Of a DNA stretch of 64,000 bases, positions 1-64,000 are shown piece after piece; position 1 is the stretch's first letter, and each line of letters starts with the position of its first letter. The stretch is from contig LNEP01000003.1 in NCBI GenBank assembly GCA_001464125.1, forward strand, positions 248,001 to 312,000. The letters run 5' to 3'. The notes beneath the pieces are model-generated. The model did not search any database. It saw nothing but the letters and a program-made list of their open reading frames with translations, and was not told where the DNA came from. The stretch is from Betaproteobacteria bacterium Ga0077540 (GTDB lineage Bacteria; Pseudomonadota; Gammaproteobacteria; Burkholderiales; Methylophilaceae). The position numbers and the translations under genes were made by a program.

Positions 1-10
1 GCACTTTCAT
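1..10 (-). CDS. 5' start of a gene cut by the left edge (possible)
   Basis: An ATG on the minus strand at 8-10 overlaps the TGA stop of the response regulator gene (7-9) in an ATGA arrangement, the usual sign of translational coupling. Only three codons (Met-Lys-Val) remain before the window ends, so no product can be named. If real, it is the third gene of the sensor kinase/response regulator operon. The call rests only on the overlap geometry. Confidence 0.35.
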
Positions 11-384
11 GGTGTACTATCCTTACCTATCACGGCTTCTATCTGGGCAATGACTGTCATAGGGTCGATTGGCTTTTCAATGTAACTGGTGCAACCTGCA
101 CTTAATAGGCGTTCTTTATCGCCGGACATTGCATAGGAAGTCATTGCAATAATGGGTACAGTTTGACCAACCGGATTTGCACGAATGCGTTTGAGCACCT
201 CCAGTCCGTTAATGTCTGGCAATTGAATGTCCAATACAATAAAATCTGGCGGTATGGTCAGTGCCTGCTGCACACCTTCCAATCCTGTCATGGCAAAGCG
301 CACTCGGTAGCCAGCTTGTTGCAAAATAAAGCGTATCAGCTCTAAATTATTGTCATTGTCTTCAATTATCAATGCAGTTTTCAT
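7..384 (-). CDS. Single-domain response regulator (CheY/DivK-like)
   Basis: A 125-residue receiver domain with no output domain. The acidic pair is near residues 8-10 (IIEDND), the phospho-acceptor Asp is in VLDIQLPDING at about residue 52, the conserved Thr is in IIAMTS, and the Lys is in IEKPID. Such proteins work by phosphorylation-dependent protein contacts or as phosphorelay shuttles. The ATG lies 2 bases after the stop of the upstream sensor kinase gene (387-2699), so the two are almost certainly co-transcribed and the kinase is its likely partner. The pairing is inferred from position. The family (receiver only) is clear; the downstream target is unknown. Confidence 0.9.
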   Translation of the reverse strand: MKTALIIEDNDNNLELIRFILQQAGYRVRFAMTGLEGVQQALTIPPDFIVLDIQLPDINGLEVLKRIRANPVGQTVPIIAMTSYAMSGDKERLLSAGCTSYIEKPIDPMTVIAQIEAVIGKDSTP

Positions 385-386
385 GA

Positions 387-2699
387 TTAGCTTTCCAGTA
401 TATTCACTGTTTTTCCAACTTGCACTTCTGGTATTTGAAATGGCAAGCGCATGGTGAATGTGCTACCTACCCCAACCTTACTTTTTACCTCAATTGTGCC
501 ACCCAGCAATAAGGTAAGAATTTTATGTGTTAAATAAAGACCTAACCCTGTGCCTAAGGTTTTGATTTTTAGGTGAGAATCAATACGCTCGAACGGTTTA
601 AATAATTTCTGCAACCCGGCTTCGTCGATACCAATCCCTGTGTCCTCGACCATAATTTCCAACATTTCCTCATGAGGAGTAAACACCACATCCACATTAC
701 CTTTCTCAGTATATTTCAGGGCATTTGATACCACATTGAGCACCACTTGGTATAGACGTTTTCGGTCTGAATTTAAGGTGATGTTATCTGGACAATTGAC
801 GCGTAATTCTAGATTGCGTTCTGTCACTAAATGCTGCACTGCATGCGACACCTCATCCATGACATCTTTCACATTAAACATTTCCTGATGCGTCTCTAAA
901 AAGCCAGCCTCGATCTTAGAGATATCTATCACATCTGTAATGAGAGAGAGTAAATGCTTTGATGAAGCATAAGCACGCCCTAACTGGTCTTTTTGCTTGG
1001 GGTTTAAATCTCCAGACATTCCCTGTAACACTACCCCCAAAAAGCCAATGATGGAATTTAATGGCGTGCGCAACTCATGTGACATCGACGCTACGAACAT
1101 CGATTTAATCCTATCCGCAGACTCTGCGGCCTCTCTAGCTTGTATCAGCGACGCCTCTAACGCTTTTTGCTGGCTGATGTCTTGCCCGATGGAAATAATC
1201 ACAGGGTTGCCATCTGCGTCCAACTCCATGCTTCTAGAGACTGAGAGTTCAATGGTCGAACCATCTGCACGGCGGATGAGCATTTCCTGCCCTTGTATTT
1301 TGTTACCATAAAATACTTCACTAAAGTATTTATCGTGATCTTGGCTAAGTTCTTTAGGGACAAATAAGCTTTGATACGTTTTACCAATAGCATACTCTCG
1401 GCTATAGCCGCTAATACGCTCAGCCTCAGGATTCATCTCGATGATTTCATTGGCCGCATTCATATACAAAATGGTGACGGGTGCGCGCTCGACCAAAAAG
1501 CGGAACAGCTTGGCATTGCTCTCAATGGAGGCGGTGCGGCTTTTCAACATATCTTCAAAATTTTCTTGATGCTCGACTAAATCCGTTTCTACTTTTTGTC
1601 GTCTGTGCAATTCAACATTCAGACGCGCCAAATCAGCTAGTGAGCCAGCATAGTTTTGTTCATCCAAAGTCCACTCACGAGAGCCTCCAACGTGCTCATG
1701 GCAAATCACACCTATCATCTCTCCATCATGCCAAATGGTGGCATCCAACATTGCACCTACACGGTATGTGGGAAAGTAATCAGCAAGAAACTCTTGCATG
1801 GCGCTATGTTGATAGACATCATTGGCAACAACCACACGCGATTGTTCCAGCGCGCTAAAGTACTGAGGTAGCTCTTTTGCAGCCAACATCTGACCTTGTG
1901 TGTAGGTTTGTGTTTTCAAATCGTAAAGCGATTCGCACACCAGCTCTTGTTTATCTTTGGAATATAACCAGACGCTGACACGCGCTACATTGAGTGTTTC
2001 TGCAGATTGCCGAATCAGTGACTGATAAAATGCGTGTGGCGCCGTTTGCTTGTTGAGCTGAGTAGAAGCTAAGTAGGCCAAACTGGTTGATTGTTGCTTA
2101 AGGCGCTTTTCCGCTTGAATAAGCTTTTCTTGTGCGACATCTTTGTTTTTGATGTGTGCATGTAGCTTATTAACCAAGCGCTCCATTTGGTGGGCGCGTT
2201 TTAAACTGCCAAAAAAATATGTCCCGCTGAGATTGAATATGAATACGCCCAAGGCAAACAGCTTAACGATGGTTTGATTTTCATAGGTTTGATACGTCAC
2301 TGTAATTAATATGAATATCGCCACCAGAGCCACTAAAAAGCCAATACGGGATAAAGTGATTTTCTGCAGCAATACGGGATCACTTACTTTAAAGTTGCTG
2401 TGGTCTACATTAGGTGAGAGTTTGTATAACAACCGTGCGCGAAACTCCCTATCCAAAATAAAAAGCGCAAACGTCAGAACGGCCAGTAATAAAAATAGTG
2501 CAAGGGTAAGTTCTAGCTTATATACAACCACCCAACTTAAGATGGAGTGTGTCGATGGTGTGGTTTCAACTGCAAAAGTGCTCAGCTGATTGGGTGCTGA
2601 GATTAAACTTTGAAATAAAGGATACGCACTCACAACAGAAATTGCGAGCATGCAAAATGCGGTAATACATACCAAGCGTAATAACTGTTTTAATACCAA
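387..2699 (-). CDS. Membrane sensor histidine kinase with GAF and PAS domains
   Basis: 770 residues. Four hydrophobic segments (about 8-27, 62-82, 118-136, 145-164) form an N-terminal membrane region. Then come a coiled coil (about 168-205), a GAF domain (about 215-365, with the ICHEHVGG motif), a PAS domain (about 395-510), a HisKA domain with phospho-acceptor His541 in MSHELRTPLN, and a HATPase domain with N-box and DTGIGI/GTGLGL glycine motifs. It should autophosphorylate and pass phosphate to the receiver protein encoded 2 bases downstream. The start is TTG (2697-2699), preceded by an AAAGG ribosome site about 9 bases upstream; the next in-frame Met (residue 17) would cut into the first membrane segment. 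The signal sensed cannot be read from the sequence. Confidence 0.92.
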   Translation of the reverse strand: MVLKQLLRLVCITAFCMLAISVVSAYPLFQSLISAPNQLSTFAVETTPSTHSILSWVVVYKLELTLALFLLLAVLTFALFILDREFRARLLYKLSPNVDHSNFKVSDPVLLQKITLSRIGFLVALVAIFILITVTYQTYENQTIVKLFALGVFIFNLSGTYFFGSLKRAHQMERLVNKLHAHIKNKDVAQEKLIQAEKRLKQQSTSLAYLASTQLNKQTAPHAFYQSLIRQSAETLNVARVSVWLYSKDKQELVCESLYDLKTQTYTQGQMLAAKELPQYFSALEQSRVVVANDVYQHSAMQEFLADYFPTYRVGAMLDATIWHDGEMIGVICHEHVGGSREWTLDEQNYAGSLADLARLNVELHRRQKVETDLVEHQENFEDMLKSRTASIESNAKLFRFLVERAPVTILYMNAANEIIEMNPEAERISGYSREYAIGKTYQSLFVPKELSQDHDKYFSEVFYGNKIQGQEMLIRRADGSTIELSVSRSMELDADGNPVIISIGQDISQQKALEASLIQAREAAESADRIKSMFVASMSHELRTPLNSIIGFLGVVLQGMSGDLNPKQKDQLGRAYASSKHLLSLITDVIDISKIEAGFLETHQEMFNVKDVMDEVSHAVQHLVTERNLELRVNCPDNITLNSDRKRLYQVVLNVVSNALKYTEKGNVDVVFTPHEEMLEIMVEDTGIGIDEAGLQKLFKPFERIDSHLKIKTLGTGLGLYLTHKILTLLLGGTIEVKSKVGVGSTFTMRLPFQIPEVQVGKTVNILES

Positions 2700-2820
2700 G
2701 AAAGCTACCTTTTATTTGTGTTAGTGGGTATTCGGTCAACAATCACGATGTCATGCAAAACTAGATACTGCTATACGATACTACAACTCCTAAACATCTA
2801 AACTTTTTTAATCAATACAA

Positions 2821-3240
2821 CTACTTATTGCGCATAAAATCTGCCACGCCGTACAACTGCGCGGCCAATTTCTTCATCAAATTATCGTCCAACTGCAAGG
2901 TATGCATGGCTCGAATCATGCAATACATCCACTGATCGCGCTCGGATTCACCTATCGCAAATGGCATGTGGCGACGACGTAGCATGGGATGACCATAGCG
3001 CTCTATGTACAATTGTGGACCACCCGTCCAACCGGTCAGGAACATGGTCAGCTTTTCACGTGCATCGGTTAAATCAGCTTGATGTAATGCACGTATCCCA
3101 GCTGCTTTGGGGTCGCTGTCCATCACATCGTAGAAAGTATCTACTAAGCGCTTAATCAATGCCTGTCCGCCGTTCTCACCACCCAATAACTCATAAAAGG
3201 TGGATTTGTTGCTACCTGTTTCCTCAATCTTATCCAACAT
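2821..3240 (-). CDS. Group II truncated haemoglobin
   Basis: 139 residues, matching the 2-on-2 globin family (TrHb2/GlbO type). Visible hallmarks are the F-helix segment YGHPMLRRRHMPF with proximal haem ligand His91, the Phe-Tyr pair on the B helix (TFYDVM, residues 35-40), and a Trp at about residue 104 in the G helix (RDQWMY). Members bind O2 or NO and are linked to oxygen handling or oxidative and nitrosative stress; the role here is inferred. The gene starts 13 bases after the purT stop and is probably read from the same transcript. No hairpin terminator was seen in the 120 bases between it and the sensor kinase gene. Confidence 0.9.
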   Translation of the reverse strand: MLDKIEETGSNKSTFYELLGGENGGQALIKRLVDTFYDVMDSDPKAAGIRALHQADLTDAREKLTMFLTGWTGGPQLYIERYGHPMLRRRHMPFAIGESERDQWMYCMIRAMHTLQLDDNLMKKLAAQLYGVADFMRNK

Positions 3241-3253
3241 CAGAAACTACTCA

Positions 3254-4447
3254 CTAAGCTTTTGGTTTAACCAAACTTGCGGCCAATTTAGCATTGGTTC
3301 TCGCTTGGTCGGTATTGCTTGCCGTCGCCAGTGCCACACCCATGCGCCTACGCGTAAAAGACTCTGGCTTACCAAATAAACGAATATCTGTATTTGGAAT
3401 GGCAAGCGCCTGTTCAACACCCGCATAACTTAAGTTTTGACTCTCAACACCACCATAGATAACTGCACTTGCCCCCGGATTGGTCATGGCAACATCCACC
3501 GGTAAACCTAAGATTGCTCGGGCATGTAATTCAAATTCGCTCAAGCGTTGACTGCACATGGTCACCATGCCGGTGTCGTGCGGACGTGGACTCACTTCTG
3601 AGAACCAAACCTGATCGCCTTTAACGAACAACTCTACGCCAAACAAACCTAAACCACCCAAAGCATCCGTAATGGTTTTTGCCACATGCTGTGCTGATTT
3701 TAAGGCTTCTGCCGTCATGACTTGTGGCTGCCAGCTTTCTACATAATCCCCTTTTTCCTGTACGTGACCAATCGGCTCACAGAAATAGGTTTGTATTTCT
3801 CCTTGCGCGTTTTTTGCACGCACAGTCAGCAGGGTAATCTCATAATCAAATGCAATCTGCCCCTCGACTATCACCACTCCTTGATTGACACGTCCACCAC
3901 TGGCAGCATAATCCCAAGCCGTTTTGACCTCAGATGCTTGTGTCACTCTGGATTGCCCTTTGCCTGAGGATGACATGGTCGGTTTAATGAAGCATGGATA
4001 GCCAATGCCAGCGTCAATCGCAGCTTGCAACTCTGCCTCGCTACGCGCGAAGGCATAAGGTGAGGTGGGTAATTTGAGGGTTTCAGCGGCCAGTCTGCGG
4101 ATGCCTTCACGATTCATTGTGAGTTGTACGGCTTTCACAGTAGGAATCACTGTTGTACCATCGCGCTCTATTTCCGCCAAAGCATCGGTATTGAGCGCCT
4201 CGATTTCAGGCACGATCAGATGTGGTTTTTCTTGATTGACTAATGCTTTAAGTGCAGCGGCATCTGTCATATCAATGGTATGAGCACGATGCGCTACTTG
4301 ATGGCCAGGTGCATTTTCGTATCGATCCACTGCAATCACTTCAACACCGTAGCGCTGCAACGCGATAATCACTTCTTTGCCTAATTCGCCGCTACCTAGC
4401 AGCATCACTTTGGTTGCAGATGGGGTCAGTGGCGAACCGATAATCAT
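3254..4447 (-). CDS. purT: Formate-dependent GAR transformylase (PurT)
   Basis: 397 residues, close to the usual 392. PurT makes formyl-glycinamide ribonucleotide from GAR, formate and ATP in purine synthesis, without folate. It is an ATP-grasp protein: an N-terminal dinucleotide-like fold ([13 protein letters not shown], about 14-26), the central ATP-grasp region with [15 protein letters not shown], and metal-binding acidic residues in [15 protein letters not shown]. The ATG at 4445-4447 is the only sensible start because it lies directly before the first strand. Truncated haemoglobin follows 13 bases later. In a formate-producing C1 metabolism this folate-free route would be natural, but that link is inference. 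Confidence 0.96.
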
Positions 4448-4638
4448 GTAAACACTCCAGACAATAATGTATGAAATGATAGCATGATGTGAAGGGTAGC
4501 TGAGACGCTAATCGTAGATTCGTGGTGCTGAATACCTTGCTAGCAACGATTCGTTTGCGCAGATGAAGTGCTATAGGTAGCACATCTCGTTTCAATAGTG
4601 AGCTCCATGACACCCCTTAAGAAGAGGTAGTTTAAAGC

Positions 4639-6054
4639 TTAGACAGAAATACCGTGCTTATCCATACGATAGCGCATAGTCATGCGGGTAATGCCTAATT
4701 GACGTGCTGCCTGAGATACATTGTTCCTAGCCTGTTCCAACGCATTCAATAAAATAGCTTTCTCTGCATCATCCAATGTAATTTGCACATCAGAATTTTC
4801 TACAGGCAATACCATTTTCTGAGAATGATTTGGCAAAGCCAAATCACTCACCATGATTTGTTCTTCTGCACTCAATAACACTGCACGGCTAATCTGATGT
4901 CGTAGCTCACGCACATTCCCTGGCCATGCATAGGTTTGGATTGCCTGTAGGGCGTTAGCACTAAATATACGCTTTTTCAGGCCGTAGCGCTTTTCTGTAA
5001 GTGATTTAAAATAATTTGAAAGCTGCACGATATCCTCACCACGGTCTCTCAACGGAGGCATGTACATCGTGATGACATTAAGTCGATAATAGAGATCTGA
5101 GCGGAAGCGCCCTTCATTCACCATATCGTGCAAATCGCGATTCGTCGCTGCAATAATACGTGCAGGGACTGAGCGTTCCTTCGTTGAACCCAACCTGCGC
5201 ACTTGCCGACGCTCTAACACATTCAACAGTTTGGCTTGTAAGGTAAGAGGTAACTCACCTATTTCATCTAAAAAAAGGGTTCCGTCTTCCGCGGACTCAA
5301 TTAAACCTGGGCGTGCACTCACTGCGTTGGTAAATGCGCCCTTTTCATGACCAAACAACTCACTCTCAATGAGCTCTGCCGGTAGTGAAGCACAATCAAC
5401 GTGCACAAATGGCTTATCACTATTGGCGCACTCTGCATGTAGAAAACGCGCTGCTACATCTTTTCCAGTGCCAGTCTCACCGATAATAAGTACCGTTGGC
5501 GGCACCACATCGGTCATGGCGCTTAACTGCGAAATCCGATTAATCTGCTGACGCACGCTCTGCATCGCAGGACTATCCCCAATCAGTTGCACACCATCAG
5601 TAGCATGTGTATTGCGCTGACGTGAGTAATCCAAACTGGTTTGTAATTCAGAAGCACGTTCATTCTTTTTAACCACCAAAAGAAGCTCTTCCAAATCAAT
5701 AGGCTTTTTAAGATAGTCTATCGCACCCAATTTCATGGCATTCACGGCATCGCTCACATCGCCAAACGCAGTCATGACTATGGTTGCCACGCCTTTATTG
5801 ACAAATTCTGCCAGCAAATCCAAGCCGTTACCGTCAGGCAAGCGCATATCTAGCAGCACTAAATCTGGCTGAAACTGCTTGTGAATTAACCTACCATCCG
5901 CAAGCGTTTCGGCGTGCTCGCACTCAAAGCCATCTTTTTGCAAACGCTTGGCAACTGCGCGTGCAAACAAAACTTCATCTTCTACAATTAATACCTTTTT
6001 AACAACTTGGTGTGGATGAAATTTCGATTCAATAGTCATTTGTTGTGCGAGCAC
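4639..6054 (-). CDS. NtrC-family sigma-54-dependent response regulator
   Basis: 471 residues counted from GTG 6052-6054. Receiver domain (about 20-135, phospho-acceptor Asp69 in LLDMRLPDGNG), AAA+ domain (about 160-390, Walker A IGETGTGKD at 191-199, Walker B FLDEIGE) and a Fis-type helix-turn-helix at the end (QAARQLGITRMTMRYRM). It should activate sigma-54 RNA polymerase when phosphorylated. The loop that touches sigma-54 reads GAFTNA (239-244) instead of the canonical GAFTGA. GTG is chosen because a GAGGA ribosome site at 6060-6064 sits 5 bases upstream; a TTG at 6064-6066 has no such site. The gene follows the TonB receptor by about 12 bases, so the two are coupled. No histidine kinase lies beside it. 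Confidence 0.92.
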   Translation of the reverse strand: MLAQQMTIESKFHPHQVVKKVLIVEDEVLFARAVAKRLQKDGFECEHAETLADGRLIHKQFQPDLVLLDMRLPDGNGLDLLAEFVNKGVATIVMTAFGDVSDAVNAMKLGAIDYLKKPIDLEELLLVVKKNERASELQTSLDYSRQRNTHATDGVQLIGDSPAMQSVRQQINRISQLSAMTDVVPPTVLIIGETGTGKDVAARFLHAECANSDKPFVHVDCASLPAELIESELFGHEKGAFTNAVSARPGLIESAEDGTLFLDEIGELPLTLQAKLLNVLERRQVRRLGSTKERSVPARIIAATNRDLHDMVNEGRFRSDLYYRLNVITMYMPPLRDRGEDIVQLSNYFKSLTEKRYGLKKRIFSANALQAIQTYAWPGNVRELRHQISRAVLLSAEEQIMVSDLALPNHSQKMVLPVENSDVQITLDDAEKAILLNALEQARNNVSQAARQLGITRMTMRYRMDKHGISV

Positions 6055-6059
6055 GTTTT

Positions 6060-6064
6060 TCCTC
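6060..6064 (-). promoter_or_regulatory. Ribosome binding site deciding a GTG start
   Basis: GAGGA on the minus strand, just after the TonB receptor stop (6067-6069) and 5 bases before GTG 6052-6054. It makes the GTG the best start of the sigma-54 activator, rather than the TTG at 6064-6066 or the ATG at 6037-6039. Confidence 0.5.
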
Positions 6065-6066
6065 AA

Positions 6067-8517
6067 TTAATCTACATCAATACTGCTAACAGACTTTTTG
6101 GCAGCAAAGTTATAGCGGAAGCCTAACCAAGCTGCACGTGGTGCACCAGGTAGCACGGAAAGTACTTTAGCCTCTTCTCCAAACTGACCATTGGCATCAA
6201 ATAAAGACTCTGCCAGACGACCACTTAGGTTGTACTCACGATCAAAGATATTGGTGGCTTTAGCAAACATTCTCCAACCATTACCAAAGTCATATTGCGT
6301 ATCTAAGTTAACAATAAAGTAGCCGCTGATTTTGCCTTTACCAATCGCACACTCTTCTCCACCTACACAATCTGCTGAGTTTGCACGATGTGCGTTGTTC
6401 TCGTTACCAATCACATATTGGCTAGAGTACCCAATCACATTAGCACCAATATTCCAAGATGGCGTAACTTCGTACTGACCGCGTAGCTTTACTTGATGGC
6501 GTGGAATCACAGGCAAGCTATCACCGCTTTTCGCAGTAATCACTCCATCATTTGCAAGACCTGCAGAATTGGAACCGCTCACAAAATCGACATCGGAATC
6601 ATAGGTGGCACGGATATAACTATAAGATGCGCTCCACTTAAATTTATCCGCAATCCCGTTTAAACCTAAGTCGAGGCCTTGTCGTTGTGTGCGGCCAATA
6701 TTTTTAAAGTAACCAGCACCAGACAAGAAATTGGATGCAACAAACTGAATGTCGTCATGATTGGTTGCATGGTAAACACCCGCATTCCAATTCATGCTAT
6801 CCGTGAGTTTGCCTCGTCCACCAAACTCGTAAGTTTTAGCCACCACTTGGTTGAGCGGTGGATCATCGGCTAATGCAGCGGGCAACAGGCACGGATTTGC
6901 TGGATTAGAACAACCGACTTCAATGGCTGTTGGTGCACGGCTAGACTCACTATAAGAGGTATAGAACGTGAGATTTTGGTTTGGGGTATGAGTTAAACCA
7001 ATCGATGGATTCAAACGCGTATAACTGTCTTTAGCTGTCAATGTACGCGGACCAAAATCTCCACGTAATGTATCTGAGTTATCAATACGCGTAAAATTCC
7101 AACTTGCACCCATATTCAGATGCCATTGATCATTTAGAGATAAAGTATCAGTTGCAAACAGTCTTACAGTGTATTGTTTACCAGTCAGCCCGACAGTTTG
7201 ACGTTGCGGCAGAACACCATCCCCTTCGAAAGAAGGCGCACGTGTAGGATCAAAGACAACATCACTTTCATCTAATGTCCCGACAGTACCATCAATATCC
7301 CCAATATTGATACGTTCATTTTGCTTGAAACGTATCAGGCTATAGTCATAACTAGTTCCGACAATAAATTGGTTCTCTTTACCCATAAAATCTTGGTTAA
7401 AAGTGAACTGGCCTGTTAAACCGTAGGTATCTTGTTTGGTATTGGTTCTGTTAAGCACCGAACCAATAACCTCACATTCAGTCTCCCCAGGTTCTGGTGT
7501 ACAAACGCCAAACTGCTCATATCCCTCAATAGCTTCGCCTCCATCAGCGCCACCTTCATAGCCATCGCCATTAAGGGTACGACGATTGGATTTTTTGTAG
7601 TACACGTTGCCAGAGAACATCGTATCGTCGTTAAACCAATGTGAACCGTTCAACGCCAACATGTGTGAGTAGTTTTTGGTTTGGTCTGGACGGGTGTTAA
7701 TTTGATCTCTATCACCACGTAGCAAGAACTCAGGCGTTAAACCATTACCAATCAAGTTATTGTCACTGCCAATATAGGTCAGATCCAATTTTGTGGTTTC
7801 ATTTTGCCAACCGGTTTTAGCAAACAGTTGATTGACATGAGAGGGAGAGAATTTTCTCCAGCCATTTTCCGTGGTGTGCTGATAGCCAATCATGTAGTCC
7901 ACAGAACCATCTTGTGATACACCACCGAACTCTACCAACGCACGTTGACGACCCCATGATCCAGCTTCAAATTCCACTGCGGCGCCTTGATTGTCACGAC
8001 CGCTCTTGGTTTGAATTGCAATTGCACCACCCAATGTGTTTAAACCGTACAATGGGTTTGAACCTGGAATTAATTGCATGTTGCCAATGGCAAAACTAGG
8101 AATTTTGTCCCAAGAGGTCAAATCACCAAATGGTTCATTGACGCGTACGCCGTCGATATAGGTAGACAAGCCTTGAGGATTACCTAGCAGTGAAGAAGCA
8201 GAATAGCCTCGGAAATTGATTTCTGGCTGCCATGGATTACCACCCAATTCGGTCACTGTCACTGACTGCATATTGTTGGTCATGTAATCCGCAATCGACA
8301 CACCGGTTTGGTCGTTGATTTCTTTTGGTGGTGCCAATTGAATGTTGGCGGGCACTTTATACAGAGGCAAGCCAATGCCTTTTAAGGGCGTAGCACTGTA
8401 GACCTCAATTTTTTCGACATCAATCGTTTTACTCTCATCCGCAAGCGCCATTTGTGGCGATGCATAAGCTGACAAAATGGCCAGCAACATCATTTTTGGT
8501 TGAATATTTAATTTCAT
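6067..8517 (-). CDS. TonB-dependent outer-membrane receptor
   Basis: 816 residues. A signal peptide (about 1-26, ending ...PQMALA) is followed by a plug domain (about 50-175, with NFRGYSASS, TYIDGVRVNEPFGD and NTLGGAIAIQTKSG) and a long beta-barrel rich in aromatic and Gly/Asn turns. Three Cys pairs (near CTPEPGETEC, CSNPANPC and CVGGEEC) probably close surface loops. It would import a large ligand using TonB energy; the ligand cannot be deduced. The last barrel strand (WLGFRYNF) is followed by an extra 12-residue tail, whereas most family members end at the aromatic residue. The gene lies directly upstream of a sigma-54 activator. Its own upstream region has a -24/-12-like element and a large inverted repeat, so sigma-54 control is plausible. 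Confidence 0.93.
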   Translation of the reverse strand: MKLNIQPKMMLLAILSAYASPQMALADESKTIDVEKIEVYSATPLKGIGLPLYKVPANIQLAPPKEINDQTGVSIADYMTNNMQSVTVTELGGNPWQPEINFRGYSASSLLGNPQGLSTYIDGVRVNEPFGDLTSWDKIPSFAIGNMQLIPGSNPLYGLNTLGGAIAIQTKSGRDNQGAAVEFEAGSWGRQRALVEFGGVSQDGSVDYMIGYQHTTENGWRKFSPSHVNQLFAKTGWQNETTKLDLTYIGSDNNLIGNGLTPEFLLRGDRDQINTRPDQTKNYSHMLALNGSHWFNDDTMFSGNVYYKKSNRRTLNGDGYEGGADGGEAIEGYEQFGVCTPEPGETECEVIGSVLNRTNTKQDTYGLTGQFTFNQDFMGKENQFIVGTSYDYSLIRFKQNERINIGDIDGTVGTLDESDVVFDPTRAPSFEGDGVLPQRQTVGLTGKQYTVRLFATDTLSLNDQWHLNMGASWNFTRIDNSDTLRGDFGPRTLTAKDSYTRLNPSIGLTHTPNQNLTFYTSYSESSRAPTAIEVGCSNPANPCLLPAALADDPPLNQVVAKTYEFGGRGKLTDSMNWNAGVYHATNHDDIQFVASNFLSGAGYFKNIGRTQRQGLDLGLNGIADKFKWSASYSYIRATYDSDVDFVSGSNSAGLANDGVITAKSGDSLPVIPRHQVKLRGQYEVTPSWNIGANVIGYSSQYVIGNENNAHRANSADCVGGEECAIGKGKISGYFIVNLDTQYDFGNGWRMFAKATNIFDREYNLSGRLAESLFDANGQFGEEAKVLSVLPGAPRAAWLGFRYNFAAKKSVSSIDVD

Positions 8518-8583
8518 GTTGTAAGTTCCCTAGGCTGGAGTTTAGTTTGCACATCTACTAACCCGTGTGCTCGTGCATTTATG

Positions 8584-8600
8584 TGCAAGAAACATACCTA
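8584..8600 (-). promoter_or_regulatory. Possible sigma-54 (-24/-12) promoter of the TonB receptor
   Basis: On the minus strand the 17 bases read TAGGTATGTTTCTTGCA. They contain GG and GC separated by exactly 10 bases, plus the TT before GC and the A after it, as in the TGGCAC-N5-TTGCA consensus. The predicted start of transcription, near 8573, leaves a leader of about 55 bases. The -24 half is imperfect (AGGTA for TGGCA). The call gains weight from the neighbouring sigma-54 activator gene and the inverted repeat about 100-160 bases upstream. Confidence 0.4.
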
Positions 8601-8674
8601 TCAACATGCATTAAATAAAGTATAAAAAAATCAAAGGGTAATAAAACAGATAAAGCAGATTGGTTGATTGTAGC

Positions 8675-8736
8675 CCAATTAATTGGCTGTATACAACCAA
8701 TTAATTGGTTGTTGTTGGTTGTATACAGCCAATTAA
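8675..8736. promoter_or_regulatory. Large inverted repeat, candidate enhancer or operator
   Basis: A perfect 22-base inverted repeat has arms at 8679-8700 and 8715-8736 with a 14-base spacer. Nested in it are two copies of the palindrome CCAATTAATTGG (8675-8686 and 8697-8708, 22 bases apart, about two helical turns) and two GTATAC palindromes (8689-8694, 8721-8726). It overlaps the last codons and stop of the YbbP-like gene and lies upstream of the TonB receptor. No T-tract follows on either strand, which argues against a simple terminator. Its distance from the candidate -24/-12 element suits binding by an NtrC-type activator. A cruciform or mRNA 3' end role is the alternative. Confidence 0.55.
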
Positions 8737-11258
8737 ATACTATTGAGCAACTGTTTGGGTGGGACGTTGAGATAGTGACGCAAGACCAACCATGCGGCGA
8801 ATGGAATCAATAATAGCGCACTGATGACAGCAATAGCACTGATGGTGAGGTTCCAGCCAAATCCAATTTCTAGCAAAGAAACACTTACATACCAGGCTAC
8901 AACATTTGCCAGCAACACAGCAACTAACACTGCACAAAAGGCAATCGCGAAAAATTCTGCAAGCATAGCGACGCTCACCTGCTGTTTGGATGCACCCAAT
9001 ACGCGCAGTAATGTAGATTCGCGAATACGCGCGGTTTGGGTTGCAATTAACCCAGCGTATAGCACCGCTAAGCCTGTAATGAGGCTGAATAAGAACACAT
9101 AGCTGACCGCCACACTCATTTTTTCCATAATAGCGCGCACTTGTTCCATCAATGCCGCCACATCAATCACCGTCAAATTGGGAAAAGTGCTGACCAGTTG
9201 CTGTATAAACGCGGCTTGCTGAGGTGGCAAATGAAATGCGGTCATATAGCTGGCTGGTAAATGATCAATGGTTTGAGGTGGCGTGACCGCAAAAAAGTTA
9301 GCGCGCATACTGTCCCACTCTACCTTACGAATGCTAGTCACTTTCAGTGTCAGAGGCGTACCGGCCACATCATAGCTTAAGGTATCACCCAAACGAATAT
9401 TTAAGTTCTGCGCCAACTCTTGCTCAAGCGATACATATGGCTTCCCAGCATCTTCGACCTTCCACCATTGCCCTTCTAGCAACTTGTTGTCGGCTTGCAT
9501 GTTTGCAGCCCATGACAAATTAAACTCACGCGAGACCAGCCTTTTAGCACGCTCGTTGTCATAGCTTTCCGCAGTGACTTTCTTTTGGTTAATAGCCACC
9601 AAGCGTGCGCGTACCATGGTATGCACTTGTGGTGCCGGTAATGCTTGTTGAGTAAAGGTCTGAGTAAAATCCTGCACTTGGTCGGGTTGCAAATTAATCA
9701 CAAAACGATTGGGCGCATCTTCTGGTAATGAATCTCGCCATGCACTCATCAAATCAGTTTTAATGATGCTTAATAACACAATTACCATCATCCCTAAACT
9801 AAAGGCAATCATTTGTGCGATGGATAGACGCATACGCCGTTTAAGATTGGTGAGACCAATCTGAACGCCCGCCGCGACTGGCCGATGTGAACGTATATTG
9901 AGTTTAAATAACAGGTGTACCATGGCATAAGCCAGCGCCCCCACAATCAGACATGTCAGCACTAGACCGCCACTGACTGCCATGGCCATTTTCATGGTTT
10001 TAGCTTGCCAAGCCATGAGCGCAATAACCAGCACCGCCATGGGCAAATAGTTAAGCCAATCCTGCTTAAGGTTCACTTCTGTCTCACGTCGTAAAATGGT
10101 GACAGTTGGCATGGTCTGGATAGCGCGCAAGTGTGGCCATATCAATGCCAGCATCACCAACAGGCTGACCAATACCCCCAATAAAAATGGCCAAACAGTA
10201 GCCGGTGCGAGCGATTCCACAAACAAGCGTCCGGCTAATGTGGCTAAACCTTGTTGCAACACAAAACCGAGCAAGCCACCAAGTACCCCACCAATCAGTG
10301 CCACCCACACCGTTTGCCACAACAGTATGGTTTGTATCATGCGACCAGTTGCCCCAAAACAACGCAACATGGCAAACGTATCTAGATTACGATTAAGGTA
10401 GGGGCCACTGGCTAATAACATTGCCACAATCGCCAACATCACGCTAACCATGGCTGATAAACCCAAAAAGATTTCAGCCTTATCCAGAGCGCTTTTAATT
10501 TCAGGGCGTGCCGTTTTCACATCCTCTAGCCGCTCGCCACGTTGTAAATGTTGGGTAGCCCAAGTGGAGAAAGCCTTGAGTTGCGCTGTCTCGCCTGCCA
10601 CAATCAATTGATATTTGACGCGACTACCAAACTGAATCAATCCGGTTGCAGACAGGTCATCTGCATTCATCATCACGCGTGGTGCAAAATTAAACATGTC
10701 GCCACCACGTGATGGCTCACGCTCTAGTATGCCGGACACTTTTAACGCCTGTGTACCTAGGGTGACTTCATCGCCTAGTTGTAGCGCCAATACATTCAGC
10801 AACCTTGGTTCCAGCCATACCTCGCCTTTTGCCGGTGGACGCGTGAGCAGAACAGGTGCTTCATTAGGCGCTAACCGCACACTAAAGTCACCGCGCAAAG
10901 GAAAAGCGTTATCTAGCGCCTTAATCTCGGATATTTGGCTGCGCGATTGGTGCACAAGCATACTTGGAAACTCTGCCGTGTGCGTTACATTAAGCCCAAG
11001 CTGGCGTGCTTGTTGAAAGTAATTTTCTGAGATTGCATGGTCGCTGATAATGACCAAATCTCCGCCCAGCAAAATACCCCCTTGGCTATTAAGATGGCCC
11101 GCAATGCGTTGTGAAAACGCGTTGACCGAAGTAATCGCCGCCACCGCCAACACCAGCGCTAGCAAAAGCACACGCAAATCACCTGCGCGCCAATTTGCTT
11201 TAAGTTGTTGCCAAGCTAGTAGGCGCAAAGGCAAATTGGTCATGCGAGAATTAAGCAT
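8733..11258 (-). CDS. ybbP: ABC transporter permease, YbbP-like (FtsX superfamily)
   Basis: 841 residues from the ATG at 11256-11258. One membrane segment near the N-terminus (residues about 25-45), a large periplasmic MacB-like region, then two FtsX-type membrane blocks (about 260-430 and 460-500) with a second periplasmic region and a final three-helix block (about 710-840). This 10-helix-like layout with two periplasmic domains is that of E. coli YbbP. With the ATPase encoded upstream it would form an export or mechanotransmission ABC complex; the substrate is unknown. In E. coli ybbA-ybbP also lie divergent from tesA, and the same order is seen here. A GTG at 11268-11270 lacks a ribosome site. 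The start overlaps the ATPase stop by 8 bases. Confidence 0.88.
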   Translation of the reverse strand: MLNSRMTNLPLRLLAWQQLKANWRAGDLRVLLLALVLAVAAITSVNAFSQRIAGHLNSQGGILLGGDLVIISDHAISENYFQQARQLGLNVTHTAEFPSMLVHQSRSQISEIKALDNAFPLRGDFSVRLAPNEAPVLLTRPPAKGEVWLEPRLLNVLALQLGDEVTLGTQALKVSGILEREPSRGGDMFNFAPRVMMNADDLSATGLIQFGSRVKYQLIVAGETAQLKAFSTWATQHLQRGERLEDVKTARPEIKSALDKAEIFLGLSAMVSVMLAIVAMLLASGPYLNRNLDTFAMLRCFGATGRMIQTILLWQTVWVALIGGVLGGLLGFVLQQGLATLAGRLFVESLAPATVWPFLLGVLVSLLVMLALIWPHLRAIQTMPTVTILRRETEVNLKQDWLNYLPMAVLVIALMAWQAKTMKMAMAVSGGLVLTCLIVGALAYAMVHLLFKLNIRSHRPVAAGVQIGLTNLKRRMRLSIAQMIAFSLGMMVIVLLSIIKTDLMSAWRDSLPEDAPNRFVINLQPDQVQDFTQTFTQQALPAPQVHTMVRARLVAINQKKVTAESYDNERAKRLVSREFNLSWAANMQADNKLLEGQWWKVEDAGKPYVSLEQELAQNLNIRLGDTLSYDVAGTPLTLKVTSIRKVEWDSMRANFFAVTPPQTIDHLPASYMTAFHLPPQQAAFIQQLVSTFPNLTVIDVAALMEQVRAIMEKMSVAVSYVFLFSLITGLAVLYAGLIATQTARIRESTLLRVLGASKQQVSVAMLAEFFAIAFCAVLVAVLLANVVAWYVSVSLLEIGFGWNLTISAIAVISALLLIPFAAWLVLRHYLNVPPKQLLNSI

Positions 11259-12015
11259 AGGCTTTCTCACTTAATTGGCCATCTTGCAACGTCAAGACAC
11301 GGTCACAACGTTGCGCTAACCTTATATCATGCGTGACCAACACCAATGTGGTGCTATTTTCTTGGTTCAGTTTAAATAACAACTCAATAATTTTCTCGCC
11401 ATTGGCAGTATCCAAATTGCCAGTAGGCTCATCGGCAAAGAGCACAGCCGGCTGCGCTGCAAAAGCACGTGCAATGGCCACGCGCTGCTGCTCCCCGCCT
11501 GACAACTGTTTGGGATAATGTTGCATGCGCTCTGCAAGACCAACCTTAGCCAAGCTCTCTTGCGCGGTTTGCATAGGGGTAGGATGCCCGTTGAGTTGCA
11601 TCGGAATCATCACATTTTCAAGCGCGGTCATGGTGGGCAACAATTGAAACGATTGAAACACAAACCCCATAGTCTGACCACGCATCGCCGCGCGTGCATC
11701 TTCGTCTAAGGTGCTAAAGGCATTACCTTGAATCGAGACGAGCCCTGAAGTTGGGACATCTAAACCTGCTAGAATGCCTAGCAAGGTAGATTTGCCAGAA
11801 CCCGAGCTACCCACAATTGCTACACGCTCGCCAGCTTGTATTTGCAATTCTAAATCCCTTAGGATATGCAAAACATGCTCACCGCTACCCACACTTTTGT
11901 TGAGGTTTGTCGCTAAAATGATGGTCTCGCGCGTTGGATGTTGAGGTGAGTGTTGAGAAGCTGCGTGAGTATTGGCTTGTTTAGGTGCGTTTATTTCAGT
12001 AGAAGAAAGTAACAT
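11251..12015 (-). CDS. ybbA: ABC transporter ATPase, YbbA-like
   Basis: 254 residues. Walker A GSSGSGKST, Q-loop FVFQSF, signature LSGGEQQRVAIARAF, Walker B VLFADEPTGNLD and the switch His in VLVTHD are all intact, so it should hydrolyse ATP. It belongs to the LolD/MacB/FtsE type subfamily that pairs with FtsX-like permeases. It has about 30 extra residues before the ABC domain (Ala/His/Gln/Thr-rich) compared with YbbA. ATG 12013-12015 is the best start; a TTG just before it is less likely. It diverges from tesA, and the two start codons are only 2 bases apart. Confidence 0.92.
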   Translation of the reverse strand: MLLSSTEINAPKQANTHAASQHSPQHPTRETIILATNLNKSVGSGEHVLHILRDLELQIQAGERVAIVGSSGSGKSTLLGILAGLDVPTSGLVSIQGNAFSTLDEDARAAMRGQTMGFVFQSFQLLPTMTALENVMIPMQLNGHPTPMQTAQESLAKVGLAERMQHYPKQLSGGEQQRVAIARAFAAQPAVLFADEPTGNLDTANGEKIIELLFKLNQENSTTLVLVTHDIRLAQRCDRVLTLQDGQLSEKAYA

Positions 12016-12017
12016 CA

Positions 12018-12677
12018 ATGAGATCTCGTTTATTGTTTTGGCGGTTTGTGCCAGCGTTTAAATCTGGCTTACTTCTGGTTAGTCTTATTTTGTTGTCATT
12101 GGTTGCAATTTCAAGTCAGGCTGCATCCACAATTTTGGTATATGGCGATAGCTTATCCGCTGCTTATGGCCTCTCTACCCAGCAAGGCTGGGTATCTTTG
12201 ATGGGTGAGCGACTAAAAACTGAGCGTCTGCCCTATCAAGTTGTGAATGCGAGTATCAGCGGTGAAACGACGGCTGGGGGTCTCAGCCGCTTTAAGCAAA
12301 CGATTGCCACACAAAAGCCTCAAGTGCTGATTTTGGCGCTAGGTGCCAACGATGGCCTACGTGGTCTGCCCATTGAGACCATGCAGCAAAATCTGACCAA
12401 TATGCTGGAATTAGCCAAGCAAAATAAGATTAAAGTATTGTTAGTGGGTATGCGCATTCCACCTAATTATGGTCCGCAATATACACAGGCATTTCATCAA
12501 ACATTTATCGACCTTGCACAGCAATTTAAAATCAAATTAGTGCCATTTTTATTAGAAAACGTTGCAGGAAAACCTGCGTTAAATCAAGATGATGGCATTC
12601 ATCCAACCGCCGAAGCACAACCGATAATTTTGGATACGGTTTGGAAAACGCTAAAGTCCATGTTGACCAAAAAATAA
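12018..12677 (+). CDS. tesA: TesA-like esterase / acyl-CoA thioesterase I / lysophospholipase L1
   Basis: 219 residues of the SGNH/GDSL hydrolase family. The nucleophile Ser45 is in YGDSLSAAYG, block III is LGANDGLRG, and the catalytic Asp-His pair is in DDGIHPTAEAQ. A long signal peptide (residues 1-36, ending SSQAAS) points to periplasmic location, as for E. coli TesA. The enzyme hydrolyses thioesters, esters and lysophospholipids. An AGAAAG ribosome site lies about 8 bases before the ATG, inside the first codons of the divergent ATPase gene. It ends 1 base from the convergent tilS stop, so no terminator fits between them. Confidence 0.93.
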   Translation: MRSRLLFWRFVPAFKSGLLLVSLILLSLVAISSQAASTILVYGDSLSAAYGLSTQQGWVSLMGERLKTERLPYQVVNASISGETTAGGLSRFKQTIATQKPQVLILALGANDGLRGLPIETMQQNLTNMLELAKQNKIKVLLVGMRIPPNYGPQYTQAFHQTFIDLAQQFKIKLVPFLLENVAGKPALNQDDGIHPTAEAQPIILDTVWKTLKSMLTKK

Positions 12678-12678
12678 C

Positions 12679-14076
12679 TCACGGATTGGTTTGCCAGCGT
12701 ATCAACAGTCCCATCTCATCTGGCCTTGCCGCCACACTTGGGTCAATACCAATGTTCGGAATGCAGACTAGCGTATCACCCAGCCAAACCAGAGGCATGC
12801 GCTCACGCAGCCAAGGCGGAATAGTATGTGCTTGAAAAATATACTTGAGCGTGCGACTAGGCTGCCCGATATCTGGCTTAAATCGTTCACCCCCCGCGCG
12901 TAATCGAATGCGCAATGGACTTGATACAAAGTATTTTTGCGCAATGCCTTGCCCCACACACGACTCAAAAATAAGACTGTCTTGGGCATTTAATGGAAGC
13001 ACAGGCTCACCATGCCACACTTGCTCATCAAGCATCACTGGCACAATATCTTTCACAATGTAAGCCAGCCCCAAATATCTCTTAACCGAATACGAGTCCG
13101 AAAGTTGAATATCAATCAAGGCTTCTTTGCGCGCAGAAACAAGCTGTTGCAATATCTGTTTGAGTATTTCAGCATTTGGCATCCTCAAACCGTGCTGTGC
13201 AATCCACCAGCGCAGCAAGTTTTTTGCCCTAGCCTCGGTGAGTGTAGCCAATTGATTGGTTTGCAAACACACTTGATTCATTGGTAGCCCAGCTGCCACC
13301 ACTTGTGAAGCATCCATCTCTGCCAACTCCGTCAGCAATTCACCCGCTTCTGCCATATGTTGCGCCGCTCTGCTCAATGTTTTATGCACACCGGAATAGC
13401 GCGTTGCCAGCAATGGCAACACCTTATGCCGCATAAAATTGCGGTCATAGTGCGTGTTTTGGTTGCTATCATCCTCCACCCAAGACAACGCGTGGGTATT
13501 TGCGTAAGTTTCGAGCGCTTGACGTGATACATCAAGCAGGGGTCTGATTAAGCCCTGCTCTAAATCCAGTTCAGGCATCCCAGCCAATCCTTTAGTCCCC
13601 GCACCACGCATCAGTTGTAGCAATAGCGTTTCTGCTTGGTCTTGCTGATGGTGGGCCAAGCAAATAAAGTCGGCAGCAGTCTGTTGCAAAGCGTTATAGC
13701 GTGCTTCTCTTGCACTAGCCTCAATACCTTGCCCACTCGCTTTTGCCACATTCACCCGTGTTATTTGCAATGGAATTGCATACTGCTGGCAAACTTGTTG
13801 GCAATGCTGCGCCCATGTATCTGCATGCATACTTAAACCATGGTGCACATGCATTGCGGATAACTCAAGTTGGAATGGCGCCTCCGAGCTTACGCGCAAC
13901 TGTTGCTGCAACACAGCCAACAGATGTAATAAAACAGAGGAATCTAGCCCGCCACTATAGGCAACAAGCAGATGATATGAAGATTGAGGTTGTTGATGAA
14001 AAACGCGCGTAAGACAATCATTTACGCGCGTAATCAGAGGGTCATTACTTGGCGGCAGCCACTTTGAACTTGCCAT
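12679..14076 (-). CDS. tilS: tRNA(Ile)-lysidine synthase
   Basis: 465 residues, slightly longer than the E. coli enzyme (432). The PP-loop ATP-binding motif SGGLDSS (41-47) is followed by the family motifs HVHHGLS and the C-terminal TilS domains (about 365-440, RAGGERFKP). TilS changes C34 of the tRNA-Ile CAU anticodon to lysidine, which lets it read AUA. The start overlaps the accA end by 32 bases, so it is probably translated as the last gene of the dnaE-accA-tilS operon. Shorter starts would cut into the region just before the PP-loop. Confidence 0.95.
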
Positions 14077-15040
14077 AGCTCATCAGTCGGGCATACCTTG
14101 TTTCAAGCAATTTATCGATTTTCTTGGCTTGTAATGATTTCAATTGCTCACGGAGGGCATGACGCAGTTTTTCCATCATTTCTAGATGGTCGCGGTGCGC
14201 ACCACCAAGTGGCTCAGACACAATCTCATCAATTAAACCAAGCACTTTGAGTCGGTCAGCCGTAATCGCTAATGTTTCTGCAGCCTCTGGCGCTTTGGTC
14301 GCACTCTTCCATAAAATAGAAGCACAACCTTCAGGAGAAATCACAGAATAAGTGGCGTATTGCAGCATGAGTAATTGGTCTACTACACCAAGTGCTAACG
14401 CACCGCCTGAGCCCCCCTCACCAATCACTACACCGATAATTGGTGTTTTTAATTCAGCCATCACATACAGGTTACGCGCAATCGCTTCCGATTGGCCGCG
14501 CTCTTCTGCACCAATGCCAGGGTACGCGCCAGGCGTGTCAATCAGTGTAATAATAGGCAAGCCGAATTTCTCTGCCATCCTGAATAAGCGCAAGGCTTTA
14601 CGATAACCTTCTGGGCGAGGCATGCCAAAGTTACGGTATTGACGCTCTTTCACATCGCGCCCTTTTTGATGCCCGATGACCATCACCGGCAAGCCTTCAA
14701 AACGTGCAATACCACCGACGATTGCAGGATCATCCGAATAAGCTCGGTCACCATGCAACTCTTCAAACTCGGTAAACAATTCATCAATATAATCTAGGGT
14801 ATAGGGACGCTGTGGATGACGTGCTACCTGAGAAATTTGCCAAGCGGTCAGCTTTTCATAAGAGTCCTGCAACAGCTTGTTGCTCTTTTTTTGCAGCTGC
14901 TCCACTTCTTTTGAGATGTCTAACGCATCATGTTCATCGTGCGAAACTTGCAAAGCTTCAATACGCTTTTCAAGCTCGGCAATAGGAGCTTCAAAGTCCA
15001 AATAGGTCAGTTTGGGATCGGTCAGACGCCTGTTTTTCAT
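14045..15040 (-). CDS. accA: Acetyl-CoA carboxylase carboxyltransferase subunit alpha
   Basis: 331 residues (E. coli 319). The N-terminal part has the usual coiled region ([15 protein letters not shown]), followed by the carboxyltransferase fold with [48 protein letters not shown] and [13 protein letters not shown], which shape the CoA and biotin sites. With AccD it transfers CO2 from carboxybiotin to acetyl-CoA to make malonyl-CoA for fatty acids. It lies 27 bases after dnaE and overlaps tilS by 32 bases, a gene order common in proteobacteria. Confidence 0.97.
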
Positions 15041-15067
15041 GTTGTCACAATTCGTATTGGAATGTTG

Positions 15068-18000
15068 CTAATTATAAAGGATTTTTACATTATCTTTTGA
15101 AAGCCAAGCGTGTAAATGCTTTAATAAATCATCGTGCAGTTCTACACGCCAATCATCCCCCAGCATCAAGCTGGCTTGGCCCTGGGCGTTGTGGTATTCA
15201 ATTTTCACAGGGCACAATTTTTTCTCAGCGTTACGACTACGATAAGGATCGAGAATAGCACTTAATTTTTGCGCATCCGATTGCCCATTGCATGAGATTT
15301 TAAGCATGTTGGCATAATTGCTACGCGCAGTCGCTAAATCAAACAATTTACGTGCGCTAACGCGTATGCCGCCAGAGAAATCATCATTACTGATACGCCC
15401 TTCCACCAGTAATAACTGATCTTCTCGAATCAGCATCGCATGCTGATTCAGCAATTCCGCGCCCACTACCACATCCACGCGCGCCGCCGCATCATCGATG
15501 GTGACAATTGCCATTTTACCGCGCTGGGTCATGCGTATCCTCACCCCCATTACCACACCAGCAATCAATTTAGGCTGTTCTTGGGGCACTAAATCAGCCA
15601 GAGTGCCACGCACAAAGGTCGCAATCTCATCTTTGTAACTCAAAAAAGGATGCCCACTCAGGTAAAACCCTAGCGCGGCTTTTTCCTCTTGTAGCGCTTG
15701 CTCCGGTGTCCATGGCTCCACAGTTGGCAATTGGTGTGTAGTCTCTGTCACCTCGCCAAACAAATTATTCTGACCAGCATGGCTACTGCTCTGCTCTGCT
15801 GCAGATATGGCGGTACTGACCGCAGCAAGTAGCGACGCTCGATTAGGCTCTAATGTATCAAAAGCACCGGCACGAATCAGTGATTCAATCACGCGACGAT
15901 TGACTTTGCGTAAATCCAAACGTGCGCAAAAATCAAAAAGGTCTTTGAAGGGACCATCTTGATTGCGAGAAGCCACAATCAACTCAATAGCAGCCAAACC
16001 CGTGCCTTTAACAGCACCCAAGCCATACAAAATTTGTTTAGCATTCAAAGGCTTAAACTGATAAACACTTTGATTGATATTAGGCGGCAACACCTCAATT
16101 TGATTAGGTGCGCAATCGTCAAAGAAAGTGCGTACATTGTCTGTGTTGTTCATGTCTGCCGACATGGTGGCCGCGATGAATGCCGCTGGATAATGCGCTT
16201 TTAAATAAGCGGTTTGATAGGCCACCAAGGCATAAGCAGCAGCGTGTGATTTATTGAAGCCATACCCTGCAAACTTTTCGAGCAAATCAAATAACTCATT
16301 GGCTTGTTTCTCGCTTAAGCCGTTTTTTTGTGCACCTTCGTTAAAAATAGCGCGTTGCGCCACCATTTCTTCAGGTTTCTTCTTACCCATCGCGCGCCGC
16401 AGCAAATCAGCACCGCCCAGACTATACCCAGCCACCACCTGCGCAATCTGCATCACCTGCTCTTGGTAAACGGCAATGCCGTAAGTTTCTTTCAATATCG
16501 ATTCGGTGGCTGGATGTGGGTACTCCACACGCTGAAGGCCATGCTTACGGCGGCAAAAATCCGGAATCAAATCCATCGGACCCGGACGGTACAACGCTAC
16601 CAGTGCCACAATATCCTCAAAGCAGTCTGGCTTAGCCTGCTTGAGCATGTCTTTCATGCCTTTAGACTCTAGCTGGAACACGGCCGTAGTGTTGGAGGTT
16701 TTTAGTAGCTGATAGCTACGCTTATCATCCAGCGGTAGCGTTTCAAAGCTAAGAGGGAGTAACGACTCCTGCGCGCGTTGCGCATTCGCGTTTTCAAGCG
16801 CCATGTCTAATATCGTCAGCGTACGTAGGCCCAAGAAGTCAAACTTGACCAAACCCACAGCTTCCACATCATCTTTGTCATACTGACTGACCAAACTGGC
16901 GCCATCAGGTTGGCAATAAATAGGAGAATAATCCGAAATTTTGCCTGGGGCAATCAACACACCCCCTGCGTGCATCCCTACGTTACGCACTAACCCCTCT
17001 AGCCTTAGTGCCAATTCAAGCAGCCCAGCCACCTCTTCTTCTTTTTCTCGGCGTTCTTGTAGTTGTGGTTCTTTCTCCAAGGCGGATTGCAAGGTAATTC
17101 CCAACTCCAATGGAATGAGTTTGGCAATGCCATCCACAAAGTTAAACGGCAAATCAAGCACGCGCCCAACGTCACGTATCACGGCCTTTGCCGCCATGGT
17201 TCCGAAGGTAGCAATTTGCGATACTGAAGCCAAGCCGTATTTTTGTTTGACGTAATCAATGACGCGATCACGGCCTTCTTGGCAGAAGTCAATATCGAAG
17301 TCAGGCATAGAGACGCGCTCTGGGTTCAGAAAGCGCTCAAACAACAAGTTATAGCGTAATGGGTCTAAGTCTGTGATACCCAGACTATAAGCGACCAATG
17401 AGCCTGCACCTGAACCACGCCCCGGCCCAACTGGTACGCCATTGTTTTTGGCCCAGTTAATAAAATCGGCCACAATTAAGAAGTAACCAGCGAAGCCCAT
17501 CTGATTGATGATTTGGCACTCAAACGCCAGACGTTTTTCATAACCTTCTCGCTTTTGTGCACGTATTGCCTCGTCTGGATAGAGCGAAGACAAGCGAGAC
17601 TCCAAACCAATCTGCGACTGTTGCACCAAATATTGGTCCAAACTCTCTTGATTGGGGGTTGGGAAATCAGGCAAATAGTTTTTACCTAAGGTCAAACTCA
17701 AATTACACCGTTTGGCAATTTGCACACTATTAGTCAGCGCTTCGGGCATATCGGCAAATAAAGCCTGCATTTCAGCCTGCGTTTTAAAGTACTGCGACTC
17801 AGTAAAATGTTTGGGACGACGACTATCGGCCAGCATATAGCCTTCGGCAATGCAGGTGCGCGCTTCATGCGCCATAAAGTCATCTGGGGTTATGAATTGT
17901 ATTGGGTGTGTTGCCACTACTGGTAAATCTAGCGTGTTGGCCAATTGCACCGTCAGCTGAACCAATTTATCTTGCTGGCGATGCTTACCCAACTCATGGG

Positions 18001-18538
18001 TGCGTTGCACTTCAAGATAATAGCGGTTGGGAAACAGGCTTGACCATTGCTCTGCACATTTCTTCGCCTGCGCAAGGTTGTCCTGAGAGAGCGCTTGCCC
18101 AACATCGCCGTGCTTAAAACCCGATAAGACAATCAATCCCTCATTTGCTTGTGCAAGCCATTCTTGCTTAATTTCAGCGCGTCCACGGTATTGATTTTCT
18201 AGAAATGCTTTACTTAACAATTCGCATAGATTTCGGTAGCCATCCAGATTTTGCACCAGAAAAAGAACACGTGTAGCTTGGTCGCGGTTGTTAGGATTTT
18301 CTACCCAAACATCACAACCAATGAGTGGCTTAATGCCTGCACCACGCGTCGCTTTATAGAATTTAATTGCACCAAATAAGTTGGATAAATCAGTTAATGC
18401 AATGGCAGGCATTGCGTCTTGTTTGGCGACTTTGACATAGTCATCAATGCGCACAATGCCATCTAAAATGGAATACTCGCTATGGCAACGCAAGTGCACA
18501 AAGGCGGGAGAAATTGACTGTAATTCTGATGCTTGCAT
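15068..18538 (-). CDS. dnaE: DNA polymerase III subunit alpha
   Basis: 1156 residues (E. coli 1160). N-terminal PHP domain (about 10-80, VHLRCHSEYSILDGIV), polymerase palm with catalytic Asp residues in MPDFDIDFCQ (about 417-426), GPGRGSGAGSLVAY, the tandem helix-hairpin-helix region (about 830-900) and the OB fold with the beta-clamp and tau binding C-terminus. It is the replicative polymerase catalytic subunit. The ATG at 18536-18538 lies just before the PHP domain. The 126 bases upstream hold a hairpin belonging to the end of chpA and, by inference, the dnaE promoter. Confidence 0.98.
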   Translation of the reverse strand: MQASELQSISPAFVHLRCHSEYSILDGIVRIDDYVKVAKQDAMPAIALTDLSNLFGAIKFYKATRGAGIKPLIGCDVWVENPNNRDQATRVLFLVQNLDGYRNLCELLSKAFLENQYRGRAEIKQEWLAQANEGLIVLSGFKHGDVGQALSQDNLAQAKKCAEQWSSLFPNRYYLEVQRTHELGKHRQQDKLVQLTVQLANTLDLPVVATHPIQFITPDDFMAHEARTCIAEGYMLADSRRPKHFTESQYFKTQAEMQALFADMPEALTNSVQIAKRCNLSLTLGKNYLPDFPTPNQESLDQYLVQQSQIGLESRLSSLYPDEAIRAQKREGYEKRLAFECQIINQMGFAGYFLIVADFINWAKNNGVPVGPGRGSGAGSLVAYSLGITDLDPLRYNLLFERFLNPERVSMPDFDIDFCQEGRDRVIDYVKQKYGLASVSQIATFGTMAAKAVIRDVGRVLDLPFNFVDGIAKLIPLELGITLQSALEKEPQLQERREKEEEVAGLLELALRLEGLVRNVGMHAGGVLIAPGKISDYSPIYCQPDGASLVSQYDKDDVEAVGLVKFDFLGLRTLTILDMALENANAQRAQESLLPLSFETLPLDDKRSYQLLKTSNTTAVFQLESKGMKDMLKQAKPDCFEDIVALVALYRPGPMDLIPDFCRRKHGLQRVEYPHPATESILKETYGIAVYQEQVMQIAQVVAGYSLGGADLLRRAMGKKKPEEMVAQRAIFNEGAQKNGLSEKQANELFDLLEKFAGYGFNKSHAAAYALVAYQTAYLKAHYPAAFIAATMSADMNNTDNVRTFFDDCAPNQIEVLPPNINQSVYQFKPLNAKQILYGLGAVKGTGLAAIELIVASRNQDGPFKDLFDFCARLDLRKVNRRVIESLIRAGAFDTLEPNRASLLAAVSTAISAAEQSSSHAGQNNLFGEVTETTHQLPTVEPWTPEQALQEEKAALGFYLSGHPFLSYKDEIATFVRGTLADLVPQEQPKLIAGVVMGVRIRMTQRGKMAIVTIDDAAARVDVVVGAELLNQHAMLIREDQLLLVEGRISNDDFSGGIRVSARKLFDLATARSNYANMLKISCNGQSDAQKLSAILDPYRSRNAEKKLCPVKIEYHNAQGQASLMLGDDWRVELHDDLLKHLHAWLSKDNVKILYN

Positions 18539-18623
18539 GCCAATATTTTACCTTTGTCAGGTCATAATGACAGCAATTAATCGCTAAATGTAGCTAAACT
18601 TTTAAGACTAAAACAGGAGTTGT

Positions 18624-18656
18624 CACGCAAGCACTTGATAACAAAGCACTTGCGTG
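18624..18656 (-). terminator. Hairpin after chpA, possible terminator
   Basis: Arms at 18624-18636 and 18644-18656. On the minus-strand transcript they pair over 13 positions, two of them G-U, around a 7-base loop. No T-tract follows, so it may be a processed 3' end rather than a classical terminator. Confidence 0.35.
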
Positions 18657-18664
18657 AATTGTGC

Positions 18665-21600
18665 TTAATGTAAGCGTTGTTGAATCAGTTCGTTGACTTT
18701 GGCTATAAGCTCATCATCGTGCACAGGTTTACCAAAGAACGCATCCACACCAATATCTTTAGCCGTGTTTTGGTGCTTATCTGCAGTACGTGAGCTAATC
18801 ATAATCAGCGGTGTTTTGGCGGTACGAGCATCGTCACGAATATTTCTGGCCAAGCCGAAACCATCCATACGTGGCATTTCGATATCCGTCAAAATGATAT
18901 CTGGGGTGGTAGTTTGTAATAGCTGCATCGCATCCATTCCATCTTTGGCCACCAACACCTCAAAGCCTTCACGCTCTAGCAAACGACCAAGCACTTTACG
19001 CATGGTGAGTGAGTCATCCACCACCATGGCTTTGCGTTTATGCACCACCGCCGCTTGTTGTACTTGAACCTTCACGCTACCTACTGCGAGCACTTCTCGA
19101 TTGGCCAGCAATAGTGGGTTAAGAATTAAAATTACGCTACCATCGCCAGATACCGTAGCACCCATGATGCCAGGCACACGTGCCAGCTCAACACCAATTG
19201 GTTTAATCACCACCTCTTGGTTACCGAGCATCTCATCGACATGCAAGGCGATACGATAGTTACCACTGCGCAGCAATAGCACAGAGGCATAAGGCTGTTC
19301 CTGCTCTACAGGCACTTCATTGAGCAACTTGGCAATATGATGTAGCGGATAAGTGTTGCCTGCCCAGACAATCTCACCAGCCTCATAGGCCTTGGCAATA
19401 TCGGCCTGCTTCACTTTTTGCGCTTGCTCAATCATGGCCACAGAGATGGCGTATTGTGTTGCACCAGCGCGCACCATCAACACTTGTGCCACGGTCAGTG
19501 TGACTGGCAAGTAAATAAAGAACTGTGTACCCTCGCCTAATCGGCTATCGACGTCGATACGGCCACCTAGACCTGTCACCTCGCTGCGCACCACATCCAA
19601 GCCAACACCACGTCCAGCAATCTGTGTAACTTCAGAAGATGTAGAGAAGCCAGGCTCAAAAATGACCGCCATCAACGCTTGATCATTAATGTCTGCATCG
19701 GCATCAATCACTTTGTTTTGGATAGCAATCTCTTTGACACGTTTTAAGTTTACGCCTGCACCATCGTCACTGATTTGAATACGAATCTCATCATTCTCCG
19801 CAGCCACATGCAAATGCAGCTTGCCTGTTTCTGGCTTGCCAGCCTTCTTACGTGCCGCTGGCAATTCAACCCCATGCGCCACTGCATTTCTTAGCAAATG
19901 TTCAAGTGGTGCACCAATTTTATCCAGCACGCTTCGGTCGATTTCTGTTTTATCACCCGTAATCACAAACTCAACGCGCTTGTTCAGCTCACGCGCTGTT
20001 TGTCGCACAATACGATCCATACGCTCAGAAAGTTGAGAGAACGGCAACATACGCACATTCATCAAGGTTTGTTGCAGCTCGCGGTTCATACGCGTTTGTT
20101 GTTGAAGCGCCGCTTCGGCTTGACCCAAATTGCTAATCAACCCATGTTGAATGGTTGAAATATCGTTTACGCTTTCCGCCATCATGCGTGTGAGCTCTTG
20201 CAAGCGTGTGAATCGGTCAAACTCCAACGGGTCAAATTTCTCATTGGCTTCTTGTAATAAAGTCAAACGAGATTGCAATTGCGTGTCAGCTTCCAATTCC
20301 AGCTCACGAAGATAGTTACGCATACGCGATACGCTCTCGGTCAAATCATGCGAGGTGTTTTTAAAGCCAATCACCTCTTTATCAATACGTGAACGAATAA
20401 TCGAAATCTCGCCTGCTTCATTAATCAGTCTATCCAACACATCGGCACGCATACGTAAAAACTGTGTTTTACGATTGCTATGACGAAGATTGGCGGCAGC
20501 AGACTCTGCTTCAGTAGCTGCAGAACTAGGTGCAGCCTGTGTAGACGATTCTGCCATATAGGCAATATCATCATAATCTGATTCCACTTGTATCAGCTGG
20601 GTCAAATGCTCAGGCAAATGCCCCTCTTCAAAATAGACACCAATTGCATCCAAGTCTGTAAACAACTCTTCAAATATACGTGCATCTGCCTTGGTCTTAA
20701 GGGCTTGTACTGCACGTTCTTCCATATTGTGCACAACATTACCCAACAAGTGCTTGCCTGCCATGCGGGCACTACCTTTTAGTGTGTGCAACGCACGCTG
20801 TAAGGCGTCCGCATGCTCGACTGCGCTTGGGTTTGCACGCCATGCCCTTAATTCATTCCCTATGATAGGCAATAACTCATCAGCCTCTTCTTGAAACAAA
20901 TTGAGAATTTCAATATCCACCAACTCTGAGTGCTCTTCCACCACTGGTGAGGGGTACGCCTCAGTAACAGCCGGCGCTGCAACGGTGTCGTCTGGCTCAG
21001 GTGATACATCTGAGATTTCAGGCGATTTAGCATCAGTGCTTTCCGGCGATTCTGTTGCTGATTCGTTAATCAACACAGGTACTGGTGCATCTGGCTCTTC
21101 CGACATAGGCATGTCAATGTGTTCTGGCAACTCCACTGCTTCTGCTGCTGGCATTACCTCTGCTGATTTAGCATTAGATTTTGCTTGTTGCGCACCACGT
21201 TTAATGCTTGGAGTTGCTGCTTGCACAGACTTGATTAATGCTTTTTCTTCTTTAGGCTCTTTTAAATCAGAGACACGTTGCCACATTCTGGCTACAGACT
21301 TAAGTATGCGGGTATACAACTTATGTTGTGTTGGTGACCAGTCATTACCTACTTCATCTAGCCACTGTTCCACGGCTCGCCCTAACGAGCCCATATGGGT
21401 GAACCCTGCAGCTAATGCATTGCTGGCTAAGGTATGGATGGCTCGTCTTGCTGCGTCAGATGGGGCGACCGGGGCATCATGAGCATTCATACTAGCTAAA
21501 TCTTGCTCCAGCACAGTAATGTTCACCATGGCTTCATTCAGGAAAATGTTATACAACTGACGGCTGAGTTTGCGTGTACCATCAATCATCACCACATCAT

Positions 21601-23839
21601 CGCCGGCTTTTTTCTTAGCAGGTTTTGCCACTGGCGCTTTGTTCAATTGCATAATCCGCGCAATCCAAACATCTGGACTAAGCGTAACTTCTTTCTCCTC
21701 ACGAAGTGTGTTTGACCAATTGGCAAACTCTGAGGTGATATGCTCAATCTCTTGCAATTGTTCGATAGCCAGCATTGAATTACTGTCTAGCACACCGTTT
21801 AAGAAGGTTTCCACTTTGCCTGCAACCTCACCAAGCCCAGATAAGCCAACCGTACGTCCACTGCCTTTTAATGTGTGAAATCCTCTACGAATTTCCACCA
21901 AAGCTTCATGGCTAGCACTGACTTTGAGGAGTTGCAGGTTATTGGCAATGTGCGCAAGCACTTCCTCAGCCTCTGTCAGGTAAATGTCCAACAGCTCATC
22001 GTCTGATGCTTTATCAACGACAGTTACTGCTGATGACTCATCTTGTAGCGCTTCAGTGTCAGCAGTTTCAGCTGGCGCAGCCTCTGCTGTAACAACTACA
22101 TTTGAGCCCAGTGCGTTGCCCAATGCCACTTTCATGCGCGTAAGCGCACTCTCCATAGCGGATTCATACTCTGGCCTTACTTTAGGCAGACCTTCGGCAT
22201 ACATGCCCAACATACTCAGGCTTTCAGCCAACAACTCAAATTCACCCTGATTGGCGTCAAAGTGATTTGATTGGAAGAATTCTACGTAATCCAAACTAAT
22301 CTTCGCGACATCTGCCGGCACATCTGCATCTAGCATTTGAAAGATAGACGCCACCTCTTTTAATGGCTTAACAGTCAGACCTAAAGGTGATTTATCTTGA
22401 GGATGTCGGAAGAAACCATCAAGCGCCTGCTCAACCACTTTTAAAGACTCGTGAATTTGTGAAACCACCACCTTCATGGTGTCTGCATCAAGTTCATTTG
22501 TTCTATCATGCGCTAGCTGCGTGTAGGCAGCGCCTGAGGCAATTAGCTCTAAGCGTTGAATTTCGGAGAGTAATTTTTGGATTTTACCTGCGTCTAGCTC
22601 TGTATATTCCTGTAGCGCTGTCTCCAACAGGTGAATACCAGCCGCAACTTCAATCAATATCGGATGCGTAGTTTGACCTGACCCATCTCTTAGGAAATGA
22701 ATGACCTGTGCCAAGGCTTGATACAAATCAATCACCACAACCTGGCTAAGCTGCTGACACAATGACTGGTGTTCAGCCAAAATATCGGCACAACGTACCA
22801 TTAAGCTGTTATCTACCGAGACTGTTGTTTGCTCGCGATTCTCAACATGAAAATCAATTTTATTAGATACTTCGTTCCAGACATCACCAACACTCGCTAC
22901 CACATCCGCCAATTGCAACGCAATGCTGATCTCTGACTGATCAATAACGCCATGCGCTAAATGATCTAAAGGGCTATCAATGTAGCTATGTAAGTCATAA
23001 ATCTGTTTGGCCTTGCTGACTTCTGGGTAATCAGCTTGTGTTTCAGCCACGTAATAGAGCATATCTTTGAGCATTTGTGGGTTTGCTTTAGGCGCGCCAT
23101 CTAACAATTGCTTGAGCTCTTGGTCTATTTTTCGGCAAAGCCTTTTTGCACCAGCAAGTTCAGCGATATCCGGATCGTGCAAACTTTGTGCAAATGCACA
23201 GGCAGACCACCACATCATCTTAGGTGCGCTACGTGTTTGCACCTCACTGACTTTTGCCAGTGAATCAACCATGTTATCCAACGCACTAGAATCTTTTGCT
23301 TTAAACCAAGTTAATAACGACTTTTGGTAATTAAGCCTTTGTTCGCTAATAAATTTAGCATAGGCGGTATCATCAAGTTCCACCGTAGGAATGTCTTTTG
23401 GAGCGGCATGACTTGTATCAGGGAAGAACAAATCACTTTTTTCTAACAAGCCACCTTGTACTGCAACAATAGGTGCAAGCGCATCAAATAATCGCAGTGG
23501 CACGTCACGTGCGCCCTTCATTAAACTATCAAGATAGCTGAGTAATGCATTTACAGCATGCACTAATTGCACATTGAGTTCTGGTGTAGTGGTGATTTCA
23601 CTTTTTTCTAGCTTAGAAATGCACTTTTCTAGCTCCGCACAAAAGAACTTGCAACCCTCTAAGCCCACCATATCCAATGCACCGCTGGCTTGATAAGTAT
23701 GGGTTTGTGCGTAGCGTAAAAACGCTGTGTCAGAGATATTTTCGCTATACTTATTTAGATTTTCTAAAACAGTATGTAGCGACTTATCTATTTCTTCCTT
23801 CACCCAAGTTAATGGGCCAATATCAAAATCATTTGACAC
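18665..23839 (-). CDS. chpA: Hybrid chemotaxis kinase ChpA/PilL (CheA-type)
   Basis: 1724 residues. It has several Hpt modules: a degenerate N-terminal one (THTYQASGALDMVG), an intact one with His655 in HTLKGSGRTVG, one with His802 in the altered motif HTLASN, and an intact one with His1018 in HTLKGSARMAG. They are followed by the CheA dimerisation region, HATPase (LLRNAVAHGVE, DDGAGVN), a CheW-like domain and a C-terminal receiver with Asp1652 (ILTDIEMPRM). It drives the phosphorelay that controls type IV pilus extension, retraction and cAMP in Pseudomonas. P. aeruginosa ChpA is longer (about 2470 residues), so this is a reduced version. GTG start, 36 bases after pilJ. Long acidic linkers separate the Hpt domains. 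Confidence 0.95.
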   Translation of the reverse strand: MSNDFDIGPLTWVKEEIDKSLHTVLENLNKYSENISDTAFLRYAQTHTYQASGALDMVGLEGCKFFCAELEKCISKLEKSEITTTPELNVQLVHAVNALLSYLDSLMKGARDVPLRLFDALAPIVAVQGGLLEKSDLFFPDTSHAAPKDIPTVELDDTAYAKFISEQRLNYQKSLLTWFKAKDSSALDNMVDSLAKVSEVQTRSAPKMMWWSACAFAQSLHDPDIAELAGAKRLCRKIDQELKQLLDGAPKANPQMLKDMLYYVAETQADYPEVSKAKQIYDLHSYIDSPLDHLAHGVIDQSEISIALQLADVVASVGDVWNEVSNKIDFHVENREQTTVSVDNSLMVRCADILAEHQSLCQQLSQVVVIDLYQALAQVIHFLRDGSGQTTHPILIEVAAGIHLLETALQEYTELDAGKIQKLLSEIQRLELIASGAAYTQLAHDRTNELDADTMKVVVSQIHESLKVVEQALDGFFRHPQDKSPLGLTVKPLKEVASIFQMLDADVPADVAKISLDYVEFFQSNHFDANQGEFELLAESLSMLGMYAEGLPKVRPEYESAMESALTRMKVALGNALGSNVVVTAEAAPAETADTEALQDESSAVTVVDKASDDELLDIYLTEAEEVLAHIANNLQLLKVSASHEALVEIRRGFHTLKGSGRTVGLSGLGEVAGKVETFLNGVLDSNSMLAIEQLQEIEHITSEFANWSNTLREEKEVTLSPDVWIARIMQLNKAPVAKPAKKKAGDDVVMIDGTRKLSRQLYNIFLNEAMVNITVLEQDLASMNAHDAPVAPSDAARRAIHTLASNALAAGFTHMGSLGRAVEQWLDEVGNDWSPTQHKLYTRILKSVARMWQRVSDLKEPKEEKALIKSVQAATPSIKRGAQQAKSNAKSAEVMPAAEAVELPEHIDMPMSEEPDAPVPVLINESATESPESTDAKSPEISDVSPEPDDTVAAPAVTEAYPSPVVEEHSELVDIEILNLFQEEADELLPIIGNELRAWRANPSAVEHADALQRALHTLKGSARMAGKHLLGNVVHNMEERAVQALKTKADARIFEELFTDLDAIGVYFEEGHLPEHLTQLIQVESDYDDIAYMAESSTQAAPSSAATEAESAAANLRHSNRKTQFLRMRADVLDRLINEAGEISIIRSRIDKEVIGFKNTSHDLTESVSRMRNYLRELELEADTQLQSRLTLLQEANEKFDPLEFDRFTRLQELTRMMAESVNDISTIQHGLISNLGQAEAALQQQTRMNRELQQTLMNVRMLPFSQLSERMDRIVRQTARELNKRVEFVITGDKTEIDRSVLDKIGAPLEHLLRNAVAHGVELPAARKKAGKPETGKLHLHVAAENDEIRIQISDDGAGVNLKRVKEIAIQNKVIDADADINDQALMAVIFEPGFSTSSEVTQIAGRGVGLDVVRSEVTGLGGRIDVDSRLGEGTQFFIYLPVTLTVAQVLMVRAGATQYAISVAMIEQAQKVKQADIAKAYEAGEIVWAGNTYPLHHIAKLLNEVPVEQEQPYASVLLLRSGNYRIALHVDEMLGNQEVVIKPIGVELARVPGIMGATVSGDGSVILILNPLLLANREVLAVGSVKVQVQQAAVVHKRKAMVVDDSLTMRKVLGRLLEREGFEVLVAKDGMDAMQLLQTTTPDIILTDIEMPRMDGFGLARNIRDDARTAKTPLIMISSRTADKHQNTAKDIGVDAFFGKPVHDDELIAKVNELIQQRLH

Positions 23840-23875
23840 GTGAATTCATCTCAATAGTGATAGATAATTTTAAGC

Positions 23876-25612
23876 TTAAGCAAGCTTGAACCCAGCAACC
23901 GATTCACGCAACTCTTTCGCCAACGAGGTCAACTGACCTACAGAGGTTGCCGTCACTTTGGTACCTTCGGTCGTCTGTGTCGTAATCTCCTGAATTTGTT
24001 GCATGTTTTTCGTCACAGTTGATGCCACCTGCGTTTGCGCCTCAGTTGCAGATGAAATCGATTCAATCAAGCGGGCCAAGTTGTTGGTCACGTTTTCAAT
24101 CTCGGCAAGTGCTCTACCCGCTGCATCAGACAATTGCGCCCCTTCTACCACACCCTCGGTACTTTTCTCCATCGCGGCTACCGCAGAGTTCGTATCGGTC
24201 TGAATTGTCTTCACAATGGCACCAATCTGCTTGGTCGCCTCAGATGAACGCTCCGCTAATCGCTGCACCTCTTCCGCAACCACTGTAAAGCCTCGTCCCG
24301 CTTCACCAGCAGATGCTGCCTGAATCGCCGCGTTCAACGCCAGAATGTTAGTTTGCTCGGTAATGTCAGAAATCAGGTCCACAATCTCACTAATCTCTTG
24401 TGAGCTCTCACCCAGACGTTTAATACGTTTGGACGTTTCCTGGATTTGCTCGCGGATACTGTTCATACCCTGAATTGTGTTTTGTACCGCTTTTGAACCC
24501 TGTGATGCCGCTTGTAATGAGCGCTGCGCAACCTCAGACGCCTGGCTCGCGTTGCTGGATACCTGCAAGATAGAACGCGTCATCGTCGTCACCGCATCGG
24601 TGGTTTCAGTAATTTGTTTGTATTGTTGCTCTGTCGCAGAGAGCAATGACACTGAAGTTTGTTGCGCCTGTGCGGTAGCAGTGTTCACCTGCTCTGACGC
24701 CCGTGTAATCTCCGTTACCAGATCTCGCAAGTTATCAATCGTATAGTTAATTGAGTCAGCAATCGCGCCAGTGATGTTTTCACGCACTTGCGCACGTACT
24801 GTTAAGTCGCCGTCAGCCAAGTCACCCATCTCGTCCAGTAAGTTTAAAACCGCCATTTGGTTAGACTGTCCATCGTCTTCTAGGCGTTTCACCGAAGCAT
24901 CAATCGCTTTTACCTGACGAATACCAAAGTAAATCATGGCGAAAAGAATGGCCAAACCCAACAATACCAAGGCGGCCAAAATCGTCCCAAGCAATTGCGA
25001 CACCTCGCCAGATGTCTTACTGGATAATTTCTCAACCTCAGACTTGAGGGAGTTAGCTGTTTGTTTATTCACCTCATAAGCACTAGCCAAGTCAGCCAGC
25101 GGCTTAGCTGCGGCAATCGCACCCAGCTTAATCGCTGCATCAAAGTCTTTATTAAAAATGCGGTAGAAATTCTCATTAGATTTAGCCACCGCTTCAAACG
25201 CACCTGTCATGTTGCCCGCGCCTGCATTGGCTTTCCAGTAGGCCAGACGTTTTTGAAACTCAGCTTCATAGCGTCTCACTTCTTCCAACTTTTTGTCACG
25301 CTTTTGATAGTCACCGTTGGTCGTTGCAACATAGGCCTCGTTTGCAGCCGCGAACGCATCCACCGCATATAAAGAGGGAGGTGAAATATCGGCTCGCAGG
25401 TCATTATTTTTTTGAATTTTGTTGAATTCAGGTCCGTTCACGCGTACCTGATTAATTGCGTATGCAGCCAGCGCCGTAAACACTACAAAACCGATTACTG
25501 GCCAGTACACCTGGGCGTAACTTGTTTTACCGCCAGAGATAGCTTCTTTCTTACTAAATAGCTGCTTTACCTTTTCTGGCACTGCTTTTATAAAACTTAA
25601 ATTAATCGCCAT
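23876..25612 (-). CDS. pilJ: Methyl-accepting chemotaxis protein PilJ
   Basis: 578 residues from the ATG at 25610-25612, which has a GAGG ribosome site about 6 bases upstream; an in-frame GTG at 25646-25648 has none. Two membrane segments (about 38-55 and 208-230) flank a periplasmic domain of about 150 residues. The HAMP-like region is followed by the cytoplasmic signalling tip with [20 protein letters not shown] and [14 protein letters not shown]. It senses a signal for the Pil-Chp system and controls ChpA through PilI. Position between pilI and chpA is the standard order. Confidence 0.95.
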
Positions 25613-25654
25613 TTGAATCCCTCTTTTCCCTACGATTTTTATGAGCACTCACTA

Positions 25655-26173
25655 CTAATACGATTGAATGAATTCTTTGGATTGCACCAACTTCATGCAG
25701 TCCAACACCATCCATTGATTTCCATCTTGATCTTCATACACATCATGGTGCATACAAAATGCATGCTCTAGCGTATCACTCACCTTTTGCATGCCCTCTA
25801 GTTTGCGTAAGCCGACTAACTTTTCCACCAAAAAAGCGACATGTGAGGTCACCTCATCACTCATTAGCAATACGCGCGCACTTGAAGTCACAGTGGTAGC
25901 TGCACCATTCAGCAACTGTCCAATATCATTAATCGCATATAACACACCACGGACATTAGCTACGCCAAGAAACCAAGGCTTAACTAACGGTACTGGATAA
26001 ATTTCCATCAGCGGCAAGGTTTCGCTGATTTCCTGCATATTGACCAGTATGTGCTTACCCGCAATGATTACACCTAAATAACCCGCTGGGGCAGCCGACC
26101 CCACTTTTTTGGCTTCTTCCAGACGCTCAAGAATGTTCGCCTGATAATTTTTTAGGGTACTTTTACCAGCCAT
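25655..26173 (-). CDS. pilI: CheW-like coupling protein PilI
   Basis: 172 residues forming one CheW domain (about 30-165), including LGVIIAGKHILVNM, PVPLVKPWFLGVANVRG and the C-terminal strand. It links PilJ to the ChpA kinase. The ATG at 26171-26173 is 3 bases after the pilH stop, and pilJ begins about 42 bases after its stop. Confidence 0.94.
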   Translation of the reverse strand: MAGKSTLKNYQANILERLEEAKKVGSAAPAGYLGVIIAGKHILVNMQEISETLPLMEIYPVPLVKPWFLGVANVRGVLYAINDIGQLLNGAATTVTSSARVLLMSDEVTSHVAFLVEKLVGLRKLEGMQKVSDTLEHAFCMHHDVYEDQDGNQWMVLDCMKLVQSKEFIQSY

Positions 26174-26176
26174 AAC

Positions 26177-26542
26177 TTAACCAAGTTTGGCGATAATCGC
26201 CATCAGCTCATCTTTATTGATCGGTTTTTGCAAACAACCTTTGGCGCCCATTTTTTCGGCCCAAGCCAAGTCTGTCACTTGCAGCTTACCAGAGGTCAAC
26301 ACAATTGGAATATTGGCAGTTGCTGGATCTTTAGTCAGCGTTCTTGCTGCTTGAAAACCGGTAATGCCCGTCATAATAATGTCCATCACGATTAAATCTG
26401 GTGCAAGACCAGCTGCTTTTTCAACGCAAGCCTCTCCGCTCTCTAACGCTTGCACCTCAAAATTACCGGCCTCCAGCATTTCTGTAAGATAAAAGCGGTC
26501 TGTTGCCGAATCATCCACAACTAATATTTTTTGTATTGCCAT
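26177..26542 (-). CDS. pilH: Response regulator PilH
   Basis: 121-residue receiver domain with acidic pair VVDDSATDRF (Asp9-10), phospho-acceptor Asp in LIVMDIIMTGITG (about residue 54), and Lys in CLQKPINKDEL. In Pseudomonas, PilH acts with PilG to set the direction and level of pilus motor activity and the phosphate balance of ChpA. An AAGGA ribosome site lies 8 bases before the ATG. Order and spacing (17 bases after pilG, 3 bases before pilI) support the name. Confidence 0.93.
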   Translation of the reverse strand: MAIQKILVVDDSATDRFYLTEMLEAGNFEVQALESGEACVEKAAGLAPDLIVMDIIMTGITGFQAARTLTKDPATANIPIVLTSGKLQVTDLAWAEKMGAKGCLQKPINKDELMAIIAKLG

Positions 26543-26559
26543 CGTTGTATCCTTATTAT

Positions 26560-26946
26560 TTAAATTTTCACGTACTCATTCACCGCAGCCACCAGTGTCT
26601 CTTGCGTAAATGGCTTAGTGAGATACTCATCAGAGCCCGCCATACGACCACGGGCACGGTCAAACAAACCATCTTTACTGGATAGCATAATGACAGGGGT
26701 GGATTTAAATCGATCATTGCGTTTAATTAGGCTACAGGTTTGATAACCATCTAACCTTGGCATCATGATATCGATAAAGATAATTTGTGGGTGCTGATCT
26801 GCAATTTTAGAAAGTGCATCAAAGCCATCTACTGCCAAGATAACTGCATATCCCGCATTTTTGAGAAAAATTTCGGCACTGCGACGAATGGTGTTGCTGT
26901 CATCAATTACCATGACTTTTACAGCTGCTGTATCACCGTTGGACAA
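26560..26946 (-). CDS. pilG: Response regulator PilG
   Basis: 128-residue receiver domain: VIDDSNTIRRSAEIFLKNAGY, phospho-acceptor Asp in IFIDIMMPRLDGYQTC (about residue 58), VIMLSSKDG and LTKPFTQE are all typical of PilG. It would drive pilus extension when phosphorylated by ChpA. The start is TTG (26944-26946): an AGGAG site at 26956-26960 fits it, while the first in-frame ATG (codon 12) would remove the first beta-strand. It is the first gene of pilG-H-I-J-chpA. Confidence 0.93.
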   Translation of the reverse strand: MSNGDTAAVKVMVIDDSNTIRRSAEIFLKNAGYAVILAVDGFDALSKIADQHPQIIFIDIMMPRLDGYQTCSLIKRNDRFKSTPVIMLSSKDGLFDRARGRMAGSDEYLTKPFTQETLVAAVNEYVKI

Positions 26947-26955
26947 TTAATTGCG

Positions 26956-26960
26956 CTCCT
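26956..26960 (-). promoter_or_regulatory. Ribosome binding site for the TTG start of pilG
   Basis: AGGAG on the minus strand, 9 bases upstream of TTG 26944-26946. It supports this rare start codon for the first gene of the pil-chp operon. Confidence 0.55.
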
Positions 26961-27179
26961 ATGTTGTACGTTGTTTACCTGTCAACTCTTATAAGGTTTT
27001 TGTATTGGTTAACTTTAAAATCCGGTAACAATCCTTTACATTTGTAGAAAAATATTACATTATCTAAACAGAAATGCAACACTTAGCTTACATTTGTGAT
27101 AAAACACTTTAACATTTAATGCTAAAAATGGGTAATTTAGATACATTCCTCTAGTTATATTTTTTAAGGGCTGCAATCA

Positions 27180-28340
27180 ATGTTAATCAGACAAGAATCT
27201 GTAGATGCCAAAGGCACAATTAAAGATTTACCTGCAACATCACCTTTGCCAACCGCCAATTTAGTACTTGCCTTTTCATCAGTGAAAAGGTTTTCGGAAG
27301 GTAAATTGCAAGCATTCTTAAAAGCACGTTATCCAACCGCACAAGTCATCGGCTGTACCACATCAGGTGAAATTAATGCCAATGGTGTATTTGACGACAG
27401 CATCCAAATCACCGCAATTATGTGGGAAAAAGTATTGCAACGGGTTGCGCAAACCAAAATGTCTGGCATGCAAAACTCATTTGAAACCGCAGCATTATTA
27501 GGCAAACAACTCAAAGCAGATACTTTGAAAGCACTCTTAGTGATTTCAGATGGTTTAAATGTGAATGGCTCCGAACTTTTGAAAGGATTTCAAAGTGTAC
27601 TGGGCGAAATTCCTATTATCGGCGGCTTAGCTGGCGATGGTGGCGCGTTTGTGAAAACCCTCCAGTTGTTTAATGATACCGTATCAGACGGGATGATTAT
27701 TGCAGTAGGCTTATACGGCGATTCATTGATTGTCTCCAGTGGTGCGTTAGGTGGCTGGAAACCTTATGGCCCGCCGCGCAAAATTACCAAATCAGAGAAG
27801 AACGTGGTCTATGAGATGGATGGCAAACCTGCCCTTCCACTTTATCGTATGTACATTGGTGAAGCTTTCTCCAAAGGCTTACCAGGCACTGGCCTTAAGT
27901 TTCCACTTGCGATTATCGAAGAAGGTAAACGTGATGTAGAAAAAATCCGCACCTTGTTGGCTGTTAACGCAGACGACAACAGCCTGACTTTTGCTGGGAA
28001 CGTGGAGGAAGGGGAAACTGTACGTTTGTGCCAAACCAATCACGACCGTCTGGTAGAAGGTGCAGGCGGTGCAGCTGAGTTGGTGATGGATGGTTTGGGT
28101 GAAAACAAAACCAATCAAACAGGTCTAGCGTTGTGTGTCAGTTGTGTTGGTCGCAAAGGGGTAATGGCTGATTTAGTCGCAGATGAAGTGAAACAAGTTC
28201 AGCAAATCCTAGGTGCAAAAACCAACATCACGGGCTTTTACTCCTACGGTGAGTTAGCCCCGCGCCCCAATACATCGGACAGCGTATTGCATAACCAAAC
28301 TATGACGATTGGCTATTTGAGCGAGAACGTACTCGCTTAA
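27180..28340 (+). CDS. FIST-domain sensory protein
   Basis: 386 residues with an N-terminal FIST_N domain (about 25-215; QVIGCTTSGEINANGVFDDSI and GGLAGDGGAF) and a FIST_C domain (about 220-370; TGFYSYGELAPRP near the end). FIST is a small-ligand sensing domain often linked to signal-transduction proteins; the ligand is thought to be an amino acid, but this is not established for this protein. It has no membrane segment or output domain. It diverges from pilG across a 233-base region, which suggests shared regulation with the Pil-Chp system or a role as its cytoplasmic sensor (inference). A strong terminator follows. Confidence 0.85.
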   Translation: MLIRQESVDAKGTIKDLPATSPLPTANLVLAFSSVKRFSEGKLQAFLKARYPTAQVIGCTTSGEINANGVFDDSIQITAIMWEKVLQRVAQTKMSGMQNSFETAALLGKQLKADTLKALLVISDGLNVNGSELLKGFQSVLGEIPIIGGLAGDGGAFVKTLQLFNDTVSDGMIIAVGLYGDSLIVSSGALGGWKPYGPPRKITKSEKNVVYEMDGKPALPLYRMYIGEAFSKGLPGTGLKFPLAIIEEGKRDVEKIRTLLAVNADDNSLTFAGNVEEGETVRLCQTNHDRLVEGAGGAAELVMDGLGENKTNQTGLALCVSCVGRKGVMADLVADEVKQVQQILGAKTNITGFYSYGELAPRPNTSDSVLHNQTMTIGYLSENVLA

Positions 28341-28380
28341 ATAGCGTTGATTAGCGCGTTATCCAATTATTTGTGATATA

Positions 28381-28413
28381 AAAGCATTTGCATTAAGCAA
28401 ATGCTTTTTTTTA
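28381..28413 (+). terminator. Rho-independent terminator after the FIST gene
   Basis: A perfect 11-bp stem (28381-28391 with 28397-28407) with a 5-base loop is followed by a run of T. It separates the FIST gene from the tpx pair. Confidence 0.9.
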
Positions 28414-28447
28414 TTGTTTTTGTTCTTAGCAAGCCAAAGGAATACCG

Positions 28448-28951
28448 ATGCCCAACGCTGTGACTTTGATGGGAAGCCCTGTTCTCATCGAGGGCGTGTT
28501 ACCCAAAGTGGGAGAACATATCCCAGAATTTACGCTGGTAGATAAAAATCTAGAAGACGTCAATTTAGATAACTTTGCTGGCAAACGCAAAGTACTTAAT
28601 ATTTTTCCGAGTATCGACACCCCAACCTGCGCAAGCTCGGTGAGAAGATTTAACCAGTTAGCCAGCGGCATGAAAAATACCGTGGTGCTCAATATTTCCG
28701 GAGACTTACCATTTGCACAACAACGGTTCTGTGCAGCAGAAGGCTTGGATCAGGTAGTGAATTTATCGAGCTTGCGTGGCCGTGACATGTTTAAAAACTA
28801 TGGCGTGCTGATAGTAACAAGTAAGCTGGCTGGTTTGGCTGCTCGCGCAGTGATGATAGCGGATGAAAATAACCTAGTGAAATATGTAGAGTTGGTGAGC
28901 GAAATTGCTGACGAGCCAAACTATCAGGCCGCACTCAGGGCTTTAAAATAA
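28448..28951 (+). CDS. tpx: Thiol peroxidase (Tpx), first copy
   Basis: 167 residues, the usual length for atypical 2-Cys peroxiredoxin Tpx. The peroxidatic Cys61 lies in [12 protein letters not shown] and the resolving Cys95 in QQRFCAAEG; an Arg in the AGLAARAVM segment fits the active-site Arg. It reduces lipid and alkyl hydroperoxides using thioredoxin. It begins just after a terminator, so it has its own promoter in the about 35 bases between. A paralogue follows at 29120. It differs from that copy mainly in the N-terminal third and around [12 protein letters not shown]. Confidence 0.93.
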
Positions 28952-29119
28952 TTTGAGGGTTAAATAATCAGAACCGCTCATCATGGGCCTATGTTCAACA
29001 TAGCGTCAAAGTGATACTTTATTGTTTCATTTGTTTCAATCACAATTTCAATCCATATATCGAATTATGGTGTACTCATACTAACAACAATCTAAAATCA
29101 ATTATTTAGGAGAATCAAT

Positions 29120-29620
29120 ATGGCAACAGTGACACTCAAAGGTGGCCCAGTAGCAATAGGCGGCGACTTGCCTAGCGTAGGTCAAACAGCACCAGACTTT
29201 CAACTAGCAGATGCGAAACGCGTACTGCAATCATTGGGCGCATACGCAGGCAAGCGCAAGGTGTTGAATATATTTCCAAGTATCGACACACCTACCTGTG
29301 CCACCTCAGTGCGTACATTTAATCAAAAAGCCAGCAACATGGACAACACTGTTGTACTTTGTATTTCTGCTGATTTACCGTTTGCCCAGAGTCGTTTTTG
29401 CGGTGCTGAGGGGATTGAGAACGTGGTAACACTCTCTACATTCCGCGACACTGCAAAATTTGCCAAAGATTACGGTGTGCAAATTTTAGATAGCAGTTTA
29501 GCCGGTTTAACTGCGCGTGCAGTGGTGGTGCTTGATGAAAACAACAAAGTCTTGCACAGTGAGTTAGTGAGTGAAATTGCCAACGAACCTAACTACGATG
29601 CGGCACTGGCTGTGCTGTAA
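29120..29620 (+). CDS. tpx: Thiol peroxidase (Tpx), second copy
   Basis: 166 residues. Peroxidatic Cys60 ([12 protein letters not shown]), resolving Cys94 (QSRFCGAEG) and the Arg in AGLTARAVV are intact; an extra Cys81 lies in [11 protein letters not shown]. This copy looks closer to the canonical Tpx sequence than its upstream paralogue. An AGGAG ribosome site precedes the ATG. The 168 bases between the two copies are enough for a separate promoter, so the pair may be regulated differently. A clear terminator ends the unit. Confidence 0.94.
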
Positions 29621-29651
29621 GCCAATGCTTGAATAGCAAACCATAGAATAG

Positions 29652-29680
29652 AAAAGCCCCGTAGATACGGGGCTTTTTTT
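29652..29680 (+). terminator. Rho-independent terminator after the second tpx
   Basis: GC-rich stem (29652-29663 with 29666-29677, a tight loop when fully paired) followed by a T-tract ending near 29680. The A-rich left side also gives it a T-tract on the minus strand, so it may also serve the convergent MazG-like gene. Confidence 0.9.
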
Positions 29681-29710
29681 AATGACTGACTACATGATTA
29701 AAAACCACCG

Positions 29711-30085
29711 TCATTCGTAAGCGGTGTATTTAGCATTGCTACCTTTGGCTTTTTCCACGGGGTATTTTTTAGCGTTTAAATCAATTTTTTGATGGGCCGC
29801 AGCAATCAAATCAATATCCAACACTTCTGCAATTCTCAGCAGGTAAACAAAGGTGTCAGCCAGTTCATGACTGACCGCCTCACGCTTTTCAGGAGTGAGC
29901 ACTTGACTGTCGGCTGGCGTGTCCCATTGAAACTGCTCGACCAACTCGGCCGCCTCGACAATCATCGCCATCGCTAAATTTTTGGGCGTATGAAACTGTG
30001 CCCAATCTCGTTCTGCTACAAAGGCGTTAATTCGCGCACGCAGCGCGCGCAAACTATCTTCAGAAGCTGTCATCGCAACATCCAT
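29711..30085 (-). CDS. MazG-like nucleotide pyrophosphohydrolase
   Basis: 124 residues of the all-alpha NTP-PPase superfamily (RS21-C6/dCTPase-like type). Visible metal-binding acidic pattern: EAAELVEQFQW (about 46-56) and ELADTFVYLLRIAEVLDID (about 74-92). Such small proteins hydrolyse (d)NTPs, often modified or non-canonical ones, to monophosphates. The substrate here is unknown. The gene converges on the tpx pair. It begins 28 bases after the stop of the c-di-GMP enzyme gene upstream and may be co-transcribed with it. Start at Met1 or Met5 cannot be decided. Confidence 0.85.
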   Translation of the reverse strand: MDVAMTASEDSLRALRARINAFVAERDWAQFHTPKNLAMAMIVEAAELVEQFQWDTPADSQVLTPEKREAVSHELADTFVYLLRIAEVLDIDLIAAAHQKIDLNAKKYPVEKAKGSNAKYTAYE

Positions 30086-30112
30086 ATTTCAACACCCACA
30101 CTTTAATTAACC

Positions 30113-32389
30113 TCACACCGTCATCTGCTCTAGCGTTTCCAACATTTTTTCAGCTTCTAACAATACCGCAAATTCGTCCGCGGTGAGTGGCTTGCTAAAA
30201 TAAAAGCCTTGAATTTCATCGCAATCATACGCTTTTAAATAGGCCAATTGCTCCGCGGTTTCCACGCCCTCTGCAATCACTTTAAAGTTTAGGCTGTGGG
30301 ACATTTTAATAATTGCTGTAATAATCGCCGCATCATTAGCATCTGTCTGAATATCACGAATAAAGCTTTTATCAATTTTAATGGTATCAATTGGCAAGCG
30401 TTTTAAATAAGACAAGCTGGAAAAACCGGTGCCAAAGTCATCAATCGATAACCGTACGCCCATGTCACGCAACGAAATAAGATCTTTAATGCCCTCGCTA
30501 TCCCCGTGAATAGCTACCGTTTCGGTGACTTCAAGCTCCAAATAATCTGGGCTTAAGCCGCTGTGCAGCAAGGCTTTGGATACCTGATTCAGGAAATCAG
30601 AATAGCGGATTTCCACCGCGGAAACGTTAATCGCTAACGGAATCGGCCGTAAGCCTTGAGATTGCCATGCTTTGTTCTGACGGCAAGCCTCTGCCAACAC
30701 CCATTGCCCAATCACCCTAATTAATCCAGTTTCTTCAGCGGTTGGAATAAATATATTAGGCGCAATCATTCCATTTTCTGGATGTTGCCAACGAATTAAA
30801 GCTTCAGCGCCCACAATCTTGCCGGTTTTGACTGAAACCTTGGGCTGATACATCAGGATAAACTCATGTTGGGCGGCGGCTTTACGCAAGCGGTTCTCTA
30901 ACGCCACTTGGTCCGCAATTCTTGTACTGAGTTCTTTGGTAAAGAATTGATAGTTATTGCGACCCAGGCCTTTGGCATAGTACATGGCAGCATCTGCATT
31001 ACGCATCAAAATATCGGCAGTATTGCCATCTTCAGGGTAAATAGAGATACCGATACTGGCTGATACTTTCAGCTCATGCGTGCCGATTTGGAAGTCGCCA
31101 TTGGTCGCCGTCAGTAATTTTTGCGCTATTTCTGCTGGCGCCATTGGCCCATCTACCTCAGAGAGCAAAATCACAAACTCATCGCCACCTTGGCGGCTAA
31201 TGGTATCGGTACTGCGGATACAAGCTTGCAATTTTTTGCTGAGGAATTTCAGCAGTTGATCCCCAACTTCATGGCCTAGGGTATCGTTAATTTTCTTAAA
31301 GTGGTCAATATCTAAGTAAAGCAAGGCCACTCGTGTATCTTTGCGTTTGGCTGCATTCAATGCTTGCGTTATCCGATCAGTCAGCAACAAACGGTTGGGT
31401 AAATCAGTTAAGAAATCATGCTCCGCGAGATAAGACATTTTTTCCGCCATCTGCTTGGCACTACTCACATCGTGGAAGACCAATACCACACCTAACATTT
31501 CACCATCTCCACCCTTAATAGGAGCAGCGGAGTCCTCAATCGCAAATTCTTGTCCAGTTTTGGCAATGAGCATAGTGTGATTTGCCAAGCCACACTCCTG
31601 ACCATGTGCCAATACCACATCTACAGGGTTTGCCGCTAATTTGCGCGTACTTTCATTTAATATTCGGAATACCTCAAGCACTGGTTTACCAATCGCATCG
31701 TCTTTGCTCCACCCTGTCATGGTTTCTGCAACAGGGTTGAGATAGGTGACATTGGAGTTCATATCGGTTGTAATCACCCCATCGCCAATGGACTCCAATG
31801 TTACTAGCGCTTGCTTCTTCTCTCTAAATAAGGCTTGTTCGGTCTCTTTTCTGCGCTCAATTTCTTTGAGTAATTCACCGTTAGCATCGGTTAATTCTTG
31901 CGTGCGTTGCTGCACAATGGCTTCAAGATTGTTGTTTAACTCCGCCAACTGTGATTCGGCCAGTAAGCGTTGTTTAATTTCATATTGCAGTTGATCAATG
32001 TTTTTTTGTAATTGCTCGGTGCTGGTCATGGTGAGCGCAATTGGCATCAGCCGCCATAACATGACTGCGGTTAGCGCAGAGGCCATTGCGGTAATGCCTT
32101 TAATGCTGGCATCTACCCAATAAGCGGGCATCCAGATAGTGACGATTGAAACCAGATGCGTCATGCCACAAGCAAAAATAAACACCGAAAACATAACGAA
32201 TATCCAATTAAACTTGATATCCGTGCGTTTTTTTACCAGATATAACAGGGCTAGAGGAATGGTGAAATATGAGAGTGCAATCACACTATCAGACACTACA
32301 TAAAGCCAGAGTAGCACCGGCGTCCACAAATAACAGTGCCCATGTGGCATGAACTCGTTTGGTATGAGTAACCCTAAAAGACTTTCCAC
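30113..32389 (-). CDS. Ethylene-receptor-like membrane sensor fused to PAS-GGDEF-EAL
   Basis: 758 residues. Residues 1-115 hold three or four membrane segments that line up with the ethylene-binding domain of plant ETR1: Asp34, Tyr41, Pro45, Ile71, Cys74 and His78 match ETR1 Asp25, Tyr32, Pro36, Ile62, Cys65 and His69 at one constant offset. Cys and His hold copper in ETR1. Then come a coiled coil (about 120-190), PAS (about 193-310), GGDEF (about 315-485; GGDEF at 401-405 and an RSTD inhibitory site at 392-395) and EAL (about 495-745; GAEALIRW, DDFGTGFSSLSYL, AEGVET). Both catalytic domains look intact, so it can probably make or degrade c-di-GMP. GTG start with a GGAG site 7 bases upstream. 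Ligand identity (ethylene or another copper-bound small molecule) is inferred. Confidence 0.9.
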   Translation of the reverse strand: MESLLGLLIPNEFMPHGHCYLWTPVLLWLYVVSDSVIALSYFTIPLALLYLVKKRTDIKFNWIFVMFSVFIFACGMTHLVSIVTIWMPAYWVDASIKGITAMASALTAVMLWRLMPIALTMTSTEQLQKNIDQLQYEIKQRLLAESQLAELNNNLEAIVQQRTQELTDANGELLKEIERRKETEQALFREKKQALVTLESIGDGVITTDMNSNVTYLNPVAETMTGWSKDDAIGKPVLEVFRILNESTRKLAANPVDVVLAHGQECGLANHTMLIAKTGQEFAIEDSAAPIKGGDGEMLGVVLVFHDVSSAKQMAEKMSYLAEHDFLTDLPNRLLLTDRITQALNAAKRKDTRVALLYLDIDHFKKINDTLGHEVGDQLLKFLSKKLQACIRSTDTISRQGGDEFVILLSEVDGPMAPAEIAQKLLTATNGDFQIGTHELKVSASIGISIYPEDGNTADILMRNADAAMYYAKGLGRNNYQFFTKELSTRIADQVALENRLRKAAAQHEFILMYQPKVSVKTGKIVGAEALIRWQHPENGMIAPNIFIPTAEETGLIRVIGQWVLAEACRQNKAWQSQGLRPIPLAINVSAVEIRYSDFLNQVSKALLHSGLSPDYLELEVTETVAIHGDSEGIKDLISLRDMGVRLSIDDFGTGFSSLSYLKRLPIDTIKIDKSFIRDIQTDANDAAIITAIIKMSHSLNFKVIAEGVETAEQLAYLKAYDCDEIQGFYFSKPLTADEFAVLLEAEKMLETLEQMTV

Positions 32390-32529
32390 ACATTTCTCCC
32401 TTGAAACTGAAAACCCAAGTGTCTAGATGACCACGATTACCATCGGTGACGCGTGACACGCCGTGTGTTGAAGTACCAAAAAATATGGGTACTAAAGGTG
32501 ATTTTATATTTTTATTAGTTTGCACGTTA

Positions 32530-32559
32530 ATCATACCTTGCAAACCTATTGAATTACAA
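32530..32559 (-). promoter_or_regulatory. Possible sigma-70 promoter of the c-di-GMP enzyme
   Basis: On the minus strand, -35 TTGTAA (32554-32559) and -10 TATGAT (32530-32535) are separated by 18 bases. Transcription would start near 32523, giving a leader of about 130 bases. The leader contains an inverted repeat AGTACC/GGTACT (32472-32477 and 32488-32493) of unknown meaning. Confidence 0.35.
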
Positions 32560-32569
32560 CGACATTTTT

Positions 32570-33709
32570 TTATTTACGGTTTGAGCCGGCCACCATTTTA
32601 ATCTCAAACAAGCGGCACTCTAGTGGGCCGTTAAACAATGGCGTGCGTTTACTTGGTGTTAAACGCATGAGCTTGGGTAAACGTAAATCATTAGTGAGGA
32701 AATAAGTATTCCATCCTGAGAATTTTCGTTTTAAGATTTCGCTCATTTTCGGGTATAGCAAGGCCAACTCTTCATCCTCGCCAATGCGCACACCATAGGG
32801 CGGATTAGCCACCATGACGCCTTCTTCTGCTGGCGGCACTAAATCTGTGAAATTCACTTGTGAGATTTGTGCTGTTTCCAATAAACCAGCTTCAGTCAGG
32901 TTTTGCTTGGTCACGCGCACTGCGCGCAAATCCATATCACTGCCGTATAGCTTTTGAAACGTCGCTGGTTTGACAGCTTTGAGCGCAGCATTTTTAATTT
33001 TTTTCCAAGTATCTGATTCAAAATTTTTGAGCTTTTCAAAACCAAAATTGCGGTGCAGACCAGGTGCAATATTCAGCGCCATCATGGCGGCTTCTAGCAA
33101 AAATGTGCCGCTACCACACATGGGGTCCAGCAAAGCTTGCCCTGGTTTCCAGCCGGCTAATTGTAAGATACCCGCTGCTAGGTTCTCACGCAAAGGCGCT
33201 TCGATACTGGCTTTACGATTGCCGCGTTGATACAAGGCATTACCAGAAGTATCCACATAATATTGATAGCTATCTGCCGTTAAATAGGCATGCACCCGCA
33301 CAGCTGGTGTTTTGGTATCAATATAGGGACGCGCATTCACCACTTGACGGAATTTATCGCAGACCGCATCTTTGATTTTAAGGGTGGCGAATTCTAAGCT
33401 CTTGAGAGGACACTTCACACCGGTGACTTTCACCATGAAATCATGCTTTACATCAAACCAATTAGGCCAGTTGATTTTATAAGCTGCCTGATACAAATCA
33501 TCTTCGGTCGCGTATTTACCACGCCCTACTTGTACCAAAATGCGTGTGGCAATACGGGAGTATAAATTGGCGTGATAACAGACTGACAGCTCACCACTAA
33601 AACTCACCCCGCCATCGGTGGGCTTGATATCGCGCGCGCCACTGGTTTGTAATTCGTTGACCAACAACGCTTCAAGGCCTCTGGGGCAAGTGGCAAAATA
33701 TTGATTCAT
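32570..33709 (-). CDS. rlmL: THUMP-domain 23S rRNA guanine methyltransferase, RlmL N-terminal type
   Basis: 379 residues, equal to the N-terminal half of the E. coli bifunctional RlmKL (m2G2445) without the RlmK half. THUMP domain (about 40-155), SAM-binding motif LLDPMCGSGTFLLEAA (about 195-210) and catalytic NPPYG (about 304-308) are clear. It methylates guanine N2 in 23S rRNA by family assignment; the exact site is inferred. It starts 9 bases after the spermidine-synthase-like gene and is probably the last gene of that operon. Confidence 0.88.
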   Translation of the reverse strand: MNQYFATCPRGLEALLVNELQTSGARDIKPTDGGVSFSGELSVCYHANLYSRIATRILVQVGRGKYATEDDLYQAAYKINWPNWFDVKHDFMVKVTGVKCPLKSLEFATLKIKDAVCDKFRQVVNARPYIDTKTPAVRVHAYLTADSYQYYVDTSGNALYQRGNRKASIEAPLRENLAAGILQLAGWKPGQALLDPMCGSGTFLLEAAMMALNIAPGLHRNFGFEKLKNFESDTWKKIKNAALKAVKPATFQKLYGSDMDLRAVRVTKQNLTEAGLLETAQISQVNFTDLVPPAEEGVMVANPPYGVRIGEDEELALLYPKMSEILKRKFSGWNTYFLTNDLRLPKLMRLTPSKRTPLFNGPLECRLFEIKMVAGSNRK

Positions 33710-33718
33710 GCTGTATTC

Positions 33719-34534
33719 CTAATCTGCGGTCTGACCACGCATATGGTCAAAGCTAAACTGTAATTTGTTATGTGGATTGTGTGCGATTAAACGCTCGACC
33801 AAATCGGCAAAGTCGATGCGATGTTCTAATGCCAATTGTTTTGCACGTGCTTGTAGCTGAGTTAATTTAATCACCGGAGTGTCAGCTTCTTTAAAGCCAA
33901 ACACCACAATATTGCCGGGCTTACCGGTAGGCAACATCAATACATGCCCCTGAAAACTCTGCTCAATGCGTTGGAGGTAAATATCAAAATTTTTGTCGCT
34001 ACCCCACAAATTGATGACCAGTACGCCATCGTAGCGCAAGGCTTCAGCACAATCATCAAAGAAAGCCTGCGTACAAAAATCCGGCGGAATCCCCACGCTG
34101 TCAAAGGCATCAATCATCAGCACATCGCACATATTCAAATGCGCTTGCAAATAGACTAAGCCATCATCCTGCAATACCTTAAAACGCGCGTCATCCTCCG
34201 GCACATAAAAATGGCTACGCGCTATCTGAATCACTTGCGGGTTTAGCTCGACAATAGTTTGCGAGATTTCCGGACAGTATTGCCAAATATATTTAGGCAC
34301 AGACCCGCCACCCAAGCCTATGGTCAGCACTTGTTGCGTCTTATGCTTAAACAGCAAAAAACCCATCATGCCGCGCGAATATGGGAGCTCTAGGGCATAA
34401 GGCTCTTTCACCCGCATGCTACTTTGCACTGTCACTGAGCCCAAATGCAATGAGCGTACACCATCCATTTCAGTGACTTCCACCACACTAGCATCTGCCA
34501 CACTTTTGTGAATTTTTCGGTTAAATCTAAACAT
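33719..34534 (-). CDS. Spermidine-synthase-like (SpeE family) protein
   Basis: 271 residues with the class I methyltransferase-like fold of polyamine aminopropyltransferases: VLTIGLGGGSVPKYI (SAM/dcSAM loop), TIVELNPQVIQIAR, DDGLVYLQ and MIDAFDSVGIPPDFCTQAFF. The usual N-terminal tetramerisation strand domain is short. In true SpeE the catalytic motif is D-x-S/T-D-P; here it reads DAFDSVG, as in many SpeE-like proteins of unknown activity, so aminopropyl transfer is uncertain. It sits 9 bases after the RNB ribonuclease gene and 9 bases before rlmL. Confidence 0.8.
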   Translation of the reverse strand: MFRFNRKIHKSVADASVVEVTEMDGVRSLHLGSVTVQSSMRVKEPYALELPYSRGMMGFLLFKHKTQQVLTIGLGGGSVPKYIWQYCPEISQTIVELNPQVIQIARSHFYVPEDDARFKVLQDDGLVYLQAHLNMCDVLMIDAFDSVGIPPDFCTQAFFDDCAEALRYDGVLVINLWGSDKNFDIYLQRIEQSFQGHVLMLPTGKPGNIVVFGFKEADTPVIKLTQLQARAKQLALEHRIDFADLVERLIAHNPHNKLQFSFDHMRGQTAD

Positions 34535-34543
34535 CGTACTACC

Positions 34544-36427
34544 CTATTCAGCCTCTTTCGTTTCTTCGGGCGTTTGTGCAGCCGCTGGTAAAGTTTCTAT
34601 CACCCCTTTAAATTGGCATTGTAACTCCATGAGTAGCGTATCTACTTTTTGCACGGCCAACTGCACATGCGTACCCGCTTTTAGTTCTGGCAAACTTGGC
34701 ACCTTGGTCATATAAGGCAAATCTTGCAGGCGCACTAGATTCTCACGCCAGACAGTGGCCTGAACTTCCGTGATGTTTTCCTGAATTAAATATTGTAGGC
34801 ACCAAAAACGCTCCATCCGCGTCTGGAATTCGTTGTATGCGTTGTAGGTTAAATCAAAGTTACGCATATGCCCCACAATCACATCACTATTGGCAGGATA
34901 CACCGGTGGCGTCATTTGAATCGCCGCGATAATTTGACGCTGGTTTATCAAATCGACAGCGCGACGCAATGGTGAGGTGCTCCATGCATATTGCGCCACG
35001 CCCAACCCTTGGTGGCCTTCAGCCTTGGTGGTCATATAGACCTTACCGCCATTTTGTGCACGGTAAATGCCCGGCAATTGATGCTGGGCTAGCAAGGCAC
35101 CCCATTGGCTATTAGCCTCAATCATCAACTCTGCCACTAGCTTATCCATTGGCGAACCACGTTGGCGGTTGACAATACGCACCTTGCCATCTTCTACGTA
35201 AAAGTTGTAATCCACTTGCGGTGGGCGGGTAGGATCATATTTACCTCGCGCTTTTTCTAGGCTCTCCGCAAATTGGAACAGGAATAACAATCTGCTCCAA
35301 TAGGGGTGCCCTGTGTCGGCAGTGAGGGTATTTTCATTAAAGTACGGCTCTAGGCTATCGTGGCGTAAGTTTTCTGCAATTTTGATACGTTCTAGTTTGG
35401 TCTCGCGCTTTACCACACTAAAATCGGGAGCCACCTCAACATACAAGGATAATACCGGCTTCACTTGACCTGCATCCAAACTAAACGGACGGATTGCAGC
35501 TTCTGGCAACATGGTAATTTTGTGCCCTGGCATATACACCGTGGATAAGCGCTTCATCACTTCAATATCTAGCGGAGTATCTGGCAACACCCCCAAAGCC
35601 GGGGCGGCAATATGGATACCCACTTGTGTATTTCCGTTGGCTAATAGGGAAACGGATAAGGCATCATCAATCTCGGTAGTGGTGCTATCGTCAATACTAA
35701 TAGCTTCTGCAGCGGATAAAGGCAAATCGTCTGTTGCATGAGCAATCTCAGTATCAGCAAACTCGCTACCATTAGGAAAATACTCGCGCAAGAATGCACC
35801 CAGATGATAGTCATGTACCGAGGGGATTGCGCCAGCCTTAGCCAACACTTGCACTGCCGTTAAATGCAAGTCATGCGTTGCTTGCTCCAGTGCTTTCCAC
35901 TCTAGGGTGTTTTTATCTGGCGCGTAAAATAGCATATCCAATTTAGACTTAAACGCTTCTGGCAATTGACCTGCAACAAGCGCTGCCGCCATTTGCGCCA
36001 CTTGTTCGGCCTGCAAGCGTTTCTTTTCTTGCCCGGCCAGCGCTGCTTTGAGCGTATCAGCGGGGGCCGACTTGTATTGGCCTTTGCCCTTGCGGTAAAA
36101 ATACATGGGGGCTGCGTGTAATTTAATGGCCACTGCTGCCGATTGAATAGGGCTTGGTTTAGCGCCGTAATAGTCTTGTGCCAGCGCTAAAAAATTAAAC
36201 TCTGCCTCGCCACAACATTCCCACAAAAAATCCGTATCTAGCGTTTCGGCCTCGGCATTGGCAGCCTCCATAAAACCGGAAAGCAACTGTTCAAATCGCA
36301 TCAAAACGTTTGCTGATTTAATTTTGGAGCGTTTGCCGCTCAGGGATTCGACTTGAAGCGAACTGTCGGCTTCTGTCATGATGGTGGCCACTTTAAAACC
36401 ACCGTCTTCTTCGTAAAATACGTTCAT
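34544..36427 (-). CDS. RNB-domain exoribonuclease (RNase II/R family)
   Basis: 627 residues. The RNB catalytic domain (about 235-540) has the acidic metal site in ISIDDSTTTEIDDALSV, then HIAAPALGV, VYMPGHKITMLP and YAWSTSPLRRAVDLINQRQI. The N-terminal region does not show a clear cold-shock domain, and the C-terminal S1-like part is short, so it is not a standard RNase R or RNase II. It should degrade RNA 3' to 5'. ATG 36425-36427 is preferred over a GTG at 36434-36436. It is the first gene of an RNA-related operon with the SpeE-like gene and rlmL. Confidence 0.88.
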   Translation of the reverse strand: MNVFYEEDGGFKVATIMTEADSSLQVESLSGKRSKIKSANVLMRFEQLLSGFMEAANAEAETLDTDFLWECCGEAEFNFLALAQDYYGAKPSPIQSAAVAIKLHAAPMYFYRKGKGQYKSAPADTLKAALAGQEKKRLQAEQVAQMAAALVAGQLPEAFKSKLDMLFYAPDKNTLEWKALEQATHDLHLTAVQVLAKAGAIPSVHDYHLGAFLREYFPNGSEFADTEIAHATDDLPLSAAEAISIDDSTTTEIDDALSVSLLANGNTQVGIHIAAPALGVLPDTPLDIEVMKRLSTVYMPGHKITMLPEAAIRPFSLDAGQVKPVLSLYVEVAPDFSVVKRETKLERIKIAENLRHDSLEPYFNENTLTADTGHPYWSRLLFLFQFAESLEKARGKYDPTRPPQVDYNFYVEDGKVRIVNRQRGSPMDKLVAELMIEANSQWGALLAQHQLPGIYRAQNGGKVYMTTKAEGHQGLGVAQYAWSTSPLRRAVDLINQRQIIAAIQMTPPVYPANSDVIVGHMRNFDLTYNAYNEFQTRMERFWCLQYLIQENITEVQATVWRENLVRLQDLPYMTKVPSLPELKAGTHVQLAVQKVDTLLMELQCQFKGVIETLPAAAQTPEETKEAE

Positions 36428-36553
36428 GCAAACCACTTTTATTGATGTAGCCGTAATGATACATGAGTCGTTAGAGCAATCCTGTCACAAATTGCAACTG
36501 AATGCATGATGTTTGCCTCTTATATTGAAGCCTAAACACACTACAATAACGGT

Positions 36554-38140
36554 ATGAGAACACTAACCTTTGATAACCGCTGGCTGCGCGAGCTACCCGG
36601 CGACCCCGAAACAGACAATTTCACCCGTCAGGTGCCCAATGCACTGTGGTCGTCGGTGATAGCCACCTCAGTAAAAGCGCCAAAATTACTTGCCTATTCA
36701 CCAGAGGTGGCTGAATTGCTGGGTCTCTCACAAACTGACATGCAAGACCCGGCCATGCTCGATGCGCTGAGCGGTAATGGTTTGTTGCCCGGCATGCAAT
36801 CCTATGCGACCCGCTACGGTGGTCATCAGTTTGGTAACTGGGCTGGGCAATTGGGGGATGGGCGTGCCATTTTGTTGGGCGAGCTCATGCATCAAGGCAA
36901 ACGTTTTGAACTTCAACTTAAAGGCGCAGGCGCCACCCCCTACTCTAGACGCGCCGATGGCCGTGCGGTATTGCGCTCAAGCTTGCGTGAGTATTTGTGC
37001 TCGGAAGCCATGCATCATTTGGGTGTGCCCACCACGCGAGCATTAAGCTTAGTCACCACGGGTGAACAGGTGGTGCGTGATATGTTTTATGACGGTAATC
37101 CGCAATTGGAAACCGGAGCCATTGTATGTCGTGTATCCCCATCATTCACTCGCTTTGGCCACTTTGAACTTCCAGCCAGTCGAGGTGAGTTTGATCTGCT
37201 GAAGCAACTCATTAGCTTTACTATTGACCGAGATTTTGCCGATTGGCATCCCACACAACCGCACAAGTTAGAGATCAACGTATTAAGCCCAGAGCTTATC
37301 CTTGCATGGTTCACTGAAATTTGTGAGCGCACTGCAGTGATGGTGGCACATTGGATGCGGGTTGGCTTTGTGCATGGCGTGATGAACACTGACAATATGT
37401 CCATTCTTGGTCTCACCATTGATTACGGTCCTTACGGATGGGTGGATAACTTTGACCCAGGCTGGACACCGAACACCACCGATGCACAAGGCCGTAGATA
37501 TTGTTATGGACGACAACCGGATATTGCCCGTTGGAATCTGGAACGTTTAGGTGACGCACTCGCTACCATTATGCCAAGTGCCAATGATTTGGACAGTGCG
37601 CTGGACCATTTTGATAGCGTTTACATCACCTACCTGACGCAAGCGTTTGCTGGCAAGTTTGGCATGGGCGAATGGCAAGACGGGGATGGCGAAATGGTGA
37701 ATCGCTGCTTTGAATTGATGATGCGCGCAGAAGTGGACATGACTCTATTTTTTAAACACTTAGCATTATTAGATATCAACAATCCCAAGCTGGAAACGCT
37801 AATGCCCGCTTTTTATACCGAGCAAGGCTTCAACAATTTCAAGGCAGATTTTGAGCAATGGTTGATGGTGTATAGTCAGCGTGTACAAAGCAGTCTGCAA
37901 TCGCCTAGTGCCCGATTGCAGCAAATGCAGGCGCACAACCCGCGCTATGTGTTACGTAATTACTTAGCTCAACAAGCCATTGATTTAGCTGAACAAAACA
38001 ACACCAGCTTATTAGAAAAGCTACATCAAGCATTACGCAACCCTTATACCGAACAAGCTGGTATGGAACTGTTTGAAGCAAAACGACCAGACTGGGCGCG
38101 ACATAAAGCAGGTTGTTCCATGTTGTCCTGTAGTTCATAA
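36554..38140 (+). CDS. selO: Protein adenylyltransferase SelO
   Basis: 528 residues of the SelO/YdiU pseudokinase family, which transfers AMP to Ser, Thr or Tyr of target proteins and is linked to redox stress. Visible motifs: YGGHQFGNWAGQLGDGRA, LKGAGATPYSRRADGRAVLRSS split over about 105-150, the Asn-Asp region in HGVMNTDNMSILG, and the metal site in IDYGPYGW. The C-terminus ends in SMLSCSS; eukaryotic members have selenocysteine there, and this one carries cysteine as in E. coli. It ends 8 bases before the Zur-like gene, so the two may be co-transcribed. Confidence 0.94.
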   Translation: MRTLTFDNRWLRELPGDPETDNFTRQVPNALWSSVIATSVKAPKLLAYSPEVAELLGLSQTDMQDPAMLDALSGNGLLPGMQSYATRYGGHQFGNWAGQLGDGRAILLGELMHQGKRFELQLKGAGATPYSRRADGRAVLRSSLREYLCSEAMHHLGVPTTRALSLVTTGEQVVRDMFYDGNPQLETGAIVCRVSPSFTRFGHFELPASRGEFDLLKQLISFTIDRDFADWHPTQPHKLEINVLSPELILAWFTEICERTAVMVAHWMRVGFVHGVMNTDNMSILGLTIDYGPYGWVDNFDPGWTPNTTDAQGRRYCYGRQPDIARWNLERLGDALATIMPSANDLDSALDHFDSVYITYLTQAFAGKFGMGEWQDGDGEMVNRCFELMMRAEVDMTLFFKHLALLDINNPKLETLMPAFYTEQGFNNFKADFEQWLMVYSQRVQSSLQSPSARLQQMQAHNPRYVLRNYLAQQAIDLAEQNNTSLLEKLHQALRNPYTEQAGMELFEAKRPDWARHKAGCSMLSCSS

Positions 38141-38148
38141 TTCTGGCT

Positions 38149-38622
38149 ATGAATGCTCAAGACATTATCCTTCAAGCCGGTTTAAAACCAACCAAAGCAC
38201 GATTGGCAGTGCTCAACATTATTGCAGAAACTAATAGTGCACTTAGTCACCCTGAAATTCTGGAACGGTTATCTGGTCAGAAAGAAATTGACCGTGTGAC
38301 TATTTACCGAGTACTGGATTGGCTGACGGAACATGCGCTGATTCATAAAATTGCAGGCGCTGGCGATAAACGTGCATGGAAATTTCAACTTTCGCAACCG
38401 CGTTTTTCAGCTGTGATGTCACCGCAACCTGCCACAGGCTTACTTGCTAATCATGACCACCACCATGCGCATTTGCACTGCCAAGTGTGCGGTAAAGTCA
38501 CTTGTGTGCTTGAGCTAGAGCCTCATTTCCCACCCAAAGTATTGGCGCAATATCAAGTCTCAGCGATTGATATCAACATCAAAGGTGTCTGCGCAGACTG
38601 CGCATCGCCACAACCTGCTTAA
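38149..38622 (+). CDS. zur: Fur-family regulator, probably Zur
   Basis: 157 residues. N-terminal winged helix (about 12-75; VTIYRVLDWLTEHALI recognition region), then a His-rich metal site HDHHHAHLHC (102-111) and two CxxC pairs (Cys111/114 and Cys148/151) that hold structural zinc. Zinc rather than iron sensing is inferred from the two downstream COG0523 GTPases, a common Zur regulon, and from the paired dyad operator between them. It follows selO by 8 bases. It could instead be another Fur-family member; the neighbours favour Zur. Confidence 0.85.
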   Translation: MNAQDIILQAGLKPTKARLAVLNIIAETNSALSHPEILERLSGQKEIDRVTIYRVLDWLTEHALIHKIAGAGDKRAWKFQLSQPRFSAVMSPQPATGLLANHDHHHAHLHCQVCGKVTCVLELEPHFPPKVLAQYQVSAIDINIKGVCADCASPQPA

Positions 38623-38633
38623 TTATAAAAATT

Positions 38634-38684
38634 GCAACAATGTTGCATTAATGTTACCACTCCAATAAAATGCAACATTGTTGC
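38634..38684. promoter_or_regulatory. Paired dyad operator, probable Zur boxes
   Basis: Two dyads of the form GCAACA-N-TGTTGC lie at 38634-38646 and 38672-38684. The stretches 38634-38649 and 38669-38684 are perfect reverse complements of each other over 16 bases. They fill the gap between zur and the first GTPase gene, and the second ends 18 bases before its ATG. An upstream ATG at 38670 lies inside the operator and is not used as the start. Control by the Zur-like protein is inferred from position. Confidence 0.65.
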
Positions 38685-38702
38685 TTATTTTTGGATGATT
38701 GT

Positions 38703-39929
38703 ATGAAAAAACTTCCTGTCACTGTACTTTCTGGCTTTTTGGGCGCAGGCAAAACCACCCTACTTAATCATATTCTTAACAATCGCGATGGCAAACGCGT
38801 AGCCGTCATTGTTAATGATATGTCCGAAGTGAATATCGATGCTCAATTAGTGCGCGATGGTGGCGCAGCGTTATCCCGACAAGAAGAAAAGCTGATAGAA
38901 ATGAGCAATGGCTGTATTTGTTGCACTTTGCGTGAGGATTTATTGGTAGAAATCACGCGCCTTGCCAAAGAAGGCCGTTTTGATTATTTGCTGATTGAAA
39001 CCACAGGCATTTCTGAGCCATTGCCCATTGCCGAGACTTTCACTTTTGCTGATGAGGATGGCACTTCACTGGGCGATATCGCACAACTCGACACTATGGT
39101 CACCGTAGTTGATGGTTACAATTTTTTAAAAGATTACAGCTCACAAGACATGTTGGCACAACGCGGTGAATCGCTAGGGGAAGAGGATGAGCGCACGGTG
39201 GTCGATTTATTGGTGGACCAAATTGAGTTCTGCGACGTATTAGTGTTGAACAAAACCGACTTGATGACACCCTCTGAAATTGGTCAACTAGAGAGCATAC
39301 TCAAAACACTGAACCCACGTGCGCAATTGCTACATAGTAGTTTTGGTAAAGTACAACTTGACCGCATTATGAACACAGGTTTATTTGATTTTGACCAAGC
39401 GGCAGAGGCGCCAGGTTGGTTACAAGAGCTGCGCGGAGAGCACGTGCCGGAAAGCGAAGAATACGGTATTTCAAGTTTTGTTTATCGCGCACGCAAACCA
39501 TTTCATCCGCAACGTTTGTGGCAATGGTTTAACAGCGAATGGCCAGGTGTAGTGCGCTCTAAAGGCCGTTATTGGATTGCTTCACGCCCCGACTTTTGTG
39601 CTACATGGTCACAAGCAGGGGCGGTTACTAGAACAGAGTTAGCAGGCATGTGGTGGGTGGCCACACCCAATCAATATTGGCCGGAAGATGAAGAAAGCTT
39701 TCAACACATTAAGTCTCGCTGGCAAGAGCCGTATGGTGACCGCCAGCAAGAGCTGGTAATTATTGGTATGCATATGGACAAAGCCGAAATAAACAAAGGC
39801 TTTGATACATGCTTGCTTACAGAAGCGGAAATTGCACTTGGAATGCAGGCATGGCTTAAATTTGCTGATCCCTTCCCTGCTTGGCCAAACCTTCAAAATG
39901 AAGTAACTGAGGCAGAAGAAGCGGCCTAA
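38703..39929 (+). CDS. COG0523 zinc metallochaperone GTPase (ZigA/YciC-like)
   Basis: 408 residues. Walker [14 protein letters not shown] (11-23), the family metal motif CICC (71-74), Walker B-like [11 protein letters not shown] and NKTD base-recognition motif (about 180). The C-terminal CobW_C domain has [18 protein letters not shown] and [17 protein letters not shown], typical of the longer ZigA/ZagA/YciC group. Members move zinc to target enzymes under zinc shortage. The ATG at 38703 lies just after the candidate Zur operator. A second GTPase gene follows after 18 bases. Confidence 0.9.
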
Positions 39930-39947
39930 CTAGGCTAAAATACACGA

Positions 39948-40964
39948 ATGGATAAACGTATACCCGTCACACTACTCACTGGCTTTTTAGGTTCAGGCAA
40001 AACCACACTACTCAACAAGCTGCTCAGCCACCCTGGCATGAAAGATACCGCAGTCATCATTAACGAACTGGGTGAAGCTGGCTTGGACCATATTCTTGCG
40101 CAAAATGTGGAGAGTAGCTATGTGGCAGATAACACTGTACTTTTACAAAGTGGTTGCCTGTGCTGCACCTTAAGTAATGAGCTAGCAGACACCATGCGCG
40201 ATTTGTTTTTTAAACGTGCGATGGAAGCCATTCCACAGTTTAACCGTCTAGTGATTGAAACCACTGGCATGGCAGACCCGGGACCGATTTTAGGCAACCT
40301 GATGAATGAGCCGGTGATTGAATCGGTGTATCGCTTAGATGCGGTAGTGGTCACGATTGATGCGGTGTATGGCGCAGAACAAATTGACAGCCACTCCGAA
40401 GCGCGTAAGCAAGCAGCGGTGGCTGATGTGTTACTCATCACAAAAACAGATTTAGCTTCACCTGCACAAGTAGACACACTAAAAGAAAAACTGATTGCGC
40501 TGAATCCTGGGGCAACTCAGCATAAAGTGCTGCATGGTGAAATTGACCCAGACTTTATTGTTGATGTGGGATTATTTGACCCCACGGGCAAGCAGGCTGA
40601 GCCGCAACGCTGGCTGCGCGCCCCTGTCCAGTCGGCAAAACTGCGTGGTATGTTACCCGCAAAATCCAATCACGATGATATCTCCAGTTTTACCGTATTT
40701 ATGCCCAAACCACTTAACTGGCGTGATTTAAAGCCTATCATCCTTAAACTTTGCCAAACCCATGGTGAACAGCTATTGCGACTCAAAGGTATTATCCATG
40801 CCGAAGACCAGCCAGCGCCATTGGCTATCCATGCCGTGCACTTTACGCCCTATCCACCCACTTTGTTAGAGGGCTGGGACGAAGATGAACCTATTAGTCG
40901 GGTAGTATTGATTGGCAAGGGCTTAGATGAAGGCGGTATCAGAAAGATGCTGACGCAAATCTAA
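39948..40964 (+). CDS. COG0523 metallochaperone GTPase (YjiA/CobW-like)
   Basis: 338 residues. Walker A GFLGSGKTTLLNK (12-24), metal motif CLCC (70-73), VIETTGMADPGPI and KTDLA (about 165). It is shorter than its neighbour and closer in length to E. coli YjiA, with the C-terminal CobW_C domain at about 230-335. It probably works with the upstream GTPase in zinc allocation; the exact client is unknown. Only 18 bases separate the genes, so they share the operator region. It converges on the TonB-like gene, with a 33-base gap and no hairpin. Confidence 0.88.
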   Translation: MDKRIPVTLLTGFLGSGKTTLLNKLLSHPGMKDTAVIINELGEAGLDHILAQNVESSYVADNTVLLQSGCLCCTLSNELADTMRDLFFKRAMEAIPQFNRLVIETTGMADPGPILGNLMNEPVIESVYRLDAVVVTIDAVYGAEQIDSHSEARKQAAVADVLLITKTDLASPAQVDTLKEKLIALNPGATQHKVLHGEIDPDFIVDVGLFDPTGKQAEPQRWLRAPVQSAKLRGMLPAKSNHDDISSFTVFMPKPLNWRDLKPIILKLCQTHGEQLLRLKGIIHAEDQPAPLAIHAVHFTPYPPTLLEGWDEDEPISRVVLIGKGLDEGGIRKMLTQI

Positions 40965-40997
40965 ATCAGAATTACAGTCCCGTTGTTTGAGCACCAG

Positions 40998-41912
40998 CTA
41001 TTGCGTTTTATAGTGCGGTCCAAAGAACTCTTGCATTAAAAAGTCTTCCAGCTCTGCACTGTCCTCTATCCTAGCTGACTTCATGACTGAGCGACCCAAG
41101 CGGTGCGACTCCCACTCAAAATCGCCTTGGTAATGTTCGCGAATCAAATCGATCATGCGGCGAATCATCACTAGGCGAATATCCTGCCCACTGCGCGCTT
41201 CCACCTGAAAAAACTGCATCTTGGCGTTATTGTAATTATCAGTCCAGCCTTTAAAGCTAAAGCTAGCAGTGTTGGTGGCAGTACTGAGCGTTTTCACCTC
41301 AAAAATACCATTGGTACCTACTTTTAGGTTTTCCATAATGCGCCGGTCACGCTTTTCATCTTCGCTCGGGCCACGCTCTCTGGCAGCCGCTTCGGCATTT
41401 TGTTGCGCAGCATAAGACTCCATAGCTTGACGTTGGGAACGGCGCTGATTCACCATCGCCATCATATCCACTGGCGCTTCGTTTGGTGCCGGCGGTTTAT
41501 TTGGCGACGGAGGCGGCATTGGCAATGGACTAGGTGCTGGGCTCGTAAGCACTTCAGGCACTGAAAAATCTTGTGGCTTCGGTTTACTTGGTTTTGCCAG
41601 CGGTTTTTTCGCAATCACTTTAGGCGTTGGTGGCTCAGGTTGTTGCTCTGGCAATGGCGTCGGCTCTGCAATCACCGGCGCAGTCTGTGGCAAAGGGGCC
41701 AAATTGACTTCAATGGTCGTTGATTGCGGAATAGGATTCATCTCTGGTTTAGGGATCACCCAAAACAATAGAATTGCGTGCAGCAACAATGATGCCAGCA
41801 CAGCCACTAAGGTATTGCGGCTTACAGTAATCTGTATGGCACGCTCACGGCGGGGCTTGGCAAGAAACTGGTCTGCCGCGTTATCAGAATTGAGTAGAGA
41901 GTCTTGCCGCAT
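40998..41912 (-). CDS. TonB-like proline-rich envelope protein
   Basis: 304 residues from ATG 41910-41912. A short cytoplasmic N-terminus is followed by one membrane segment (about 33-52, LVAVLASLLLHAILLFWVI), then a Pro/Lys/Glu-rich stretch (about 60-150) like the periplasm-spanning part of TonB. A globular C-terminal region (about 190-300) does not show the usual TonB C-terminal motif. It may span the periplasm and touch the outer membrane; the function is not known. It starts 5 bases after hrpA. A GTG at 41937-41939 inside hrpA is an alternative start with no better ribosome site. Confidence 0.75.
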   Translation of the reverse strand: MRQDSLLNSDNAADQFLAKPRRERAIQITVSRNTLVAVLASLLLHAILLFWVIPKPEMNPIPQSTTIEVNLAPLPQTAPVIAEPTPLPEQQPEPPTPKVIAKKPLAKPSKPKPQDFSVPEVLTSPAPSPLPMPPPSPNKPPAPNEAPVDMMAMVNQRRSQRQAMESYAAQQNAEAAARERGPSEDEKRDRRIMENLKVGTNGIFEVKTLSTATNTASFSFKGWTDNYNNAKMQFFQVEARSGQDIRLVMIRRMIDLIREHYQGDFEWESHRLGRSVMKSARIEDSAELEDFLMQEFFGPHYKTQ

Positions 41913-41917
41913 ACGCG

Positions 41918-44900
41918 CTAGTTTGTTAACTCCGACCACACTTTATCTAAGCGTTTGATAGACACAGGCGATGGCGTTCTTAACTCTTGCGCAAACAAGG
42001 ATACGCGTAGCTCTTCAATCAACCAGCGATACTCTGCCATGGCAGGTGAAATAGTTTTATTGGCAGCTTGTAGTGCCTGTATCTTATCTTGCCATCGTTG
42101 CCAAATCAGCCCAACACTGGCCGCATGTTTGCCATCACGATCAGGATTGCTGGGTTGTTTTTCAATACGCAGACGCAAGGCTTTCAAATAGCGTGGCACA
42201 TGCTGCAAATATTCCCACGGTGTTTGATTAAAACAACCGCGATACACCAGTAATCTTATTTGCTGCTCGCAATCGCGCTTCAGTCGATTCACCGTAGCAG
42301 GCATTTTGGCCTGTTGCTGCACTAATGCCTGATACTCATTAGCAATCGCTTGTGCTTGCCTTGTCACCGCATCAGTCACTGCCGGCAATCGAGCACGTGC
42401 ACGCTGTTTTAATTTCATAAAGGCATCATTGGTTCTAGGCAAATCGTCCTCACCGATAAACGCGCGGTCAGCGATTGCGGCCAACATATCTTCGCGTAAC
42501 TCTTCGGGCGAAATGATATTGCGCAGCAATAAGGCGTACTGATTAAAATTAGGCAACCCTTTTTCCAACTGCTTCATTTGCTCTTTTAACTCAAAGCGCA
42601 TCAACCGGCAAACACCTTTACGATGATTTACGCCAGCCTCAGCAACCGTATCAAACAGTTTGACCGCAACGCTGTCAATTTGGTCTTCCAACGCTGGGTA
42701 TCCGGTGAGTTGGTGTCCATCTCGGCTAAAGGTTAAGGTTTCTGGCAGGTCGCCAAAATCCCACTGTTTTAAGTCCGTTTTTTCAATACTGGGCGAGTTT
42801 GCCCTAAATGTCAGCTGTGCCGCAGAGCCCAATTGTTTTTTAAGCGCCAACCAGTCTCGGCCCATGCCCAACTCACGGCCCTTTTCATCTATCACGCTAA
42901 AGTTCATGCATAAATGTTCGGGCAATGCAGATAAATCAAAATCCGACTCTGATAGCTTGAGCGTAGTTTTACGGTGTATGTATTCTGCCAGCGTGGGCAA
43001 TAAAGTATCTTGAACCGAGTGCTGCTCCAAAAACCCGGTAACAAACTCAGGCACCGGCACACACACACGCCGGTAAGTTTTAGGCAGTGCTTTAATTAAC
43101 GCAGTGAGCTTTTCTCGTATCATGCCAGGCACCAGCCAATCAGCACGTTTGGCATCTAATTGATTCAGCAAAGCCAAAGGCACAGTTGCGGTCACGCCAT
43201 CCAAAGCATGGCCGGGCTCAAATCGGTATTTCAAAGCCAGAGTCGTACCATCCATCTCAAACGTTTCCGGAAACTGTGCTTCAGTTACCCCAGATGCACC
43301 ATGTCGCATCAACGCATCGCGCGTGAGATACAACAACTTAGGATTTAACTTTTCCGCATCTAGGCGCCACTTTTCAAACCCAGCACCATTCACAATGCTA
43401 TATTGCGCGCTAATTGGCGGGATGACGGCATCATAAAACGCAAACAATTGATGTTCATCCACCAATACATCCTGGCGACGCGCCTTGTGCTCCAATTCTT
43501 CAACTTCCGCAATCATGCGTCGATTAGCATCAAAAAATGCGCCTCTGGTATCAAACTCCATATTGGCTAGCGCCTCACGAATAAAAATCTCGCGAGATTC
43601 CACTGGATTAATTGGACCGTAATGTACGCGTCGTTTGGGAATGATGGTCAGGCCATACAAGCTCAAACGTTCCCAAGCTATCACTTGCGCCAGTTTTCGA
43701 TCCCAACGCGGATCACTATAGTGACTTTGCGTTAAGCCGCGTGCCAATGGCTCAATCCAATCCGGCTCGATTTTCGCTATACAACGTGCATATAACTTGG
43801 TGGTGTCTACCAGTTCTGCGGCCATCACCCATTTAGGGCGCGTTTTCTTCAAGCACGAACCAGGCGCAATATGAAAGCGAATACCACGTGCACCCGCATA
43901 GGAATCACTCTCGCCATCTTTAAAACCGATATTGCCCAGCAAACCGGCCAAAAGAGACTTGTGTATCTGCTCATAATTGGCCTCTTTGTCGTTGAATTTA
44001 AACTGCATCTCTTCAACAATATCCAGCAGTTGCCCATGCAGCTCTCGCCACTCTTTTAAGCGTAAAAATGACAAGAAATTGGCATGGCACTGATTGAGCA
44101 AATCTTTATTCGATTTTTTGTGCTTGAGCGCATGGTCAAACCAATCCCATAGTTTGAGGTAGCTCATAAAGTCTGAACCTTCACCTGCAAATTTTGCATG
44201 GGCATTGTCAGCCGCTTCGCGCTTATCCATGGGGCGTTCGCGTGGGTCTTGTATGCTAAGAACGCTCGCAATTACCAATATCTCTTTGAGACAACCTTCA
44301 CGCTTGGCCGCTAGGATCATACGCCCTACACGTGGGTCTAGAGGTAGCTTAGCCAACTGTAAACCAATCTCGGTGATTTGACGTTGTTCATTGACTGCAC
44401 CCAACTCTTGCAGCAATAAGTAACCATCAGCTATCAGGCGTGTGCTTGGCGCTTCTATAAACGGGAACTCAGCCACATCGCCTAAGCGTAACGCTGCCAT
44501 GCGCAAAATCACCGAAGCCAAAGAACTGCGTAAAATTTCCGGTTCGGTAAACGCTGGGCGGCTATTAAAATCTTCTTCGGAATAGAGTCGCACACAGATA
44601 CCGTTAGATACTCGGCCACATCGCCCTGCGCGTTGCTTAGCGGCTGCTTGGCTAATTTTCTCAATTTGTAACTGCTCAACTTTAGCACGAGGACTGTAAC
44701 GATTAACGCGCGCCAAGCCCGCATCAATCACATATTTAATGCCAGGCACTGTTAATGAAGTTTCCGCAACGTTAGTCGCTAAAACTATGCGGCGGGTACT
44801 GTGGCTTTTAAAGATTTTCTGCTGATCTTCAATAGATAAGCGTGCAAACAAGGGTAGCACTTCAATGTGTTTGAGCTTGGCTGAGCGACCTTGGTATTTA

Positions 44901-45949
44901 CGCAAATGGTCGGCCACGTCGCGGATTTCACGCTCGCCAGGCAGAAACACCAAAATATCGCCATCCCCCTGCCGCAACAAATCATCGGCCGCATCTAAAA
45001 TCGCTTCTTCAATGGCTTCTTCTTCGTCGTCTTCTTCTAACCAACGCGCTTCTGTTTTAGCTTTGCGCGCAATCCCAAACACAGTATCGTCATCTAGATC
45101 AAATTGCGCATTTTCAGCTTCAGCGATTTCTTTTGCACGGAAACCCGCCTTACCCAAGGGGCGGTAACGCACCTCCACTGGATAAGTACGACCAGATACC
45201 TCAATAATCGGCGCACCCACAAAGTGATTGGAAAACCGCTCGGCATCAATGGTGGCCGAAGTCACAATGACTTTTAAATCGGGGCGTTTGGGGAGTAATT
45301 GTTTGAGATACCCCAGCAGGAAATCAATGTTTAAACTGCGCTCATGTGCCTCATCGATAATGATGGTGTCATAGGCATTGAGAAATTTATCGCCCTGCGT
45401 TTCTGCTAGCAATATCCCATCGGTCATCAATTTGATATAGCTGGATTCTGACAACTTATCGTTGAAGCGTACTTTGTAACCTACCGTCTGACCAAGCGGC
45501 GAGTTAAGCTCCTGCGCAATTCGACTGGCCACAGAACGTGCAGCAATCCGTCGTGGTTGGGTATGGCCGATCAATCCTGATACACCACGGCCTAATTCCA
45601 AACATATTTTAGGTAGCTGGGTGGTCTTACCAGAACCGGTCTCACCACACACAATGACCACTTGATGCTGCTGAATGGCGGCTGCAATCTCATTTTTTTT
45701 ACCACTGACCGGTAGCTCCAGCGGATATTCTGGCTTAGGCAATTGCGCTAATCGCTGTTGGTATTGCTGGATAGATTTCTGCACCGCATTGGCAATATCC
45801 ACCAACGATTTTTCAACTGGCTTTTGCTGTTTAAGTAAATCTTTAGCTTGTTGCAAGCGACGACGCAACACAAAGCGATGCACCAGCATACAGGCTGGCA
45901 ATTGCTTTTCTAATTGGGAGATAAGTTGAGAGGGATTGATTTGGCTCAT
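41918..45949 (-). CDS. hrpA: ATP-dependent RNA helicase HrpA
   Basis: 1343 residues (E. coli HrpA 1300). Walker A GETGSGKTT (102-110), DEAH (199-202), SATID, and helicase C motifs (LATNVAETSLTVPGI, QRAGRCGRV). They are followed by the HA2, OB-fold and the long C-terminal DUF3418 region found in HrpA proteins. In E. coli HrpA helps rescue collided ribosomes and process mRNA. An acidic insertion (EEDDEEEAIEEA) lies near residue 305. ATG 45947-45949 has no competing start. Confidence 0.96.
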   Translation of the reverse strand: MSQINPSQLISQLEKQLPACMLVHRFVLRRRLQQAKDLLKQQKPVEKSLVDIANAVQKSIQQYQQRLAQLPKPEYPLELPVSGKKNEIAAAIQQHQVVIVCGETGSGKTTQLPKICLELGRGVSGLIGHTQPRRIAARSVASRIAQELNSPLGQTVGYKVRFNDKLSESSYIKLMTDGILLAETQGDKFLNAYDTIIIDEAHERSLNIDFLLGYLKQLLPKRPDLKVIVTSATIDAERFSNHFVGAPIIEVSGRTYPVEVRYRPLGKAGFRAKEIAEAENAQFDLDDDTVFGIARKAKTEARWLEEDDEEEAIEEAILDAADDLLRQGDGDILVFLPGEREIRDVADHLRKYQGRSAKLKHIEVLPLFARLSIEDQQKIFKSHSTRRIVLATNVAETSLTVPGIKYVIDAGLARVNRYSPRAKVEQLQIEKISQAAAKQRAGRCGRVSNGICVRLYSEEDFNSRPAFTEPEILRSSLASVILRMAALRLGDVAEFPFIEAPSTRLIADGYLLLQELGAVNEQRQITEIGLQLAKLPLDPRVGRMILAAKREGCLKEILVIASVLSIQDPRERPMDKREAADNAHAKFAGEGSDFMSYLKLWDWFDHALKHKKSNKDLLNQCHANFLSFLRLKEWRELHGQLLDIVEEMQFKFNDKEANYEQIHKSLLAGLLGNIGFKDGESDSYAGARGIRFHIAPGSCLKKTRPKWVMAAELVDTTKLYARCIAKIEPDWIEPLARGLTQSHYSDPRWDRKLAQVIAWERLSLYGLTIIPKRRVHYGPINPVESREIFIREALANMEFDTRGAFFDANRRMIAEVEELEHKARRQDVLVDEHQLFAFYDAVIPPISAQYSIVNGAGFEKWRLDAEKLNPKLLYLTRDALMRHGASGVTEAQFPETFEMDGTTLALKYRFEPGHALDGVTATVPLALLNQLDAKRADWLVPGMIREKLTALIKALPKTYRRVCVPVPEFVTGFLEQHSVQDTLLPTLAEYIHRKTTLKLSESDFDLSALPEHLCMNFSVIDEKGRELGMGRDWLALKKQLGSAAQLTFRANSPSIEKTDLKQWDFGDLPETLTFSRDGHQLTGYPALEDQIDSVAVKLFDTVAEAGVNHRKGVCRLMRFELKEQMKQLEKGLPNFNQYALLLRNIISPEELREDMLAAIADRAFIGEDDLPRTNDAFMKLKQRARARLPAVTDAVTRQAQAIANEYQALVQQQAKMPATVNRLKRDCEQQIRLLVYRGCFNQTPWEYLQHVPRYLKALRLRIEKQPSNPDRDGKHAASVGLIWQRWQDKIQALQAANKTISPAMAEYRWLIEELRVSLFAQELRTPSPVSIKRLDKVWSELTN

Positions 45950-46004
45950 AAAGGCGTGATTTTAACACGCCAGATATGAATGCATGATGGTGGCATTTGC
46001 CGCT

Positions 46005-46439
46005 TTACTTTCTGACGCAATCTTCTTGACCCGTGTTACCGCCTTTAAATTCCGGCTCAAAATAAAATTTGTGAAAATGCAGTTTGCCTTGCTTGTCTTG
46101 CGTAAAGCGGGCAATCCCAGTTCCGTAGTCTTTAGTGCTTTGATCAGTAAGCGCAAAGTGCATGGCGGCTACATCGCCATTGGCTGCAGCATGACCTAAG
46201 TAGGTCCCGTAACCTGGTACTTTCAACTTAAAATCATAACTGGCATAAGGGCCTTTGCTATGCTCAGGCTTTAATTGCATGGTGACGGTACCCGTGTATT
46301 TGCCTTCGTGGGCATCGTCTCCTGTGCAAGTATAAACACCACTAAAATCTTGGTAGGGCTGCGCCGGTTTGGGGATGGTTTTTTCTGCAAACGCAAGTTG
46401 TGTGATCATTGAGAGAATCAAGGCTAATAATGTCTTCAT
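46005..46439 (-). CDS. Small secreted protein of unknown function
   Basis: 144 residues from ATG 46437-46439, which has an AGGA site 8 bases upstream. A signal peptide (about 1-18, ending QLAFA) precedes a beta-rich domain with two Cys (in YTCTGDD and QEDCVRK) that could form a disulfide. Motifs include SGVYTCTGDDAHEGKYTG and GTGIARFTQDKQGKLHF. I do not recognise a named family. It lies after the terminator that ends the nuclease/PEP-CTERM cluster, so it may be an independent unit. Confidence 0.7.
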   Translation of the reverse strand: MKTLLALILSMITQLAFAEKTIPKPAQPYQDFSGVYTCTGDDAHEGKYTGTVTMQLKPEHSKGPYASYDFKLKVPGYGTYLGHAAANGDVAAMHFALTDQSTKDYGTGIARFTQDKQGKLHFHKFYFEPEFKGGNTGQEDCVRK

Positions 46440-46495
46440 TGCTGGTTTCCTGTTTTGTTTCATGCATGATACGACACAATTTTATAGGCATAAAT

Positions 46496-46525
46496 AAAAA
46501 CGGACGCACACATTGTGTACGTCCG
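46496..46525 (-). terminator. Rho-independent terminator ending the nuclease/PEP-CTERM cluster
   Basis: On the minus strand a stem of about 11 pairs (arms 46501-46511 and 46515-46525, one G-U pair) is followed by five T (46496-46500). It lies about 25 bases after the stop of the second PEP-CTERM gene. Confidence 0.75.
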
Positions 46526-46550
46526 CAATTTTGTAAGGCTTGCTGATTGA

Positions 46551-47255
46551 TTAAGCTTGTTTGCGACGGCTAGCAAAACCCATTAAACCTAACCCAGCTA
46601 AAAACATAGCATAGGTTTCTGGCTCAGGCACCACTGCCACATTGTCAAACCACAAGGCTGAAGTCACGTTGTAGTCGTTTACATCCACCACACCAAAAGC
46701 CAATGTCACAGAGGATGCAGCATCAAACGTTTGACTAAAAGTTTGAAAACCTGTGGTGAAGGCGTAAGGCAATGAACTGCTGCTTGCATCGCTAGGTGCA
46801 GCCAATTGCGTTAAATTACCGTTGATGCTGACAAATGCATAATCTGCACCGCTGCTGGTTTCGTTAGTAAAGAAGTTCCAATTAAATGTTAGGGTATCGC
46901 CCGCATTCACATTAAAGGTTTGCTTGAGCACTGAACCTTCAAACGCAAAGTTTTCTTGTACATTTAATGTACCCATGGCAATACCAATAAAATCTTCAAT
47001 ACCACCCACCACACCAGTTTCTGCAGCCGCAGTGCCAGAGGCATTGAAGGCACCAGCAGACTCAGGAAAGTCATCTTCAAAATCCACAGATGCGGTGGTC
47101 ATCAAAATAGCACCAGCTTGCAAATTCACATCGCCTAACGCGTTCCAACCATTTAAGCCATTGGTAAAACTACCGTTGGTGACCGCCATTGCATTGCCTG
47201 CAAATACCATCGCCAATGTTGCGGCTATTGTAATCCCTTGTTTTTTCATGTTCAT
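46551..47255 (-). CDS. PEP-CTERM sorted extracellular protein B
   Basis: 234 residues. Signal peptide (about 1-24, ending GNAMA), a beta-sandwich-like, Asn/Gly-rich body, and a C-terminal VPEPETYAMFLAGLGLMGF helix followed by ASRRKQA, the PEP-CTERM signal cleaved by exosortase. Such proteins are exported and attached to the surface or matrix. No catalytic motif is seen. It starts 32 bases after the 5'-nucleotidase gene and is the last gene before a terminator. No exosortase gene is in the window. Confidence 0.88.
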   Translation of the reverse strand: MNMKKQGITIAATLAMVFAGNAMAVTNGSFTNGLNGWNALGDVNLQAGAILMTTASVDFEDDFPESAGAFNASGTAAAETGVVGGIEDFIGIAMGTLNVQENFAFEGSVLKQTFNVNAGDTLTFNWNFFTNETSSGADYAFVSINGNLTQLAAPSDASSSSLPYAFTTGFQTFSQTFDAASSVTLAFGVVDVNDYNVTSALWFDNVAVVPEPETYAMFLAGLGLMGFASRRKQA

Positions 47256-47287
47256 GATTCGTCCTTTTAATCTAAAAATGGATGCTA

Positions 47288-49579
47288 TTAATTAAAGTCA
47301 CGTGCTGCTGAGAGTTGGTGTGCTACCAAGCCTCTAAGCGTTACTAGCGGTCGGAAGCCAGCTGCGCCACTTGGGCCATCGGTATCTATTTGCACACTCA
47401 CGCCACCTGTGATGTCTACTAAACGTACATAGCCATCTGCAACGGGTGTCGCCCCTGCGTAACCTGCTTTATTTAATACAGTGGATAAACTTAATTTGTC
47501 TGCATACAGGGTGAAATCCGTAACGGTATCGCCAGCATCACGCATGTCGTTGTAAACAAAGGTATCGGCACCTGCACCACCAGTTAGCGTATCTGCACCT
47601 GCCCCACCAACCAATATGTCGTTACCATTGGTACCAGCCAAAGTATCGCGACCAGCAGTACCTGTTTTGGTCACCCCTGTTGTTGCAGCAGCAATCGCGG
47701 TATCTATCAAACGGCCTTGGGTATCGTATTGATTCTCCAAACCATAAGCATTGTTGGTAATTTCATCGCCATCAGCATTACTCAATCGGCCAAGACCACC
47801 AGCAGCTTTGGGTGTTTGAATGTAGTTGGCTAAGGCTTCTTGGTAAGTAATAGTGAATGGGCTGTTCTCAAACACTACGCTGTTGGCAGCAAATGGATAC
47901 CCATCACCACCGTTGGCGGTGAAATCAATGGTCGCAAATGAGAATGTACGTGTCGTGTTCACCACCACACCGTTATCAATCAGTACCGTGCCGTCATCTA
48001 ACACCACGCGCAAAATGCGGTTACCTGTGCCAACCGTGCTGCGCGCTGTATTTAAGCTGTTGTACGTCACTTGCATACCAGAGATTTGCGCATAACGACC
48101 ATTGGCGCGGCCCGTCGGGCTGGTATCAGCATAAGCGTGCTCTAAAATATCTTTGAGCTGCGTTGCGTTCATGCTGGGGGCGCGTTTCACCAAGTTGGTG
48201 AAGGGCAACACATTAAACGTATCCCCAACCGAGACATTGCCTGCCGCAGCAATATTGGTGCGGATGCCGCCACCATTTTGAATGGCCACATCGGCATTAC
48301 CCGCAAAGCGCATGGCATCCGCCACCAAGTTACCCAAGCCTGTTTCAGCATTACGCACGCCCGCCACAAACACGCAAGGCAGTGCCGCACAAGTGGTGTG
48401 CGTTGGGCCATTTAGCTTGGTTGCTGTGGTGCCAATAATTTGGGCATTTAAAGCCGCAATATAGTTGCTGACTGGGGTAATGACGCTGCTGAACAACGCT
48501 GGGTCACCTGTCACTTTATCTGCGTCTGCAGCTGCACCGGTCACGCGTATCATACGTGTGCTATCAATGCTGGTGAGCGCACCCGTGGTGTCGTCAATCG
48601 TCAGATTTACTTCACCCACATAGCGGTTACCAAAATGACCCGTTAGCACTGGCACTTGCTTGCCAGTTAAGTCTGTTGCATACACTGGATGAGTATTAAA
48701 GGTAGGGGCAACACCGCCGTTGATGACCAAATCGTCAGGGTCAGTCATCAACTCATGACCACCACCTGACACCACCAAATCCACACCTGTCAGCGCGGGC
48801 ACAACGGTATTGATTTCATTGGCCGCATTTTGTAAGTGACTGATTAATACAATCATGTTCACGCCATCACTTTTCAGGCGATCTACTTCAGATTGAATAA
48901 GCGGTACCAAAGCGAGTAGATTTTGCTGCTCGGTATTACTTGCGCTGTAGCCAATTAAGTTCACAGTACCTGGGGATGAAATAGATGGCAGCAACGGCGT
49001 TGTTGCGCCCACAATCCCAATTTTTTTACCACCAGTGGTGGTCACCACTTTGGATGGAGCCACCACACCTGCCGTTTTGAGGCTGGCAAATTCTGGGGTT
49101 GCATCAAAATTGAGGTTGGTTGATAGATAGGTAGTGCCGGTTACTTTGGCATAACGTGCTGCTAAGGTTGGGCCAAGGTCAAATTCATGATTACCAAATA
49201 CAGTGGCATCAAAACCAATTTGACGCATGGCAATGGCATCATAAAAATCTTGACCACCATCTGTATAGGCAGTGGCCAAATTGTCTAGACTAGCAGTAAA
49301 ACGTGGGCCTGGCAGAAATGCGTCCCCTGCATTGAGTTTTAATACAAAACGGCCATTACTTGCCGCAGCAGCTTGGGCATTTTGCATCACGGTGGCTAAG
49401 CGGTCGATACCACCATAAAATGAAATGGCCTGCCCTGCGTTATCACGCAAGTTACCTTGTGCCGAGAGCAACCAACTTTCCTGATCGCCCACATGTAATA
49501 AAGTCACACCTTCTGCCAATGCTGTATTGGCAGCAAATAGCATGGTGATGCTGAATGCTAATGTTTTGATTCTTAACAT
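47288..49579 (-). CDS. Secreted 5'-nucleotidase/metallophosphatase with C-terminal RTX module
   Basis: 763 residues from ATG 49577-49579, which has an AAGGAAA site upstream. Signal peptide (about 1-21, ending NTALA). Metallophosphatase domain (about 25-310) with LHVGDQES, NAGDAFL, FGNHEFDLGP, LISHLQNAANE and SGGGHELM; 5'-nucleotidase C-terminal domain (about 375-590) with QNGGGIRTNIA. The last 120 residues or so hold RTX calcium-binding repeats (GGAGADTLTGGAGADTF) and an ending shared with the nuclease at 50400-53474. It would dephosphorylate nucleotides outside the cytoplasm. The presence of both a Sec signal and an RTX tail is notable. Confidence 0.92.
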   Translation of the reverse strand: MLRIKTLAFSITMLFAANTALAEGVTLLHVGDQESWLLSAQGNLRDNAGQAISFYGGIDRLATVMQNAQAAAASNGRFVLKLNAGDAFLPGPRFTASLDNLATAYTDGGQDFYDAIAMRQIGFDATVFGNHEFDLGPTLAARYAKVTGTTYLSTNLNFDATPEFASLKTAGVVAPSKVVTTTGGKKIGIVGATTPLLPSISSPGTVNLIGYSASNTEQQNLLALVPLIQSEVDRLKSDGVNMIVLISHLQNAANEINTVVPALTGVDLVVSGGGHELMTDPDDLVINGGVAPTFNTHPVYATDLTGKQVPVLTGHFGNRYVGEVNLTIDDTTGALTSIDSTRMIRVTGAAADADKVTGDPALFSSVITPVSNYIAALNAQIIGTTATKLNGPTHTTCAALPCVFVAGVRNAETGLGNLVADAMRFAGNADVAIQNGGGIRTNIAAAGNVSVGDTFNVLPFTNLVKRAPSMNATQLKDILEHAYADTSPTGRANGRYAQISGMQVTYNSLNTARSTVGTGNRILRVVLDDGTVLIDNGVVVNTTRTFSFATIDFTANGGDGYPFAANSVVFENSPFTITYQEALANYIQTPKAAGGLGRLSNADGDEITNNAYGLENQYDTQGRLIDTAIAAATTGVTKTGTAGRDTLAGTNGNDILVGGAGADTLTGGAGADTFVYNDMRDAGDTVTDFTLYADKLSLSTVLNKAGYAGATPVADGYVRLVDITGGVSVQIDTDGPSGAAGFRPLVTLRGLVAHQLSAARDFN

Positions 49580-49607
49580 ACGATTTCCTTTAAATGAATT
49601 TTGTAGA

Positions 49608-50330
49608 CTAGGCTTGACGACGACGCGCTGCAAAGCCCATCACACCCAGACCAGCCAACAACATGGCATAGCTCTCTGGCTCTGGTACTGCGGCGATGGT
49701 GTCACCTGACACGGTCACCATATCAAATCGCCATGTGCCGCTAGTGGCATAGCTACTGCCAGCATTGGATGCAGCGTAAGCGGATGTGCCGGGAGCAAAT
49801 GCGCTGACAATGCGGAAGGCAAAGCTAGCGTTATTCTCTGCACCGCTAATCGCAGATAAATCCACGGTACGGTTGTTAAACCAAGTATCACCTGCGTTGC
49901 CGTCAAACAAGGCAAAGTCGACAAAGTTGGTGCCATCTATTGAGTACTGAAATTGCTCATAGCGTGAGCTAGTGTTGCTGTGACGTAAATCATAGGACAC
50001 AGCAATATTTTCAAAGCCCAAGGTGCTGACATTAAATTGCACACCGTTCAACTTGTTGTTGGTACCTTGTGCAGCATAGGTCAGTGTGCTTAAGCCTGTG
50101 TCATCTACAGTCACTGGGTCGGTTGAACCACCATTAGAGGTACCACTGGCAAAGGTTTGGGTCACAGAACCTAATGTGCTTAAACTGCCCACACCAACAC
50201 TGGCAATTAAAGACCCTGTAGTCGTACTGGTATCGGCTGGCACAGAGTTAAAATTCCATTGTGTAATGTCTGCCGCTTGTACATTGCCAACTGCCAACAT
50301 GGCCAATACCCATAACTTGTTGTAACGCAT
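49608..50330 (-). CDS. PEP-CTERM sorted extracellular protein A
   Basis: 240 residues from ATG 50328-50330, with GGGAG about 8 bases upstream. Signal peptide (about 1-19, ending GNVQA), a body starting ITQWNFNS that looks like a beta-sandwich, and the C-terminal PEP-CTERM signal VPEPESYAMLLAGLGVMGF followed by AARRRQA. It is probably attached to the surface or exopolysaccharide matrix by an exosortase system. It sits between the nuclease and the 5'-nucleotidase genes (69 and 28 bases away), which suggests a role with those enzymes. Its tail is almost the same as that of PEP-CTERM protein B. Confidence 0.88.
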   Translation of the reverse strand: MRYNKLWVLAMLAVGNVQAADITQWNFNSVPADTSTTTGSLIASVGVGSLSTLGSVTQTFASGTSNGGSTDPVTVDDTGLSTLTYAAQGTNNKLNGVQFNVSTLGFENIAVSYDLRHSNTSSRYEQFQYSIDGTNFVDFALFDGNAGDTWFNNRTVDLSAISGAENNASFAFRIVSAFAPGTSAYAASNAGSSYATSGTWRFDMVTVSGDTIAAVPEPESYAMLLAGLGVMGFAARRRQA

Positions 50331-50399
50331 CTTCATTTCTCCCAAGTAAATTAATTCAGTTCATCGTTTTGTTTCAACATGCAAATCACTTCAATACTG

Positions 50400-53300
50400 C
50401 TACCACACAAAATCTCTGCTGACATTCACTGCTGACAGCTGCACACCTTGCAATATGGCCAATGTTTTAAACACGCCAGCACCGGCACCATCACCATCAA
50501 TTTGTAGATGTAAGCGGCCACCGACCATGGCTAATCTGGTATATCCATCATTGAATGGATTTGCGCCGGCATAGCCGATGCTATCTAACAAGCCAGCCAA
50601 GTTGATTTGATCTATTTGTGGTGTAAAGTCTGTGATGGTGTCGATGGCATCACGCATATTGTTGAATACAAACAGGTCACTACCCGCACCACCGGTCAAA
50701 GTATCGGCGCCTGCACCACCACTCATCACATCGTCACCTGGCGTGCCGACTAAAGTATCGCGGCCTTGGCTACCTTGAACTGGTTTTAACAAGCGCAAGC
50801 CCACCACCACAGGATCATGGTCAGAGGAGCGGTATGGCGTTGAGGTATATAAATCTTGTGGTTTAAACTCGGTGTTGTAATCAATCACAAATGGCTCATC
50901 CGCGTTGATGTGCCACTCAGTGACACCCGTTACTTGTCCAGACATGGCAGCGTTTGCAAGTGCGTGGTCTAAATAACCGGACTCGCCATCAAACACGTAG
51001 GAATACCCTTGATCGGCATGAAAGCGGGCAATTTGGTCTGCATAACCGGCACTCAGCAATACCTCTATCGGGTCTTCTTGACCATAAGCGTTCAAATCGC
51101 CAATCACTAGCACATCATTGTCAGCCGCATTTGCTTGCACTGTGCTGATAAAGGTTAATAAGCGTTGCGCTTGAGATATACGTTGGCCGTTATAGCAGCC
51201 TTGACCATCACCGCTATCTAAGTTATTGCCACTCGCATCACCACAGCTTTTAGATTTAAAGTGATTCACCAATACAGAAAACTTCTCGCCATTAGTCGCC
51301 ATCAGCGTTTGCGCCAATGTTGGGCGATTATTGACGCTATCGGTATCAGACAGTCCAGCACCCACCAGACTTAACTTGCCTGGTTTATAAATCATGGCCA
51401 CTTTGATGGCATCTGTGCCGGTGCCAGCCACTGGGTCTGGCACGCGTGCATAGGTGCCAAGACCCATCACAGCATTGAGCGCATCCACCAAATTTTGCAC
51501 TGCAGTCGCACCGTTATTTTGAATCTCCATCAAACCCACCACATCAGCATTGATTGCAGATAGAGCGGCCACAATTTTGTCGCGCTGACGTACAAACTCA
51601 GCCAGATTGTTAGCCCCACGGCAGTTGCTAGCCGAGTTACTGCTGCCTAATTGACAGCCTTGACCAGTTTGCCCATTGGCCGTGTTGCCATTGGTAAATG
51701 TGGTGAAATAATTCAACACGTTAAAGCTGGCCACCTTGATATTGCCACCCACGCCAGCCGGTATCGCTGTTCTGGCATTTTCGCGGCTAAAGACTGGCGT
51801 GACTGTTGGGTGTATCTTGTAATCACGTGGGCCCGAACTGCTTGCAGTAATCAAGCCATGATCAATCACACCCGTAACGGACTGCGCAATATCGCCAGCA
51901 CGCAAGGTATTGTCTTGCCCAATAAACGGAATTGGATTTGGGTTTTGCGCACTGCTGCCATCATCCAATGTGATGCGGCGACGCGCATTTTCATCCGTCA
52001 ACAATAATGCCTCGTTAGATGCCGGGCGATAAATATTGGTAGGCTTTGTCAAGCGACCATTCGCTGCCAACGTAACTTGACCATAACGCCCTTGGAAATA
52101 ATTTTGCGCCACAGTCATGGGGGAAACAATGCGTACCAACATGCCTTCGAAAGCTTCTAAATCGCCTTCGGTCGCTTCTGGTAGGCTAATATCCAAAGGC
52201 AATACAGCTTGGTTGCTCGCCAGCACTTGAATATTGCTTGGGCTCACCAGCTGCGTCACAGTATTAAACTCTGTCACATTGCCGGTTAAACGGATTTTTT
52301 GTCCCTCAGCAACAGTGGGTGCACTACCAACAAACACAAATACACCATCTGAAGTTTGCGGGTTAGCATCGCCTGTTTCATCTTGAATATAAAAGCCATT
52401 TAACCCAGGGAATACTGCCGTTACCACACCCTCTGTAGTGACCGTTGTGCCATTTAAAGGGCTCACAGATGCGGTGCCTAGCGCGCCGCCTTGAATATCA
52501 TAAATACGCGTAACACCGGCAGCCGCCTGCACCGTCACATTCACTGTGCAACTGGCAGATTGGGCATCGTCATTGCTAAAACTGACTTGCACAGGATAAG
52601 TGCCTGCAGCCAAGGTGCCATCTGTGCTCAGCGTAACGCTAGCACTGGTGCCTTCTTGTGTGGCAGCTACAAAGTTGCTTAAGGTAATCCCATTCACCAG
52701 CCCAGAAACTGCCATTACGTTATTCACCACGCTGTCTGCATCTGTGGCAGTCAGTTGCACCTCACCGGCTTGACCAATATTCGCTGTCAACGCTTGACAG
52801 CCAAGTAAGATAGGCTGATTAGCTGGGCTTCCACACACCTGCAATGCAGATGCAGTATTTCTTGGTGCTGGCACACCCGTGACAAAATCTGTGCTGTTAT
52901 TGTTAGTGTCCGTACAACCGTTACCAGAACGCAGTAATGCAGTGCTTGTGGTAAGTGCTGGTGCTGCTTGGGTTTCAAAATAATTCGCCGAGCCATACCC
53001 AACCAAATCCACAATTTGTGCTTGCTGCACAGCATTACACGCTGTAGAACCACCGTTGCAGGCAAGCCCGCTACTGTTATTCACTAACACCACCTTGCCA
53101 GATGCGCCACTCAAATTAGTGGTACCGGTCTGATTTTCACCGGTCAGTGCCGTGCCACTGGTTGCTGTTGCCAACGCCACCAAATAATATTGCCCAGGTT
53201 GCAATACACCATTTAACACAGTCACACCATTGCCAGAAAACAAACCTGTACCGCTAGCGCTGGAGTACTGAATGGACCAACCTGAAATATCTACTGGTTG

Positions 53301-53474
53301 CGTAGACGCATTAAACAATTCAACATAATCACGGTTAAAGCTCGCGCCATTACCGCCATACACCTGACTAATCACCACCCCTTGTGTGGAGGCATGGCTT
53401 AAGCCTGCAAGCACGCATAAACTGAGAAACACAACAACTTGGTATATAGGCAGTAATGGATTTTTCACAATCAT
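50400..53474 (-). CDS. ExeM/NucH-type extracellular nuclease with lamin-tail and RTX domains
   Basis: 1024 residues. Signal peptide (about 1-29, ending LSHAS), a lamin-tail domain (about 30-150; VVISQVYGGNGASFNRDYVELFN), a cadherin-like beta domain (about 220-320), an OB-like region, and an endonuclease/exonuclease/phosphatase domain (about 570-900; GLMEIQNNG, LVNHFKSKSCGD, VIGDLNAYGQEDPIE, SSDHDPVVVGL). The C-terminal RTX repeats (GGAGADTLTGGAGSDLF) and ending match those of the 5'-nucleotidase. ExeM-type enzymes degrade extracellular DNA and use it as a phosphorus source or in biofilm dispersal. The start may be ATG 53472-53474 or GTG 53466-53468; a GAGAG site fits either. It is the first gene of the cluster. 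Confidence 0.93.
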   Translation of the reverse strand: MIVKNPLLPIYQVVVFLSLCVLAGLSHASTQGVVISQVYGGNGASFNRDYVELFNASTQPVDISGWSIQYSSASGTGLFSGNGVTVLNGVLQPGQYYLVALATATSGTALTGENQTGTTNLSGASGKVVLVNNSSGLACNGGSTACNAVQQAQIVDLVGYGSANYFETQAAPALTTSTALLRSGNGCTDTNNNSTDFVTGVPAPRNTASALQVCGSPANQPILLGCQALTANIGQAGEVQLTATDADSVVNNVMAVSGLVNGITLSNFVAATQEGTSASVTLSTDGTLAAGTYPVQVSFSNDDAQSASCTVNVTVQAAAGVTRIYDIQGGALGTASVSPLNGTTVTTEGVVTAVFPGLNGFYIQDETGDANPQTSDGVFVFVGSAPTVAEGQKIRLTGNVTEFNTVTQLVSPSNIQVLASNQAVLPLDISLPEATEGDLEAFEGMLVRIVSPMTVAQNYFQGRYGQVTLAANGRLTKPTNIYRPASNEALLLTDENARRRITLDDGSSAQNPNPIPFIGQDNTLRAGDIAQSVTGVIDHGLITASSSGPRDYKIHPTVTPVFSRENARTAIPAGVGGNIKVASFNVLNYFTTFTNGNTANGQTGQGCQLGSSNSASNCRGANNLAEFVRQRDKIVAALSAINADVVGLMEIQNNGATAVQNLVDALNAVMGLGTYARVPDPVAGTGTDAIKVAMIYKPGKLSLVGAGLSDTDSVNNRPTLAQTLMATNGEKFSVLVNHFKSKSCGDASGNNLDSGDGQGCYNGQRISQAQRLLTFISTVQANAADNDVLVIGDLNAYGQEDPIEVLLSAGYADQIARFHADQGYSYVFDGESGYLDHALANAAMSGQVTGVTEWHINADEPFVIDYNTEFKPQDLYTSTPYRSSDHDPVVVGLRLLKPVQGSQGRDTLVGTPGDDVMSGGAGADTLTGGAGSDLFVFNNMRDAIDTITDFTPQIDQINLAGLLDSIGYAGANPFNDGYTRLAMVGGRLHLQIDGDGAGAGVFKTLAILQGVQLSAVNVSRDFVW

Positions 53475-53855
53475 CTCTCAACTAAAATTAAATAGGCCAG
53501 CGCACAGTCTTTGTGACTTGCACACTGTAGCAATTAAAAAGTTGTGAAAAATTAAGAGTGTCGCAAAAACGCTAGTCACTACGGACTAGCAAAAGCCACC
53601 GCAAAGGATGACAAAGTGAAGATAGCGTGACGAAGGATGGTATAGCGGACTAGTAGTTTTACATGTAAATAATTTGTACGTGAATAAAACCAATGAGTTA
53701 GCGCTGATGCGCTAGTTTGAATTGCAAAATACTTTGCCGAAAAGTTAGCGCGCTCATTGACGTGCAAGATGGGCGTTATGAACAAACTTGGATTGTATGC
53801 CTACAGCGAGCGTTTATGAATGTCTCGTATCGTAATCATTCACATGCGCAAATAC
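53475..53855. other. 381-base non-coding region with small inverted repeats
   Basis: It lies between the nuclease gene and a methyltransferase gene and must hold the nuclease promoter on the minus strand. I could not place a convincing promoter or a Pho box. It contains a GCTAGTC/GACTAGC stem (53571-53577 and 53584-53590), the octamer CGGACTAG twice (53582-53589 and 53646-53653) and a TAGCGC/GCGCTA stem (53699-53704 and 53709-53714). Open frames here are short and look random. Confidence 0.5.
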
Positions 53856-54689
53856 TTATTCTGCCACACCTATACCAAAACGATGCTGTAATGCATTTAG
53901 GTTCAACATATCCAGTATTTCTTGCAGTCGCTTTTGCGCTGCCCGCTTGGGTTGGCCTGTGAATTTAGCAATAATCAACTCGTTTTTCATAGAATGCTCC
54001 CAGCCTACCAATTCGGTCACCGTCACTTGATAGCCATGCGCCTCTAACTGCAAGCATCGCAGCACATTGGTAATATGGCTGCCAAATTCTCGGGTATGGA
54101 TAGGATGACGCCACAGTTCACTCAAACCAGTTTTGCTTAAGCTTTCTGCTTTGAGCTGCCGCATCACCTCGGCTACCTCTGCCTGACAGCAAGGCACCAA
54201 CACCATATACTGCGCTTGTTTATTCAATCCAAACTGAATCGCATCGTCGGTGGCTGTATTGCAGGCATGTAAGGCCGTGACAATTTGCACTTGCTCAGGA
54301 ATCAAGGTAGAGGTCATGGAATCCGCCACACTCAAATGATGAAAATCCATTCTAGAGAAGCCGCAAGTCTGCGCTAGCGCTTTGGACTTTTCGACCAAAT
54401 CAGCGCGGGTTTCAACCCCCACCACCTGACCTGCTGCTTGCTGCTTAAGCAGCAAATCATACAAAATAAAGCCTAAATAAGATTTACCAGCACCATGGTC
54501 CACCACAGTCGGGTTAGGCGTTTTACTCAGCACATCGTCAAGCAAAGGTTCTATAAAATTAACCAGGTGATACACCTGCTTGAGCTTACGGCGGCTGTCT
54601 TGATTAAGCTTGCCATCGCGGGTCAAGATATGCAAAGCCTTCAGTAGCTCTATGGATTGGTGCGGTTTGATTTCGGCAGGCATCGTCAT
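53856..54689 (-). CDS. Class I SAM-dependent methyltransferase
   Basis: 277 residues. A Rossmann core (about 55-215) has the SAM motif TVVDHGAGKSYLGFIL, VVGVETRADLVEKS, TALHACNTATDDAI and VLVPCCQAEVA. The His-Ala-Cys and Pro-Cys-Cys motifs are typical of a family related to METTL25/GSTCD (PF13679-like), whose substrates include RNA or protein; the substrate here is unknown. Start may be Met1 or Met3. It has no close partner gene on its strand. Confidence 0.82.
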   Translation of the reverse strand: MTMPAEIKPHQSIELLKALHILTRDGKLNQDSRRKLKQVYHLVNFIEPLLDDVLSKTPNPTVVDHGAGKSYLGFILYDLLLKQQAAGQVVGVETRADLVEKSKALAQTCGFSRMDFHHLSVADSMTSTLIPEQVQIVTALHACNTATDDAIQFGLNKQAQYMVLVPCCQAEVAEVMRQLKAESLSKTGLSELWRHPIHTREFGSHITNVLRCLQLEAHGYQVTVTELVGWEHSMKNELIIAKFTGQPKRAAQKRLQEILDMLNLNALQHRFGIGVAE

Positions 54690-54826
54690 AACCGTATTTT
54701 ATCGTGCATTGTCCTGGCCGCCCAAAAATATTAACGAGGCTGTCGTCTTAGCACCGCGTTCCGCGTTTTGATGAGTAAGGGCGGCAATATTTTCCCGAAC
54801 TAATAACAATCGATGGGAGTAATAAC

Positions 54827-55267
54827 ATGAATAAAACTTTGATAATCGTAGCTATCAGCTGTATGTTCACTGCATCAGCATATGCTGATGATGAAAAACC
54901 TGCTGTGGATTTAGACAAACGTGGTGACCGCATTGAACAACGTCTGGATAATCGCGGCGATCGTGTTGAAAACCGCTTGGATAACAAAGGTGAACGCATC
55001 GAGAACCGTTTGGACAACAAGGGTGACCGTATTGATAACCGCCTAGACAACAAAGCCGACAGAGCCGAAGCCAACGGTCACGAAAACCGTGCTGACCATT
55101 TAAGAAACAAAGGTGACCGTATCGACCAACGTCTAGACAATAAAGGTGATCGCATTGATAACCGTTTAGATGAACGTGGCGATAGAATTGACAACCGCTT
55201 AGATAATAAAGGTGAGCGCATTAATAGTAGGTTAGATAGACGCGAAGACCGTCGTAAAAATCGCTAA
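54827..55267 (+). CDS. Secreted protein of charged 11-residue repeats
   Basis: 146 residues. Signal peptide (about 1-20, ending SAYA), a short acidic linker, then repeats of the form K-G-D-R-I-D-N-R-L-D-N. They start at residues 32, 43, 54, 65 and 76, break with an 8-residue insertion (EANGHENRAD region), and resume at 95, 106, 117, 128 and 139. The Ile and Leu positions are spaced 4 and 7, an 11-residue helical period as in hendecad coiled coils or amphipathic helices. Nearly all other residues are Arg, Lys, Asp, Glu or Asn. The function is unknown. A GGGAG site lies 8 bases before the ATG. The gene precedes the sigma factor operon by 62 bases and may be part of it. Confidence 0.85.
   Translation: MNKTLIIVAISCMFTASAYADDEKPAVDLDKRGDRIEQRLDNRGDRVENRLDNKGERIENRLDNKGDRIDNRLDNKADRAEANGHENRADHLRNKGDRIDQRLDNKGDRIDNRLDERGDRIDNRLDNKGERINSRLDRREDRRKNR
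54920..55264 (+). repeat. Tandem 33-base coding repeats
   Basis: Ten copies, more or less complete, of a 33-base unit encode the 11-residue repeats of the secreted protein, broken by one irregular stretch near 55055-55108. Many differences between units are at third codon positions, so selection seems to hold the protein pattern. Confidence 0.8.
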
Positions 55268-55329
55268 TCAGGTTGTGTTTGATTTAAAATACAAGCATGA
55301 CAGATATCTGCGTGAATCAGAAGTAAACA

Positions 55330-55854
55330 ATGGAAGCGTTTTTAGCGGAAATTGAGCGTCGTGCTTTTCGAATTGCACAATTGGCCACAGGCAATCGCGA
55401 TGATGCCTTGGACATTGTGCAAGACGCCATGATTAAGCTGGTACAAAAATACAGCGACCAACCAGCAGCCTCATGGAAACCGTTGTTTTATACTATATTA
55501 GAATCACGGATTATGGACTTTCATCGTCGCCAAAGCGTGCGTAACCGCTTTAGAAGTTGGCTAAATCAGCCCTCTGACGAGGAAGACAGTGAAGACTTAC
55601 TTGAACAGCAACCTGCAGAGATATCAAGCTTTCCAGATATTCAACTGCAGGATGCCGAGTTTGTAGAACATTTGAATGGTGCATTAAGCGAACTGCCATT
55701 GCGCCAACAACAAGTGTTTTTACTACGTATTTGGGAAGGGTTAGACATTAGTGATACGGCTAAAGCTATGCAATGCTCGGAAAGTAGTGTCAAAACCCAT
55801 TATTCACGCGCATTAGAAAAGTTACGGACTGCATTAAAGGATTTTCAACCATGA
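55330..55854 (+). CDS. RNA polymerase sigma factor, ECF-like
   Basis: 174 residues. Sigma region 2 (about 5-70; DDALDIVQDAMIKLVQKY, and FYTILESRIMDFHRR as the -10 recognising helix) and sigma region 4 (about 115-170; LPLRQQQVFLLRIWEGLDISDTAKAM and SSVKTHYSRALEKLR). The linker is long and acidic (PSDEEDSEDLLEQQ). It should direct polymerase to a specific promoter set, perhaps including this locus. The following gene overlaps its stop by 4 bases (ATGA), which is typical of a coupled regulator or anti-sigma gene. Confidence 0.92.
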   Translation: MEAFLAEIERRAFRIAQLATGNRDDALDIVQDAMIKLVQKYSDQPAASWKPLFYTILESRIMDFHRRQSVRNRFRSWLNQPSDEEDSEDLLEQQPAEISSFPDIQLQDAEFVEHLNGALSELPLRQQQVFLLRIWEGLDISDTAKAMQCSESSVKTHYSRALEKLRTALKDFQP

Positions 55855-56264
55855 CTATTGATGAAAAAACATTTACCGACCGCATTCATGCCGGGCTGAC
55901 AGCCTCGACCAATGAGATTGATGCCGAGACTCAACAGCGTCTATACACCATTCGCCGCAAAGCTTTGCAGCAAAAACCACAACAGACTTGGCTGCAAAAG
56001 CTGCTGCAGAACAATATGGTTTGGGCGCCAGTGGCTGGCGTTGCGTTTTGTAGTGTAATGGCCATTATGTTTATTTTACCGGCGCAACAAGCCTCAAGCC
56101 CTGCTGCTATCTCTGGTGAATACACGGCAATGTTTGAAGTGGTAGAAAGCCCGGAAGACCTTGATACGATCACTGATCCGGATTTCTATTTGTGGCTGGA
56201 TGAAACAAAGCCTAGCCAGAACAAACTAAACTCTATGAATGATGTAAACGCATACACCGCCTAA
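55851..56264 (+). CDS. DUF3619-like membrane protein, possible anti-sigma factor
   Basis: 137 residues. An N-terminal cytoplasmic part (about 1-50, EIDAETQQRLYTIRRKAL), one membrane segment (about 58-78, WAPVAGVAFCSVMAIMFIL) and a short acidic periplasmic tail with FYLWLDE. It resembles the DUF3619 family found after such sigma genes in betaproteobacteria. The 4-base overlap with the sigma gene and the single membrane span are consistent with sigma control, but no known anti-sigma domain is visible. Confidence 0.8.
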   Translation: MTIDEKTFTDRIHAGLTASTNEIDAETQQRLYTIRRKALQQKPQQTWLQKLLQNNMVWAPVAGVAFCSVMAIMFILPAQQASSPAAISGEYTAMFEVVESPEDLDTITDPDFYLWLDETKPSQNKLNSMNDVNAYTA

Positions 56265-56383
56265 TGTTAATCAGCTTGTGTATGCAATTTAAAAGTATGC
56301 TATTGCATACAGTAATACAAAAAGCGCCCACCTTAAGAGGCGTACTGCACTATGGCAATGAAGGAAAAAACAAGGGAAATACC

Positions 56384-56851
56384 ATGCAGCTTTACTCTGT
56401 ACCTCACAGGCGCCTAAAGTCTGTCTTTAGTGTGTCGCTATTCGTAATATTTACACAGTGTTACACACTAGCGCATGCAGATGGTGTTGATTGGGAAAGT
56501 CTATCGCCTCAACAACAAGAAACGCTCGCCCCGATGCGTGATAATTGGCGTGACCTGCCGCCCAATCGCCAAGAGCGCTTGCGCAAAGGCGCCGAACGCT
56601 GGAACAGCCTACCACCAGAACAGCGCAACCGCTTACAGGACAGAATGCACCGCTACGACAATTTAAGCCCAGATGAAAAAGGTCGCATTAAAGAACGGAT
56701 GCGCGAGTATAGACAATTGCCACCGGAAGAACGTAACGAACTGCGCGAACGCTGGAGAGATGTACCGCCTGAGCAAAAAGAGAGAATTCGTGAGCGCTAT
56801 GAGCGTTCGAATCCTGAGGAAAGATCTCAACGCAGGCGCAAGGAACATTAG
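56384..56851 (+). CDS. DUF3106-like exported protein
   Basis: 155 residues from ATG 56384-56386, which has a GGGAA site upstream and is followed by a signal peptide (about 1-33, ending YTLAHA). An ATG at 56264 overlapping the previous stop would add a 40-residue N-terminus of no clear value. The mature part repeats L-(S/P)-P-(E/Q)-(Q/E)-R units such as LPPEQRNRL, LSPDEKGRI and LPPEERNELRERW, the DUF3106 pattern, and ends in a very basic tail. The repeats resemble those of periplasmic stress sensors (CpxP/Spy-like) only loosely. Third gene of the sigma operon. Confidence 0.82.
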   Translation: MQLYSVPHRRLKSVFSVSLFVIFTQCYTLAHADGVDWESLSPQQQETLAPMRDNWRDLPPNRQERLRKGAERWNSLPPEQRNRLQDRMHRYDNLSPDEKGRIKERMREYRQLPPEERNELRERWRDVPPEQKERIRERYERSNPEERSQRRRKEH

Positions 56852-56965
56852 GTGAAATCTTAGATTACTATTGACCCTATCAAACCAGATGCCTAGCCAG
56901 ATTCATGCGAAATATGTGATGGCTAAACACCTTAACATTTAGCACACAAGCCATAACACAACATT

Positions 56966-57000
56966 AGCCCACTGCAGCATCAGCAACACAGTGGGCTTGT
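56966..57000 (+). terminator. Hairpin after the sigma-factor operon, possible terminator
   Basis: A 9-bp GC-rich stem (56966-56974 with 56989-56997) with a 14-base loop lies about 115 bases after the DUF3106-like gene. The T content after it is weak (TTGTTATT), so confidence is modest. Confidence 0.4.
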
Positions 57001-57042
57001 TATTAAACTACCTGATAATCGATATTCAGTCGGATGACTTAA

Positions 57043-57459
57043 CTACAAAGAGTAAAAGTATAGAGTCTCTACTTTTTTCGAATCCACTGAAATATCACAC
57101 TTATCAGCGCTCACCCCCTTATTGGCCTGCACTGCTTCAGCTACTATGCCAAACACACCTTTGTTTGAGCTAAGTACAGAGCCAAAATAACAATGTGCCG
57201 ATATCGATATATTTTTATATTTGCTCTGAAAGTTTCTGGTGGGGGTAAATGGAGGAAATGATCCTTTCATGATTGAATCATCATTCACCGTAATCGTTAG
57301 CTGATTCTTGTCAGGATAAAATATTCCACCAAACACCAATTCCTGTCCTGGAGCATTATAGGTTTTTTTATTTGCAATTTGCGGTGGTGTTGAAGCACAG
57401 GCTGATACCAATGTAGCTGCGACCAAGACCGCTAAAGTAGATTTTTTTAGATTGATCAT
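57043..57459 (-). CDS. Small lipoprotein of unknown function
   Basis: 138 residues from ATG 57457-57459. A lipoprotein signal peptide ends in LVSAC, giving an N-terminal lipidated Cys at about 21. The mature part is polar with two more Cys (AHCYFG and DKCDIS), which could form a disulfide. I do not recognise a family. An in-frame upstream ATG at 57535-57537 would add 26 residues before the signal and is unlikely. It is AT-rich compared with its neighbours and converges on the sigma operon. Confidence 0.65.
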   Translation of the reverse strand: MINLKKSTLAVLVAATLVSACASTPPQIANKKTYNAPGQELVFGGIFYPDKNQLTITVNDDSIMKGSFPPFTPTRNFQSKYKNISISAHCYFGSVLSSNKGVFGIVAEAVQANKGVSADKCDISVDSKKVETLYFYSL

Positions 57460-57825
57460 ATTTTTTCTTAGTATTAAGGTTTGAAGATTGATTAATAGTA
57501 GACTTAGGCCGCTCCGCCAAGTCCAATTGCGCATCAAGTTTGAACTGCGTATCTAGAAGCTCAAAATAATATACACAAGTATAACTATATACTGATGTAT
57601 ACATAATTTATGCATATTGAATCATCCCTAATATGCGCATGCGCCTGCTCAAGCACTAGATGAAAAAAAGAAGCCTTGCCAAAAGCTGATGAGTGTCATT
57701 CACAACAAGGTAGTGAGCAAGTTGACTTAATTCTTTAGATAAACCATCTCAATGCTAAAATGCTCACAACTTTGCAAACTGTGCATTTCACATTTCAACT
57801 ACTTTTAACGTATTAGGAGCATTTA
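57460..57825. other. 366-base intergenic region between lipoprotein and rbgA
   Basis: AT-rich divergent region that must carry promoters for the lipoprotein gene (minus) and rbgA (plus). The AGGAG ribosome site of rbgA lies at its right end. I see no tRNA, strong hairpin or convincing promoter pair; the short open frames in it have no protein-like features. Confidence 0.5.
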
Positions 57826-58749
57826 GTGGCAATTCAGTGGTATCCAGGACACATGACTTCTGCACGCAAAAAAGCAGAAGAAACCATGGAGTTTATTGAC
57901 GTAGTGATTGAAGTATTGGATGCTCGCTTACCTGCCGCCAGCCATAATCCGATGATTGATGAGATGCGCTTATTCCGTCAGCGCCCCAACCTTAAAATTT
58001 TAAACAAGGCCGATTTAGCCGACCCTACCACAACCCAAGCATGGTTGAATTACTTTAATGCCCAGCCCAACACTAAAGCCGTTGCCCTCTCCTGTAAAAA
58101 GCCCGGTGATGCAAAAAAAATCCCAGGGCTATGCCGGAAATTAGCACCGCATCGAGGCACCCATTTAAAACCCTTGCGTATGATGATTATGGGCATCCCC
58201 AATGTGGGTAAATCCACCTTAATGAACGCCTTGTTGAACCGCCGTGTGGCCAAAGTGGGCGACGAGCCTGCAGTCACCAAAAGCCAGCAACGCTTTGATT
58301 TAGATGACACCATGAGCATCACCGACACACCTGGCATGATGTGGCCAAAAATTGCCCATGATAGCGATGGCTATATGCTGGCAGCCAGTCACGCCATTGG
58401 CAGAAATGCAGTGATTGATGAAGATGTGGCCGTGTTTTTAGGGAATGTGCTGCTCAAATCCTATCCTGCACTGCTCAATGCGCGCTACAAGCTAGATGCC
58501 ATGAAATTAGACGTCAATACCATTGATAGTATTGACCTGCTTGAGGCAATTGCCAAACGCAGAGCCTATAAACGACATGATGGTGAGTGGGATATGGAAC
58601 GCACGGCCATGACATTGCTTACTGATTATCGCAGTGGTGCGATAGGTCGCGTGAGTTTAGAGACCCCTGCTAGCCGTCAAGCCATGCTGGAATCATCAGC
58701 ACCCATCAAAGAAAAAACCGCAGAAGCAGACGATCAAGAAGAGAATTAG
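57826..58749 (+). CDS. rbgA: Ribosome biogenesis GTPase RbgA/YlqF
   Basis: 307 residues. Circularly permuted GTPase: G4 NKAD (60-63), G1 GIPNVGKST (123-131), G3 DTPG (167-170), then a C-terminal ANTAR-like helical domain. The N-terminal IQWYPGHMTSARK is the family signature. RbgA helps mature the large ribosomal subunit. The start is GTG (57826-57828) with AGGAG 7 bases upstream. Its end overlaps the convergent diguanylate cyclase gene by 4 bases. Confidence 0.95.
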   Translation: MAIQWYPGHMTSARKKAEETMEFIDVVIEVLDARLPAASHNPMIDEMRLFRQRPNLKILNKADLADPTTTQAWLNYFNAQPNTKAVALSCKKPGDAKKIPGLCRKLAPHRGTHLKPLRMMIMGIPNVGKSTLMNALLNRRVAKVGDEPAVTKSQQRFDLDDTMSITDTPGMMWPKIAHDSDGYMLAASHAIGRNAVIDEDVAVFLGNVLLKSYPALLNARYKLDAMKLDVNTIDSIDLLEAIAKRRAYKRHDGEWDMERTAMTLLTDYRSGAIGRVSLETPASRQAMLESSAPIKEKTAEADDQEEN

Positions 58750-59948
58750 TGTGATTTAGTGGCAATGCCAGCATGCGTAGCCACCAGATTTCTACCGCGG
58801 TTTTTTGCCATATACAAAGCATTATCAGCTGAGGCCAATAAGCGCTGTACATCGTAACCAGTTGTCTCAGAACCAGCCGCACCGATACTCACGGTGCATT
58901 TCAATTCATTGGTAGATTGTGATGTTTTTTTCACATGGCGTATGGATATCTTTTTATGCTGAATGATTTCGCGTATACGTTCAGCCAACGCCACAGCCTC
59001 TTTCTCACTGGTATTGGGCAATAACACGCAAAACTCTTCACCACCATAGCGCCCCACCACATCCCCTGCACGTAGAGTCGATTTAATGGTTTTAGCCACC
59101 ACAATCAACACCTCATCACCTGCCAAATGGCCATGGGTATCGTTCACTTTTTTAAAGTGATCCAAATCCACCAGCAAAAGCGACATCGGGATTTGAATAC
59201 GCTTACAAATCGCATGCATTTTGACAGCGGCATCTTGTAAACCGCGGCGATTGAATACGTTGGTCAAGCTATCCACGGTAGCCATGGATTGCAGGTTTTG
59301 ATTCACCTGCGCGGTGAGCATGAGCACAAACAGTACAGATACAAAAAACTGAATCACACAGGCCAGCATGAAGGTGTAGGCATTCACCGGCCAATCTAGA
59401 AAGCTTTTGAATAAATCGCTTTCCATATAAAACGCTGAAAGCACGCGTGCGATGAGCAGCAAGGCCATCATAAAAAACAAGCTGGAGGCCATCCAATAAA
59501 GATTGCCCACCAAGCCATCATCTTTACCAAAGGTGAGCCTAGCCCCCAGCAAATACACCATAGAAAACACCAGCGCATTGCCTATCACCACCATGCGTAA
59601 ATCTTGTTGATGCTGTATTAGGTAAGCATTGAGCGCTGTGAGCAACACACCAATCAATACTGGAAGTAGACGCACTACCCGCTTCCCAGAAAAAGCTTGT
59701 ATGCCATTGATAAACAAACCTAAACCCAAGCCAATCAGCACAACGCCTGGCAAAATATGCCATTGGGTAGATTCAAACTTGGAGAATAGAATGACCATCC
59801 CCAAGCCAATCACCAAGTTGCCGACAGCCCAATAACCGGGGCCATTCATGTCTTTATGATGCGAACGGGTAATCCCTAACAACATCGAGAGCATGAATGT
59901 TAGAAGCATTGACATAAAAATGATGGTTTTTAAGTCAAAGGTTGGCAT
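58746..59948 (-). CDS. Membrane diguanylate cyclase (GGDEF family)
   Basis: 400 residues. Seven or so hydrophobic segments (residues about 5-215) form a membrane sensor region. The GGDEF domain (about 225-390) carries GGEEF (in RYGGEEFCVLLP), LLVDLDHFKKVNDTHGHLAGD and SIGAAGS, so it should make c-di-GMP from two GTP. An Arg-x-x-Asp (RAGD) five residues before GGEEF fits the inhibitory site. The signal it senses is unknown. It may add to the c-di-GMP control suggested by the ethylene-receptor-like enzyme at 30113. Confidence 0.93.
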   Translation of the reverse strand: MPTFDLKTIIFMSMLLTFMLSMLLGITRSHHKDMNGPGYWAVGNLVIGLGMVILFSKFESTQWHILPGVVLIGLGLGLFINGIQAFSGKRVVRLLPVLIGVLLTALNAYLIQHQQDLRMVVIGNALVFSMVYLLGARLTFGKDDGLVGNLYWMASSLFFMMALLLIARVLSAFYMESDLFKSFLDWPVNAYTFMLACVIQFFVSVLFVLMLTAQVNQNLQSMATVDSLTNVFNRRGLQDAAVKMHAICKRIQIPMSLLLVDLDHFKKVNDTHGHLAGDEVLIVVAKTIKSTLRAGDVVGRYGGEEFCVLLPNTSEKEAVALAERIREIIQHKKISIRHVKKTSQSTNELKCTVSIGAAGSETTGYDVQRLLASADNALYMAKNRGRNLVATHAGIATKSH

Positions 59949-60048
59949 AAGTTTGGGTGGTTTGAATTAAAATGTTTTAATTAATTAGAACTACACTATA
60001 TCGCTTATTGCGTGCTTACTCTATAGCTCCAATGGCAGTACGCACATT

Positions 60049-62091
60049 ATGTTAAACAGTTTAAATTCCCCGCAACGCGAAGCAGTCAAATACTTGGATG
60101 GCCCCCTACTGGTGCTAGCTGGCGCTGGCAGTGGTAAAACGAGAGTAATTACGCAAAAAATAGCCTATTTGTTGAATGAGGCCGACTACCAACCCAGCCA
60201 AATTGCGGCGATTACCTTTACCAATAAAGCCGCACTGGAGATGCAAGAGCGTGTAGCCAAACTGATGCAAGGCAAAAGCACCAAGGGCTTAACGGTTGCC
60301 ACCTTCCACTCTTTGGGTTTACAGATTCTTCGTCAAGAATGCGTACACTTAGGCTACAAACCACAATTCTCTATTTTAGATTCCTCTGACAGTTTTAAAA
60401 TTTTAAGTGACGTACTGGCCACGACCGATAAACAACTGCTACGCAAAACACAATGGCAAATTTCCAACTGGAAAAACGGCTTTATCAACCCAGATCAAGC
60501 CAAGGCCACCGCCGAAGAAGATTTAACCCATGCGGCTTCCAAGGTGTACCAAATTTATCAGCAAACGCTCAAAGCTTATCAGGCGGTGGATTTTGATGAT
60601 CTCATCAAATTGCCTGTAGAGTTGTTTGAAGCGCATCCTGAGGTGTTAGATAAATGGCAACGCAAACTGCAATATCTACTGATTGACGAATACCAAGACA
60701 CCAACGCTTGCCAATATAAGCTAATTAAACTGCTGACTGGCGTGCGTGGGCAATTCACCGCCGTGGGCGATGATGACCAAGCCATTTATGGCTGGCGTGG
60801 CGCCGATGTAGAAAATTTACGCCAACTCACCGTGGACTTTAGCCGCTTAAAAGTGATTAAACTAGAACAAAACTACCGTTCTACGGTGCGTATTTTGCGC
60901 GCCGCCAACCAAGTCATTGCCAATAACCCAAAACTGTTTGAGAAAAAGCTATGGAGTGACCTTGGCACAGGCGACATGATTCAAGTATCGGCCACCATGA
61001 GTGAGGAGCATGAAGCCGAATCAGTAGTGATGAAGCTGCAAGCCCATAAGTTTGAGCACCGTACCCAATATAAAGATTACGCTATTTTGTATCGGGGCAA
61101 TCATCAAGCACGCATCATGGAGCAATATTTGCGCAATCAAAAAATCCCCTACACCATTTCTGGTGGGCAATCATTTTTTGACAAGGCCGAGATTAAAGAT
61201 ATTGTCAGCTATTTGCGCCTAGTCGCTAATGAAGATGACGACCCTGCGTTTATTCGTGCAGCTACTACGCCTAAAAAAGGCATTGGCAATACCACGCTTG
61301 AACGCTTGGGCGAGTTTGCCAGTGCACATCAAATCTCGTTATTTGCGGCCGCCTTTGAAGGCGAGTTTCAACGCGAGCTAGGCAGCCGTCAATTAGAAGA
61401 TTTGCTTAACTTTTGCCAATACATCAATAAGTTACAATCACGCGCAACCAAGGACCCAGCAGGTGAGTTACTGCAAGACCTGCTCAACACTATTCAATAT
61501 GAAACGTATTTATATGATACTGAAGAACAACGTGCCGCCGAGAGCAAATGGGGTAACGTGCAGGAGTTTATTGCCTGGTTGACCAAAAAAGGGGAAGCCA
61601 ATACCGAGTTTGGCAACGAAGCCGAAGGTAAAACATTATTAGAGCTCACACAAATGGTCTCGCTGATAAGTATGTTGGATGGCCGTGAAGAAGGCGAACC
61701 AGATGCAGTCAAGCTCTCCACCTTGCATGCTGCCAAAGGCTTGGAGTTTGGTCATGTATTTTTAATTGGCTGCGAGGAAGGCATCCTACCCCACCGCGAA
61801 TCCATTGATAACAATCAAATTGAAGAGGAACGGCGTCTGATGTACGTAGGCATCACACGTGCGCAGAAGTCGCTCAATATCTCATGGTGCAAAAAGCGCA
61901 AACGCGCCGGTGAAATGCAAATGTGCGAACAAAGCCGATTTATTAGTGAGTTGCCCAAAGACGATGTCAAACATTTTGGCAACCCATTTAACGATCCCGA
62001 TCAGCTACTTGCCAGCAAAGACTTTGGTAAATCTAAAATGGCCAGCATACGTGCCATGCTCAACCAGTCCAAAGCATCCACATCAAGTTAA
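60049..62091 (+). CDS. rep: ATP-dependent DNA helicase Rep
   Basis: 680 residues (E. coli Rep 673). UvrD/Rep superfamily 1A helicase: N-terminal LNSPQREAVKY (Q motif), Walker A AGAGSGKT (24-31), FTNKAALEM, LLIDEYQDTNACQY, GDDDQAIYGWRGA, LEQNYRST, TLHAAKGLEF and VGITRAQKSL. Lengths and motifs fit Rep better than UvrD or PcrA. It moves 3' to 5' and clears proteins ahead of replication forks. Its ribosome site is weak. Confidence 0.95.
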   Translation: MLNSLNSPQREAVKYLDGPLLVLAGAGSGKTRVITQKIAYLLNEADYQPSQIAAITFTNKAALEMQERVAKLMQGKSTKGLTVATFHSLGLQILRQECVHLGYKPQFSILDSSDSFKILSDVLATTDKQLLRKTQWQISNWKNGFINPDQAKATAEEDLTHAASKVYQIYQQTLKAYQAVDFDDLIKLPVELFEAHPEVLDKWQRKLQYLLIDEYQDTNACQYKLIKLLTGVRGQFTAVGDDDQAIYGWRGADVENLRQLTVDFSRLKVIKLEQNYRSTVRILRAANQVIANNPKLFEKKLWSDLGTGDMIQVSATMSEEHEAESVVMKLQAHKFEHRTQYKDYAILYRGNHQARIMEQYLRNQKIPYTISGGQSFFDKAEIKDIVSYLRLVANEDDDPAFIRAATTPKKGIGNTTLERLGEFASAHQISLFAAAFEGEFQRELGSRQLEDLLNFCQYINKLQSRATKDPAGELLQDLLNTIQYETYLYDTEEQRAAESKWGNVQEFIAWLTKKGEANTEFGNEAEGKTLLELTQMVSLISMLDGREEGEPDAVKLSTLHAAKGLEFGHVFLIGCEEGILPHRESIDNNQIEEERRLMYVGITRAQKSLNISWCKKRKRAGEMQMCEQSRFISELPKDDVKHFGNPFNDPDQLLASKDFGKSKMASIRAMLNQSKASTSS

Positions 62092-62166
62092 GTTGATTCA
62101 TATGCCGAGATGGTTAATGCGCAAAGATGCATCGTTTTTAATGACACTTCATTATATAATCCACCC

Positions 62167-63621
62167 ATGAATATTATCCCAACGATACTATGTGGCGGTG
62201 CCGGTTCGCGGTTGTGGCCGGTATCACGTGAGCTTCACCCCAAGCCGTTTATTAGGCTGGCCGACAACGAAAGCTTTTTACAAAAGTCTTTTATTCGCGG
62301 CGCAATATTACCGAATGTGACTGAAGTACTGACCGTCACTAATCGTGAGCTGTTATTTAAGACCAAAGACGATTACCGTGAAGTCAATCAAACCAATACC
62401 AAAACTAGCTTTTTGCTAGAACCTTTTGGCCGTAACACAGCAGCCGCCGTTGCACTTGCTGCGCTGTATGTAGCCAAACAGCATGGCGAAGAGGCAATTT
62501 TACTGATTCTAACTGCTGATCATTTGATTTCTGATCAAGCTGCATTTCAGCAAGCCGTGACTAATGCCAGCTTGATTGCTCAAACAGGTAAAATTGTGAC
62601 CTTTGGTATTCAGCCACATGCTCCAGAAACAGGCTATGGGTATATTGAAGCCAATCAGGCAAAACCGATTAATAAAAACAACTCGACGTTAGGATACGAA
62701 GTCGCACGTTTTGTAGAAAAACCAGACTTGCCAACAGCACAAGCCTATGTTGACTCTGGAAAATTCTACTGGAACTCAGGCATGTTCTGTGCCAAAGCTA
62801 ACACCCTACTCACCGAGTTGCAGAGCCATGCCCCAGATATTTTAAGCACAGCGAAATCCTGCTTTGAAGCCTCTTTAAAAAATAATACCGATATAACCCA
62901 AGTTGAGTTTGAGGCAAATAGCTTTGCTAATGTACCTAGCAACTCAATTGACTATGCCGTGATGGAAAAATCCACCAATGTTGCTGTTATTCCCTGCGAT
63001 ATCGGCTGGAACGACATTGGCGCGTGGGATGCTATGAGCACGCTAACTAAAGCCGATGAAGATGGTAACCGAGTAACGGGCAAGGCGATGTTGAACAACT
63101 CGAAAAACTGTTACATTCAGAGCAACAGCCGTCTTGTAGCAACTGTCGGATTAGAAAATATCATCATCGTAGATACACCCGATGCCGTGTTAGTCGCCGA
63201 TAAAAACCAAGTACAGAACGTAAAAGACATCTACAACCGCCTAAAACAAGAAGGCAATGAAGCCTACAAGCTACACCAAACCGTTCACCGCCCTTGGGGT
63301 AACTACACCACGCTAGAAGAAGGCGAGCGCTTTAAAATTAAACGTATTGTGGTTAAACCTGGCCAACGTTTAAGCTTACAAATGCATCATCACCGCAGTG
63401 AACACTGGGTTGTGGTCAGTGGTATGGCGAAAGTCACCAACGGTGAAAAAGAGTTTTTTGTTTCCCCCAACGAATCCACCTTTATCCCAGCTGGCACTAA
63501 TCACCGCCTAGAAAATCCTGGCGTGCTGGATCTTGTAATGATTGAGGTACAAAGTGGTGATTACGTGGGCGAAGACGATATCCTAAGAATTGATGACACT
63601 TACGGAAGAATTAGAAAGTAA
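62167..63621 (+). CDS. manC: Mannose-1-phosphate guanylyltransferase / mannose-6-phosphate isomerase
   Basis: 484 residues from ATG 62167-62169 (E. coli CpsB 478); an upstream in-frame ATG at 62110 adds a 19-residue leader not found in the family. The N-terminal nucleotidyltransferase domain has LCGGAGSRLWPVSRE (8-22), FVEKP and NSGMF; the C-terminal cupin isomerase domain has RPWGNY and QMHHHRSEHWVVVSG with metal-binding His. It makes GDP-mannose for surface polysaccharides. It probably opens a polysaccharide cluster beyond the right edge. Confidence 0.95.
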   Translation: MNIIPTILCGGAGSRLWPVSRELHPKPFIRLADNESFLQKSFIRGAILPNVTEVLTVTNRELLFKTKDDYREVNQTNTKTSFLLEPFGRNTAAAVALAALYVAKQHGEEAILLILTADHLISDQAAFQQAVTNASLIAQTGKIVTFGIQPHAPETGYGYIEANQAKPINKNNSTLGYEVARFVEKPDLPTAQAYVDSGKFYWNSGMFCAKANTLLTELQSHAPDILSTAKSCFEASLKNNTDITQVEFEANSFANVPSNSIDYAVMEKSTNVAVIPCDIGWNDIGAWDAMSTLTKADEDGNRVTGKAMLNNSKNCYIQSNSRLVATVGLENIIIVDTPDAVLVADKNQVQNVKDIYNRLKQEGNEAYKLHQTVHRPWGNYTTLEEGERFKIKRIVVKPGQRLSLQMHHHRSEHWVVVSGMAKVTNGEKEFFVSPNESTFIPAGTNHRLENPGVLDLVMIEVQSGDYVGEDDILRIDDTYGRIRK

Positions 63622-63677
63622 TGTCCGTTTATCAACCACTCAACTTATATTGGTCAACAGCTAATTACTAAAAAATA

Positions 63678-64000
63678 CTAAGGAAAATACTTGTCTCTTA
63701 GCTTATATAACCACATTAGACAAAAAGATAAATTCCGACCAATTATTCGACTTATGACATATTTAGCAATCGTTTTTCTAAATTGTGGTGACGTCTGAAT
63801 AATTCTACTTGGTGAAGATATGTACATCAACAAGACTCTAACAACGAAATAAGTACCCAAGTCAACCTTTGGATTATTCAACCTCCCTGTTATGTACGGT
63901 TGTAATAAAAACCATCTTAAGTCAGACCATTTTTCCATACGCTTCATTGTATTAAATAATTGGTATATCTTATTCGTACATGAAATATCTGCACCATAAA
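63678..64000 (-). CDS. 3' part of an AT-rich gene, cut by the right edge
   Basis: The minus frame stays open from the stop at 63678 to the window end, 107 codons, so the gene most likely continues outside. The visible 107 residues are rich in Ile, Leu, Lys, Arg and aromatic residues, with two possible short amphipathic or membrane-near stretches (YFVVRVLLMYI and SFCLMWLYKL). I recognise no motif. Low GC and codon use unlike its neighbours, plus its position next to manC, suggest a horizontally acquired polysaccharide gene, for example a glycosyltransferase (inference). Confidence 0.5.
   Translation of the reverse strand, partial: YGADISCTNKIYQLFNTMKRMEKWSDLRWFLLQPYITGRLNNPKVDLGTYFVVRVLLMYISSPSRIIQTSPQFRKTIAKYVISRIIGRNLSFCLMWLYKLRDKYFP

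Follow-up and report, generated by a model that had tools for sequence, protein, structure and literature searches.

An ethylene-receptor-type sensor joined to c-di-GMP output domains in Methylophilus and in other users of methanol and methane

Homologues of the plant ethylene receptors are already known from bacteria. Judged by its domains, the protein described here is a real member of that family with a non-kinase, c-di-GMP output. It is encoded in a stretch of 64,000 nucleotides (the window) from Betaproteobacteria bacterium Ga0077540, of the family Methylophilaceae. The gene lies on the minus strand at 30113-32389, was called as an open reading frame of 758 aa with a GTG start, and has the string GGGAG six bases 5' of that start. 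From sequence it is established that the protein belongs to the ethylene-receptor sensor family and that its GGDEF and EAL c-di-GMP domains are intact. The best reading, to which we give a probability of roughly 0.55, is that it would be a Cu(I)-dependent receptor for ethylene, or for an alkene more generally, that sets c-di-GMP directly.

The Pfam ETR1_N model (PF25487) matches residues 26-120 (32030-32314, minus strand, as are all features of the gene) with 123.6 bits against a cut-off of 27 (E 3.9e-36). The initial annotation had called this an ethylene-receptor-like sensor and proposed a profile search, and that search bears it out. A whole-genome profile search gave one ETR1_N match in the window's genome and none in 14 control genomes, so the match is far above chance. 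Pfam and a motif check also agree with the earlier claim that the sensor is followed by PAS, an intact GGDEF with an RxxD site and an intact EAL. The PAS domain spans residues 198-308 (31466-31798), the GGDEF domain residues 322-479 (30953-31426) and the EAL domain residues 499-734 (30188-30895). Five residues separate the GGDEF motif at 401 from the inhibitory I-site, RSTD, at residues 392-395 (31205-31216). The EAL set is complete (EALIRW at 529, INVS at 587, ELEVTE at 618, DDFGTG at 650, IKIDKSF at 670, AEGVE at 706 and QGFYFSKP at 727); the motif set used for the catalytic check of both domains was our own choice. HisKA and HATPase were absent from the 758-aa protein in the Pfam search, and GGDEF-EAL stands in place of a kinase output. 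The PDB was matched by sequence in the output half only, by 5xgb (residues 180-736) and 4rnh (residues 314-745). These two proteins, PA0861 and a "Motility regulator" that we take to be MorA, are like the window protein in the GGDEF-EAL half and unlike it in the sensor. The window's own genome (2.33 Mb, 89% complete) has 34 GGDEF-domain matches, which show a rich and dense c-di-GMP network.

All seven ETR1 essential residues are found in the sensor at a constant offset of +9: D34, Y41, I44, P45, I71, C74 and H78. Of these, Y41 is the counterpart of ETR1 Y32, likewise essential for ethylene binding. The initial annotation was right about the residues and the offset but counted six rather than seven. 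In AlphaFold2, run as a monomer with 117 window and locus sequences as input and read as secondary structure and pLDDT, the sensor is a three-helix model with a mean pLDDT of 90.6 and ten-residue means of 93-98 from residue 31 onward. The predicted helices are 24-54 (TM1, 32228-32320, with D34, Y41, I44 and P45), 61-86 (TM2, 32132-32209, with I71, C74 and H78, the copper/ethylene site by homology) and 90-120 (TM3, 32030-32122), and another helix is predicted at 124-139. That Cys74 and His78 should fail to face each other had been named beforehand as evidence against the ethylene reading. The model does not show this; at the level of secondary structure, the two lie one turn apart on the confidently predicted helix 2, whose placement in the membrane is by homology. 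Ideal-helix arithmetic (100 degrees per residue) puts D34, Y41 and P45 on one face of helix 1 and I71, C74 and H78 on one face of helix 2. No PDB chain matched residues 1-132 by sequence at E up to 5, and no PDB fold matched the sensor model at E <=0.001, so the sensor has no experimental structural anchor of its own. PMC6586836 gives D25, I35, P36, I62, C65 and H69 of ETR1 as essential for ethylene binding and ties C65 and H69 to copper binding.

Most bacterial members carry a second conserved element, PHGxCxxW, just before helix 1 and outside the Pfam model. In the window protein it reads PHGHCYLW (residues 15-22, 32324-32347), and the initial annotation had not mentioned it. Of the 176 homologues found by domain search, 148 retain H16 and 153 retain C19. 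The H16/C19 pair and the copper pair C74/H78 are both intact in 144 of these proteins and both impaired in 20, with H16/C19 alone impaired in 11 and C74/H78 alone in 1 (Fisher p 1.5e-17). Put another way, H16/C19 is impaired in 20 of the 21 proteins that have lost the copper Cys/His. Thinned to 92 clusters, the counts are 64 both intact, 18 both impaired, 9 N-terminal only and 1 helix-2 only (p 1.3e-11). When the 34 conserved columns (31 after thinning) are ordered by their association with the copper pair, H16 and C19 come second and third; the first, I71, is itself an ethylene residue near C74. In its co-impairment and high rank PHGxC thus resembles a component of the metal site or of the path that loads it. 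We regard PHGHCYLW as a candidate part of the metal site, a candidate copper-loading site or a candidate dimer cysteine. Cyanobacterial receptors have a single N-terminal Cys for which a dimer disulphide has been suggested (PMC6682694).

Part of this signal is due to decay of the domain in general. Degenerate domains decay throughout and their N-termini align poorly, which qualifies the co-loss of PHGxC. When corrected for the tree, co-loss comes down to one independent pair on supported branches, or 15 on all branches. In random pairings the co-change with the copper pair was 0.9 for H16/C19 versus 0.5-0.7 for six of eight controls. The PHGxC region is modelled with low confidence (mean pLDDT 54 over residues 11-20). 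Our counts rest on the 176 domain-search hits and exclude 80 loci found by pattern. Two further alignments, A1 (27 of 45 proteins, the window's included) and A2 (117 rows), were selected in favour of intact motifs, and columns that are invariant in them therefore carry no evidential weight.

The c-di-GMP output has a clear lineage pattern. Output classes were assigned to 256 proteins with domain models built from Pfam-located seeds, and a c-di-GMP output means GGDEF with or without EAL. Among the 176 domain-search hits it is found in 22 of 30 Methylophilaceae proteins, 35 of 60 from the Methylococcales, 6 of 33 from cyanobacteria and none of 53 from other Pseudomonadota. Most of the remainder are histidine kinases; in three the sequence ends before an output domain is reached. 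Methanol and methane users thus have this output in 57/90 proteins and the others in 6/86, with p 7e-16 in a hand-drawn sample that counts relatives as independent. The 60 from the Methylococcales and the 33 from cyanobacteria were hand-picked from longer lists and include low-scoring ones on purpose. Five of the 176 proteins run off the end of their stretch, three of which (G1049, G756 and G799) reach no output and were scored as non-c-di-GMP; G448, which fell below the cut-off, and fragmentary matches were left out. Within this sample, most proteins of methanol and methane users have a c-di-GMP output, which is rare elsewhere. The 80 named loci, which come from a biased pattern that requires the copper Cys and His, include 21 with c-di-GMP output. 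These come from Methylovorus, Novimethylophilus, Paucimonas, Methyloglobulus, Methylobacter, Methylomonas, Methylovulum and Chitinimonas, as well as from two Deltaproteobacteria and one Xenococcaceae cyanobacterium. Across all 84 GGDEF-bearing ETR1_N proteins the GGDEF motif is kept in 82 and a PAS domain is present in 79.

Outputs have been swapped repeatedly among ETR1_N proteins. The sensor tree was built by a quick method from 230 of the 256 rows (26 degenerate ones removed) and 125 columns and is weakly resolved; about 20-21 changes of output class fall on it, at least six of them forced by starred branches. A single origin of the c-di-GMP form was rejected as the simplest account on these counts. 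The helix-2 Cys and the PHGxC Cys are both lost in L033 (9468-12038), L092, L350 and L373, of which L033 and L350 retain GGDEF-EAL and L092 and L373 bear histidine kinase modules. These four are probably natural variants whose ligand has changed or been lost. One ETR1_N protein, at L341 (G1049), has an open frame of 2054 aa with 11 PAS matches in the stretch examined.

The family is unevenly spread. Genomes with ETR1_N number 9 of 22 in Methylophilus, 32 of 187 in the Methylophilaceae and 29 of 398 in a phylum-wide sample of Pseudomonadota that includes the window's own genome. In the class to which G344 belongs (taken to be Alphaproteobacteria) they number 23 of 337, and in the cyanobacteria, the phylum of the L167 genome, 45 of 146. 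The order of the L159 genome, taken to be Methylococcales, has it in 74 of 151. The gene pmoA (PF02461) occurs in 122 of those 151 genomes, and ETR1_N accompanies it in 68 of 122 versus 6 of the 29 that lack it (Fisher p 0.0008, with related genomes counted as independent and genome size and completeness uncontrolled). We know of no methane oxidation in the Methylophilaceae, so an argument from poisoning does not apply to them directly. Ethylene is reported to be poisonous to methanotrophs in PMC11507031, the main text of which does not contain the phrase "ethylene receptor".

Within Methylophilus the gene comes and goes at one fixed site. It is bordered in the window by a MazG-like gene 27 bases downstream (29711-30085, minus) and an RlmL-like rRNA methyltransferase gene on the other side (32570-33709, minus). 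The rlmL-like neighbour was located in 20 of the 22 genomes; the receptor gene stands between the two neighbours in 9 of these, and in the other 11 the neighbours abut in a clean empty site. At least five presence/absence changes are needed on the rlmL neighbour-gene tree. Because there is one fixed site, the simpler reading is that the gene is ancestral in Methylophilus and was lost repeatedly, and a possible alternative is that it was gained by recombination at the rlmL/mazG site. Two of the nine copies are broken: in G002 an in-frame stop follows 341 codons, with similarity resuming past it, and in G021 a frameshift splits the gene close to the N-terminus. The 11 empty sites and two broken copies imply that the receptor is dispensable in many niches.

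The window copy itself is intact and strongly constrained. The Methylophilus orthologues are 66-89% identical to it. Against the two closest (G011 and G016) dN/dS is about 0.03 with dS near saturation, and against the other four dS is mostly beyond estimation. Of five segments of the protein, the sensor has the lowest dN in three of the six comparisons (G011, G014 and G008), ties with PAS for lowest against G016, and ranks second lowest in the comparisons with G019 and G010.

Further along the window, a terminator-like stem of 11 pairs lies 3' of the MazG-like gene (29652-29677, minus), known from a pattern scan that gave six such sites in the region versus a shuffled mean of 3.8. Two redoxin genes lie in tandem (28448-28951 and 29120-29620) beside FIST and CheY/CheW-like genes, an arrangement kept in three other Methylophilus stretches (L022, L025 and L027). 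About 3 kb from the receptor gene, 25655-28340 holds two single-domain response regulators and a CheW-like gene, which we take to be PilG/PilH/PilI-like, near a divergent FIST-domain gene.

Copper genes are not regular companions of these receptors. The neighbourhood survey took in 911 neighbour ORFs from a set of 244 loci reduced to 194, and for many of these the upstream sequence covered is only about 500 bases; its clusters were named by eye except where Pfam is cited. Forty-six clusters recur in two or more loci; the largest, of signalling proteins, is found at 76 loci and is the sole one in more than six. SCO1/SenC genes adjoin ETR1_N genes at 2 of the 194 loci, in genomes of different families, and a general link of ETR1_N to copper genes was rejected on that count. 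At L395 the copper-chaperone gene (48-389, E 6e-27) is on the same strand, 40 bases before a stand-alone ETR1_N gene, and at L085 (7401-8039, E 9e-26) it is on the same strand about 175 bases before an ETR1_N kinase gene. Some receptors are split, with ETR1_N alone or with PAS and no catalytic domain (L392:423-2886, L395:429-2566, L102 from 5980 onwards, L104 from 5989 onwards, and L387). A same-strand histidine kinase with a hydrophobic N-terminus follows, at most about 30 bases off or overlapping, which suggests a separate ethylene-binding subunit that may act on a partner kinase.

The known receptors share the sensor and differ in the output. Arabidopsis ETR1 has the same sensor fold and essential residues, but it sits in the plant ER membrane, has GAF, histidine kinase and receiver domains and two N-terminal cysteines, and to our knowledge has no PHGxC motif. 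AzoEtr1 of the pseudomonadote Azospirillum brasilense has an N-terminal three-helix ethylene-binding domain followed by PAS and all seven residues, its C75 being the C74 of the window protein; it signals through a histidine kinase and a response regulator encoded next to it, whereas the window protein carries GGDEF-EAL in its own chain. AzoEtr1 is reported to bind ethylene, biofilm in its host is lowered by ethylene, and the D35A and C75A variants gave no rescue (PMC11819568). The cyanobacterial receptors SynEtr1 (Slr1212), which binds ethylene, and GeiEtr1/2 likewise have the seven-residue domain but a histidine kinase output, with light sensing as well in SynEtr1 (PMC6682694). The effect of ethylene on biofilm is reported as up in Synechocystis and down in Azospirillum (PMC11819568). 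A non-exhaustive literature search gave, among the matches listed, neither an ETR1-type sensor with GGDEF or EAL nor an ethylene receptor in methylotrophs or methanotrophs. The architecture may already be in print, since a review reports a wide range of outputs for bacterial ethylene receptors, including domains absent from plants (PMC7700396).

We believe the evidence is best served by a one-component, ethylene-type receptor of the inner membrane. The proposal in the initial annotation that c-di-GMP may be adjusted to ethylene or a similar molecule is borne out in part. A sensor dimer would hold Cu(I) at C74 and H78, loaded from the periplasmic side, a step that the bacterial PHGxC motif would assist. 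A small alkene, whether ethylene or another, would reach the copper from the membrane and bind there, and the resulting helix shift would travel via the linker (121-196) through PAS to GGDEF-EAL. The balance of cyclase and phosphodiesterase would be altered, and with it attachment or motility, in either direction. For Methylophilus and methane oxidisers, ethylene would likely signal plant tissue or an alkene that poisons the methane-oxidising community. The Pfam match, the seven residues, the predicted helices, the slow-evolving sensor and the intact GGDEF and EAL all argue for this receptor, as do ethylene binding and the biofilm effect in AzoEtr1, the enrichment of c-di-GMP output in C-1 users and the association of ETR1_N with pmoA. 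Against it stand the 11 Methylophilus genomes that lack the gene and the two broken copies, the scarcity of SCO1/SenC genes at ETR1_N loci, the PAS domain between sensor and output, which could be the main input, and, for PHGxC, the low pLDDT and the one usable pair in the tree-corrected test.

The sensor could instead bind Cu(I) with copper or its redox state as the signal, so that ethylene is incidental and c-di-GMP is tuned to copper supply. The kept copper-site residues and the joint impairment of PHGxC fit this idea, and so do the strong enrichment in methanotrophs, which have a copper enzyme in their particulate methane monooxygenase, and the SCO1/SenC genes directly upstream in two unrelated loci. 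We still think it unlikely: two loci in 194 do not make copper genes a regular neighbour, the Ile, Pro and Tyr essential for ethylene are likewise kept in most members, and the domain occurs outside methanotrophs too. It is also improbable, in our opinion, that the sensor is a membrane anchor, or responds to another ligand such as light, redox or a quinone, and leaves PAS as the real input to GGDEF-EAL. The near-constant presence of PAS beside GGDEF and the retention of GGDEF-EAL despite lost copper residues, as in L033 (PIGAS, with Tyr replacing the copper Cys), speak for that arrangement, but the window protein keeps its ethylene residues intact in one of its slowest-evolving parts, and there are stand-alone ETR1_N genes, of 138-140 aa, that lack PAS. 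The repeated presence/absence changes and the stop and frameshift in G002 and G021 would also suit an accessory sensor that is redundant or decaying and now does little in Methylophilus; we consider this highly improbable, since the window copy is intact and has a dN/dS of about 0.03 when compared with its two closest relatives.

If ethylene is bound, a single chain would convert a plant hormone and soil gas to c-di-GMP with no phosphorelay, and the protein would be a simple system in which to follow the signal from bound ethylene. PHGxC gives a specific clue to the way in which copper may be taken up or held by receptors in bacteria, and the lineage pattern of c-di-GMP output yields a clear, testable prediction. 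Methane oxidation is reported to suffer from inhibition by ethylene, and the distribution of these proteins is a reason to test ethylene sensing in methanotrophs. A bolder idea, possible if doubtful, is a widespread ethylene alarm in methane and methanol users: a Cu(I)-dependent receptor, with PHGxC as a second His/Cys element specific to bacteria, would turn ambient ethylene, from which pMMO makes toxic epoxyethane, directly into a c-di-GMP change and so place the attachment of methane oxidisers under the control of plant and soil ethylene. In Methylophilus, the sensor would more likely serve in contact with plants or in living next to methanotrophs.
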